Position numbers and translations under genes: made by a program
Shown here: one piece after another, positions 1 to 44,585 of the stretch
Position numbering within the stretch: position 1 is the stretch's first letter
How the letters are laid out: each line of letters begins with the position of its first letter
Source: Lachnospiraceae bacterium
GTDB taxonomy: Bacteria > Bacillota > Clostridia > Lachnospirales > Lachnospiraceae
Direction: 5' to 3'
Length of the DNA stretch: 44,585 nt
Assembly (NCBI GenBank): GCA_015056925.1
Contig: SVFJ01000020.1
Coordinates: forward strand, 1-44,585
Notes under the pieces: model-generated
The model's database searches: none
Told to the model about the DNA's origin: nothing
Seen by the model: only the letters and a program-made list of their open reading frames with translations

Positions 1-303
1 ATCACCCATTCTGGTATTTTGGATATCAAATACCGCAATCATGCCTACCACTTTATTGGATTCTTTCAATACAATTCCCCAATCAAAATCAGGAGAAGGT
101 TTTCTTTTTACCCAAGGGCGGGGATCAATAAACATAAGTTCAGGATTTTTCTCGCCCTTGCTTGCTTTTCGTCCCCAATATGTATAGATTTCATCTCTCC
201 CAAGCCACTCTTTTAAATCAGGCACATCATTTTCGTTAAGCACACGAATAATTAATCTGTCCGTTTCAAGAATTGGTTTATCTATTTCATAATCTTTTAA
301 CAT
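1..303 (-). CDS. GNAT acetyltransferase, RimJ/RimL-like (partial, N-terminal part)
   Basis: The reading frame starts at an ATG (301-303) and stays open to the window edge, giving the first 101 residues; the rest lies outside. A strong GGAGG ribosome site (309-313) sits six bases before the start. The beginning, with ILETDRLIIRVLNENDVPDLKEW, resembles the first strand and helix of the Acetyltransf_3 type of GNAT enzymes, which transfer acetyl from acetyl-CoA to an amino group. The acetyl-CoA loop is not in view, so substrate and activity cannot be judged. It follows the next GNAT gene by 24 bases and is probably the last visible gene of an operon starting at the NUDIX gene. Confidence 0.75.
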   Translation of the reverse strand, partial: MLKDYEIDKPILETDRLIIRVLNENDVPDLKEWLGRDEIYTYWGRKASKGEKNPELMFIDPRPWVKRKPSPDFDWGIVLKESNKVVGMIAVFDIQNTRMGD

Positions 304-327
304 AATATCCTCCATCAAATTCAAATT

Positions 328-927
328 CTACTTATCATTCGTCCACACTAAGTTATATCGTGTAACACCATTACTTGCCAATGTCTGATTATATAATTCA
401 CATCCGTAATGTTGATATATTTGTGCATATCGCTCCATATCAGTATCAAACAGTAATGGTACCCCCTCTTCTTTCGCATATTTCTTTGCAGCCTCTACCA
501 AATGCCTTGCGTAACCTTTTCCCTGATGTTCCTTATTCACACACACAAATAAGATATCAATATGTGTTTTTGTAGCATACTGCTTATTAGAGCCTGTAAT
601 TTGCTTAATATGTGACATGTACTTTTTTAATGTCTTAAAAGGAATAGCCTTTAATAGTCGAATTAACATCTTTAGTTGCGGATACACAGATGCTTTTTTA
701 CTATGTATAAAACCAACCATACCTTTGTGATCCTCTGTTCCATAAAGTGCTTTTGACTCATACACATAATCCGTGTATATATCCATATATTTCATTACAA
801 GCTCTTTTCTGTCGTTTATATCTCCAAACTCGTGAAAAAGCTCATTCGTAATAAATGCTTCGCCAATCATTTTTTTAATTTCAGCTAACTCACTTTTTGA
901 AATATTATCTATCAATGTTATTTTCAT
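328..927 (-). CDS. GNAT family N-acetyltransferase
   Basis: A 199-residue cytosolic protein. Around residues 130-150 it has the GNAT acetyl-CoA motif: a strand with DILFVCVNKEHQ followed by QGKGYARHLV, the Q/R-x-x-G-x-G/A loop that binds the pyrophosphate of acetyl-CoA. The end (YQHYGCELYNQTL) fits the last helix and strand of the fold. The long helical stretch at about residues 85-110 lies where substrate specificity usually resides, so the acceptor cannot be predicted. It lies between a small membrane protein gene and a second GNAT gene in the same direction, suggesting co-transcription. Enzyme class is fairly sure; substrate unknown. Confidence 0.85.
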   Translation of the reverse strand: MKITLIDNISKSELAEIKKMIGEAFITNELFHEFGDINDRKELVMKYMDIYTDYVYESKALYGTEDHKGMVGFIHSKKASVYPQLKMLIRLLKAIPFKTLKKYMSHIKQITGSNKQYATKTHIDILFVCVNKEHQGKGYARHLVEAAKKYAKEEGVPLLFDTDMERYAQIYQHYGCELYNQTLASNGVTRYNLVWTNDK

Positions 928-1012
928 CCAAACTCACCACCAAATTTAAAAAATCTCCTACTGCTCATCTCTACTCTTTATGGTGCAACGAAAAAGCCCG
1001 TTTCATCCGACT

Positions 1013-1465
1013 TTAAAATGCTGCCTCAAAGTAATACCAATTTGATTCTATTTTACGAACAATACCTCTGTTATCGCCGCTACCTTTCCATTCCCATTCG
1101 TTATCAGATATAGGAATTAATGCATCCTTTCCATTTTGGAAAGCAACAGGCACATCATCAAAAGAATAAAAGAAACCATAATACTTTGCAGAAGGTAACA
1201 ATCCCTCACTCACCATATCATACTGAATAATAGGATGTTCTCCATTCCAATAAATCGCTTTCGTACCTTCTACACTAGATACTTGTTTTGCTGCTTCATA
1301 ATTGCGAATACTTTCTTGCAAGAGTTCTCTATTAGTCTCAAAATAACTCATTGCCTCCTTTTCCGGAAAATTGATTGCTCGTACAATGCTAATAACAATA
1401 AATACTAAAACCAATAAAATTACTACGCCTAATGTGATAAATATATTTTTAGTTTTGTTTCTCAT
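1013..1465 (-). CDS. small membrane-anchored protein of unknown function
   Basis: A 150-residue protein with a short basic N-terminus (MRNKTKN) and one hydrophobic segment at about residues 9-29, typical of a signal anchor, then a soluble domain of about 120 residues probably outside the membrane. No lipobox cysteine or catalytic motif is visible, and I do not recognise the family. The extracellular part is rich in aromatic residues and ends in a run with WYYFEAAF. The start ATG has an AGGG ribosome site. It lies between the NUDIX and GNAT genes with gaps of 38 and 85 bases. Confidence 0.7.
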   Translation of the reverse strand: MRNKTKNIFITLGVVILLVLVFIVISIVRAINFPEKEAMSYFETNRELLQESIRNYEAAKQVSSVEGTKAIYWNGEHPIIQYDMVSEGLLPSAKYYGFFYSFDDVPVAFQNGKDALIPISDNEWEWKGSGDNRGIVRKIESNWYYFEAAF

Positions 1466-1503
1466 ACTTTTTCCCTACTCATTGCTTATTTCTATTCCTT
1501 CGT

Positions 1504-1986
1504 TCATCTATCCATATAACTCAAAAGTGCTTTATACTCTCTTAAATAAGCACCACGTTTCATCTCATTTTCATCCGCATAATCTTGATGTTTAGAAAAG
1601 ATTTCGATTGCTTCGTCTAAAGAAATCCACCTTGGTTCCAGACCTGCGTCCAATTCTCTTTCCGTTAATGCTCTCTTGGTTTCACCAACATAATCACATA
1701 TAAAGAAATAACTTATAAATAACCAATCTTCATAGTATTCGTTAATCGTTAAATACTGTTCTTTCGGCTCAACAACACAGCCAGTCTCCTCTGTCAGTTC
1801 ACGCACACAGCACTCTTGAAGGCTTTCATTATTCTCTAACCCACCACCCGGAATAAACCATTGGTCCGTATTCACTTCGTATGTTAGTAATATTTTATCA
1901 TTCTGAATCAATATTCCACGGCAAGCCTCTCGTACCTTAGTATATTGTTCAAACCGATTTTCTCCATAAATATTTATTGTTTCCAT
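1504..1986 (-). CDS. NUDIX hydrolase
   Basis: A 160-residue cytosolic protein with a complete NUDIX box: GGGLENNE, then RELTEETG, matching G-x5-E-x7-R-E-x2-E-E-x-G. The glutamates of REL-x-EE bind the divalent metal used to hydrolyse nucleoside diphosphates linked to another group. The opening MxxINIYGxxxFEQYTKVREACRGI is typical of a Firmicutes subgroup often linked to nucleotide or sugar-nucleotide cleanup. I chose the ATG at 1984-1986 with a GAGAG site seven bases before it. An ATG at 2031 is also possible, but a TTG at 2055 is not, because it lies upstream of the expected transcript start. Substrate cannot be predicted. Confidence 0.85.
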   Translation of the reverse strand: METINIYGENRFEQYTKVREACRGILIQNDKILLTYEVNTDQWFIPGGGLENNESLQECCVRELTEETGCVVEPKEQYLTINEYYEDWLFISYFFICDYVGETKRALTERELDAGLEPRWISLDEAIEIFSKHQDYADENEMKRGAYLREYKALLSYMDR

Positions 1987-2055
1987 ATATTTTCTCTCAT
2001 CGTTCAAATTTATCCGTTTTTCATCTTTCATGTACGCCACCAAATTTCTATCCAA

Positions 2056-2084
2056 ATTATACCTTTTCTGTATTATGTAAACAA
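2056..2084 (-). promoter_or_regulatory. sigma-A type promoter of the NUDIX-GNAT cluster
   Basis: Read on the minus strand, TTGTTT (2079-2084) and a perfect TATAAT (2056-2061) are separated by exactly 17 bases. Transcription should begin near 2049, directly upstream of the NUDIX gene. Confidence 0.65.
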
Positions 2085-2124
2085 GTATGTCTTTTCCTTT
2101 TTATATTCATTTCTTGCTCAAATC

Positions 2125-2172
2125 AAAAAAGGTCAGCAGATTGAGTTATTATCTCAATCTGCTGACTTTTTT
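2125..2172 (-). terminator. strong bidirectional Rho-independent terminator
   Basis: A perfect 14-bp stem (2132-2145 paired with 2153-2166) with a 7-base loop is flanked by A6 on one side and T6 on the other, so it can stop transcripts from both strands. It follows the lipoprotein gene and closes the Bce-type gene run. It also separates that run from the NUDIX cluster promoter. Confidence 0.9.
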
Positions 2173-2195
2173 CGATTCATACATGCTTCCTATAA

Positions 2196-2918
2196 TCATA
2201 TCTCCTCAACAAGGTCTGCCTCATAATACTCTCCATTTATATTGACGGCGAGTGTATTATAATCCTCTCCCTTTACCTTATACGCATGTGTATAGATCCA
2301 AAGTGTCCTGCTCTTGGCATGACTCGTTTCACCGCTCCAGTCAATCTTGATATACTCCTCATTAGGAAGAACTTCCTTTGTTGTATTATCAAAGACCACA
2401 GATGTCGAAATACTGGTCAGATAACTACCTACACTCTCTTTGTCAACCGTTTCATCTGTGACCTGATAAATTACTCCATCTCCTATCAGCTGTGTTGCAT
2501 TTTCCTCATTCACTGTCAGCTGTTTGGGAAATAATTCCTCCGCATCCTCTGTAGGCAATGCCAACGGCACCTGTTCCTCGCTTAAAAGCTCTGTTTTTAC
2601 TGCCTTATAAAAAGAATCATCTATCGCCACCTGAATCTCATCTATGTTCTCCTCATCCATATATACTGTTGAAAACATCAGTCCATCAATATTTTTGTAA
2701 ATATATCCTGTTAATTCACCAATTTGCTCAGCTTCTACCTCTTCCTCTAATACCGTATACTCACATTCTTTATAATTCACTACAATATCCTCTGTTACAA
2801 AAATCTCGCATTTTGCATCTTCACCATATAACATCTGTCCTGCTCCACATCCTGAGCACCAAACCAAAAACACAGCTATCACACCAACAATTACACAAAT
2901 CTTTCTCATCTTATTCAT
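2196..2918 (-). CDS. predicted lipoprotein downstream of the Bce-type transporter
   Basis: Starting at the ATG after AGGAGG, this is a 240-residue protein with a basic start (MNKMRKI), a hydrophobic stretch and the lipobox-like end WCSGC, so the cysteine near residue 24 is probably lipidated after signal peptidase II cleavage. The remaining about 215 residues are acidic and probably extracellular. I recognise no domain; many charged beta-type strands suggest a binding domain. The start is uncertain: in-frame ATG codons lie 12 bases upstream and 9 bases downstream. It is the last gene after the BceAB-like genes, so a role in peptide sensing or sequestration is reasonable but unproven. Confidence 0.7.
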   Translation of the reverse strand: MNKMRKICVIVGVIAVFLVWCSGCGAGQMLYGEDAKCEIFVTEDIVVNYKECEYTVLEEEVEAEQIGELTGYIYKNIDGLMFSTVYMDEENIDEIQVAIDDSFYKAVKTELLSEEQVPLALPTEDAEELFPKQLTVNEENATQLIGDGVIYQVTDETVDKESVGSYLTSISTSVVFDNTTKEVLPNEEYIKIDWSGETSHAKSRTLWIYTHAYKVKGEDYNTLAVNINGEYYEADLVEEI

Positions 2919-2960
2919 CTTCCTCCTCATTTCTACCCACAATCGTCCTATATAGCAAGA

Positions 2961-2985
2961 GCACTGATAGCCTTTCCATCAGTGC
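2961..2985 (-). other. hairpin between permease and lipoprotein genes
   Basis: GCACTGAT (2961-2968) and ATCAGTGC (2978-2985) form a perfect 8-bp stem with a 9-base loop in the gap after the permease stop. No run of U follows on the minus strand, so it is not a standard terminator. It may limit read-through or protect the transporter mRNA. Confidence 0.5.
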
Positions 2986-2995
2986 CCGTAATGTT

Positions 2996-5059
2996 TTATC
3001 CTCTTGTTACGCTACTTTTAATCATTGCTTTACTACATAAATATGTGATTACAAAGTATCCACCGTAAATTGCTACAATAATTCCTGCTGTAACCACAAT
3101 CGATGCTAGCAAATGCTCTCCGCCGAAAGTACTAAGCATAAAGTTGCAAAACTGAATACCAAATATTGAATGAATGCACGCAAGTACCAATGGGAATGCA
3201 AAGAAGATTCCAATCTGCTTAAACAATGCACTGTTAATCATCTTCTCATCTGCACCAAGCTTACGAAGCATTCTGAATCGTTCAATGTTGTCAGCACTCT
3301 CTGTCAGTTCCTTCAAAGCAAAGATTGCTGCTGAGGAAATCAGGAATACGATACCAAGATATAAACCGATAAAGCTTAACATTGCGCCCATACCAACTGC
3401 TGCCTGTGTCATATCAATTCTTGTATAAACATTGATTGGCAACCATTCACTACCCTGTGTTTCTATCTTTTCGATAATCTCTTTCTCAATCACCAGCTTA
3501 TCTGCCTTATTTTTGGCATCATAATTTCCTATAATAGCATACTCTATAGGTATTTGCCCTTCCAAAACATAATCAGGTACTACCATGACACCAATATTAA
3601 CGTGACTTGCCGCAAGATGGATAAAGCCTTCCTTGCACTCCTGATATTTTGATCTCAGTTCATGTCCATACACATCAAGAGAAATCTGGTCAAATAAAGC
3701 CGCATTACGAATTTTCACTATATTATCGAAATCTGCAACCATAACATACTCATCATTTTCCAATGTAAACTCTTCACTACCATACATTCTTGCAAGCTTA
3801 TTATAATCGCTAAGTGAAATCAAATCCTCTGGTGTATTAAATACCATAAACTGATACTTCTCTTTTGCAACGCCAAGATACCCACCTAACGAATCCTCCA
3901 AGGTTAAATCCTGTGACTGATACATATACACCTCAATATACTCAGTCAAATACGAAGTCAGGTCTACGCCTTCATTCTCAAACAATTCTCGAACTGTCAG
4001 AGCAGATTCTGCAACCTGTTTCTCATTATAAAAAGCAAGATATTCCTCGCCAAGATTCATCTGCTTGGTCAACTCCATATCCACCGGAGCCAAATCATTC
4101 AAGCTAGCATTCAAGGAATCTTTCAATGACAAACAACTTGATAATATACAGATTGTCATAAATAGCATCAGACAGGTAATTGTCATAGAAAATACAGTCG
4201 TATTCACCTTACTGCTAATCTGTCTAAGAGTAAAACTGTTCAGTCCCTTATAATACATATTCTGAAAGCTCATAACCAACTTTAATACCAAACCTGATAC
4301 TGACCAGAATAGTAAAAATGTCGATACTGCCCCCATTACGATTACAACTATAAGCTCAACTCTTGACAGCTGCAAAACAGTTGTTGTTACCTTATAATAT
4401 GCGCAACTCAAAATCGCTACAGCCACTACAAATACCCCAATACATACCCAAGGATTCTTCATTTTCACAGTTTCAGACTTCCTGCTTGCCTGTAACAAAT
4501 CAATCAGCTTGCACTTCCCTATCATAACTGTATTAAATACCATCACAAATACATACATGATTCCAAAGTAAAATGCTGTTTTCTTACAGGCATCTACAGA
4601 AAACACAAACTGAAAGCTTTCCATATCTGCCTCAAACATCTGAGCAACAAATACACTCATCACCTGTGAAATCCCTGTACCAACCATCAAACCTATCACT
4701 AATGAGATGCAGCCTACCAACAAGGTTTCAATAAATAAAATCATGGAAATCTTACGCTTACCCATTCCCATCAAAAGATATAAGGCAAACTCCTGATTTC
4801 TTCTTGTCATAAGAAAACGGCTTGCATAGATAATCAAAAAGCCCAATACGAATGCAACAAACACACTTACTACATTTAAAATAGTTGTCATCATCCTAAT
4901 GATATCTCTAGTGGACGAAGTCACATTCATCATAACCGTCTGCGTTTCAATGGCATTAAACACATAGAATATTGCCACACCCACGATTAATGTAAAAAAG
5001 TAAATCGCATAATCCTTCATGCTTTTTTTGATATTTTTCAAAGATAATTTACAGAGCAT
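2996..5059 (-). CDS. Bce-type ABC transporter permease (FtsX-like)
   Basis: A 687-residue membrane protein. One hydrophobic segment lies near residues 15-37, then three near 50-170, a group near 200-310, a large extracellular domain of roughly 200 residues (about 320-520), and three more segments at the C-terminus (about 545-680). This arrangement, with an FtsX-type fold and a large domain between membrane segments 7 and 8, is characteristic of BceB/VraG permeases, which free cell-wall precursors from antimicrobial peptides such as bacitracin and pass a signal to a BceS kinase. Its start overlaps the ATPase gene end by 11 bases, so translation is coupled. Role is from family and neighbourhood; the peptide recognised is unknown. 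Confidence 0.9.
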   Translation of the reverse strand: MLCKLSLKNIKKSMKDYAIYFFTLIVGVAIFYVFNAIETQTVMMNVTSSTRDIIRMMTTILNVVSVFVAFVLGFLIIYASRFLMTRRNQEFALYLLMGMGKRKISMILFIETLLVGCISLVIGLMVGTGISQVMSVFVAQMFEADMESFQFVFSVDACKKTAFYFGIMYVFVMVFNTVMIGKCKLIDLLQASRKSETVKMKNPWVCIGVFVVAVAILSCAYYKVTTTVLQLSRVELIVVIVMGAVSTFLLFWSVSGLVLKLVMSFQNMYYKGLNSFTLRQISSKVNTTVFSMTITCLMLFMTICILSSCLSLKDSLNASLNDLAPVDMELTKQMNLGEEYLAFYNEKQVAESALTVRELFENEGVDLTSYLTEYIEVYMYQSQDLTLEDSLGGYLGVAKEKYQFMVFNTPEDLISLSDYNKLARMYGSEEFTLENDEYVMVADFDNIVKIRNAALFDQISLDVYGHELRSKYQECKEGFIHLAASHVNIGVMVVPDYVLEGQIPIEYAIIGNYDAKNKADKLVIEKEIIEKIETQGSEWLPINVYTRIDMTQAAVGMGAMLSFIGLYLGIVFLISSAAIFALKELTESADNIERFRMLRKLGADEKMINSALFKQIGIFFAFPLVLACIHSIFGIQFCNFMLSTFGGEHLLASIVVTAGIIVAIYGGYFVITYLCSKAMIKSSVTRG

Positions 5060-5816
5060 CGCTTACGTCCCCTCCTAACAATGTCACTACATCAATAATC
5101 TTATCAAAGAACTGTTTTCTGGTATTCTCTCCTCTGTTCAACTCGTGGAATACTTTACCATCCTTAATAAAAATCACTCTTGATGCATAGCTTGCAGTAA
5201 AAGAATCATGTGTTACCATCAAAATCGTAGCCTCTAACTCCTGATTAAGATAGGTAAATCTCTCAAGTAACATCTTTGCTGACTTTGAGTCCAACGCTCC
5301 TGTCGGCTCATCTGCAAGTATTAGCTTTGGGTTTGTAATAATCGCTCTTGCCGAAGCAACTCTCTGCTTCTGGCCGCCGGACATCTGATAAGGATATTTC
5401 TTCAATACCTCCTCGATACCAAGCTGTGCTGCAACTGTCTTGATTCTCTCATCTATGACCTTTGCCGGTACATTCTGAATCGAAAGCGCAAGTGCAATAT
5501 TCTCATATGCTGTTAATGTATCTAACAAATTAAAATCCTGAAAAATGAAACCAAGCTGTTCTCTTCTAAACTTATTTAAGGCATTCCCTTTCATCTTTGT
5601 AATATCAGTTCCACCTACATAGATATGTCCTGATGTTACTCTGTCAATTGTAGAAACACAATTCAAAAGTGTTGTCTTACCACTTCCTGACGCACCCATG
5701 ATTGCAACGAACTCTCCCTTATTTACATCAAAGGAAATATTGTCAATTGCCTTTGTTAGATTTGACTTATTTCCGTAATACTTTTCAATGTGATCAATTT
5801 TTAAAATCTGTTCCAT
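5049..5816 (-). CDS. Bce-type ABC transporter ATP-binding protein
   Basis: A 255-residue ABC ATPase of the MacB/LolD/BceA type. It has Walker A GASGSGKTTLL (about residues 40-50), Q-loop FIFQDFN, signature MSGGQKQRVA (about 145), Walker B LILADEPTGALD (about 165) and the switch histidine in MVTHDS (about 202). It powers the permease encoded immediately downstream. The start ATG has a well-placed AAGGAG site. The 105-base gap before it carries a BceR-like inverted repeat, so the transporter genes probably have their own inducible promoter, separate from the kinase-regulator genes. Confidence 0.95.
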   Translation of the reverse strand: MEQILKIDHIEKYYGNKSNLTKAIDNISFDVNKGEFVAIMGASGSGKTTLLNCVSTIDRVTSGHIYVGGTDITKMKGNALNKFRREQLGFIFQDFNLLDTLTAYENIALALSIQNVPAKVIDERIKTVAAQLGIEEVLKKYPYQMSGGQKQRVASARAIITNPKLILADEPTGALDSKSAKMLLERFTYLNQELEATILMVTHDSFTASYASRVIFIKDGKVFHELNRGENTRKQFFDKIIDVVTLLGGDVSDAL

Positions 5817-5896
5817 ATTGTTATCTCCTTGTCTTTGTTATATCCATATCTTATCCGAAACAGATTTCTTCGTCGTTCTTTTAATATTACGTTACC

Positions 5897-5910
5897 TTAC
5901 AATTTTGTCA
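5897..5910 (-). promoter_or_regulatory. BceR-like operator upstream of the ABC transporter genes
   Basis: Read on the minus strand the site is TGACA-AAAT-TGTAA, an imperfect inverted repeat of the form TnACA-N4-TGTnA. That matches the known binding pattern of BceR-type regulators. It lies about 80-95 bases before the ATPase start codon, next to the regulator and kinase genes that would control it. Site seen in sequence; regulator assignment inferred. Confidence 0.55.
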
Positions 5911-5921
5911 CATTAAAATCA

Positions 5922-6938
5922 TTAGCGAAACTTATATAGCTCATTTCTAACAAACGTTATCTTTACATCCGTTCCTTCATTTACCGTTGATTCAATCTCT
6001 ATCGCATGCCCGAGACTATCACATAGCTTTTTGGCAATATATAGTCCCATACCAGTAGATTTGGCTCTTTTTCTGCCATTTTCTCCTGTATAAGCCTTCT
6101 GAAACACACGACTTATATCCGAATCTACAATTCCTATTCCATTGTCCTTAATATGTAAAACTGTTTGATCCTTCATCTCCTCTGCCCAAAAAGAAAGCTT
6201 TGCCTGACCCTGCATTTTCCTATATTTGATTGCATTACTAATCAGCTGATTCAATATAAATTCCATCCACTTACTGTCAGTCATGACCGTCGCACCAAGG
6301 CTATTTACCTCAATATCAATCGCATTAGCCAGCAAATCCTCCCTGTTGTGACGCACCGCCTTACCTACAAGCTTATTTAATGGTATCTCTTTGATTAGAT
6401 AATCACTCTGAGTATGTTCACAACGCACATAATACAGCACCTGCTCTGTATATGCATCCAGTCTCCTAAGCTGTGTTGCAAGCTTCTCCTCGTCGCCATC
6501 AATGCCGTTATGACACATCAGGAGCATACTTGCAATCGGAAGCTTTGCTTCATGTACCCACATTTCCAGATATTCCTTAAAATCATTCAAGCTCTGCTGA
6601 TAATCCTTTACATTCTCACACATGGATTTATTTACATCATAAAGAGTCTGATACAACAGCTCTCCTTCATAGAACTGCGGCTGTTCCAGCGTCTCCAATA
6701 CAAGATACTTTTGGTCTAACTGTTCTGTATAGCTGATTAAACAATCATAAAACTGCTTCTTACGCAAATAATCCCATGCCAGATTAAAACAAACTAACAT
6801 TATGTATAACACTGCAAACAACCATAGCAGCTCGTCATTTACCGCAAAAGCAACAAGCAGCAGCACCATTAACACACCAAATATCATATAAGCCGCTATT
6901 TCTATCCATCTGTCTTTTAAATATTTTCCTAGCTTCAT
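5922..6938 (-). CDS. BceS-like intramembrane-sensing histidine kinase
   Basis: A 338-residue kinase with two membrane segments (about residues 12-32 and 36-56) joined by only a few residues, so it has no real extracellular sensor. This is the hallmark of intramembrane-sensing kinases that read the state of their partner transporter. The phosphate-accepting histidine is in MWVHEAKLP (about residue 129), which resembles the WVHEIKxP motif of BceS. N box (NQLISNAIKY), G1 (DNGIGI) and G2 (GMGLYIAKKL) of the ATPase domain are present. It overlaps the regulator gene by 4 bases. It should phosphorylate the BceR-like regulator when the transporter meets its peptide. Confidence 0.92.
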   Translation of the reverse strand: MKLGKYLKDRWIEIAAYMIFGVLMVLLLVAFAVNDELLWLFAVLYIMLVCFNLAWDYLRKKQFYDCLISYTEQLDQKYLVLETLEQPQFYEGELLYQTLYDVNKSMCENVKDYQQSLNDFKEYLEMWVHEAKLPIASMLLMCHNGIDGDEEKLATQLRRLDAYTEQVLYYVRCEHTQSDYLIKEIPLNKLVGKAVRHNREDLLANAIDIEVNSLGATVMTDSKWMEFILNQLISNAIKYRKMQGQAKLSFWAEEMKDQTVLHIKDNGIGIVDSDISRVFQKAYTGENGRKRAKSTGMGLYIAKKLCDSLGHAIEIESTVNEGTDVKITFVRNELYKFR

Positions 6939-7612
6939 ACTAATATGTACCCCTGCTTCTTCCTTGTCTCTATCGCATCCTCATAACCAAAGTCTGCAAG
7001 CTTTGCTCTTAAACGACTGATATTTACAGTCAAAGTATTATCATTTACAAACTCATCATTATCCCACAAATCCGTCATCAAATCGTCTCTGGAAACAATC
7101 GTATTCTGATGGTCTAATAAGTGCATGAAAATAATCATTTCATTCTTAGTAAGAAACAGCTCTTCCTCTCCTCTTGCAAGAATTCCTTTTGCAGAATTCA
7201 CCTTCAAATCCCGATAAGTCTGCATCTGCACTGCTCCCATATTTCCTACCCGCTTCATAATCGCTCCGATTCTAAGCAGTAAAAGCGTAGGATTGTACGG
7301 TTTTGTAATATAATCATCCGCTCCGTAACTCATAGATAAGACCTCATCTAACTCTGAGGTCTTACTGGTAACCATGATAACCGGCACCTGCGAATCCTTG
7401 CGTAATTCATGCAGAAGCATTTCACCATTTAAACCCGGAATATTAATATCCAATAACACCAAATCAGGATTTACCGACAAAATTTCTGTCTTGGAATTCA
7501 TAAAATCCTTTAGCAGGATTGGCTGATACCCTGCATTCTGTAAGAGCTCCTCCAGTTCTCTTCTTACAACCTCATCGTCCTCAACAATCATAATTTTCTT
7601 CATTTGTTCCAT
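6935..7612 (-). CDS. BceR-like response regulator (OmpR family)
   Basis: A 225-residue regulator. The receiver domain (about 5-118) has the acidic pair IVEDDE, phospho-acceptor aspartate in LLDINIPG (about residue 54), the switch Thr/Ser in VTSK and lysine in TKPYNP. The C-terminal winged helix (about 130-225) ends in TRKKQGYIL, the wing of the OmpR/PhoB class. It lies directly upstream of its kinase with a 4-base overlap, and six bases after the YihY gene. An ATG three codons further in is an alternative start. The likely target is the inverted repeat before the ATPase gene. Confidence 0.93.
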   Translation of the reverse strand: MEQMKKIMIVEDDEVVRRELEELLQNAGYQPILLKDFMNSKTEILSVNPDLVLLDINIPGLNGEMLLHELRKDSQVPVIMVTSKTSELDEVLSMSYGADDYITKPYNPTLLLLRIGAIMKRVGNMGAVQMQTYRDLKVNSAKGILARGEEELFLTKNEMIIFMHLLDHQNTIVSRDDLMTDLWDNDEFVNDNTLTVNISRLRAKLADFGYEDAIETRKKQGYILV

Positions 7613-7617
7613 TCACA

Positions 7618-8472
7618 CTACACTCCATCTCTCTCATTTATCATGATAAATCTCTCTAAAAAACGATTCACAAGCGCTCCAAAGAAAAAAATATACATAC
7701 AAAAATATAGCCAAATCATTACTATCACTACCGTTGCCAAGCTCCCGTACATGGAAAATCCCCCTCCATAATCAATATAAACGGAAAATAAAAAGGAATA
7801 CAGCGTCCATAAAACAGCCGTAAATACCGCTCCCGGAAGCTGTTTAAACCACGGCATACGGGTATTGGGTAGTACACAGTACAACGAGCAAAAGGTTAAT
7901 GCCAGCAGGCATGCAACCAGCACATGGCGTAAAGGCTTTAACCAACGCCAGATTCCACCAAGGAACACATAATTGGGAATCAAAGCATCTGCCGCTGCAT
8001 TCCCAAATACAAGCAAGCCGGCAGAAAGTGCAATCGCAAGCAGTAAAAACAATGTATAACCTATTGCTCTGATTCGAAGCTTTAGAAAACCTCTGGACTC
8101 CTGCACCTGATAAACAAAATTTAGTCCTCTCATCAACGCAAGTACCCCCTTGGATGAAGACCAAACTGCTACCAATGCTGTTACTGACAGCAGTGTCACT
8201 GACCTTCTTTGCGACCCTTGCATAACAGAAAGCAAAAACTCGTAAATCCTTTCCGGTATGATTGCCTGTGATACGTTGGATGTTTCCTGCCTTATGAACT
8301 GCGAATAGGGTATCAGTTCAAAGATAATCATCCCCATCGGAATCACAGATAAAAAAATAAAAAATCCCGCACTGGAGGCATGCGCGCTGACACATGCCTC
8401 CTGCAGCAACCTCTGCAATAGCGTAACATATTTTCTTCTATTTTGATATAGTTTACATAATATTTTCATCAT
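7618..8472 (-). CDS. YihY/BrkB family inner membrane protein
   Basis: A 284-residue protein with about six hydrophobic segments spread along its length. ASSAGFFIFLSVIPMGMII near residue 33 and the middle section with SSSKGVLALMRGLNFVY are typical of the YihY/BrkB family (once wrongly called RNase BN). The family's biochemical role is not settled; some members affect envelope integrity or lipid/solute export. Two ATG codons in a row start the gene, overlapping the end of the SpoIID-like gene by about 20 bases. It sits six bases before the BceR-like gene, so it is probably co-transcribed with both. Confidence 0.88.
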   Translation of the reverse strand: MMKILCKLYQNRRKYVTLLQRLLQEACVSAHASSAGFFIFLSVIPMGMIIFELIPYSQFIRQETSNVSQAIIPERIYEFLLSVMQGSQRRSVTLLSVTALVAVWSSSKGVLALMRGLNFVYQVQESRGFLKLRIRAIGYTLFLLLAIALSAGLLVFGNAAADALIPNYVFLGGIWRWLKPLRHVLVACLLALTFCSLYCVLPNTRMPWFKQLPGAVFTAVLWTLYSFLFSVYIDYGGGFSMYGSLATVVIVMIWLYFCMYIFFFGALVNRFLERFIMINERDGV

Positions 8473-9964
8473 GTATTTCTACTTCTACACCTTCATAATA
8501 ATATTTCAAGATTTCCTCTGCACAAAAGCCTTCATTTGCAAGACATTTTGCACCATTCTGGGACATTCCTACTCCATGCCCCATACCACCACCGCTAAGT
8601 ACCAGCTTCATCAATTGCTTTCCTTCATACAGCTTTTCCATTTCAAAATATGCACTGGGAAGCAACTCTCCTACCTGATATGTAGAGCCATCCTGTTTCG
8701 TTACACATGTATCAGACAGAGCCAATACATTTCGTACCAGCTGCTGAGATTCTACTCTGACAGAATAATTCTTGGTTTTGATTGTCAGTGCCGATACTAA
8801 GCTGTTTTTCTCATTCTGAACTGTCTTTATATCGTAAATCACGGTATCCTTTAACAGACTGTCCAAACTCTTTGGTTTTGGTTCTATAACTATTTTATCC
8901 TGATTGCTTTGTCCATATTCATAGATACGCGTCAAAAGCTCCTTGGGACTTGCAATATTTAACACACAGCTCCATCGATACCAAGCCTCATCACATTCCA
9001 CAAACACATTACTCCCGGGTAATGTGTAAGACTTCACCTGCAAATACGGAAGGCTCTCTTCGCTTCCCCATACCTCATAACCTGCACCGAAGCCACATGA
9101 GGTGGAATAATAAAAGGATTCTATCAATCCCCCCTGATAAGTAATTACCTTCCCTTGAGTGTTGTCCACCGCCTGACACACCGACTCATTTTCCTGTAAA
9201 TTCTTATACACCTGATAGGCCGTGCTGTCATTCACATGTGCCTCCCACTCCGGATAAGCATAGTCTGACATGTGATAATAGGTATAGGTTCTGGCTGATA
9301 TCGCCTGCGCCTCCAAAGCTGCCATAGGATAAGACGCCGGCATCTCGCTTGGAACCACACCGTACAGATATTGTTCTACAGGTAGCTCATTCACTACCAC
9401 AATACCATTTTCCGTACCAAAGCATTCTAATTTTCCTCGGTAGCTTACCTCATCCTGTCTTGCAATGTTAGCTAGCCTAAGTTCTCCGCCATTTCGCGCT
9501 TCAATCTGTATACTCTTCCCATTTAACTTATCTGCCAAGATAGTGATTTCCTCCATTGATGAGTGCAGATATTCGACCTCATCCATTACTATGTAAAAAT
9601 CCTCATTACAGGATAATTTTAGGCTACTATGATAAATCCCCTGGTAATTGGTTGTCATCAAAAGTACTCGAATGCTACCTGCATTCTGTTCCTCTTCATT
9701 ATCTACCTTTTTAACTATCTCCATCTCCTGAATCTGTGGCTGCTCATTCATAACTGCATCACTTTCTATTTCTGCTAATTTTCCAGTCGCCGCATCATTC
9801 CCTACTACCTCGCCTCTCGACTCCACTGTATTCTCAGTAATTACCACTCCTGTTAGTTTATCTTCAAGTTCACCACTTGTCCTTAACACCACCGCACTAT
9901 AAATCCCTATTGCTACTCCAATCCACATCAGTACAATTACTAATTTTAAAAATACACCCCGCAT
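8453..9964 (-). CDS. SpoIID/LytB domain protein, membrane-anchored
   Basis: A 503-residue protein anchored by one N-terminal hydrophobic segment (about residues 5-25), then a low-complexity acidic stretch and the SpoIID domain. The motif LYGVVPSEMPASYPMAALEAQAISARTY holds the catalytic glutamate (VPSEMP) of SpoIID lytic transglycosylases, which trim glycan strands lacking stem peptides; GMGHGVGMSQNGA near the C-terminus is the family's second signature. The start at 9962-9964 is preferred because GAGAGG precedes it; an ATG seven codons upstream has no ribosome site. It begins the run that continues with YihY and the Bce-type genes, so a vegetative wall-remodelling role is as likely as sporulation. 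Confidence 0.88.
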   Translation of the reverse strand: MRGVFLKLVIVLMWIGVAIGIYSAVVLRTSGELEDKLTGVVITENTVESRGEVVGNDAATGKLAEIESDAVMNEQPQIQEMEIVKKVDNEEEQNAGSIRVLLMTTNYQGIYHSSLKLSCNEDFYIVMDEVEYLHSSMEEITILADKLNGKSIQIEARNGGELRLANIARQDEVSYRGKLECFGTENGIVVVNELPVEQYLYGVVPSEMPASYPMAALEAQAISARTYTYYHMSDYAYPEWEAHVNDSTAYQVYKNLQENESVCQAVDNTQGKVITYQGGLIESFYYSTSCGFGAGYEVWGSEESLPYLQVKSYTLPGSNVFVECDEAWYRWSCVLNIASPKELLTRIYEYGQSNQDKIVIEPKPKSLDSLLKDTVIYDIKTVQNEKNSLVSALTIKTKNYSVRVESQQLVRNVLALSDTCVTKQDGSTYQVGELLPSAYFEMEKLYEGKQLMKLVLSGGGMGHGVGMSQNGAKCLANEGFCAEEILKYYYEGVEVEIHDENIM

Positions 9965-9991
9965 TTTGTTTTCTACCTCTCTCATACTTGT

Positions 9992-10011
9992 ATTTTGTAT
10001 ATATACAAAAT
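9992..10011. promoter_or_regulatory. perfect 20-bp palindrome before the SpoIID-like gene
   Basis: The sequence ATTTTGTATATATACAAAAT is its own reverse complement over 20 bases and ends 27 bases before the preferred start codon. A weak minus-strand promoter (TTGTGT at 10026-10031, 18-base spacing, TGTATA) would overlap it, so a dimeric repressor bound here could block transcription. The regulator is unknown. Confidence 0.5.
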
Positions 10012-10076
10012 TTTTGATTTAGAATACACAATATTACATCACTTTTTCTCTCTAAAAGCCCTCTAATTACCATTTT

Positions 10077-10246
10077 TGTGTATATAGAAAAAAATCACCT
10101 CTCTATATACAATTTTTCCGGACTTTTCTGTACATATATCTTCAATTTTTTCATATATACACAAACTCCTTCAAAAACTCCCTTTTTCAACTAGAAATTC
10201 GTTAAAAATTGTGTATAAAAAGAGAAAAAATCTCTATATGTACAAA
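10077..10246. repeat. cluster of TGTATATA-like elements upstream of the SpoIID-like gene
   Basis: This AT-rich stretch holds at least six near-copies of the palindrome half (TGTATATA or its complement): about 10078-10087, 10104-10111, 10129-10138, 10154-10163, 10209-10219 and 10235-10246, in both orientations. Base composition alone produces some of these, so a regulatory array is only a possibility. Confidence 0.35.
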
Positions 10247-10260
10247 AGACTATCTGACCT

Positions 10261-10293
10261 AAAACAGAAAAGGTGCCGCCCTAAGGCAGCACC
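10261..10293 (-). terminator. second (tandem) minus-strand terminator after the RNA gene
   Basis: GGTGC (10272-10276) with GCC (10278-10280) pairs with GGC (10285-10287) and GCACC (10289-10293) around the loop CTAA, with one mismatch. On the minus strand it is followed by TTTTCTGTTTT. It lies 54 bases beyond the terminator at 10348-10377. Confidence 0.75.
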
Positions 10294-10347
10294 CTCTTAT
10301 GTACCTATCCGCAAGAAAAATTTCTAACGTTTCCTCTTTACTTGTAC

Positions 10348-10377
10348 AAAAAGCAGCCCATAACAGGCTGCTTTTTT
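10348..10377 (-). terminator. Rho-independent terminator of the putative RNA gene
   Basis: GCAGCC (10353-10358) pairs with GGCTGC (10366-10371) around a 7-base loop, flanked by A5 on one side and T6 on the other. The minus-strand transcript from the promoter at 10564-10592 would end here. The plus-strand direction is also possible but has no gene to terminate. Confidence 0.8.
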
Positions 10378-10557
10378 CTTCTGTAAACTCCAAAATGCAC
10401 TTCTGTATTTTGACTCCTAGCCAATGCTAGGTGGGCGACCGCAACCATCTCTCTGCCGTCCCCTGACCATAATGGGGGGCATGACATCAATCAGGCAATA
10501 TAGGAATCCCGTTTAAAGTGATGTAGGATCAAAATAACAAGAACTACATCTCGGATT
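10348..10557 (-). ncRNA. putative autonomous structured RNA, about 210 nt
   Basis: No convincing protein-coding frame exists here, yet a good promoter, a GC-rich foldable body and a terminator are lined up on the minus strand. The body can form a closing stem TTTTGATCCTA (about 10523-10533) with TAGGAGTCAAAA (about 10415-10426), with one bulged base. Inside are a hairpin with TGCCCC/GGGG arms near 10464-10492 and a perfect CCTAGC-ATTG-GCTAGG hairpin near 10423-10438. The 5' end can instead pair GATGTAG with CTACATC, which competes with the closing stem. Length and independence would fit 6S RNA or the raiA-type clostridial RNA, but I cannot assign a family by eye. Confidence 0.6.
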
Positions 10558-10563
10558 ACCCTT

Positions 10564-10592
10564 ATTATACCCACTCAAGCCTAAAATAGCAA
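10564..10592 (-). promoter_or_regulatory. promoter of the putative structured RNA
   Basis: Minus-strand TTGCTA (10587-10592) and a perfect TATAAT (10564-10569) are spaced by exactly 17 bases. Initiation is expected near 10557. The nearest upstream gene ends at 10731. No operator is evident in the remaining AT-rich gap at 10593-10730. Confidence 0.75.
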
Positions 10593-10730
10593 CCAACGAC
10601 ACAGTTTTTTCTGATTTTCAGCACATTACCCAAAAAGCACACTTTTTGCACACATCGGATTTAGTTCAATGCACCGATAAGCCATTTTGTCAACTATCAG
10701 TTTGCTCATATTTCTTCATCTAATAGCAGC

Positions 10731-13244
10731 TTATGCCTCTTCCTCCCTTTTGGCAAATGTGAGTATTACCTTAAACAAATCTCCATCCACATGAATTGTA
10801 AGCTCTGCCTTCATTAAATCCATTAGGCTCTGAGCAATAGCCAGTCCCAATCCATGTCCTTCAGAGTTTCTTGACTTATCCCCTCTGATAAAACGCTCCT
10901 TCAGTTCTTCTCCGGTAAGATTCAACGGATCCTTAGACATATTCCTAAAAGTCAATGTAACCTGGCTACCAAATTCCTCTAGATGAACATACACACGCGA
11001 AAGTGGCTGTGCATACTTTAAAATATTATTCATCAGATTATCTACAACCCGCCATAAATGTCTTCCATCCGCCCGGATATATACAGGCTCCTCAGGCTTA
11101 TGTATAATCAGCTCCAAGCCATTTGCCGCAAACTTCTCCTCAAATTCTCCTACCGTCTGTGTCAAAAACACTCCCGCCTCAAGAGTTTCCATATTTACAG
11201 CAAGATTTCCTGTTGAAGCTTTTGATGCCTCCACCAAATCCTCAATCAGCTTCTTGAGCTTAGAAGACTGTCTTTGCAACACCTCTATGTACTCTGATGC
11301 ATTCTCGTTCTGCAAATCTTCTTTCCCCAGCAAATCCACATAATTAATAATAGAAGTCAATGGTGTCTTAATATCATGAGAAACATTCGTAATCAGCTCC
11401 GTCTTAAAATGCTCACTCTTCATGCGCTCCTCAACAGCAAGAGAAATACCATTTCCAATCTTATTAAGATTGTCACCATGCTTCTTAAACTCCCAGAACA
11501 TCTTACTAGTATCTGTTTCATAATCAAGATTCCCCTGCGCTAGCTTCTTGCTTGCCTCCTGCAGCTGATTCATCTGTACAATCACCACAAAATATATCAC
11601 TGCTATCACAGCATCTATCAAAAGACAAATAAAGAAAATCTCTTCCGAATAGGAATTACATGCCAAAACAAATACAAAAAACATTAACAAACCGTCTACT
11701 ACCACAAATCCCACAACAGCCTTCCACACAAAGCTGATATTACGAATGAAATATCTTATAGCCTCTGCTACAACATGACAAATTCGATAGATAATAGTGT
11801 TCTTCCACAAAGTCTTGGTCTTTACTCTTACTGCAACACTTAATAAGAACAGCATTGCAAAAATCTCCATTGCAAGCACTATCATTACCGTTAAGATCCA
11901 GATAAGTTCACTAGCCTCTAAATAAAAATTATCTGAAATACAAGCTATCCCCATGCCCTCTGCACAAAAAATTGCACCTGCACAAATCTCAAATGGAATC
12001 TTATCAAAGAACCCCAACACAAGCTCTTCTTCCTTCTTCCTATGACCTGCTGCTTTCATCAAAAATACAAATGAACATACTGCAATCAAAGCAGAAATCC
12101 CCATAACTACAAACACAAGATATCGCCATTCATATGCAACCTGAAATCTTTGATTTACCACAGCATATTGACTTTGGTCAGTATCCGAGTCAAAGCTTTC
12201 CGGAATCCTTGATACTACGATATATTTCTCTGCCTCATCATGCTCTGTTACCATCAACGTATAATATTCATTCAGATAATAATTATCCTTCTGATGAATC
12301 TCAAACTCTGGTAAAGCAGAAGAGTCTATCTGTTCTAACTCTGCAGTCTCTGTCACTCTCACATTATCCAAAATAATATCTCCAATATTATAAATGCTGC
12401 ACCCCACATCCTCTAACATTGTAAAATCGAACTCAGACCCCATTCCGTCATCCGCATCACATGCAAGTACTCCTGAAATCAATTCTTTTGCGGTTTCTTC
12501 TGCTTCATCCGGTATATTCACCATCCTATAACTATGTGAATTTCCATCTGCATAGGTTGCCCACATATTCTTCAATAGATAATTATTCTTACCAAACTGA
12601 TATTCATAAATAAATATCATTGGCTCATTCTGATAGATAAAGTTAATCTGTATCTTCTTTGCAGGATAATACTCTCCTCCTGACAGATAATAAATAACCC
12701 CTGTATACTCATCATATACTATCTTCTCTGCATAATGCCCCTTTGTCTCACTTACATAAGGCGTATCCAAGTAATAAATGGTATCTCCCCACATGTCTTT
12801 TTGATTACATAAAACAGTATCCTTCGATATATAATCTACATAAAGATAGCACTCTTCCGATTCAAGTAAAGTCGGGTCAAAATTACACTCCTCATAAACT
12901 GCTGGGTCATTTGTTGATCCCTCTTCCCAATTATCTGCCTTAACAATACCATACTCAAAATCTCGCTCGGCGAAATATTCTTCCATATCTCGTCCCATAT
13001 ATGCAAGCGCCTGAGCAGAATAATTTTGATTTACTTGCCCTAGCATAGAGGTTCTAACTTCTGTATAACTCTTATGATAAAATCCCAAATCAGCCATAAA
13101 AGCCATCGCAACCATACTTACTACAAATATATTCAAACTTAAAATAAATGCAACCCAAGCAATCAACTTCAGAAATCCTGAGCTCTTCAATCTCTTCATA
13201 AGTTCCTCACTTTCCAACTCCATAAAATAGAGTTTATCTTTTAC
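10731..13244 (-). CDS. sensor histidine kinase with large extracellular domain and multiple membrane segments
   Basis: About 837 residues from a GTG start preceded by GGAGAGG, seven bases after the regulator stop. An ATG at 13199 with GAGG is an alternative and would put the membrane segment nearer the N-terminus. One segment near residues 28-50 leads into an extracellular domain of about 330 residues that I do not recognise. Then follow about five membrane segments (roughly 385-565), a HAMP-like linker, a HisKA domain with the phospho-histidine in NVSHDIKTPL (about residue 622) and an ATPase domain with GHGLGLAIAQSL. The partner is the regulator encoded just upstream. No target gene adjoins it, so the signal is unknown. 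Confidence 0.9.
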   Translation of the reverse strand, partial: VKDKLYFMELESEELMKRLKSSGFLKLIAWVAFILSLNIFVVSMVAMAFMADLGFYHKSYTEVRTSMLGQVNQNYSAQALAYMGRDMEEYFAERDFEYGIVKADNWEEGSTNDPAVYEECNFDPTLLESEECYLYVDYISKDTVLCNQKDMWGDTIYYLDTPYVSETKGHYAEKIVYDEYTGVIYYLSGGEYYPAKKIQINFIYQNEPMIFIYEYQFGKNNYLLKNMWATYADGNSHSYRMVNIPDEAEETAKELISGVLACDADDGMGSEFDFTMLEDVGCSIYNIGDIILDNVRVTETAELEQIDSSALPEFEIHQKDNYYLNEYYTLMVTEHDEAEKYIVVSRIPESFDSDTDQSQYAVVNQRFQVAYEWRYLVFVVMGISALIAVCSFVFLMKAAGHRKKEEELVLGFFDKIPFEICAGAIFCAEGMGIACISDNFYLEASELIWILTVMIVLAMEIFAMLFLLSVAVRVKTKTLWKNTIIYRICHVVAEAIRYFIRNISFVWKAVVGFVVVDGLLMFFVFVLACNSYSEEIFFICLLIDAVIAVIYFVVIVQMNQLQEASKKLAQGNLDYETDTSKMFWEFKKHGDNLNKIGNGISLAVEERMKSEHFKTELITNVSHDIKTPLTSIINYVDLLGKEDLQNENASEYIEVLQRQSSKLKKLIEDLVEASKASTGNLAVNMETLEAGVFLTQTVGEFEEKFAANGLELIIHKPEEPVYIRADGRHLWRVVDNLMNNILKYAQPLSRVYVHLEEFGSQVTLTFRNMSKDPLNLTGEELKERFIRGDKSRNSEGHGLGLAIAQSLMDLMKAELTIHVDGDLFKVILTFAKREEEA

Positions 13245-13251
13245 ACATAGT

Positions 13252-13938
13252 CTACCTCTCCATCTTATAACCATGTCCCCATACTGCCTTAAGGTGCTTT
13301 GGCTCTGCCGGATTATACTCTAGCTTCTCACGCAGGTGTCTAATATGCACCGCTACCGTATTCTCAGCACCATATGGATTGTCCTTCCAAACCCGCGTAT
13401 AGATTTGATGCGGTGAAAATACCTGTCCGGGATGCTCCATCAAAAGCTTAAGGATCTCATACTCTGTTCTGGTAAGCGAAATCTTCTCCCCATCCAGCGT
13501 CACTTCCTTCGCTCTATCATCCAATTCGATACCACCTATGGTATATACATCCTTCTCTGCCTTCACATTACCACCCAAAAGTGTATAACGTCTTAGCTGT
13601 GACTTTACTCTTGCCTGAAGCTCCACAGGATTAAATGGCTTAGTAATATAATCATCTGCACCAATTGTAAGCCCCAGCACCTTGTCTGTATCTTCACTCT
13701 TTGCAGTCAATAATATTACAGGTACATTACTTCTTTCTCTAATTTTCACCATCGCAGTGATACCATCCATCTGAGGCATCATAATATCCATCAACACCAA
13801 ATGAATCTCATGCTCCTCTATAATCTGTATCGCTTCCATACCACTATATGCAGCAAACACTTCATATCCCTCCGCGGTAAGATATATCTTCAATGCCGAT
13901 ACAATGTCTTTCTCATCATCACATACAAGTATATTCAT
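13252..13938 (-). CDS. OmpR/PhoB-family response regulator
   Basis: A 228-residue regulator. The receiver domain has VCDDEKD, phospho-acceptor aspartate in LVLMDIMMPQMDG (about residue 50), threonine in LLTAKSE and lysine in TKPFNP. The C-terminal winged helix ends with VAVHIRHLREKLE and VWGHGYKMER, a complete OmpR/PhoB DNA-binding domain closest in appearance to the VanR/PhoP subgroup. It is the first gene of a two-gene unit with the large kinase. A candidate promoter lies at 13989-14017. Target genes cannot be read from sequence; the pectate lyase gene next door is transcribed toward this unit and ends in a terminator, so no link can be assumed. Confidence 0.93.
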   Translation of the reverse strand: MNILVCDDEKDIVSALKIYLTAEGYEVFAAYSGMEAIQIIEEHEIHLVLMDIMMPQMDGITAMVKIRERSNVPVILLTAKSEDTDKVLGLTIGADDYITKPFNPVELQARVKSQLRRYTLLGGNVKAEKDVYTIGGIELDDRAKEVTLDGEKISLTRTEYEILKLLMEHPGQVFSPHQIYTRVWKDNPYGAENTVAVHIRHLREKLEYNPAEPKHLKAVWGHGYKMER

Positions 13939-13988
13939 CTTCTAGTATCTCCCCTTGCAAGTTTTTCTCTAATGATCATCATGGTCTT

Positions 13989-14017
13989 ATTGTAAACTAA
14001 AATTTATGAAGTTTAAA
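13989..14017 (-). promoter_or_regulatory. candidate promoter of the two-component system
   Basis: Minus-strand TTTAAA (14012-14017) and TACAAT (13989-13994) are 17 bases apart, about 50 bases before the regulator start. The -35 is poor, as is usual for regulated promoters. Confidence 0.4.
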
Positions 14018-14084
14018 TAAGGTAAATTATTAATATTTGTTTAATAACATCGTGTTCGTGACACCGACGTACTAGTTTGCCAAC

Positions 14085-14125
14085 AAAAAAACAGGCAATA
14101 AGCCCATAGGAACTTACTACCTGTT
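14085..14125 (-). terminator. terminator of the PL1-PL9 pectate lyase gene
   Basis: AACAGG (14090-14095) pairs with CCTGTT (14120-14125), with additional TAAG/CTTA pairing inside. On the minus strand the stem is followed by seven T. It lies about 50 bases after the stop codon. Confidence 0.8.
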
Positions 14126-14177
14126 TATGATTCTATTTATTTAATTCCATCACCAACGATGTGCAAACCATTTTCAA

Positions 14178-17100
14178 TTAGAACTCTGCGCCCAATCCAT
14201 AGCTTGCTAATGCGCTGCCGCTTGCAACCTCAAATAAACCGTTCATGTTAACGCTTCCGTCAGAATTTCTGAATACCTCATGATAATTTGTAGCATACTT
14301 ACCACTTGAGTATCCAGGAATGCTTGTGCTGACAAAGTCAGAAGCAGAAACAGAAACTACTGTTCCATCCTTTACTGCACTTCCTGTGTAAGAAGAAGAG
14401 CTTACATAGTAGAACTTGCCATTGCTGTTAGCTGCAATAGAATTCTTCAATGTTCCATAGAACTTATCAGAAGTAGCATCATCTGCATAAGACAGAAGGT
14501 TTGTATATGTAGCACCTGATGATGTTCTATAGCAGTTAAAGTTACCCTTTGATGCATATACACCATTGTTTACTGATGTACAATCCTTCATTACAAGGTC
14601 ACCACCATTACCATTATCCGTAAATCCTGCTGCTCCATTGTAGAATGCAAGACAGTTTGTTACAACGTGAGGTGTTGGGCACTGTCCATTGCTTCCGCCA
14701 AGCTTGAAGCCGTTCATATCACCGTTTGCTGAGCCTTCCGCAGTTGTCAACTTACCATTACCGAAAGCTACACAGTTCTTAATAGTTACTACACCGATAG
14801 AACCTGTTGCTGGCTTAGCATATAAATCCCAACCATCATCTGAATTACAGTATGCGATACAGCCGTCAAATACGTTACCTTCACCACATGTAAGCTTTGC
14901 TGCGAATCCATCAGCGTTCTCTGTTGTTGCCTCATCCTTATTATTGAATGAAGTACAGTTCTTAACCAAGTTATTGCTTGGCCACTGACTGATACTGTCT
15001 GCCGATGTATTATAACGGCTCAGCTGTAAGCCTGTATCATGATTCTCATAAAACTGACAAAGCTCAATAATGTTGTTATTTCCTGAAAGGAGCATACCAT
15101 TATCGCCTGCATCCTTAATATCAATATCATAGAAATACCAGTAATCACCATCAAGTACGATACCTCTATTAGAGCTGCTCTCTGCCATACCTGTGAAATC
15201 AAGTGTTACTGTACCACCATTACTTCTAACAGTCTTGTATGCGCCTGATTTACCACAATTATTCTCATCAATCAAGATTGTGCTTGTGAAAGAATATGTT
15301 CCCGGTGCCATCCAAATAGTCTTGCCAGCTGCAATTCTACTTAAAGCTGTTACAAAATCCATAGGATCACTCTGTGAACCTGATGCACTTGACTTACCAC
15401 TTGTTGAAACATAAATATCTCCTGAAGCTGGCTGAACTGTTGTTGAAGATTCAACCTCTGAAGACTCTTCCTCTGATGGAGCTGTTGAAGATGACTCCAC
15501 TACAGAAGATGATTCTACTGTTGAAGACTCCTCCTCTGATGGATTCTCTACTGCGCCATCTGTTCCTAATACAATATAAAACAGGTTTGCTGTATCACCC
15601 TTTGTAATTGTATGTGTACCTGCCGCAAGGTCAAGTGTTAAGATACCATTTGTCAATGAATACTTAGTACCGTCCACCTTAACATTTGAACTATTTGCTG
15701 AGTTAAATACTAATGTAAGTGTTGAAGCTGCTGTTGTTGTAAATGCAACACTTGTTGATGACTCCATCTTCAAGCACTGTGTGAGTGTTAAGCCATTGTA
15801 CTTAACAGAACCCTTGCTTGTTGACAAATTACCATTAATTGTAAAGAAGCTGCTGTTCTTTCCATCATTTGTAAAGTTATGAGCATAGCTTGCTGCTGGC
15901 TGCACTGATGGTGTGCTTGATGATTCAACAGTTGAGCTTTCTTCTACTGAAGGTGCTACTGATGATGATTCTACTACCGATGAAGACTCTACTGTTGATG
16001 ACTCTTCAACTGAAGGCACAACGCTTGACTCTTCCTCTGCTTCACCTGCTCTTGTAACATCTAAGTATAAATCTACAGAGCCATTTCCAAACCACCACAT
16101 CTGTACCTGTACTGTGTCGTTTGATGAATATGGTACTACCATATCGAATGTTGCCTCTGCATTATTGTTAGCATCGCTTGAGAATGATGAGCTTAACCAT
16201 GAAATGTTTCCATTCTTTCCTGAGTTTCCACATACAGCTCCACCATACCATGTGTTACCTTTTAAAGTTGCTTTAATCTTTACTTCATCTCCAACCTTTA
16301 CGTCAGAAATATAATCGCTTAATTTCACTTCATAGTTTGTCTGTGATGTGAAAGTATATACCTTACCACCAGATACTGAAGGTGTTGAGCTTGGTGCTTC
16401 TGAGCTTTCCTCTACTGAAGGAGCCTCTGATGATGACTCTACTACCGAAGAAGACTCCTCAACGGATGGTGCTTCTGAAGATGACTCTACCACTGATGAA
16501 GATTCCTCTACTGAAGGCTCCTCTACCTCACCATTTGTTCCTAATGCAATATAGAAAAGGTTTGCTGTATCACCCTTTGTAATTGTATGTGTACCTGCCG
16601 AAAGATTCAATCCAAGTAAACCATCTGTTAATGTATACTTTGTACCGTCTACCTTAACATTCTTGCTGTTTTCAGCATTAAATACTAATACTAATGCAGC
16701 ATCTGAAGTTGTTGTAAACTTAACGCTTGTAGATGACTCCATCTTTAAGCACTGAGTAAGTGTTAAACCATTATACTTAACAGAACCCTTGCTTGTAGAT
16801 AAGTTACCTGTAATGTCAAATACACTACTGTTCTTGCCATCTGTTGTAAAGTTATGAACTACAGTTGCTGTAACTGCAGGAGCTGACGAAGACTGTGTCT
16901 CGCTTGACTCTTCCTGAGAAGGAGCTTCGCTCTGTGCTGGTGCAGATGAAGATGGAACTGTTGAAGATGATTCCTCTACATCCGGAGCCTCTACCTCTGG
17001 AGCATTACCATCTACTGAAACATTTCCTGTATAACCACCTACAGACACTAACGAAGTCTTGTATGAATTAAGTGCTGACTTCAAGCCTGAAATTACACCA

Positions 17101-18617
17101 TAATTTCTATCCTCTGAAGCGCCATCAAAGCTCCAATCAAAATCACCGCCGTTTACAAGACCTGCATACTTCTCTACTGTTACCTTAGCCGAAGTTGCTG
17201 ACTCTGCTGTATAGCTATAGAAGCCAGAACCTGTATCAAAGTTAGAATAGCTGTTTCCACCCTTAACTGTCTTATATGAGCTTGAAACCTTCTCAGTCTT
17301 TGAAGAAGCCTCATAGCAGTCAAAGTTTGTAGCTGAATCCTTATGTGTAACAGGTTTTGTTGTGTTGTCATAAGCATTACCATATGACTTAATCATACCG
17401 CCTGCATCTGATGCGATAGGCTCGCCGTCTGCAGTATCTGTACCCTGCTGAGAAATCAACATAGGACAATTTGTATCCTTAAAATAATTTGCTTCTGCAA
17501 AAATAGAACAACCTAATCTTGCAATCATACCGTACTTTGCAATACCATCGTACAGGTTGTTATAAATATGTACTGCGGATGATACACGCACCAATGGATG
17601 ACGTGAATCTGAATGGTCATACCAGTTATGATGATATGTGATGTAATTTAATGTTGTATCACCGTTACCATTCAAATGTGTCTTTCCTGTGTCCCAGAAA
17701 TGATTATATGAATGAGTTACATAAGTAGACTTCTTCGTATCAAGAGCTCCGTCACCCTTTGCCTGGTCTGCATCACTACCTGCATCTCCATAGAAGAAAT
17801 CACAGTTGTGAACCCAGATATGATCATTGCTCTGCTGAAGTCCTACATTATCACCTTCTGAACTATCAACATTCATAATACCAATGTTTCTGATTTCAAC
17901 GTTACTACTGTTCTTAAGTCTGATACCCCAGCCATTTGCTGTTGCATCTTCACCGATACCTTCAATTGTCAATCCTGCACTGTTGCGTCCATTGTCAATC
18001 AACATATCTCCGCCCTCTAAGCCAGAGTAATCTGTGATATTACCAATCAAACGAATTGCCAAAGGATAGTTTCCTTTCTTGAAGCTAGCAAGCTCTGTTG
18101 CAATAGAATTCTTTGAATTCTCTGTTACATACAGAACCTTAGCATTGCTCTTCAATGTACCGTCTTCATTGTATGCACCTGAAGCTGTACCATTTACCCA
18201 TGCAAAACCATTACGCTCATGAGCCTTAACTGTAAGGGTGCTTGTCTTGGCTGATGCAACTACGCTTCCGTTGCTTGATACAGCAACTACCTGCATCACG
18301 TAAGAACCTGCTGCAAGACCAACTGCATCTGCACGCCAGTATCCTGAATACTGACGAATTAGTTCGCTATCAAGCTGTACATATGCAGAATCTGACTGCG
18401 AAGCTCCTTTCACAAATACTGCATAGTTTGAAGCTCCACTTACAGGAGTCCATTCAACATATGCGCTTTCCAGCCAACCGGCTGCTTCTGTAATGGAAAC
18501 GGGGGTTGCTGCCATTACATTGGTTGTGCCTAACGCAGGCACTAAAGTAGTTACCAGCATTGCAAAGATTAATACCTTGGCCAACCACTTTCTAGGGGAA
18601 ATTTTTGAAACGTTCAT
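14178..18617 (-). CDS. secreted bifunctional pectate lyase, PL1 plus PL9, with repeated accessory modules
   Basis: A 1479-residue secreted protein. A signal peptide of about 36 residues ends at VMAA. A beta-sandwich resembling fibronectin III follows (about 38-135), then a PL1 pectate lyase domain (about 136-540) with the IWVHN version of the vWiDH motif and SRHPLVR, the RxPxxR motif carrying the catalytic arginine. Ser/Glu-rich linkers separate three modules: a module at about 584-695, a different one at about 749-859, and a near copy of the first at about 907-1020. A PL9 domain (about 1064-1479) has the calcium aspartates in NADGF and SDDGWD and the catalytic lysine in NGFKLGG. It cleaves de-esterified homogalacturonan outside the cell. 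No LPxTG or dockerin is visible. Confidence 0.92.
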   Translation of the reverse strand: MNVSKISPRKWLAKVLIFAMLVTTLVPALGTTNVMAATPVSITEAAGWLESAYVEWTPVSGASNYAVFVKGASQSDSAYVQLDSELIRQYSGYWRADAVGLAAGSYVMQVVAVSSNGSVVASAKTSTLTVKAHERNGFAWVNGTASGAYNEDGTLKSNAKVLYVTENSKNSIATELASFKKGNYPLAIRLIGNITDYSGLEGGDMLIDNGRNSAGLTIEGIGEDATANGWGIRLKNSSNVEIRNIGIMNVDSSEGDNVGLQQSNDHIWVHNCDFFYGDAGSDADQAKGDGALDTKKSTYVTHSYNHFWDTGKTHLNGNGDTTLNYITYHHNWYDHSDSRHPLVRVSSAVHIYNNLYDGIAKYGMIARLGCSIFAEANYFKDTNCPMLISQQGTDTADGEPIASDAGGMIKSYGNAYDNTTKPVTHKDSATNFDCYEASSKTEKVSSSYKTVKGGNSYSNFDTGSGFYSYTAESATSAKVTVEKYAGLVNGGDFDWSFDGASEDRNYGVISGLKSALNSYKTSLVSVGGYTGNVSVDGNAPEVEAPDVEESSSTVPSSSAPAQSEAPSQEESSETQSSSAPAVTATVVHNFTTDGKNSSVFDITGNLSTSKGSVKYNGLTLTQCLKMESSTSVKFTTTSDAALVLVFNAENSKNVKVDGTKYTLTDGLLGLNLSAGTHTITKGDTANLFYIALGTNGEVEEPSVEESSSVVESSSEAPSVEESSSVVESSSEAPSVEESSEAPSSTPSVSGGKVYTFTSQTNYEVKLSDYISDVKVGDEVKIKATLKGNTWYGGAVCGNSGKNGNISWLSSSFSSDANNNAEATFDMVVPYSSNDTVQVQMWWFGNGSVDLYLDVTRAGEAEEESSVVPSVEESSTVESSSVVESSSVAPSVEESSTVESSSTPSVQPAASYAHNFTNDGKNSSFFTINGNLSTSKGSVKYNGLTLTQCLKMESSTSVAFTTTAASTLTLVFNSANSSNVKVDGTKYSLTNGILTLDLAAGTHTITKGDTANLFYIVLGTDGAVENPSEEESSTVESSSVVESSSTAPSEEESSEVESSTTVQPASGDIYVSTSGKSSASGSQSDPMDFVTALSRIAAGKTIWMAPGTYSFTSTILIDENNCGKSGAYKTVRSNGGTVTLDFTGMAESSSNRGIVLDGDYWYFYDIDIKDAGDNGMLLSGNNNIIELCQFYENHDTGLQLSRYNTSADSISQWPSNNLVKNCTSFNNKDEATTENADGFAAKLTCGEGNVFDGCIAYCNSDDGWDLYAKPATGSIGVVTIKNCVAFGNGKLTTAEGSANGDMNGFKLGGSNGQCPTPHVVTNCLAFYNGAAGFTDNGNGGDLVMKDCTSVNNGVYASKGNFNCYRTSSGATYTNLLSYADDATSDKFYGTLKNSIAANSNGKFYYVSSSSYTGSAVKDGTVVSVSASDFVSTSIPGYSSGKYATNYHEVFRNSDGSVNMNGLFEVASGSALASYGLGAEF

Positions 18618-18647
18618 AAATATACCTGCCTTTCCTCGTTGTTTTTA

Positions 18648-18673
18648 TGTAAACGCTTTCATAAATGATTGTA
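18648..18673 (-). promoter_or_regulatory. cre-like catabolite site overlapping the pectate lyase promoter
   Basis: TGTAAACGCTTTCA (18648-18661) fits the CcpA cre consensus TGWAARCGYTWNCW. It lies 31-44 bases before the start codon. A minus-strand TACAAT at 18668-18673 could be the -10, placing the start of transcription at the edge of the cre site, where CcpA binding would block the polymerase. The -35 is weak. This predicts repression of pectin use when sugars are plentiful. Confidence 0.65.
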
Positions 18674-18999
18674 ACACGCAAATGTATTTTCGAAAATTGC
18701 CATTTGTGCCAAATTTTCAAAATTTTATTCATCACTTTGCACTATTGTTTCCTCACACCGCTATTTTATGGGATTGTCGCTAACTTTTTATTTATCACTA
18801 TTCCCAATACATCATATACTTTTATGTCATTTTCTTGTTATTGACAGTTTTTTGTAACAAAATTTGCATTTGTTACATTTATGTCTACTTATTTTTCTCT
18901 TATGTTTATGAAACTCCTTACATTTTCTTGTAAGTTTCTTACATTTACCCATACCACACATCTCCATGCCGGCACTTCACATGACTTAATTTAACACGC
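18674..18999. other. gene-free upstream region with TTACA/TGTAA half-sites
   Basis: No gene is visible. TGTAAC (18853-18858) and GTTACA (18872-18877) form an inverted repeat with 13 bases between. CTTACA (18917-18922), TGTAAG (18929-18934) and CTTACA (18938-18943) follow within 90 bases. They could bind a regulator of the pectate lyase gene, though they lie 180-275 bases from the proposed start of transcription. Confidence 0.4.
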
Positions 19000-19030
19000 A
19001 AAAAGACCACGTGTCGTTTGACACGTGGTC
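19000..19030 (-). terminator. terminator of pckA
   Basis: A perfect 11-bp stem (GACCACGTGTC, 19005-19015, with 19020-19030) closed by a GTTT loop is followed on the minus strand by T5. It lies about 30 bases after the pckA stop. Confidence 0.93.
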
Positions 19031-19061
19031 CCAAAAATTCACTCTATAAAGCTACTGCTAA

Positions 19062-20765
19062 TTAGCACTGCTCAACAAGCTTCTTTAATGCTGCAAGAGC
19101 CTCATCTGGAAGCTTATCATAACCTTCCTTCTTTGTAGAGAAGCCTTCAACTGCATCTACACGGTTCTGCATAGCATTCTTTAATGCGTTAACATACTCT
19201 GCATCGTTCATGTTTGGTGTGAAGTCTGCTGTCTTGCCAGACCAATCATACATGATCTCGATATCATCAAACTTGCCCCACTTCTCGAACTTAGCCTTTC
19301 CTTCAACGATTGTCTCAAGAATTCCTAATGTATCAGCTGGCTTAACCTTTGTTCCCATGAAGTCACCTGTGTTAACGATGTAGCAATCTACATTCTTCTC
19401 AGCAACTAACTTCTTGAACTTCTCATAGTCGTTAACTAATGGATATGTTCTGAATGGGTTAGCGTAAGGAACGATTCTTAATGCGTTAAGATCTGTACCT
19501 GCAGCAACACGCTCAGCTGTAGAAGTCTTTGTTGCAAGTGTAGCACCCATAACTGATGCTAAAGCTGCACCCTTTAACTTAACTACTGGTGGGATTGTAG
19601 GATCCTTCATAATCCAGAAGATAGCGTTAACAGGAGCCTCAATCTTATCTACACGGTTTGGAGACCATAACTTAGACTTGATAGCACGTCCGTTACCATT
19701 TCTGATATCCTCTGTTACTAACTGAATCTTTCCGTTCTCATCTAATGTACATGAGCAGTTCTGAGCTGATAATAAGTACTCGTTATCTGGGCATCCTGTA
19801 GGATAATCAGATGTCTTATCGAAGTATGTAGGCTCAAGAGCTACTGATGAACATGTATCTGTATTGATAATGAAAGCATCATCATGAAGAACTGTGATAG
19901 GATACTTTCCGCCATGCTTAGCATGTGTAAGTGTAGACTTACCTGATCCTGATAATCCGTATACAGAAGCTACGAACTTAGAACCATCCGGTAATGTATA
20001 CTCCTTCTGTCCACCGTGGCAAGCTGCATAACCATTTCTGTTAGCAAGTGCCCATGCCATTGTAAGTGTACCCTTCTTGTGCTCTCCGAAGTACTTCATA
20101 CCAAGGATAGCTGCACAGTTTGCATTTGTATCAAAGTAGCAAAGTGTTAAAGGATCGCTTAAGCAGCTGTAATCTACGTCTGGTGCCTCGTGAGGAGCCC
20201 ACTGAGGATCAGAGAAGATGTAGATGTCAGGCTCATTACCGTTTCCTACAGGAACAGAGTTCTTGTACATCTTTACATACTCATCTGACATATACTGGAA
20301 GTTAATCATCCAGTTATAAAGTAAGTTCTCTTCTCCTTCCGGAATAAGAAGGTGTGCCTTTACCATGAACTCTGGGTCAAGACCTACGAAACACTCTGCA
20401 TGATACATTGTCTTCCAACGTGTCTCATATACAGCATCCATAACTACTTTATCAAGCTTAGCCTCATCAACACCTGGCTCACCCTTAATACGACGAGCTG
20501 CTGCGTAACGACCTGTTACTGCACCATCGTTGAATAAAAGAACCTTAGCGTCCTTCTCAAGACCAAATGTCTCACCATCCTTAATAGGCATATCTGTTAC
20601 TACAGTACCCGGTGAGTTCTTAGCTAATTCATAAGCCTCTTTTAAAGTGTTTACCTTTACTACGTTATTTCCATAGAAAGCAGCCTCAATGATAGAACGT
20701 GTCTTAGAAAATCCTACCTTACCAGCTCCGATCTCGGAAATTGGATAATACGCTTTTGATGACAT
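19062..20765 (-). CDS. pckA: phosphoenolpyruvate carboxykinase (ATP type)
   Basis: A 567-residue cytosolic enzyme that interconverts oxaloacetate plus ATP with phosphoenolpyruvate, CO2 and ADP. In fermenting anaerobes it often runs toward oxaloacetate, saving ATP. The nucleotide loop is YGLSGSGKSTLTHAKHGG (about residue 268), a variant of the usual GLSGTGKTTL, followed by the metal-binding VLHDDAF, where the common form has GDDEHGW. The protein thus belongs to a divergent branch, but total length and C-terminal active-site pieces (TSTAERVAAG, NPFRTYP) agree with the family. The start has an excellent AAGGAGG seven bases away. It is a single-gene unit with its own promoter and terminator. Confidence 0.9.
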   Translation of the reverse strand: MSSKAYYPISEIGAGKVGFSKTRSIIEAAFYGNNVVKVNTLKEAYELAKNSPGTVVTDMPIKDGETFGLEKDAKVLLFNDGAVTGRYAAARRIKGEPGVDEAKLDKVVMDAVYETRWKTMYHAECFVGLDPEFMVKAHLLIPEGEENLLYNWMINFQYMSDEYVKMYKNSVPVGNGNEPDIYIFSDPQWAPHEAPDVDYSCLSDPLTLCYFDTNANCAAILGMKYFGEHKKGTLTMAWALANRNGYAACHGGQKEYTLPDGSKFVASVYGLSGSGKSTLTHAKHGGKYPITVLHDDAFIINTDTCSSVALEPTYFDKTSDYPTGCPDNEYLLSAQNCSCTLDENGKIQLVTEDIRNGNGRAIKSKLWSPNRVDKIEAPVNAIFWIMKDPTIPPVVKLKGAALASVMGATLATKTSTAERVAAGTDLNALRIVPYANPFRTYPLVNDYEKFKKLVAEKNVDCYIVNTGDFMGTKVKPADTLGILETIVEGKAKFEKWGKFDDIEIMYDWSGKTADFTPNMNDAEYVNALKNAMQNRVDAVEGFSTKKEGYDKLPDEALAALKKLVEQC

Positions 20766-20804
20766 ATTATTTCCTCCTTAGATTATAAAATAAAATATAT
20801 TTCA

Positions 20805-20830
20805 AACCGTTAAAGGTATCTTCAACGGTT
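20805..20830 (-). other. hairpin in the pckA leader
   Basis: AACCGTT (20805-20811) and AACGGTT (20824-20830) form a 7-bp stem with a 12-base loop inside the predicted 100-base untranslated leader, between promoter and ribosome site. It may be an operator or an mRNA-stabilising structure; no riboswitch class is recognised. Confidence 0.45.
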
Positions 20831-20864
20831 GTGGGCATAGTAATACTATCCGCACATTTGCTTA

Positions 20865-20893
20865 ATTATCTCAAAACCTTTCGAAAAAGTCAA
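20865..20893 (-). promoter_or_regulatory. pckA promoter
   Basis: Minus-strand TTGACT (20888-20893) and GATAAT (20865-20870) are separated by exactly 17 bases, about 100 bases upstream of the pckA start codon. Confidence 0.7.
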
Positions 20894-20925
20894 TAAATAA
20901 ACTATTAAACTTACGCAAGAACTCC

Positions 20926-22719
20926 TTAATATTCAAGTTGTCGCGTCGATTCCCTCAATAATAGTTTCTCTTCACCCTCAAAATAAGGCTCCAAGCGGCG
21001 ATACACCTCTTCATGATAAGCATTCAAACGCTCTACATCTCTTGGTTCCATATAACGAGTATCTATCGCATCCAAATCAATTGGTACATAGGTCAGATGT
21101 CTAAATCCCATAAACTGACCGTCACCATTCTTCTCTTCATTGACAATCTCCAAAATATTCTCAATACGGATACCATGACTGCCCTCGATGTAAACTCCCG
21201 GTTCATCTGACACAATCATACCTGCCTCTAATATGTCTTCTTTCGTACCCGGATTATATCTCCAACGAATATTTGGCGGTGCCTCGTGCACATTTAAAAT
21301 ATATCCGATACCATGACCTGTACCGCACTTATAATCAATATAGCACTCCCACAACGGCTCACGGGCAAGGATGTCCACGCTCTTACCGGTACAGCCGTAT
21401 AAGAACTTTGCATCTGCAAGTCTTAACATTCCGCAAACAACCTTTGAAAAATGCTTCTTCATCTCATCCGTAATCTGACCAAGTGCAATGGTTCTGGTAA
21501 CGTCCGTTGTCGCACCAATATACTGTCCGCCGGAATCCACCAGATACAATCCGTCTGCTGCAATCTCTGCCTTATTATCCTCTGTCGCAGAATAATGCAT
21601 CATTGCTGCATTTTCTTTGAAAGCACTAATCGTCGGGAATGATAAATCCAAGAATCCCTCAACCTTGGCACGCATACTATCAAGCTTCATGGCAACGCTA
21701 TACTCATCCATTTCCACCTTACCGGCATTCTGCTTCATCCAGAACAGGAATTTGGTCAGTGCTACACTATCCTTTAAATAATACTCTCTTATATTCTTAA
21801 GCTCTGTTGCGTTCTTAACAGCCTTCATCAAGGTAGTAGGATTACGTCTGTCAATAATCTCTACACGCTCTGAAAGGCGCTTATACATCAGGTAGCTTAC
21901 CTCATCACAGTCACACCAGACACTTCCGTCCAAAGAACAATCCGCAAGAAAAGCAGCCACCTCATGATAATCCTTTACCGTAATATGGTACTTTTCAAAA
22001 TATGCCTCTGCCTCCGGTGTCAGGGCATCCTTCTGCACAAAGAACACTGCCTCATTCTCTGAAATAAAGGTATATGACAACGCAACCGGATTACACTCCA
22101 CATCATTGGCACGCACATTATAAAGCCACATAATATCATCCAGCTTAGAAATGAATAAATGAGCTGCCTTTGCCTTCTTCATGGCACCACGAACCAACGT
22201 GAGCTTCTCCTCTACTGTCTGTCCGTTCTTCTCTTCCGGAATCACCCAAAGCTTACTTACAGGAAGCTTTGGTCTGTCTGTCCAAACAGTATCTACCAAA
22301 TCCTTATCATATACAAAGGAAATCTTCTTATCTGCAAGACACTTCTCCAAATTCTTTCCAAAGCAGGTATCAACCACTCGTCCATCAAATCCAAGTATCT
22401 GCTGCTCCTTCATATTTTTCTCAAGGTACTCCTCTATCGTCGGAACACCCTCTTCATTCATCCTGTAAAGTACGATACCCGAGCCTGTAAGCTCACGCTC
22501 TGCCTGCACAAAATATCTTCCGTCAGTCCAAAGCCCTACCTCATCCCGGCTAATGACAAGAGTACCGTTAGAGCCTGTAAAGCCCGACAGGAACTCTCTC
22601 TGTTTAAAATAATCATTCACATACTCTGAATTATGATAATCAGATGTCGGAACAATATAAAAATCAATGCCCGCATCCTTTAACACACTCTTAATCGCTG
22701 TTATTCTTTCTCTAATCAT
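20926..22719 (-). CDS. Xaa-Pro aminopeptidase (M24B family)
   Basis: A 597-residue cytosolic metallopeptidase that removes an N-terminal residue preceding proline. The N-terminal two creatinase-like domains (about 1-310, beginning RITAIKSVLKDAGIDFYIVPTSDYH) and the C-terminal pita-bread domain are complete. Metal ligands are visible: aspartates in VDSGGQY and TTDVTRT, histidine in GTGHGIGYILNVHEAPP, and glutamates in SDEPGVY and RIENI. Length fits the eukaryote-type long aminopeptidase P common in Firmicutes. It lies downstream of deoC with a structured 75-base gap; the ribosome site GGAAAGG-CT-TGGTTAT is shared with two other genes in this window. Confidence 0.95.
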   Translation of the reverse strand: MIRERITAIKSVLKDAGIDFYIVPTSDYHNSEYVNDYFKQREFLSGFTGSNGTLVISRDEVGLWTDGRYFVQAERELTGSGIVLYRMNEEGVPTIEEYLEKNMKEQQILGFDGRVVDTCFGKNLEKCLADKKISFVYDKDLVDTVWTDRPKLPVSKLWVIPEEKNGQTVEEKLTLVRGAMKKAKAAHLFISKLDDIMWLYNVRANDVECNPVALSYTFISENEAVFFVQKDALTPEAEAYFEKYHITVKDYHEVAAFLADCSLDGSVWCDCDEVSYLMYKRLSERVEIIDRRNPTTLMKAVKNATELKNIREYYLKDSVALTKFLFWMKQNAGKVEMDEYSVAMKLDSMRAKVEGFLDLSFPTISAFKENAAMMHYSATEDNKAEIAADGLYLVDSGGQYIGATTDVTRTIALGQITDEMKKHFSKVVCGMLRLADAKFLYGCTGKSVDILAREPLWECYIDYKCGTGHGIGYILNVHEAPPNIRWRYNPGTKEDILEAGMIVSDEPGVYIEGSHGIRIENILEIVNEEKNGDGQFMGFRHLTYVPIDLDAIDTRYMEPRDVERLNAYHEEVYRRLEPYFEGEEKLLLRESTRQLEY

Positions 22720-22797
22720 TCAATAACCAAGCCTTTCCACAACCTGCAAACTTTGGGCCTCTGGCACAAATTTGCAAGCGAAATTTATTTCGCTTTA
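22720..22797 (-). repeat. intergenic two-hairpin element, copy 1 (deoC to aminopeptidase)
   Basis: Read on the minus strand: a perfect palindromic stem AAGCGAAAT/ATTTCGCTT (22776-22784, 22787-22795) begins on the deoC stop codon. The core TTGCAAATTTGT follows, then a second hairpin (TTTGGGCC/GGCACAAA, 22752-22770, one mismatch), then GCAGGTTGTGGAAAGGCTTG and the start codon. Copies of the same design occur at 31210-31296 and 33981-34054. Confidence 0.75.
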
Positions 22798-23460
22798 ATA
22801 GCCCTTTGCTTCTTCGCCCTTTAATAAACCTACCGCAGATGAAGTACCAATTCTGTCACAGCCAGCTTCCAAGAACATCACCAAATCATCTCTCGTCTTC
22901 ACACCACCAGCTGCCTTCATCTTCACATCTGCCCCTATATGCTTCTTAAAAAGCTCTATATCTTCAATCGTTGCACCACCTGTGCCAAAGCCTGTAGAGG
23001 TCTTAATATAATCTGCCCCTGCATTTGTAACTGCCTGACACATCGCAATCTTCTCTTCCTCTGTCAAAAAGCAAGTCTCAATAATCACCTTCAACACATG
23101 ACTGCCGCATGCCTTCTTTAAAGTCTTAATTTCCTCTTCTACCTTGGTATAATCGCCATTCTTTACATCACTGATATTCACTACCATATCAATCTCATTA
23201 CAGCCATCTAAAAGTGCCTGTTCTACCTCTGCCACCTTAGCAGAAGTTACACTATACCCAAGCGGAAATCCAACCACTGTACAGATATTAATTTGACTGC
23301 CGTATTTCTCATGTACCCGCTTAATATATGCCGGTGGAATACAAACCGAAGCCGTCTGATACTCCACAGCTTCATCGCAAAGCTTTACGATATCTTTCCA
23401 TGTCGCAAACGGCTTTAACTGTGTATGGTCTATATGCCCTAAAATCTCCTGATTTGTCAT
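22795..23460 (-). CDS. deoC: deoxyribose-phosphate aldolase
   Basis: A 221-residue class I aldolase that splits 2-deoxyribose 5-phosphate into glyceraldehyde 3-phosphate and acetaldehyde, in deoxynucleoside catabolism. The Schiff-base lysine is in ADYIKTSTGF (about residue 152), the second catalytic lysine in KMKAAGGVKTRDD (about 180), and DGCNEIDMVVNI carries the conserved aspartate. Length is normal. The start ATG has AAAGGAG. It is not beside nucleoside phosphorylase or kinase genes, so it is not in a classical deo operon. It probably shares a transcript with the upstream membrane protein and the downstream aminopeptidase. Confidence 0.96.
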   Translation of the reverse strand: MTNQEILGHIDHTQLKPFATWKDIVKLCDEAVEYQTASVCIPPAYIKRVHEKYGSQINICTVVGFPLGYSVTSAKVAEVEQALLDGCNEIDMVVNISDVKNGDYTKVEEEIKTLKKACGSHVLKVIIETCFLTEEEKIAMCQAVTNAGADYIKTSTGFGTGGATIEDIELFKKHIGADVKMKAAGGVKTRDDLVMFLEAGCDRIGTSSAVGLLKGEEAKGY

Positions 23461-23505
23461 ACTCTATTCTCCTTTCACATATTCCCCGTTTTCTTTACAA
23501 ATTTA

Positions 23506-23871
23506 TTATTTCTTCTTTTTCTCATCTACTACACCAAGCAAATACTTCTTCTGCAGTTTTAAAAGAATCATACCATAACCAATTACCACTATTACAACAA
23601 TAAATGACAGGCTGGCATTCAAAACCGGATACAACACGAATATCTCAAGTGCCTCTATCATACCAATCGCCAGTAAAATTGCGCCTGTACTGAATGTCAC
23701 AGGAAATGAAGCCTTAATAAAGCCTGCAGGGTCCTTTGCTCTGTTCAGCGGAAACTTCTTACCAACCATCATCTCAGGAATCTCCTGCGTTTTCTTCATT
23801 TGTATTGACCAGTAAATCATATAAATGCCACACGCAATCAATAACATATTCACAAACATACCCAAATTCAT
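23506..23871 (-). CDS. small membrane protein of unknown function
   Basis: A 121-residue protein with three hydrophobic segments (about residues 3-21, 55-75 and 80-102) and a lysine-rich tail, so it is an integral membrane protein with a charged cytosolic end. A loop of about 30 polar residues with FPLNRAKDPAGF separates the first and second segments. I do not recognise the family. The ATG at 23869-23871 is preferred; a TTG four codons earlier lacks support. It lies between the thrC terminator and deoC. Confidence 0.7.
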   Translation of the reverse strand: MNLGMFVNMLLIACGIYMIYWSIQMKKTQEIPEMMVGKKFPLNRAKDPAGFIKASFPVTFSTGAILLAIGMIEALEIFVLYPVLNASLSFIVVIVVIGYGMILLKLQKKYLLGVVDEKKKK

Positions 23872-23935
23872 GTACTCACCCAAAACCTTTCTATACTACT
23901 GCGCCTGCCGGACTTTGCCTTTCACAAAACACAGA

Positions 23936-23964
23936 CAGGGAACGCTGTCAAACAGCCCTCCCTG
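23936..23964 (-). terminator. thrC terminator
   Basis: CAGGGA and GCTGT pair with ACAGC and TCCCTG with minor bulges around a short loop. The minus strand continues with a T-rich stretch TCTGTGTTTTG. It lies 20 bases after the thrC stop. Confidence 0.7.
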
Positions 23965-23983
23965 CATTTTCTTTCTATCTTAC

Positions 23984-25468
23984 TTAAATTCCTAAGAATT
24001 TCATTACAACAGCCTTCATATCTTCCTTATCACATACAGTATCATGTAATACAGGTGCTGTTCTAATCTCCTCGATTGCATTTGGAACGTCAACATTTGC
24101 AATCTTAGAAAGCTCATCAACCAATTCAAAGTCTGTCATGCTGTCATACTTCGCGTCAATCGCATTCATAACGCTTCTTGTGAACTTGAATGGGCTGGCT
24201 GTTGAAGCAATCACTGCCTTAGTCATATCCTGAGTATCCTTCTGATACTTCTTAAGAACAGTTGCTGCAACAGAAGTATGTGTATCAATCACATAACCTG
24301 TATTGTCATATAACTCCTTAATTGTCTCAGCAGTCTCCTGCTCAGAAGCATAGTTACCGTAGAAATCTGTCATGTTAGACTTCATATCAGCAGTAATCGT
24401 ATACTTACCTTCCTTAGAAAGAGAATTCATAAGTGCTGCATTCTTATCTGAATCGCAGCCTGCTGTCATGTAAATTAATCTCTCTAAGTTACTTGAAATC
24501 AAAATATCCATAGAAGGTGAGCTTGTTAATACGAACTCTCTGTTTCTATCATAAACACCTGTTTCAAAGAAATCATATAATACCTTATTCTCATTTGATG
24601 CGCAGATTAACTTTGCAATCGGAATACCCATGTTCTTTGCAAAATAAGCAGCAAGAATATTACCAAAGTTACCTGTTGGAACTACTACGTTAATCTTCTC
24701 ACCCTTCTCTACCATACCTTCCTTCAGTAACTGTGCATAAGAATATACATAGTAAACAACCTGAGGAACTAATCTACCGATATTAATAGAGTTTGCTGAA
24801 GAGAACTGATAACCGGCATTTGCCATAACAGCCTCAAGTTCCTTATCTCCAAAGAGCATCTTAACGCCTGTCTGTGCATCATCGAAGTTACCTGTAATAC
24901 CAACTACGAATGTATTGTCACCCTTCTGAGTAACCATCTGCTTCTCCTGAATAGGGCTAACACCATTCTTAGGATAGAATACGATAATCTTAGTACCTTC
25001 AACACCGGCAAAACCTGCAAGAGCAGCCTTACCTGTATCACCACTTGTAGCTGTTAAGATAACGATTTCATTCTGAACATTATTCTTCTTAGCTGATGTA
25101 ATTAATAAATGAGGTAAGATAGATAATGCCATATCCTTAAATGCAATCGTCGCACCGTGGAACAACTCAAGATAATAAGCGCCCTCTGCCTCTACCATAG
25201 GAGCAATTACTTCTGTATCAAACTTAGAATCATATGCCTTATTGATACAATCCTTTAACTCTTCCTCTGTAAAATCTGTTAAGAACAGCTTCATAACCTC
25301 ATAAGCTGTCTCCTGATATGTCATCTGAGATAACTCCTCTAAAGTCTTATCAAGAGAAGGAATCGCCTCCGGCACGAATAAACCGCCATCGTTTGCAAGT
25401 CCCTTCAAAATAGCCTCTGAAGCCTTAACTGTTTCATCTTTACTTCTTGTACTTCTGTAAAATAACAT
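23984..25468 (-). CDS. thrC: threonine synthase
   Basis: A 494-residue PLP enzyme converting O-phosphohomoserine to threonine and phosphate. The cofactor lysine is in HGATIAFKDMALSIL (about residue 108), ATSGDTGKAALAGF binds the substrate phosphate, and VVPTGNFGNILAAY forms the PLP phosphate cup. The N-terminal FYRSTRSKDETVKASEAILKGLANDGGLFVPE is typical of the longer bacterial/fungal type. I start it at the ATG followed by LFYRSTR; an upstream TTG in frame is not supported. It has its own promoter and terminator. No other threonine-pathway gene adjoins it. Confidence 0.96.
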   Translation of the reverse strand: MLFYRSTRSKDETVKASEAILKGLANDGGLFVPEAIPSLDKTLEELSQMTYQETAYEVMKLFLTDFTEEELKDCINKAYDSKFDTEVIAPMVEAEGAYYLELFHGATIAFKDMALSILPHLLITSAKKNNVQNEIVILTATSGDTGKAALAGFAGVEGTKIIVFYPKNGVSPIQEKQMVTQKGDNTFVVGITGNFDDAQTGVKMLFGDKELEAVMANAGYQFSSANSINIGRLVPQVVYYVYSYAQLLKEGMVEKGEKINVVVPTGNFGNILAAYFAKNMGIPIAKLICASNENKVLYDFFETGVYDRNREFVLTSSPSMDILISSNLERLIYMTAGCDSDKNAALMNSLSKEGKYTITADMKSNMTDFYGNYASEQETAETIKELYDNTGYVIDTHTSVAATVLKKYQKDTQDMTKAVIASTASPFKFTRSVMNAIDAKYDSMTDFELVDELSKIANVDVPNAIEEIRTAPVLHDTVCDKEDMKAVVMKFLGI

Positions 25469-25540
25469 ACTATAACCAGACCTTTCCAAATATCTGCACA
25501 CACAACAGATATATTATTTTCTTTCGCATTTCAATGTATA

Positions 25541-25569
25541 AGTATACCATAGGGTTGTGAACTGTGCAA
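25541..25569 (-). promoter_or_regulatory. thrC promoter
   Basis: Minus-strand TTGCAC (25564-25569) and TATACT (25541-25546) are spaced by 17 bases. The leader of about 65 bases includes a hairpin ATATCTG/CAGATAT just before the ribosome site. No T-box motif is seen. Confidence 0.7.
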
Positions 25570-25651
25570 CGTTTAAAATCTCGCAAAATCGTACAAATGT
25601 CGCTCTCAGGTGGACACTTTTTTCGTGATTTTTATACACGACAAAAACGTG

Positions 25652-25680
25652 TTCCATTATATTGTAGAAAATGTTATAAT
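25652..25680 (+). promoter_or_regulatory. extended -10 promoter predicting a leaderless mRNA for the AP2 gene
   Basis: TGT-TATAAT (25672-25680) is a perfect extended -10 element that ends only six bases before the ATG at 25687, so transcription should begin on or beside the start codon. The -35 (TTCCAT, 17-base spacing) is poor. An inverted repeat ACACG-N7-CGTGT (25636-25652) touches the -35 region and could be an operator. Confidence 0.6.
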
Positions 25681-25686
25681 AATTCC

Positions 25687-26481
25687 ATGAATACGACATT
25701 AAAAGGCGTTTATTGCGCAACAAAAAAAGACAATTCCATATACTACAGAACTTCGATTACTTATCGAAGAAAGCACATCAGTCTTGGCAGCTTTGATTCA
25801 GAAGCAAAAGCAAATGAATGTTACCTCGAAGCTGACAAAATTTTGCATAATGCTGAGCTGACATTGAATGATTATGCAGATACTTCAGCCCTCCCCTTTG
25901 AAAAATGGGTCATCCTTATGAATTTCAGGGATAATGGGCTTTATTTTGGTACGCCAATTTATGCAAGACGCCATTTCTTCTATTATTATCTGTCTCCGAC
26001 AGACATTCTTAAATTTGATATTGATGACCTGTTCTACTACTCTTCTCACAAGATTATGCGAAGAGACGGACATCTCTTTGTTGCTGACTACGGTATGCAG
26101 GTCAATATCCTTAGTAAATACGGCATCAAAAGCTACGGTGTTCCCGGCAAAGACTATATCTTCCGAAACGGCGACTCTGGCGACTACCGAAGTGAGAATC
26201 TGGAAATTATCAACCGCTACCAGGGCGTTACCAAGGTTACCGTAAAGGGCAAAACCAAATATAAGGCCAAGATTAATCTTCCGGGCTACTATGTCATCGG
26301 CACCTATAACACCGAGGATGAGGCCGCCATCGCTTATAACAAAGCAATTGATATCCTAAAGCAAAACGGCGTTAAGAGAAATTATACTGCAAATTACCTA
26401 GAGGGCTTATCTCCTGCGGTTTATGCGGATATTTATGAGAGGGTAAAGATATCGGAGAAGATTGTGAGGTATCACAAATAA
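25687..26481 (+). CDS. AP2-domain protein with HNH-like core
   Basis: A 264-residue protein. AP2-like DNA-binding modules lie at both ends: LKGVYCATKKDNSIYYRTSI...KHISLGSFDSEAKA (about residues 4-45) and YQGVTKVTVKGKTKYKAKIN...YVIGTYNTEDEAAIAYN (about 175-225). Between them GHLFVADYG...YGVPGKDYIFRNGDSGDYRSENLEIIN resembles the core of HNH homing endonucleases, in which a conserved asparagine precedes D-x-R-x-ENL, but the expected histidine is replaced (YIFRNGD). It may be a former homing endonuclease now acting as a DNA-binding protein. No ribosome site is present. Codon and GC use rises in its second half. It runs opposite to all neighbours, consistent with insertion. Confidence 0.8.
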   Translation: MNTTLKGVYCATKKDNSIYYRTSITYRRKHISLGSFDSEAKANECYLEADKILHNAELTLNDYADTSALPFEKWVILMNFRDNGLYFGTPIYARRHFFYYYLSPTDILKFDIDDLFYYSSHKIMRRDGHLFVADYGMQVNILSKYGIKSYGVPGKDYIFRNGDSGDYRSENLEIINRYQGVTKVTVKGKTKYKAKINLPGYYVIGTYNTEDEAAIAYNKAIDILKQNGVKRNYTANYLEGLSPAVYADIYERVKISEKIVRYHK

Positions 26482-26520
26482 AGTCGAAATGCCATATCAC
26501 TGACATTTCGACTTTTCTTT
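26482..26520 (+). terminator. terminator of the AP2 gene
   Basis: A perfect 10-bp stem AGTCGAAATG/CATTTCGACT with a 12-base loop is followed by TTTTCTTTT. It begins directly after the stop codon. The convergent gene on the other strand ends at 26520. Confidence 0.9.
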
Positions 26521-27113
26521 TACACGTCCTCTTGCTCATACAACTCCTGCAGCTTTGCAAGAACCTTCTGATATGCTGCTATACTGGCTTCCAGCGTAAT
26601 GCCGATTTCACCAGCCGCCATATCTCCGGTAACTACCTTTTTCTTTTTCTCACAGATATCAATCTCTCCTAATAAAAAGGTTTCCATCTTGCTGACACTA
26701 AAGGTTCTTACCGTCGGCTCCTCTTCTTTGGGCTCCATGCTTTTGAGTAGTTCTGTAATCGCCGCCTGCATATCATTACACAGATGAATATTATTCTCTA
26801 AGATAAGCCCCAACATCTGGTCTCTGGACTCGCCCAAACGCTGCTTCATCTTTTCAACCTCTCCGGTAAGATAGGTGTCTACTATAGTTAGTACCGCTTT
26901 ATGCTTCTCTTCTTCACCGATTTCGTCTGAAATTGCTTCTCCTACCTTATCCAGCTTCTTAATAATCTCTTTGCAAAAGATGATACTTTCATCCACAACA
27001 AAGGTTAAAAGGTCATCCTTACTCAAACTTGCCTTCTTATCCTTCTGTGCACATAGCTGTATATTTACAAATTCTCGAAATAATTCTACTACTCTCACAT
27101 TAATCATCTCCAT
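26520..27113 (-). CDS. helical cytosolic protein of unknown function
   Basis: A 197-residue protein predicted almost wholly helical and rich in Glu and Lys, with no membrane segment or signal. The last 30 residues (AAYQKVLAKLQELYEQEDV) look like a coiled coil, and KEEEPTVRTF near residue 130 is a probable flexible linker between an N-terminal bundle and a C-terminal part. I recognise no catalytic motif or family. Its start lies inside the end of the GH25-like gene (14-base overlap), so it is translationally coupled and may work with that surface protein. Confidence 0.75.
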   Translation of the reverse strand: MEMINVRVVELFREFVNIQLCAQKDKKASLSKDDLLTFVVDESIIFCKEIIKKLDKVGEAISDEIGEEEKHKAVLTIVDTYLTGEVEKMKQRLGESRDQMLGLILENNIHLCNDMQAAITELLKSMEPKEEEPTVRTFSVSKMETFLLGEIDICEKKKKVVTGDMAAGEIGITLEASIAAYQKVLAKLQELYEQEDV

Positions 27114-28320
27114 AATCCTTCATGCAAATATTAAGGTGTGCCTCACCTTCTATCCCCTTTATTTCACCCGCAGTGCTGTATTGCCACATATCAAAGGCAT
27201 AGGGATAATCCGGGCTTTCTCCTGACTGTGCCAGCCAAATATCGTACTTTTGCAATTCTTCCATATCGTATTTGGTCACTAGACTTTCCTTATTACCATA
27301 AAGCATTGGTGTATATCCTGCCGCCTTCACTTCCTTCATAAAATATGCCGCAAGCTCCGTTCTGGTTGCCACATCCAAGCCATCCGTACGGGCAATATCA
27401 CCATTTACCGCCTCTAACATATATACAACAGGATATGTAATATTATACTCCTTTAACTGCGCCGTGAGAAGTGTCAGTTCTTCCTTTACCTCTGTTTTAG
27501 ATACAGCCTGTGAATAGAAGTACACGCCCACATCCAAGCCTGCGCTTGTGGCACCGCTCATATAGGTATGGAAAGAATCATCTGCAATCAGCTCTCCCGT
27601 TGCATATCCTCTGCCGCCGATTTTCAGCATAACAAAATCACAGCCCGCCTTCTTGAGCTTCTTAAAGTCTACCACTCCACATTTTGAAGAAATATCCACT
27701 CCAAAAGTTGAAATCTGTTTACCGCTTTCATAGTATTTCATCTGTGGTTCATCATATACAAATCTTGACTTCGCATAGGAATTTGTTACAAGATTCGGAT
27801 TCAACTCTACCCACTCCATTGTTCCATCCGCATAATTAACTAAGGTATGCGTCTGACTCAGGGAATCAATTTCCTCCTGCGTCAATGTTTCCTTATCTCC
27901 TGCATCAAAGGTTTCCACCATCCCCGTTGAAATATCTGAAGTGGTAGGTGTTTTCTCATCTTTTATCTGTTCGCTTACCGTTTCTCCGGTAGTTTTATTG
28001 ATAACCGTTCCGTCTCCTGTACTCTGCTGTGTGCTTTTCCCATGTTCCGGTAATGACCAGATATTCAAATCATCAGAGCGCAAATCCGCACTGTCTGCCA
28101 ACAAACTTTGTACACTTTCTACCAGCATTTCTACCTCTGTCTGCTGTTGGTTCTTCTTATTCTTCGCGGATGAACCATTCTTCTTCCATGGTTCATTCTC
28201 TATAAACACGAGTCCAACTACCAGTAGTACAACCAAGGACATTATCAATATCATATTCAGCATTAACCGATTATGCTCCCGATTCCCCTCGTAAAATTCA
28301 TCATCGTCGTCTAATCTCAT
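27100..28320 (-). CDS. membrane-anchored GH25-like protein with degenerate active site
   Basis: About 406 residues: an acidic cytosolic N-terminus (RLDDDDEFYE), one membrane segment (about 22-40), a low-complexity region of about 160 residues and a C-terminal GH25 (Cellosyl-type muramidase) domain from about 204. The first aspartate is present (GVDIS, about residue 209), but the catalytic D-x-E pair reads M-L-E in YPVVYMLE (about 301-303), and the late aspartate before LN is histidine (AHLNI, about 395). WQY is kept. The fold is therefore likely but hydrolysis of peptidoglycan doubtful; it may only bind glycan. The ATG at 28318-28320 follows GGGAAGGG; a consensus promoter lies upstream. Confidence 0.85.
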   Translation of the reverse strand: MRLDDDDEFYEGNREHNRLMLNMILIMSLVVLLVVGLVFIENEPWKKNGSSAKNKKNQQQTEVEMLVESVQSLLADSADLRSDDLNIWSLPEHGKSTQQSTGDGTVINKTTGETVSEQIKDEKTPTTSDISTGMVETFDAGDKETLTQEEIDSLSQTHTLVNYADGTMEWVELNPNLVTNSYAKSRFVYDEPQMKYYESGKQISTFGVDISSKCGVVDFKKLKKAGCDFVMLKIGGRGYATGELIADDSFHTYMSGATSAGLDVGVYFYSQAVSKTEVKEELTLLTAQLKEYNITYPVVYMLEAVNGDIARTDGLDVATRTELAAYFMKEVKAAGYTPMLYGNKESLVTKYDMEELQKYDIWLAQSGESPDYPYAFDMWQYSTAGEIKGIEGEAHLNICMKDYGDD

Positions 28321-28392
28321 AAGTAATCCCTTCCCTTTTACACTTTGCATCACTTGTCATCAACATGTGGTTTACATATAATGTTTACGCAT

Positions 28393-28421
28393 ATTATACT
28401 TTATATTTTACATTTTTTCAA
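28393..28421 (-). promoter_or_regulatory. promoter of the GH25-like gene
   Basis: Minus-strand TTGAAA (28416-28421), 17 bases and a perfect TATAAT (28393-28398), about 70 bases before the start codon. Confidence 0.75.
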
Positions 28422-28532
28422 TTATTTTCTGACTATTTGTATATATTTTTTAGAAGCGTTTGAATTTCTACAAATACTTCACATCCTCGGGGAGCGTTTT
28501 GACAGAAGCAAGAATGAAATTTCCTATGATAC

Positions 28533-28568
28533 AAAAAACCCTAGAATCTACAATTGTAAATTCTAGGG
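28533..28568 (-). terminator. terminator of the DUF711 gene
   Basis: CCCTAGAAT (28539-28547) and ATTCTAGGG (28560-28568) form a perfect 9-bp stem; the minus strand continues with T6. It lies 16 bases after the stop codon. Confidence 0.9.
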
Positions 28569-28583
28569 TAAGTTTTTATCTTA

Positions 28584-29948
28584 TTAATTCTTAAAGCTAT
28601 GAATCGGAGCCGGGATTCTTCCTCCTCTGTTCACAAACGCATCACATGAGAAGTTGTTAACCGGCATAATAGGTGCATGTCCTAATAAACCGCCAAACTC
28701 TACATTCTCACCAACTGTCTTACCGATAACAGGGATAATTCTAACCGCTGTTGTCTTCTGATTAATCATACCGATTGCAAGCTCATCCGCAATAATTCCT
28801 GCGATAGTTGTTGCCTTTGTATCTCCCGGAATCGCAATCATATCAAGACCTACTGAGCATACACAGGTCATTGCCTCAAGCTTCTCAATAGTTAACGCAC
28901 CTGCATTCACAGCATCTATCATACCCTGGTCTTCGCTGACAGGAATAAACGCACCACTTAAACCACCTACGTAAGAAGAAGCCATTACGCCGCCCTTCTT
29001 CACCTGGTCATTTAAAAGAGCAAGAGCTGCTGTCGTACCCGGTGCACCTGCATACTCGAGTCCAATCTCACACAAAATATCTGCTACGCTATCACCGATT
29101 GCAGGTGTAGGTGCAAGCGATAAGTCTACAATACCAAACGGAACGCCAAGACGCTTAGAAGCCTCCTGTGCAACCAACTGACCTACTCTTGTTACCTTGA
29201 AGGCAGTCTTCTTGATAGTCTCACATAATACTTCAAAGTTCTCTCCGCGAACCTTCTCCAATGCAGTCTTAACAACACCAGGACCACTAACACCAACATT
29301 GATAATCGCATCTGCTTCTGTTACACCATGGAACGCACCTGCCATAAATGGGTTATCATCCGGTGCATTACAGAATACCACCAGCTTAGAGCAGCCTGCA
29401 GAATCATTATCCTTTGTCCACTCCGCTGTCTCCTTAATAATATCTCCCATCAGACGAACAGCGTCCATATTGATACCAGTCTTAGTAGAACCAAGATTAA
29501 TCGAGCTACATACCACATCAGTCTCGGCCAACGCCTGTGGAATCGAACGAATCAAAAGTTCATCTGCTTTTGTCATTCCCTTACAAACCAATGCCGAGTA
29601 TCCACCAATGAAGTTCACACCAACTTCCTTTGCAACCTTATCCAGTGTCTTTGCGATTGTTACAAAGTCCTCCGGTGTCTTACATGCCGCACCGCCAATC
29701 AATGCGATTGGTGTAATAGAAATACGCTTATTCACAATCGGAATACCAAATTCCTTCTCAATCTCCTGACCTGTAGCAACCAAATCCTTTGCTACTGTCT
29801 TAATCTTATTATATATATTCTCATTCACCTTAGCCAAATCAGAATCAATACAGTCCAAAAGGCTGATACCCAGCGTAATGGTTCTAACATCAAGATTCTC
29901 TTTCTCAATCATGTTGTTAGTTTCTAATACTTCCAAAATATTAATCAT
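28584..29948 (-). CDS. DUF711 / UPF0210 (PFL-like) family protein
   Basis: A 454-residue cytosolic protein of the conserved DUF711 (UPF0210) family, whose structure resembles glycyl-radical enzymes in fold but whose reaction is not known. Recognisable family stretches are NIYNKI at the start, [54 protein letters not shown] and [10 protein letters not shown] at the end. I use the ATG with GGAG six bases before it, which gives the usual family length. It lies directly downstream of the ACT-domain gene; this pairing recurs across Firmicutes and suggests a joint regulated function. Confidence 0.92.
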
Positions 29949-29980
29949 AACAATCTCCAATCTTTCTAAATATCTATCAA

Positions 29981-30027
29981 TAGTTCAGTCGCGCCATTCG
30001 CAAAGCAGCAACTTCATTGCTGAACTA
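29981..30027 (-). other. stop-codon-anchored hairpin between ACT and DUF711 genes
   Basis: On the minus strand TAGTTCAG starts exactly with the ACT gene's stop codon (30020-30027) and pairs with CTGAACTA (29981-29988). The enclosed 31 bases hold a smaller GCAA/TTGC hairpin. There is no T run, so it is not a terminator. Confidence 0.55.
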
Positions 30028-30297
30028 TATGCGATGCATGCTGTTAAAGATATCTTCTCTCTGGCACTTAATGACAACACCAATCTCTGTTCCAAGTGCG
30101 TCAAGCTCATCTGTAACTTCACTAAATGACTTTGTGCAGTTATTAAAGTCTGCAATCATCATCATATTGAAGTAATCATTAACGATTGTCTGAGAAATAT
30201 CGAGAATATTAATATTACTCTCTGCTAAGTATGTACATACCTTTGCAATGATACCAACTGTATCTTTTCCTACTACTGTAATAATTGTTTTTTTCAT
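30025..30297 (-). CDS. ACT domain protein (UPF0237)
   Basis: A 90-residue protein consisting of a single ACT domain: the first strand ITVVGKDTVGIIAKV with the ligand-binding GKD-x-GI turn, then LAESNINILDISQTI and YFNMMMIADF. ACT domains bind small ligands, usually amino acids, at dimer interfaces. Stand-alone members of this family are routinely encoded next to DUF711, as here, and may act as its regulatory subunit. The start has AGGAGT. Confidence 0.93.
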   Translation of the reverse strand: MKKTIITVVGKDTVGIIAKVCTYLAESNINILDISQTIVNDYFNMMMIADFNNCTKSFSEVTDELDALGTEIGVVIKCQREDIFNSMHRI

Positions 30298-30339
30298 AAT
30301 CCTGACTCCTATTCATCACACATATCTGTAGACTTGCAA

Positions 30340-30373
30340 ACAAACCAAATGACGCAAACGTCGCTTGGTTTGT
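30340..30373 (-). other. long hairpin in the gap before the ACT gene
   Basis: ACAAACCAA pairs with TTGGTTTGT (9 bp), and GACG with CGTC around a CAAA loop, separated by a 2x2 internal loop. On the minus strand TTGCAA follows immediately, the same hexamer that follows the first hairpin of the intergenic elements at 22.7, 31.2 and 34.0 kb. It could be a weak terminator of the preceding metallo-hydrolase gene. Confidence 0.55.
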
Positions 30374-30411
30374 CTTTCGTATACTTTGTTATATTTATAA
30401 CACATTACCTA

Positions 30412-31209
30412 TTAAATTTCAACTAATTGTGAGAGTTCACTCCTATTTGCCACAAAGATATTGAAATCATCCGGTTTATAACCATGGTCTCCCATGGCAA
30501 TCTCAAGTCTTACCGTTTCATAAGCAAGCTCTGCCAGATTATTCTCCTTGCTCAGATGTCCCAGGCACACTGCCTTCAGCTTATCATTCAGCAGTCTGCC
30601 CAAAAGCCTTCCTGACAGCTCATTGGACAAATGTCCGCGATTTCCCAAAATTCTTTGCTTCAAATAATATGGATACGGTCCCACCTGCAACATGTTTACA
30701 TCATGATTGGCTTCCAACATCAAGGCATTCATCCCCTGAAGGCTTTCAACGATGTAATCATCATAGGTGCCAAGGTCTGTTACAACAGCCATTCGGCTAT
30801 TTCCATACTGAAAACGATATGCTACCGGCTGTGCAGCATCGTGGGAAATCTTCATGGGATTCACTGTGATATCCTTGATAATCAACTTCTCATCCGCCGC
30901 TATCTCATGAAACAGCTCCTCCTCTACCTTTCCCAAAGAAGAAGTCTTCTTAATCTCCCGAATCGTACCTGCCGTGGCATAGATAGGAATCCCAAACTTC
31001 CTGCTCATCACACCTAACCCCTGAATATGGTCTGAATGCTCATGTGTAATAAGGATACCATCAATATCCCTTCCCGTAAGGGAAAGCTGCTGTAAGCCTT
31101 CCATAATCCGCTTACAGCTGATTCCCACATCCACCAAAAGGTGTGTTGCCTCCGTTCCTACATATACGCAATTTCCGCTGCTGCCACTGGCAATACTGCA
31201 CATTTTCAT
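30412..31209 (-). CDS. MBL-fold metallo-hydrolase (YycJ/WalJ-like)
   Basis: A 265-residue cytosolic protein with the metallo-beta-lactamase zinc motif ITHEHSDHIQG (HxHxDH, about residues 55-62), a further histidine in MKISHDA, an aspartate in VTDLGTYDD and histidine in LGHLSKENN. The beginning CSIASGSSGNCVYV is the signature of the YycJ/WalJ subgroup, proposed to act on nucleic acid during replication or cell division. In Bacilli it accompanies walRK; here no walRK is present and it follows an FtsA-like gene. Its leader is copy 2 of the intergenic element, with the ribosome site GGAAAGGCATGG. Confidence 0.9.
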   Translation of the reverse strand: MKMCSIASGSSGNCVYVGTEATHLLVDVGISCKRIMEGLQQLSLTGRDIDGILITHEHSDHIQGLGVMSRKFGIPIYATAGTIREIKKTSSLGKVEEELFHEIAADEKLIIKDITVNPMKISHDAAQPVAYRFQYGNSRMAVVTDLGTYDDYIVESLQGMNALMLEANHDVNMLQVGPYPYYLKQRILGNRGHLSNELSGRLLGRLLNDKLKAVCLGHLSKENNLAELAYETVRLEIAMGDHGYKPDDFNIFVANRSELSQLVEI

Positions 31210-31296
31210 CTAAATAACCATGCCTTTCCAAAACCTGCAACCTTTGTGCTCCGGCACAAATTTGCAACTTTGATAAATTTATTTATCAAAGTTTTA
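31210..31296 (-). repeat. intergenic two-hairpin element, copy 2 (FtsA-like gene to metallo-hydrolase)
   Basis: Directly after the stop codon a perfect 13-bp palindromic stem (31266-31278 with 31281-31293, 2-base loop) is followed on the minus strand by TTGCAAATTTGT, then a hairpin TTTGTGC-TCCG-GCACAAA (31243-31260, plus-strand reading), then GCAGG, GGAAAGGCATGGTTAT and the start codon. About 58 bases match copy 1 closely, while the first stem differs in sequence but not in design. Confidence 0.8.
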
Positions 31297-33387
31297 GTCC
31301 TTCCAAAATACTTCTATTCTATCGCCTGTTTTTAACGACTCTGTAAACTGAGCCTGTCTACCGTTAATCAGGGTTACAATCTGGCTTCCCTGCGTTCTTG
31401 TTCTATCAAAATTAATATAATCAAAGACATCCACAAAGCAATAGTCCTTTTTACCATTCATGGAAACAGGCTTCTGATTCACAATAACCAGAATATTTCT
31501 GTTCTGCTCCTCTTCTATCCTTTCTTCCATCTTTTCCTCAATTGCCTCCTGCTCCACCATATGACGGAACACCTCAGCCATCTTTGGCTCCTCAACAGCC
31601 TTCGCCTCTTCCATAACCGTTGGCTCTTCCACAGTCTTTTCTTCCTCAAAGAGATAAAGCTCATCACCTGAGTTAATACGTGTCTCCGCTGTTGCTTCCT
31701 CTCCGTTTACATAGAGTGTCTTCCCCTGCTCCTCATCCGGCATACATGCCATTAACTGCTCATAGGTAAGACAGGATTCTAATACAATCTCATCCTCCTG
31801 CTGAATCTGATAATCCGCATCACAAAGTACACCATTTACTTTTACAGCCTTTGGTAACTCGATTGCTTCATTATTTAACATAAACTTAAGCTTTGCCTTG
31901 TAATCAATCAAATCAGACACCTTAAGCTCTGCCGCCTTACCTGCAGTAGCCGGCTCCATAACGATACGGTCATTAGGCTTAATCGCATAATTGATATTCA
32001 CAGCTACTTCATTTACAAAAATCTGTGCACTCTCTCCGTACTCACCCTTTGTGACACGTTTCTTACCATTTACCGTATAGAATAAATCCTGTCCACGTCT
32101 CGGGAATAAGCCTTCCTTATCAAATGCCGCCTGAATCGCTGCATCTACGACGGATAATTTATTATTATCGTATAACTTCACCTTCTTACCATTGAAGTAC
32201 ACATAAACAAAATTGTTATTCTGCTCATAATAAGACAGGCAAATGCCAATCGGCGTAATAATCGTAGAATCCTTTAAGCAATCTAAAGGGAACTCTATCT
32301 CATTCATGATATCCTCACCGCGAAGTGCCACTCTCTTCGGGTCAAGTCCAAGCTTATCGGCAAGCATCTTGGTATAACCCTTTACCTTACCGCCACCGCC
32401 AACTACAAATACGGCACTTGGTGATACGCCACCGTTCATTTCACGAAGCAGCGCAGCAATCTGCTCAGTCATTTTATCCATCTCGGGCGCACAGATTTCC
32501 ATAACCTCCTTAGCTGTAATGGTCTGTTCCAAGCCCATAATATCCTCGTAAGTAATCTGCTCTTCTACAAAAGCAGCCTTCTTTACCTTCTCTGCTGTTC
32601 CAAAATCAATCAGACACTGTCTTGCTATTGCCTCTGTTAAACAGTCACCCGCCATAGGAATCATGCCAAACGCAAAAATGCTACCATCCTTTGTAATAGA
32701 AATATCCGAAGTACCTGCTCCCACATCCACCATAGCAATGTTAAGCAATCTGTACTTCTCAGGAATCGCAACACGAATCGCCGCAATCGGCTCCAAGGTC
32801 ATATTGGCAACCTTCAAATCCGCCAGCTCTACTGCACGGTATAAGCCGTCTACCACATCATCCGGAAGGAATGTTGCTATCAAATCAGCTCCCAAAGTCT
32901 TTGCTTTATGATGCTCCGGCTGGCTCATCCACATTCCATTGATATAGTACCTCATCACTGAATAGCCTACACAATAGAAATTTGTTGCACTCTCATTCTC
33001 CTCAGAGAACTGGGCAAATGCCTTCTCCATACCTCTGGATGCCACCAATGCAATATCGTCCTTATTAATCTGCTTTTCCTTTTCAAATTCAATTTCCACA
33101 TTGACATTCAAGGTCTTTAGCACACGTCCTGCAGCTGCAATGCAGACCTCATGAAAAGAACATCCGGTTTTCTCTTCCAGCGCCTCTTTAATCTCAATGA
33201 TTGTCGCCGCTACTCTGTTAATATCGTGAATCTGACCATCCAGCATGGCTCTGGTCTTATGCTCACGAATCTCCTGTGCTACTACAACGAAGGTATCTCC
33301 CTCCTTACAGCCCACAGTACCTACTACGCTTCTTGTTCCGATATCCAGACCGAATACCGGTGTTCCTTCATACTTCATCTGATTCAT
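31294..33387 (-). CDS. FtsA-like actin-fold protein with C-terminal beta-grasp-like repeats
   Basis: A 697-residue protein. The first about 385 residues form an actin-like ATPase of the FtsA/PilM type: phosphate 1 motif GLDIGTRSVVG (about 13), phosphate 2 VDVGAGTSDISI (about 220) and adenosine motif VVGGGGKVKG (about 340). FtsA itself is only about 420 residues. The extra 300 residues repeat a pattern of VNG or ING followed about 12-15 residues later by GD/ND/ED-x-I-x-V/L, at about 462, 525, 567 and 683, resembling small ThiS-like beta-grasp domains, split by a Glu-rich segment. The start overlaps the coaE stop by 4 bases and has GGGGGAAAC. A role in division or envelope assembly is inferred. 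Confidence 0.85.
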   Translation of the reverse strand: MNQMKYEGTPVFGLDIGTRSVVGTVGCKEGDTFVVVAQEIREHKTRAMLDGQIHDINRVAATIIEIKEALEEKTGCSFHEVCIAAAGRVLKTLNVNVEIEFEKEKQINKDDIALVASRGMEKAFAQFSEENESATNFYCVGYSVMRYYINGMWMSQPEHHKAKTLGADLIATFLPDDVVDGLYRAVELADLKVANMTLEPIAAIRVAIPEKYRLLNIAMVDVGAGTSDISITKDGSIFAFGMIPMAGDCLTEAIARQCLIDFGTAEKVKKAAFVEEQITYEDIMGLEQTITAKEVMEICAPEMDKMTEQIAALLREMNGGVSPSAVFVVGGGGKVKGYTKMLADKLGLDPKRVALRGEDIMNEIEFPLDCLKDSTIITPIGICLSYYEQNNNFVYVYFNGKKVKLYDNNKLSVVDAAIQAAFDKEGLFPRRGQDLFYTVNGKKRVTKGEYGESAQIFVNEVAVNINYAIKPNDRIVMEPATAGKAAELKVSDLIDYKAKLKFMLNNEAIELPKAVKVNGVLCDADYQIQQEDEIVLESCLTYEQLMACMPDEEQGKTLYVNGEEATAETRINSGDELYLFEEEKTVEEPTVMEEAKAVEEPKMAEVFRHMVEQEAIEEKMEERIEEEQNRNILVIVNQKPVSMNGKKDYCFVDVFDYINFDRTRTQGSQIVTLINGRQAQFTESLKTGDRIEVFWKD

Positions 33388-33980
33388 TTTGTTTCCCCCA
33401 TTACTTTGTTAATCTGACTATAGGTTTCTTCCAAATCCCCATTATTGGTAATGACCACCTGACATTTCTCTCTAAACTGTGCTTCCCCAAGCTGCTCCTT
33501 CATAATGTCTGCTATCTTCCGGTCGCTATAGCTTCTGCTTTCACGAAGACGCCTGCTTCGCACCTCCACATCCGCATGCACATACCAAAGCTCGTCTACG
33601 ATTTCATCATAGCGTTCTTCAATAAGTAACGCCGCTTCAATAAAGAAGTAGTCTACCTCGCCCCGCTCCTGTTCAAAGGCTATCTGCTCCCTGATATAGG
33701 TCTTTACCCCGGGATGTATGATTTGATTTACCTTTATTAAAATGGCCTTATCCGAAAAGATAATTGCTGCCATTTTCTTCTTATCAATGGTTCCGTCCCC
33801 ATTCAGAACCTCTCTTCCCAATAGCTCTACCAGCCGCTCATAACAGGACTGTCCCGGCTCTTGCAGCATATGTGCCGCCTCGTCCGCTCTGATAATCCTG
33901 CAATTGTAGTGACTCTCTATATAGGAAAGAATCTGTGACTTCCCGGCTCCCACACCACCGGTGATACCGATTATTACCAT
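33384..33980 (-). CDS. coaE: dephospho-CoA kinase
   Basis: A 198-residue P-loop kinase that phosphorylates the 3'-hydroxyl of dephospho-CoA, the last step of coenzyme A synthesis. GITGGVGAGKS (about residues 5-15) binds ATP; RADEAAH and the lid region with RLRESRSYSDRKI (about 145) are typical. Length is standard. It lies between polA, upstream, and the FtsA-like gene, with which it shares an ATGA overlap. The polA-coaE order is common in Firmicutes. Its leader is copy 3 of the intergenic element. Confidence 0.95.
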   Translation of the reverse strand: MVIIGITGGVGAGKSQILSYIESHYNCRIIRADEAAHMLQEPGQSCYERLVELLGREVLNGDGTIDKKKMAAIIFSDKAILIKVNQIIHPGVKTYIREQIAFEQERGEVDYFFIEAALLIEERYDEIVDELWYVHADVEVRSRRLRESRSYSDRKIADIMKEQLGEAQFREKCQVVITNNGDLEETYSQINKVMGETK

Positions 33981-34054
33981 AGTTAATCTCCTGTTTCAAA
34001 TTTGTACCTGTACAAATTTGCAATAATCAAGGCTTCGATATATGGCCTTGATTA
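33981..34054 (-). repeat. intergenic two-hairpin element, copy 3 (polA to coaE)
   Basis: A 12-bp stem AATAATCAAGGC/GCCTTGATTATT (34022-34033, 34045-34056) contains the polA stop codon in one arm. On the minus strand TTGCAAATTTGT follows immediately, then an 11-bp hairpin CAAATTTGTAC-CT-GTACAAATTTG (33997-34020). The ribosome-site part (AGGAG) differs from copies 1 and 2. Confidence 0.75.
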
Positions 34055-36772
34055 TTTGGCTTCATACCAATCCATTCCTGTATGCAAATCTATTTCCAGC
34101 TTCACCGCAAGCTGACATGCATTCTGCATCTCCTCTGATAACACCTTGCGAACCGCCTCTACCTCATCCTGTCTTGTCTCTATTAACAATTCATCGTGAA
34201 TCTGCAAAATCAGCTTCGACTGCAAGCCTTCTCTCTTCAATCTGTTATAGACATTAAGCATGGCAAACTTAATAATATCTGCCGCTGTTCCCTGAATCGG
34301 CGAATTCATGGCAATACGTTCACCGAAGCCTCTCTGCATAAAGTTTGAAGACTTAATCTCCGGCACCGGTCTGCGTCTTCCAAAGATGGATGACACATAG
34401 CCATTCTCCTTGGCATCTGCTACCAGCCGGTCTAATAACACCTTAATACCCGGATAGGTTTTAAAATACTGCTCAATATATGCCTTTGCTTCCTTCACGG
34501 AAATGCTCAAATCCTGACTTAATCCAAAGGAACTAATGCCGTACACAATACCAAAGTTAACCGCCTTAGCGTTTCTTCTCTGCAAATCCGTTACCTCTTC
34601 AAATGGTGTGTTGAATACCTTAGAGGCTGTGATTCTGTGAATATCTTCATTCTGCTTATAGGTCTCAATCAACTGCTCATCCTTTGACATATGCGCTAAG
34701 ACTCTAAGCTCAATCTGCGAATAGTCCGCATCCATGAAAATACAGCCTTCCTTTGGAATAAACACCTTACGGATACGTCTTCCAAGCTCCATCTTCATCG
34801 GAATATTCTGCAGGTTCGGCTCTGTGGAGCTTAATCGACCTGTAGCAGTAATGGTCTGATTAAAATTCGTATGAATACGATTATCCTCTCCGATATACGC
34901 TGCCAAACCGTCCGCATAGGTGGATTTGAGCTTTGTCAAACCTCTATACTCTAATATATCACTGATAATCGGATACTCCGGCGCCAGCTTCTCTAATACG
35001 TCTGCCGCTGTAGAATATCCTGTCTTTGTCTTCTTACCACCGGGAATCTCCAGCTTTTCAAATAAAATCTCACCAAGCTGCTTTGGCGAATTAATATTGA
35101 AGCTTTCTCCGGCAGCCTCATGAATCGATTTCTCAAGCTCTTCGATTCTACCGGTCAATGCCTCACCGTAAGCCTTAAGTTCCTCAGGCTTCACAAGTAC
35201 ACCCTCGCACTCCATATCATAAAGCACATAGGAAAGCGGCATCTCTAACTCTCTAAAGAGCTTATCCATGCCATATTCCTGTAATCTCTCCTCCAAAAGA
35301 GGCATTACCCGATACAGCACATGGGCTTCCTGGGCAAAATAACGGATACACTCTTCCTTTTTATCCCTAAGGGCACTTGTCAAATCTGCCTTACCAAAGA
35401 TTTCAGACCAGCTCTGCGTTGTCTGTCCCAGGTACTCATTGGCAATATCACCTATCTCATAATCACTCTTCAAAGGATGAATCAGATACGCCGCAATCTT
35501 ACAATCAAACAGATTCTTCGTAAGCTCCTCTGCCGATAAGTTGTCCGCCTGTGCCTTTGCTACCAAATCCTTGTACTCATGCTTCACATCAAAGCATGAA
35601 ATCATAGCATTCACTGACATCACATTTGTTAACAGCCATTCCTTAGTAAACTCCGTGCCTGCCTCCAAATAATATACCTTATCCTCTTCCATACAAAGGA
35701 CAACACCAAAGCTTCCTGTCTCTTCCTCCATCTGGAAAAACATCTGTCCCGACTCGCCGGCATTAAGACTTCCGCTTGCCTTCGCATCTGTCTCTATCAT
35801 ACGATATGCCAGACTCTTCGCATTCTTACTGCGGGCAAATATCTCCTCTGCATCTGCCTTGGTCTTAACTTCTATAATCTTGTATTCTACGCTCTTCTTC
35901 TGCTCCTTTACCTCGAACTTTGAGAGCATATTCTTAAATTCTAACTGCTTAAAGAGCACATATGCTTCGTCAGTAAACAGATTACCAAGTCTCGCCTCCT
36001 CGTAATCAAAATCAATCTGTGCATTCGTCTCAATCGTCGCAAGCACCTTACTCAAATCTGCCAGATGCTTATTCTCGATAAGACTCTCCTTGATACTCTT
36101 CTTGGTAATCTCCTCAATATGCTCATAGATTCCCTCTAACGAGCCATAAGTCACCATCAAATCTGTTGCTGTCTTTGTACCAACCTTCGGCACACCCGGA
36201 ATATTATCCGCTGTATCTCCCATCAGTGCCTTAAGCTCTATAAACTGCAAAGGTGTTACCTGGTATGCCGCTTCAACATCCTTTGCGTAATAATCCTCTA
36301 TCTCTGTCTTGCCACCCTTAGTCTTAGGAATTCGAATCTTAATCCTATCTGTGGCAATCTGTAACAAATCACGGTCTCCTGATACAAGAGACACCTCCAT
36401 GCCCTCTCTCTCTGAGCGCTTTGCAATGGTTCCAAGAAGGTCATCCGCCTCGTATCCTGCCTTCTCCACGATACGAACCCCCATGGCCGCCAATACATCC
36501 TTAATCACAGGAACCTGCTCTCTAAGCTCCTCAGGCATCGGCTTTCTCGTGCCCTTATATGCCTCATACATCTCATGGCGGAAGGTTGGTGCCTTCACAT
36601 CAAAAGCAACTGTAAGATAATCTGGCTTCTCTTCGTCCAGAATCTTGAACAAAATATTTAAAAATCCATACACTGCATTAGTATGCAATCCCTTCGCATT
36701 GGTCAAATCCGGTACACCATAAAATGCTCGATTCAGAATGCTGTGTCCGTCAATTAATACGATTTTACTCAT
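34052..36772 (-). CDS. polA: DNA polymerase I
   Basis: A 906-residue polymerase used in repair and in removing Okazaki primers. The 5'-3' nuclease domain (about 1-290) starts with LIDGHSILNRAFYG and has the aspartate clusters in DYLTVAFDVK and GYEADDLLG. The polymerase domain has motif A DADYSQIELRV (about 678), motif B RRNAKAVNFGIVYG (about 727) and motif C QIHDELL (about 850). The middle domain lacks the D-x-E of a proofreading exonuclease (LAYRMIETD in its place), as in Bacillus and Thermus enzymes. The ribosome site AGAAAGG overlaps the end of a possible small ORF. Confidence 0.97.
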   Translation of the reverse strand: MSKIVLIDGHSILNRAFYGVPDLTNAKGLHTNAVYGFLNILFKILDEEKPDYLTVAFDVKAPTFRHEMYEAYKGTRKPMPEELREQVPVIKDVLAAMGVRIVEKAGYEADDLLGTIAKRSEREGMEVSLVSGDRDLLQIATDRIKIRIPKTKGGKTEIEDYYAKDVEAAYQVTPLQFIELKALMGDTADNIPGVPKVGTKTATDLMVTYGSLEGIYEHIEEITKKSIKESLIENKHLADLSKVLATIETNAQIDFDYEEARLGNLFTDEAYVLFKQLEFKNMLSKFEVKEQKKSVEYKIIEVKTKADAEEIFARSKNAKSLAYRMIETDAKASGSLNAGESGQMFFQMEEETGSFGVVLCMEEDKVYYLEAGTEFTKEWLLTNVMSVNAMISCFDVKHEYKDLVAKAQADNLSAEELTKNLFDCKIAAYLIHPLKSDYEIGDIANEYLGQTTQSWSEIFGKADLTSALRDKKEECIRYFAQEAHVLYRVMPLLEERLQEYGMDKLFRELEMPLSYVLYDMECEGVLVKPEELKAYGEALTGRIEELEKSIHEAAGESFNINSPKQLGEILFEKLEIPGGKKTKTGYSTAADVLEKLAPEYPIISDILEYRGLTKLKSTYADGLAAYIGEDNRIHTNFNQTITATGRLSSTEPNLQNIPMKMELGRRIRKVFIPKEGCIFMDADYSQIELRVLAHMSKDEQLIETYKQNEDIHRITASKVFNTPFEEVTDLQRRNAKAVNFGIVYGISSFGLSQDLSISVKEAKAYIEQYFKTYPGIKVLLDRLVADAKENGYVSSIFGRRRPVPEIKSSNFMQRGFGERIAMNSPIQGTAADIIKFAMLNVYNRLKREGLQSKLILQIHDELLIETRQDEVEAVRKVLSEEMQNACQLAVKLEIDLHTGMDWYEAK

Positions 36773-36778
36773 CTCTAT

Positions 36779-36898
36779 CTATGCCTTTCTGTCTTTTGCA
36801 GGGCTTCTATTTATATATCGGCTTTTGTTGACATAAATATTACCCCCTGATGACTTATTTTTGTAAACAAGCCTTCTCTTTTCAAGATATACTTCCAT
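36779..36898 (-). CDS. possible small basic protein directly upstream of polA
   Basis: A 39-codon frame (44 if an ATG at 36913 is used) ends six bases before the polA start. The start at 36896-36898 has AAGGA seven bases upstream. The product (MEVYLEKRRLVYKNKSSGG..., ending PAKDRKA) is strongly basic with no membrane segment. A TATATT on the minus strand just upstream could be its -10. I know no family for it. It may be a real small protein, or a leader peptide coupling translation to polA; chance cannot be excluded at this length. Confidence 0.35.
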   Translation of the reverse strand: MEVYLEKRRLVYKNKSSGGNIYVNKSRYINRSPAKDRKA

Positions 36899-36913
36899 AT
36901 CCTTTTCCTTCAT

Positions 36914-37038
36914 ATAATATACTACATTTCGTCGCATTTTAAAAGTTTTTCTCTTTAGTCTTCCAAAATGTTATCGTGCTTTTTAGCCTTTCTACCCAAA
37001 TCTTATTGTGCACTTTATGACAACTTTACATAATTGTA
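36914..37038. other. AT-rich divergent intergenic region
   Basis: Between polA with its small upstream frame (minus) and the PL9 gene (plus). I see no gene, repeat or terminator. It should contain the polA promoter, for which no clear -35 is visible. Confidence 0.4.
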
Positions 37039-37068
37039 TTGACACTTTTGTGTTTCACCTTGTACATT
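37039..37068 (+). promoter_or_regulatory. promoter of the PL9-SUMF1 operon
   Basis: A perfect TTGACA (37039-37044) with TACATT (37063-37068) after 18 bases, about 95 bases before the start codon. No cre site like that of the PL1-PL9 gene is evident here. Confidence 0.6.
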
Positions 37069-37161
37069 TAGAATGTAATCGGCATTCATTGTGAAGGGGA
37101 ATTCAACATTTTAAACTTTTTTATTAACCTAAACACTTATATGAAAAGGAGAAGTATTTCT

Positions 37162-38397
37162 ATGAGAATTTCATTGGGAAAGTTCAACTTCACAAAACTG
37201 ATTGCTGCATTAGCATTCCTTTTTGCAATCATTTTCTTTGCGGATTTGACCGCTTACGCTGCTGACTGGTATGTTTCACCAAGCGGCAGTGATTCTAACT
37301 CAGGAACCTATTCCAGTCCTTTTGCTTCCTTGAACAAGGCAGAAGCTGCTGCTTCTTCAGGCGACACAGTATACATCATGGGTGGAACCTACAAGAACTT
37401 CACAGTTGAAGCATCTGATAGCAATTACAACTATGTTCATCAATTTACCAAGAGTAACATTACTTATCGTGCATACACCTCTAAGAATGTTCCTGTATTT
37501 GACTTTTCAGGTACAAGCACATCAAAGAGAGTTGCTGCTTTCCATGTAAAGAGCGGAGTTACGGGTGTTACCTTCCTTTGCTTCAAAGTAACAAATGTCC
37601 CTGTCGGCAGTCAGAAGCAGTCTGAGTGCTTCCGTATCGAAGGAAATGCCACATTAAATCAGATTACCTGCTACAATTCCAATGCAAACGGCTTCTACTT
37701 CTGCAACAACGGAACAGGTAATGTCATCAAGTGTGATGCTTATAATCTCTACACTTCAAACAGCACCTCTAACAGCAACACCGACGGATTTGGTGCACAC
37801 GGTAAGGGTGTAACCTTCACACAGTGTCGTGCATGGGCTTGCGGTGATGATGGATTTGACTGTATTACTTCAAAGGGTGCAAATACCTTTGATACCTGCT
37901 GGGCTTATAACATGAACAAGGGTGGCGATTCCAACGGCTTTAAGATTGGCGGCTACGGCACAGGAACTGTTCCAAGTACTGTACCTGTACATACCGTTAA
38001 GTACTGTCTCGCTGCAAATAATGGTTCTAACGGTTTCTATGCAAATCACCAGCCGGGTCAGGCAGCAAACTGGACCTACAATACCGCTTACGGCAACAAG
38101 GGCGCAAACTACAATATGTTAGAGCGCGTTAGTCCTACTGATTCTACTGACATCGCCGGAACAAGAGAATTCTTACGTTGCAACATTTCTTATAATGGTG
38201 CCATCAAGAATATCGGAAGTGGTTCTAAGGTTGGTAACTGCTCATGGAACAGCTCATTTAACTGTACTGCTGACGATTTTGTAAGCCTTGATGCATCTCA
38301 GATGACTAAGTCAAGAGGCTCTAACGGCGTACTGCCAACCATCACCTTCATGCACTTAAAGAGCGGAAGTGATTTACAGGGTATGGGATGTTTTTAA
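37162..38397 (+). CDS. secreted PL9-type pectate lyase (right-handed beta-helix)
   Basis: A 411-residue secreted protein. The signal peptide (about 1-32) ends at ADLTAYAADW. The mature protein opens with WYVSPSGSDSNSGTYSSPFASL, the usual start of PL9 beta-helix lyases, followed by asparagine-rich coils. Aspartates equivalent to the calcium site lie in NTDGF (about 207) and GDDGFD (about 227), and the proposed catalytic lysine in SNGFKIGG (about 260), so the site looks complete. It would cut polygalacturonate outside the cell. The start is the ATG at 37162 with AAGGAG ten bases upstream, not the earlier ATG at 37141. Unlike the large lyase it has no accessory modules. Confidence 0.9.
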   Translation: MRISLGKFNFTKLIAALAFLFAIIFFADLTAYAADWYVSPSGSDSNSGTYSSPFASLNKAEAAASSGDTVYIMGGTYKNFTVEASDSNYNYVHQFTKSNITYRAYTSKNVPVFDFSGTSTSKRVAAFHVKSGVTGVTFLCFKVTNVPVGSQKQSECFRIEGNATLNQITCYNSNANGFYFCNNGTGNVIKCDAYNLYTSNSTSNSNTDGFGAHGKGVTFTQCRAWACGDDGFDCITSKGANTFDTCWAYNMNKGGDSNGFKIGGYGTGTVPSTVPVHTVKYCLAANNGSNGFYANHQPGQAANWTYNTAYGNKGANYNMLERVSPTDSTDIAGTREFLRCNISYNGAIKNIGSGSKVGNCSWNSSFNCTADDFVSLDASQMTKSRGSNGVLPTITFMHLKSGSDLQGMGCF

Positions 38398-38418
38398 ATT
38401 AACTAATCGGAGAATATT

Positions 38419-39180
38419 ATGAAAAAGATTCACTTATTTTTACTATGTATATTGGCACTTTGCTGCACGGCTTGTTCTAGGGAGGAGAACGGGGCTGTCA
38501 TCACAATTCCTCTTGAGGACTGTGAAATCGTGCTAAATAAAATAGAGGCAGGAAGCTTTCTCATGGGAAGCTACGAGGGTATTGGGGATGAAGATGAACT
38601 GCCGGTTCGAGAGGTTACACTGACCCATGACTATTATATGGGAATCTATGAAATCACACAGCAACAATGGATGGCGGTTATGGGCACAAATCCAAGCAGC
38701 TTTGCTGGAGATAATCTGCCGGTTGAAACCGTTAGCTGGATAGACGCTGTCGCTTTCTGTGAAAGGCTTTCTGAAATAAGTGGATATGATATAAGTTTAC
38801 CTACCGAGGCACAATGGGAATATGCCGCTCGTGCCGGAACTACTACGAGATGGTTCTTCGGTGAGGACGAAACGCAATACAAAATCTATGGTGAAACTGA
38901 TATGGATATCAAAACCTATCCTGTTGGCAGCTTTGCTCCGAATCCCAACGGTCTCTATGATATGTACGGAAATGTCATGGAGTGGTGTCTGGACTATTAT
39001 GGTAGTGAATACTTAAAGGACGACACAAAAGACCCAATCGGATATTCCACCGGTGACGCACGTGTTTCCCGTGGTGGCGGCTGGGGCGCAAGCCCCGACT
39101 ACTGCCGTAGCGGCTATCGAAATGCCTGTGGGGAAAATGAGGCTACCGATGGAATTGGATTTCGAATTGTGGTGAATTAG
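38419..39180 (+). CDS. SUMF1/FGE-type domain lipoprotein
   Basis: A 253-residue protein with a lipoprotein signal: MKKIHLFLLCILALCCTAC, lipidated cysteine near residue 19. The rest is a formylglycine-generating-enzyme-like (SUMF1, C-type-lectin fold) domain: GSFLMGSYEG, YYMGIYEITQQQW, LPTEAQWEYAARAG, GLYDMYGNVMEWC, RGGGWG and GIGFRIV. The paired active-site cysteines of true FGE are not recognisable; only YCRSGYR is seen near the end. Sulfatase activation is therefore doubtful and a binding or other oxidative role possible. It follows the PL9 gene by 21 bases with CGGAGAA as ribosome site, so the two form an operon. Confidence 0.88.
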   Translation: MKKIHLFLLCILALCCTACSREENGAVITIPLEDCEIVLNKIEAGSFLMGSYEGIGDEDELPVREVTLTHDYYMGIYEITQQQWMAVMGTNPSSFAGDNLPVETVSWIDAVAFCERLSEISGYDISLPTEAQWEYAARAGTTTRWFFGEDETQYKIYGETDMDIKTYPVGSFAPNPNGLYDMYGNVMEWCLDYYGSEYLKDDTKDPIGYSTGDARVSRGGGWGASPDYCRSGYRNACGENEATDGIGFRIVVN

Positions 39181-39254
39181 AAAAGTAAATACTCATGTGA
39201 ATTTGAAGTTAACTGAGAAAAATACTTATGTGCTATATGAATAAATATTAGTAA

Positions 39255-39447
39255 TGGACCCAGGAGCATACTTATGAGCTGTAAGGTCCATTGTTTTAAG
39301 TAGTTAATGGACCTAGGAGCATGCTTATGAGCTGTAAGGTCCACTGTTTAAAGCAGTTATGGACCTTACAGCATACTTTTGAGCTATAAGGTCCATTGTT
39401 TAAAGTGGTAGTGGACCTAGAAGCATGCTTTTGAGCTGTAAGGTCCA
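39255..39447 (+). repeat. four tandem 36-bp hairpin repeats with 16-17-bp linkers
   Basis: Units at 39255-39290, 39308-39343, 39360-39395 and 39412-39447 each start TGGACC and end GGTCCA, enclosing a related sequence (AGCAT.CTT.TGAGCT) and folding into a hairpin. The period is 52-53 bp. The linkers resemble one another (about TTGTTTAAAGTAGTTA), so this is not a CRISPR array. Changes between units partly alter pairing: unit 3 has a 9-bp TGGACCTTA/TAAGGTCCA stem. Confidence 0.9.
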
Positions 39448-39484
39448 CGGGATGATTTATTCTCTAAATAATAGTGATAGAGAC

Positions 39485-39616
39485 GCCATGCTACATTCGG
39501 AATCCGCCCTTGCGGGCTACTTCCTCATGTACGGCTTCGCCGTATACAGTCAAGTCGTAATGCATACTTTTGTGAGCAAGCTCCCACGCATGCCCTACGC
39601 CTTTACTGTGCATGGC
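39485..39616. other. branched foldable element between the repeats and the NUDIX operon
   Basis: GCCATGC (39485-39491) and GCATGGC (39610-39616) can close a domain containing three hairpins: GGAA-T-CCGC...GCGG-N5-TTCC (39499-39524), TACGGC-TTC-GCCGTA (39530-39544) and GCAT...GTG-A-GC-AA-GC-TC-CCAC-GC-ATGC (39562-39593). It is GC-richer than its surroundings. No coding frame there is convincing. It could be an RNA, a mobile remnant or a multi-hairpin intergenic repeat. Confidence 0.45.
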
Positions 39617-39701
39617 TCAACTGAATTCAAATTTAGCTAAGTACCAGAATACCGTTGCAAGAAGTCAATAAACCCAGAGTTGAAAGTTTGATTCACAAGA
39701 A

Positions 39702-39730
39702 TTGACGTACAGTATTTGATGGAATAGAAT
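39702..39730 (+). promoter_or_regulatory. promoter of the NUDIX-to-SDR operon
   Basis: TTGACG (39702-39707), 17 bases, TAGAAT (39725-39730), about 40 bases before the NUDIX start codon. Confidence 0.75.
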
Positions 39731-39768
39731 AAAAATAAGAGAATTATGTAAACAAAGAGGGAAATGTG

Positions 39769-40263
39769 ATGGAATACGATTGTGGATTTACAAGACAGGA
39801 TAAATGGTTTCGATACAGAGCGGCTGCAATAATTATTGAAGATGGCTGTGTATTAATGGTAGGAAATGAGAGGGAAAGCTACTACTACTCAGTTGGCGGT
39901 GGCGTTCATATGGGGGAAACTGCTGAGGATGCAGTAAAACGAGAGGTATTCGAAGAAACAGGTGTGCATTATGAAGTGGACAGGCTGGCATTTATTCATG
40001 AGAATTTCTTTGAGTCAGACGGAAGTTTAGAGGGATTAAAGTGTCATGAGGTTGCCTTTTATTTTCTGATGAAGCCAAGAGGTACGAAGGAGCTTAACAG
40101 CAATAGCTATACATATGGAGTGAAGGAAGAGATGCATTGGATTCCTATAGATGAGTTGGATAACTACAAAGCATTTCCAACTTTTTTTAGAGAGAAACTT
40201 CAGAATATAGAAAACGGCATCGAGCACATAGTAACACATGAGGACAATACAAAGGAGCATTAG
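39769..40263 (+). CDS. NUDIX hydrolase
   Basis: A 164-residue cytosolic protein with a full NUDIX box: GGGVHMGE, then REVFEETG, giving the metal-binding glutamates. The N-terminal FRYRAAAIIIEDGCVLMVGNE is the usual first strands. Substrate is not predictable; it differs clearly from the NUDIX protein at 1.5-2.0 kb. The ATG at 39769 has AGAGGG at good spacing; a GTG just before it is less likely. It opens a seven-gene plus-strand operon; the next gene begins on the base after its stop codon. Confidence 0.88.
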   Translation: MEYDCGFTRQDKWFRYRAAAIIIEDGCVLMVGNERESYYYSVGGGVHMGETAEDAVKREVFEETGVHYEVDRLAFIHENFFESDGSLEGLKCHEVAFYFLMKPRGTKELNSNSYTYGVKEEMHWIPIDELDNYKAFPTFFREKLQNIENGIEHIVTHEDNTKEH

Positions 40264-40704
40264 ATGATAAGAGAAGCACAAAAAGAGGATTTGCAGAAGA
40301 TACTCGAGTTATATTTATTTCTGCACGAAAAAGATATACCGCAGATGTCAGAACATTTAGCACAGACTTGGGAGAGAATCATAGAGGACAGGAATCATCA
40401 TCTTATTGTATGTGAAGTGGATGGAAAACTTGTAGCATCCTGCGTCTGTGTTATCATACCGAATCTGACAAGGAATGTCAGGCCATATGCATTTGTGGAG
40501 AATGTAGTAACACATGAGGATTATCGTGGCAGAGGCTATGCGACAGCCTGTCTTAATTATGCAAAGGAGATAGCAAAGGAACAGAATTGCTATAAGATGA
40601 TGCTGTTAACCGGTTCAAAGGAAGTAAAAACTCTGGATTTCTATAAGAACGCAGGGTATAACAGTGCAGATAAGACAGCATTTATACAGTGGTTGGGGAT
40701 ATGA
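40264..40704 (+). CDS. GNAT family N-acetyltransferase
   Basis: A 146-residue GNAT enzyme. MIREAQKEDLQKILELYLFLHE forms the first strand and helix; VENVVTHEDYRGRGYATACLNYA is the acetyl-CoA motif (RGRGYA); LLTGSKEVKTLDFYKNAGY is the last conserved part. The substrate is unknown. The start codon directly follows the NUDIX stop with no gap, so translation is probably coupled, and the ribosome site AAAGGAG lies inside the NUDIX gene. Confidence 0.9.
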   Translation: MIREAQKEDLQKILELYLFLHEKDIPQMSEHLAQTWERIIEDRNHHLIVCEVDGKLVASCVCVIIPNLTRNVRPYAFVENVVTHEDYRGRGYATACLNYAKEIAKEQNCYKMMLLTGSKEVKTLDFYKNAGYNSADKTAFIQWLGI

Positions 40705-40726
40705 ATATTGAGATAGGGAGAAAACA

Positions 40727-41143
40727 ATGGAGACCAAGATTTTTTCAAAATGTGGTATGAGATGTGACTTATGCCTGCTCTATCGACCAAATGTAGAGAA
40801 GGAAGACCGACGCGAAGAGATATGTAATGTGTATCGAAAAATGATGCCAGGTTTCGAGCCGGATGCCAGTACGATTATCTGTGATGGTTGTGCAAATCAA
40901 GATGAAAATGCAGTTTTATTTGATAAGAATTGCAAGGCAAGAAATTGTGTCATAGAAAAAGGGCATATTCACTGTGGTTATTGCGACAACTACCCATGTG
41001 ACATTTTCCCAGCTGAGCCATCACATGAAGAGATAGTACATAAAGTAGAAGTGGAAAAGCTGTGGACTTGGGAAGATGAAAAGCTCATGGAAGCATATGC
41101 CTGTAAGAAGAATATGGATGAGTTTAGGAGAAATAGAACATGA
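40727..41143 (+). CDS. DUF3795 protein, cysteine-rich metal-binding candidate
   Basis: A 138-residue protein of the DUF3795 type. Cysteines are grouped as KCGMRCDLC near the start, then CDGC, NCKARNC and HCGYCDNYPC, a pattern expected for zinc or an iron-sulfur cluster. The function is unknown in the family. The gene follows the GNAT gene by 22 bases and overlaps the HD gene by 4 bases (ATGA). Confidence 0.88.
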   Translation: METKIFSKCGMRCDLCLLYRPNVEKEDRREEICNVYRKMMPGFEPDASTIICDGCANQDENAVLFDKNCKARNCVIEKGHIHCGYCDNYPCDIFPAEPSHEEIVHKVEVEKLWTWEDEKLMEAYACKKNMDEFRRNRT

Positions 41144-41817
41144 ACAAAGAAATCTATTCATTAATAGAAAATTACATGATTTCCTGCATGGAAGACAGCG
41201 CGCATGATAAAGAACATGTATATCGTGTGCTGTATAATGCGTTGGCAATTGCCAAGACAGAAAAAGATGTAGATTATGACGTATTGATTGGCGCCTGTCT
41301 CTTGCATGATGTTGGACGTAAGGAGCAGTTTGAGAACCCAAAGCTTTGTCATGCAATGGTTGGCGGCGAGAAAGCAGAGAAATTTTTGGGAGAGAATGGC
41401 TTTGCAGCAGATTATATAGTAAAGGTAAAACATTGTATTCAGACACATCGATTTAGACAGAGTAATCAACCACAAAGCATAGAGGCTAAGATATTGTTTG
41501 ATGCAGATAAGTTAGATGTGGTAGGCGCAGTGGGAATTGCCAGAACCTTAGTCTATAAGGGCGCGGTTGCCGAGCCCTTGTATTCAGTTTGTGCTGATGG
41601 AACGGTTTCTGACGGAGAAGGAGATGCGAATCCATCTTTTTTCCAAGAGTATAAGTATAAGCTGGAGCATTTGTATTCTAAGTTCTATACAAAGAAGGGA
41701 ACTCAAATGGCAAAGGAAAGGCAGCAGGCAGCAGTTGATTTTTATAATAGCTTATATCATGAAGTGCAGGTATCCTATAAGAATGGAAAGGACGAGCTTG
41801 GGAAAATAGTTGAGTAG
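41140..41817 (+). CDS. HD-domain phosphohydrolase
   Basis: A 225-residue cytosolic protein with the HD metal site: histidine in SAHDKEHVYRV (about 24-27), the HD pair in CLLHDVGRKEQ (about 55) and aspartate in LFDADKLDVVGA (about 126). HD proteins of this size cleave nucleotides or phosphate esters; this subgroup (YedJ-like) has no firm substrate. It overlaps DUF3795 by 4 bases and is followed after 20 bases by the methyltransferase fusion. Confidence 0.9.
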   Translation: MNKEIYSLIENYMISCMEDSAHDKEHVYRVLYNALAIAKTEKDVDYDVLIGACLLHDVGRKEQFENPKLCHAMVGGEKAEKFLGENGFAADYIVKVKHCIQTHRFRQSNQPQSIEAKILFDADKLDVVGAVGIARTLVYKGAVAEPLYSVCADGTVSDGEGDANPSFFQEYKYKLEHLYSKFYTKKGTQMAKERQQAAVDFYNSLYHEVQVSYKNGKDELGKIVE

Positions 41818-41837
41818 AGATGTAGAAGGGAGAACTC

Positions 41838-42845
41838 ATGGCACAGTCAAAGGAATGGAATTGGAACAATGCAGATAAAGAGAAATGGTTAAAACCGTCA
41901 GAGGATAGCATATATCTAGCAAAGAAATGGGCTGAGGAAGGAGCACGCTCTATTTTGGATTTGGGGTGTGGTTTGGGAAGACATGCTTTGTATTTTGCAC
42001 AAAAGGGCTTCAAGGTGACAGCGGTTGATTTGTCTAAGGAAGCGGTGGAAAGTGCAAAGAAACTAAGAAGAGAGAATCAGGCAGATTTTCTATGTACGAG
42101 AGCAGATATGATGCAGCTTCCATTCGCTAATGATGCCTTTGACAGAGTATTTTCCTATCATGTAATTTCTCATCAGGATACCGAAGGTGTGCAGAATGTG
42201 GTGGATGAAATCACCAGAGTGTTAAAGCCTAGTGGAAAAGTATTTTTGACACTATGTTCAAAGGAACATTATGCCTTTTCGGAGGAAAGATTTCCTCATA
42301 TTGATGCGAATACAGTATTGAAGACAGAAGGAGCAGAGGTAGATGTACCTCATTTCTTTGCAGATAAGGAAGCCTTGAAGAAGCTGTTTCATGATTATAG
42401 TTTTGTACAAGTACGTCACATTACAGATTGTGAAATGAGCGAGGATGATAGCAGGGAAAGAAGTCATTATTTTGTAGAAGCTATTGTGCATAAAGAGCCG
42501 ACCAAGCTAGATTATTCAGACATTATCGGCACTACGGTAGAGTGTACCATAGACCGTCCACTTGGTAGCTTCCATCCAAGGCATAAGGACTTATATTATC
42601 CTATCAATTATGGCTATGTAGATGGTATTTTTGCAGGAGATGGCGAAGAGCAGGATGTGTACATATTAGGAGTGGATGAGCCGTTACAAACCTTTGTGGG
42701 CAAAGTGATAGCTGTGTATCACAGATATAATGATAATGAAGATAAGTGGATTGTAGCGTCGGATGGCAAGGACTTTTCAGATGAGGAGATATTACAGCAG
42801 ATAGAATTTCAGGAGAATTTTTTTGATGGAGTGTTGGTAAGGTAA
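41838..42845 (+). CDS. SAM-dependent methyltransferase fused to an inorganic-pyrophosphatase-like domain
   Basis: A 335-residue two-domain protein. Residues about 30-200 are a class I methyltransferase: motif I ILDLGCGLGRHALYFA, acidic residue in VTAVDLSKEAVESA, and LPFANDAFDRVFSYHVI. Residues about 228-335 resemble a short soluble pyrophosphatase: TVECTIDRPLGS, YYPINYGYVDG, GDGEEQDVYILG and DKWIVASDG correspond to the family's PxNYGF, DGDPxD and DxK regions. Such pyrophosphatase-like domains usually occur alone in Firmicutes. Joining the two could pull a pyrophosphate-releasing reaction or act on a nucleotide by-product; this is inference. AGAAGGGAG precedes the start. A HAD fragment follows. 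Confidence 0.88.
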   Translation: MAQSKEWNWNNADKEKWLKPSEDSIYLAKKWAEEGARSILDLGCGLGRHALYFAQKGFKVTAVDLSKEAVESAKKLRRENQADFLCTRADMMQLPFANDAFDRVFSYHVISHQDTEGVQNVVDEITRVLKPSGKVFLTLCSKEHYAFSEERFPHIDANTVLKTEGAEVDVPHFFADKEALKKLFHDYSFVQVRHITDCEMSEDDSRERSHYFVEAIVHKEPTKLDYSDIIGTTVECTIDRPLGSFHPRHKDLYYPINYGYVDGIFAGDGEEQDVYILGVDEPLQTFVGKVIAVYHRYNDNEDKWIVASDGKDFSDEEILQQIEFQENFFDGVLVR

Positions 42846-42933
42846 AGCTATAGGATGCTTTTGCGAAACAGGAACGGCAAAGGAAATAATGATAGATAAA
42901 TAGACTGGAGAATAAACATGATACGAGCAGGGT

Positions 42934-43173
42934 GTGCAGAAGCCGGAGGAAGAGATTTTTATAGGATGTATGAATGCTTTGAATGTGAAGCCGGAGGAGT
43001 GCTTATACGTGGGAGACGGAGGCAGTCATGAGCTGGAGGCAGCCGACAGAATAGGGATGAATGCAGTACAGGCCTGTTGGTATTTACAGGAAGGAACAAC
43101 ACAGCCGACAGGGCGTAAGAGGGATTTCTCACAGCTGGATAAGCCGTTGGATATACTAAAGTACATCAAATGA
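42934..43173 (+). pseudogene. remnant of a HAD-family hydrolase (C-terminal part only)
   Basis: The frame encodes only the end of a HAD phosphatase: KPEEEIFIGCMNALNVKPEECLYVGDGGSHELEAADRIGMNAV holds the motif III lysine and the motif IV aspartates, but the N-terminal catalytic DxDxT and the cap domain are missing. The upstream 88 bases contain no matching piece in any frame. A GTG could start it, and an ATG a little upstream is in another frame. It is probably a deletion relic kept inside the operon; a short functional protein is less likely. Confidence 0.7.
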
Positions 43174-43188
43174 TAAGGAGCTATCAAT

Positions 43189-44088
43189 ATGAAGAGAGTA
43201 TTAGTGACAGGCGGAACGGTATTTGTAAGTCGTTATGTGGCAGAGTATTATGTGAAGGCAGGCTATGAAGTCTATGTATTAAATAGAAATAACAGACAAC
43301 AGTGCGAGGGTGTGATACTGATTGAGGCAGACAGACATCAGCTTGGCGATAAGCTAAAAGGTTATCATTTTGATGTGGTCTTTGATGTGACAGCCTATAA
43401 TGCTAAGGATGTAAATAGTCTGCTTGATGCATTGGACAGCTTTGAGGATTATATTTTGATTAGTTCCAGTGCAGTGTATCCTGAGCATTGTACGCAGCCA
43501 TTCACAGAAGAAACTAAGTTGGGTGTGAATAGGTTTTGGGGCAAATATGGAACAGACAAAATCGAAGCAGAAGAGGTGTTGAGGAAGCGTGTTCCCAATG
43601 CCTATATTCTCAGACCTCCATATTTGTATGGTTCCCTAAATAATGTGTATAGAGAAGCCTTTGTATTCGATTGCGCCATGCAGGGACGCAAATTTTATCT
43701 ACCCAAGGATGGCGGGATGAAACTACAGTTCTTCTATGTAAAGGATTTATGCCGATTTATGGACGTGATTTTAGAGAAGAAGCCAAAACAGCATATTTTT
43801 AATGTGGGAAATAAAGAGAGTATTTCAGTAAAGGATTGGGTAACCTTGTGTTACAGAATTGCAGGTAAAGAGGCGGAGTGTGTAAATGTCTGGAAAGATA
43901 TAGAACAACGTAAGTATTTTAGTTTCTATGATTATGAATATGCATTAGATGTACGAGAGCAATATGCACTCATGCCACAGACTAAACCCTTGGAGACAGG
44001 CTTGCAAGAAGCCTACGAGTGGTATCTGAACAATCAGGACAAGGTGTTAAAAAGACCATATATAGAGTTTATTGATAAGGAATTATAG
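43189..44088 (+). CDS. NAD-dependent epimerase/dehydratase (extended SDR)
   Basis: A 299-residue Rossmann-fold enzyme. VLVTGGTVFVSRYVAEYYV is the dinucleotide loop, with serine where most relatives have the last glycine (TGxxxxG). The active site shows serine in YILISSSAVY (about 90) and YGTDK (YxxxK, about 120), followed by LRPPYLYG. The C-terminal part (FYVKDLCRFM, FNVGNKESISVKDW) is that of sugar-nucleotide epimerases or dehydratases, but no substrate can be named. It is the last gene of the operon, with TAAGGAG as ribosome site. Confidence 0.9.
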   Translation: MKRVLVTGGTVFVSRYVAEYYVKAGYEVYVLNRNNRQQCEGVILIEADRHQLGDKLKGYHFDVVFDVTAYNAKDVNSLLDALDSFEDYILISSSAVYPEHCTQPFTEETKLGVNRFWGKYGTDKIEAEEVLRKRVPNAYILRPPYLYGSLNNVYREAFVFDCAMQGRKFYLPKDGGMKLQFFYVKDLCRFMDVILEKKPKQHIFNVGNKESISVKDWVTLCYRIAGKEAECVNVWKDIEQRKYFSFYDYEYALDVREQYALMPQTKPLETGLQEAYEWYLNNQDKVLKRPYIEFIDKEL

Positions 44089-44109
44089 AGTTGCTTGTTG
44101 CAATATGAG

Positions 44110-44139
44110 ACACCGTCAGGAGAATTTGGTGGTGTTTTT
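44110..44139 (+). terminator. weak terminator of the NUDIX-to-SDR operon
   Basis: ACACC (44110-44114) pairs with GGTGT (44131-44135) around a 16-base loop, followed by a T-rich tract. It lies 22 bases after the SDR stop. Confidence 0.5.
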
Positions 44140-44212
44140 ATTTTGGGGAGTTTTTTTGATACATTGTCTTATACCTAGAATTAATTAAATTCGGGGTTGT
44201 CGAGTTCTTCCA

Positions 44213-44442
44213 GCGCTCCCACTAACAGGTTTCATTCGAAAGCGAGAGCTACGGGCTAAGAGTTTCTAGGTGCTTTTATTTAAGAGCTCTCTATTCACGG
44301 AACCAGCGCATATTCGACATCCGTGTCTCACTATGCGCCTAGCGCCTTCATCCAGGCGGCGCTTTCCTATATACTCTAAAAGCACTAAGAAACTCTAACA
44401 CCCTGCGCCGGCTTTTTACATGAAACCTGTTAGTGCTTGCGC
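44213..44442. repeat. 230-bp nested inverted-repeat element
   Basis: Outer arms: GCGC plus a perfect 16-bp CACTAACAGGTTTCAT (44220-44235) with its complement (44420-44435). Inner arms: a 19-bp pair with two mismatches (44259-44277 and 44378-44396). The centre holds two hairpins, GCGCATA/TATGCGC (44306-44338) and AGCGCC/GGCGCT (44341-44363). There is no convincing coding frame. It may be a miniature inverted-repeat mobile element or a structured RNA. The remaining bases to the window end (44443-44585) show nothing recognisable. Confidence 0.85.
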
Positions 44443-44585
44443 CTAGTTTATCGGATAATCTAAGTGACATTACATTTTATTCCTGCTAAATTGGGATTTC
44501 GTTGAACTAGCACAGATAAGTGACAGAATATGCACGTCATCTTAGTTTAAGTTGCTACAGTTGGTCTTTTGTAAGTGAAACAATG

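Follow-up and report, generated by a model that had tools for sequence, protein, structure and literature searches.

A structured RNA gene that has its own promoter and terminator is found on the minus strand of the window (the whole 44,585-nucleotide stretch of DNA analysed here), flanked by genes for a histidine kinase and a SpoIID-domain protein. The features at the locus are as follows.

10731-13274, same strand as the RNA gene (-): histidine kinase gene, upstream
10587..10592 (-): -35 box TTGCTA; the 29 other genus loci have TTGATA at the aligned position
10564..10569 (-): -10 box TATAAT; the aligned box is TATACT in 24 and TATAAT in 6 of 30 genus loci, this one included
10348..10557 (-): RNA gene assigned to 6S RNA by RF00013 and a genus model; predicted primary transcript of about 210 nt, its ends placed from the promoter and terminator
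10545..10555 (-): closing stem P1, 5' strand, pairing with 10399-10389 (helix 1: paired in 100% of cells, with changes on both sides in 2 pairs)
10529..10538 (-): stem P2, 5' strand, pairing with 10413-10405 (helix 3: paired in 96.2% of cells, with changes on both sides in 3 pairs)
10523..10536 (-): predicted pRNA template, by comparison with Bacillus subtilis 6S-1 RNA; product GUAGGAUCAAAAUA, start opposite C10523
10511..10528 (-): central bubble, 5' side; unpaired in the consensus fold, partly paired in the single-sequence fold
10433..10510 (-): apical arm, helices 4 to 8, with GGG/CCC at its base (10510-10508 / 10435-10433)
10416..10431 (-): 3'-bubble hairpin CCTAGC-ATTG-GCTAGG (helix 9: paired in 100% of cells, with changes on both sides in no pair)
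10405..10413 (-): stem P2, 3' strand, pairing with 10538-10529
10389..10399 (-): closing stem P1, 3' strand, pairing with 10555-10545
10348..10376 (-): intrinsic terminator, a near-symmetric hairpin listed on the plus strand by the scan
10268..10297 (-): second terminator-like hairpin, from the terminator scan
8453-9985: SpoIID-domain protein gene, downstream

The promoter TTGCTA-17-TATAAT is present at 10592-10564 (-). Its match to the consensus is by itself not above chance, with 2 promoter sites found against a mean of 2.5 in shuffled sequences. Both boxes are conserved across the 30 genus loci, the -35 box reading TTGCTA in this one alone. A looser promoter pattern applied to 53 named loci gave TTGATA in 30, a different box in 18 and nothing in 5, and is not taken as a count. 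The terminator scan found 2 hairpins against a mean of 0.4 in shuffles. On the minus strand the T run of the hairpin at 10376-10348 falls within the stem, and a hairpin with a T run is aligned at this position in the genus loci, the exception being one (L013) whose contig ends earlier. Six loci (L024 to L026 and L028 to L030) show, by eye, an apparent second T-run hairpin soon after the 6S terminator, unlike that of the window in sequence. Also by eye, TATATACAAAATTT-like motifs recur in the AT-rich stretch at 10020-10260, which separates the second terminator from the SpoIID gene.

Within the flanks covered, at most 1.5 kb on each side, a SpoIID gene lies downstream in 28 of the 30 genus loci and a histidine kinase gene upstream in 14 of 30, this locus being included in both counts; the RNA therefore occupies a conserved place. 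Two further features of the window lie outside the locus. A TwoAYGGAY RNA (RF01731), for which we know of no function, matches near the window end at 44246-44410 (-) with 80.7 bits, above its cut-off of 43. In the 1479-aa protein encoded at 14178-18617 (-), CBM77 modules (2 stretches) are combined with a pectate lyase domain, a Pel9A-like helix and Ser-rich linkers, and this protein is likely a secreted pectin-degrading enzyme.

A protein product was considered for the interval and rejected. A Pfam search at E 0.001 gave nothing for the 50-aa ORF at 10490-10338, and the frame that opens at the corresponding ATGTCA, found in 48 of the 53 named loci, varies between 5 and 70 codons. This agrees with the first-pass annotation, which had seen no convincing coding frame and had proposed a stand-alone structured RNA gene with its own promoter, terminator and second terminator, all of which are borne out, the last as a terminator-like hairpin.

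The same annotation had recommended a search against Rfam covariance models. At gathering thresholds, a scan of the whole window returned nothing in this interval. A permissive search of 751 bases around the locus returned 14 matches, the top one to RF00013 (6S/SsrS) at 10560-10383 (-), covering model positions 1-187 of 187 with 41.0 bits and E 8.6e-7. The next had E 0.14; the 13 others (to GibS, rimP, STnc370 and others) reach E 0.14 at best and were regarded as chance matches. The 6S match falls 5.4 bits short of the curated gathering cut-off for RF00013, 46.4 bits, which is a threshold for automatic annotation and no trait of the RNA itself; it is because of this shortfall that a default scan leaves the gene unnamed. 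RF00013 has only one match in the whole genome (3.5 Mb, 96.64% complete). A covariance model built from sequences of the genus likewise finds this locus alone in the genome, at 188.1 bits, a score to be read in the knowledge that this sequence is one of the model's 17 members.

DNA matches to the locus were found in 66 of 98 genomes, this one included, and in 32 of the 38 genomes of the genus. An independent search of the same 98 genomes with RF00013 gave matches in 87, of which 71 were above the cut-off, and in 31 of the 38 within the genus. Among these 31, the match was above the cut-off in 18 and below it in 13, the present genome being one of the latter. The DNA match overlaps a same-strand 6S match in 64 of the 66 genomes. 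In one of the two exceptions (G016) the DNA match is 84 bases long and lies at a contig end; in the other (G080) it comprises 41 bases matching the terminator part of the query and lies elsewhere in the genome than the 6S match. Counted singly, 8 of 72 DNA matches show no overlap with any 6S match, 6 of them being extra matches in genomes among the 64. The six genus genomes with neither a DNA nor a 6S match are 66 to 88% complete. Whether it scores above or below the cut-off, this is one gene at an orthologous locus.

For the reciprocal comparison, a covariance model built from the 17 genus sequences (A2 alignment) was tested on 30 RF00013-derived loci outside the genus. With default filters it recovered 29 of the 30, at 63.5 to 159.4 bits, and gave 31 matches in all, since both copies were recovered in two tandem-copy loci. 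The agreement of match ends is partly built in, as the A2 rows were trimmed at the RF00013 ends. The locus missed with default filters (L032) is the best RF00013 match of the 98-genome search; with filters off, the best match of the genus model is at its 6S place, with 25.5 bits and E 5.6e-6, followed by one of 9.9 bits. With 87.5 bits for RF00013 against 25.5 for the genus model, this sequence (L032 1501-1679, minus strand) is a 6S RNA divergent relative to this genus. The tandem pairs lie at 1274-1449 and 1501-1676 of L033 and at 1501-1678 and 1687-1863 of L035; the two genomes concerned (G079 and G092) are related and belong to one genus. Another genome (G064) has two 6S copies on different contigs.

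The predicted fold of 10558-10340 has an energy of -75.1 kcal/mol, lower than all 200 shuffled sequences (z -4.53). Covariation, which the first-pass annotation had also suggested testing on relatives, was assessed on an alignment of 32 sequences, comprising 17 of the 30 genus loci and 15 of the 30 outside loci. The RNAalifold consensus is a 6S rod made up of P1, P2, an apical arm and a bubble that is open on its 5' side and has a CCUAGC/GCUAGG hairpin on its 3' side. Its 45 pairs are formed in 98.1% of cells, and 13 of them have changed on both sides, against a mean of 6.7 in shuffles; none of the 500 shuffles reached this count. When the partners were slid, 4 to 10 pairs had changed on both sides and no more than 50.6% of cells were paired, a comparison biased toward the consensus fold, which was predicted from the same sequences. 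The stems are conserved, and covariation supports the canonical 6S fold, with its long rod, closing stem, large central bubble and apical arm. The long-range stem TTTTGATCCTA/TAGGAGTCAAAA of the first-pass annotation is real and conserved and corresponds to P2. Relative to the 16 other genus sequences, P1 has lost 5 nt from its 5' strand and 2 nt from the opposing 3' strand, and it still pairs in the single-sequence fold.

The template position of B. subtilis 6S-1 RNA (gene bsrA) matches 10536-10523 by eye. The pRNA predicted from it, GUAGGAUCAAAAUA, begins GUAGGAUC and keeps UCAAAA and GG at positions 4/5, both shared with known pRNAs. TTTTGAnCCTACA contains most of the template; across the 32 sequences it varies at n alone, which is T here and A in the others shown. 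Blocking the 14-nt template in the fold prediction opens P2, while P1 and the 3'-bubble hairpin stay in place and the energy goes from -74.3 to -65.8 kcal/mol; the helix by which the central bubble collapses in B. subtilis is absent from the fold predicted in this way. By analogy with the family, the RNA would hold the housekeeping RNA polymerase until pRNA synthesis releases the enzyme. The central bubble would mimic an open promoter and bind the sigma-A polymerase once cells stop growing. When nutrients return, the polymerase would copy the strand of the 5' bubble and P2 (10536-10523) into a short pRNA, and this synthesis would open P2 and free the polymerase. The model is taken from work on 6S RNA in which the polymerase occupies the bubble and is released as pRNA synthesis opens P2, as described in PMC8876501.

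The first-pass annotation had noted a likeness to 6S RNA and to raiA RNA, and had added that the gene could represent a new class. The likeness to 6S RNA is the answer. That the gene belongs to a new class of structured RNA, resembling 6S RNA in outline only, would fit with the silence of the Rfam scan at gathering threshold and the score below it in this genome, but it is highly improbable: the same gene exceeds the cut-off in relatives, the locus is orthologous to their 6S loci, and the genus model retrieves 6S loci elsewhere, including, with filters off, the one that it first missed. For raiA RNA, the similar size pointed out in the first-pass annotation stands against the full-length 6S match at the locus and the same reciprocal recovery, and its probability is negligible. 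RF03072 (raiA) has no match in the genome, a weak negative given that 14 control genomes gave none either. Against 6S RNA itself may be set the score under the cut-off, the two genomes in which the DNA match overlaps no 6S match, the outside locus missed at default filters and the collapse helix that was not predicted. We nonetheless regard the structured RNA gene at 10348..10557 (-) as almost certainly the sole detected 6S RNA (SsrS) gene of this Lachnospiraceae-type bacterium.

A further proposal concerned two mutually exclusive pairings of the 5' end, GATGTAG/CTACATC or TTTTGATCCTA/TAGGAGTCAAAA. Both exist in the window, and the latter is conserved. On the former, a 6S RNA might carry a species-specific 5' switch in which the pairing hides the pRNA start site, and the seven perfect pairs in the window are matched by a seven-pair run in 1.2% of 2000 letter shuffles of its upstream segment. 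Shorter complementarity is common, with at least five pairs in 27 of the 31 aligned relatives and six in 7 (G-U counted), but when the letters of three sequences were shuffled, 26 to 40% of the shuffles also gave five-pair runs. Seven pairs are reached by none of the 31 aligned relatives, and GATGTAG is absent from the relevant 36 nt in all 53 named loci. These loci are titled Lachnospiraceae, Clostridia or Roseburia (nearly all of those with a shared 39-base core being titled Lachnospiraceae); 30 repeat the genus loci, leaving 23 new ones, and one (L111) has just 9 bases upstream. Position by position, 16 of the 32 sequences can form the outermost aligned pair. The four inner pairs of a shorter version, AUGU/ACAU, form in 30/31 to 32/32 and give no covariation either way because both strands are near-invariant. 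The GATGTAG stretch stems from the 5-nt deletion in P1, and in the lowest-energy fold it is P1 and P2 that form, not this pairing. A conserved 5' switch is thus rejected, the full-length pairing being found in none of the relatives examined and five-pair runs being frequent by chance, and a species-specific one is very unlikely. The simplest reading is that GATGTAG/CTACATC is a chance by-product. We give equally long odds to the idea that the paired P1 deletions, by placing at the 5' end a GATGTAG complementary to the start of the pRNA template, have created a built-in pRNA mimic competing for the template; such a mimic would either ease release from the polymerase or block pRNA synthesis.

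The structured RNA gene is real, then, and is most likely this bacterium's copy of 6S RNA, with ordinary features. 6S homology, a 6S fold kept with covariation, and a conserved promoter and genomic place are evidenced here. 6S RNA, well known from bacteria, keeps RNA polymerase occupied as growth slows. With this assignment an apparent orphan becomes a known global regulator, a new member of an established family that narrowly misses the default threshold. One Lachnospiraceae-type genus lies at the edge of the Rfam 6S threshold, where the default cut-off would lose 13 of the 31 6S matches in its genomes. This is a small practical point of annotation and no new biology.

The locus resembles RF00013 in its full-length match, P1, P2, central bubble, 3'-bubble hairpin and apical arm, and in having its own promoter and terminator and one match in the genome; it differs in its score, 41.0 bits against 46.4, and in its shortened P1. 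In B. subtilis 6S-1 RNA, the 3'-bubble hairpin is already present in the free fold, according to PMC8876501, and the consensus fold here has the same hairpin. The pRNA given for 6S-1 in PMC12005410 is GUUCGGUCAAAACUA, and the templates align, although the predicted pRNA starts with GUAGG here and GUUCGG there, a comparison made via the published pRNA. A GUAGG start is also seen in the Aquifex pRNA. Unlike in B. subtilis, for which a collapse helix is described, none is predicted here. The 6S RNAs of lactic acid bacteria are similarly single-copy, with neighbourhood conservation at family level and GG at pRNA positions 4/5 or 5/6, that at 4/5 being described as conserved beyond the group; they usually adjoin rarA, whereas the present gene lies between the histidine kinase and SpoIID-domain genes (PMC8414754 for the lactic acid bacteria). 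Closer to the present organism, a supplementary-file legend in PMC5171806 lists 6S RNA in Clostridium phytofermentans (Lachnospiraceae) on the basis of Rfam annotation, and PMC3879012 reports 6S RNA seen by Northern blot in C. acetobutylicum.
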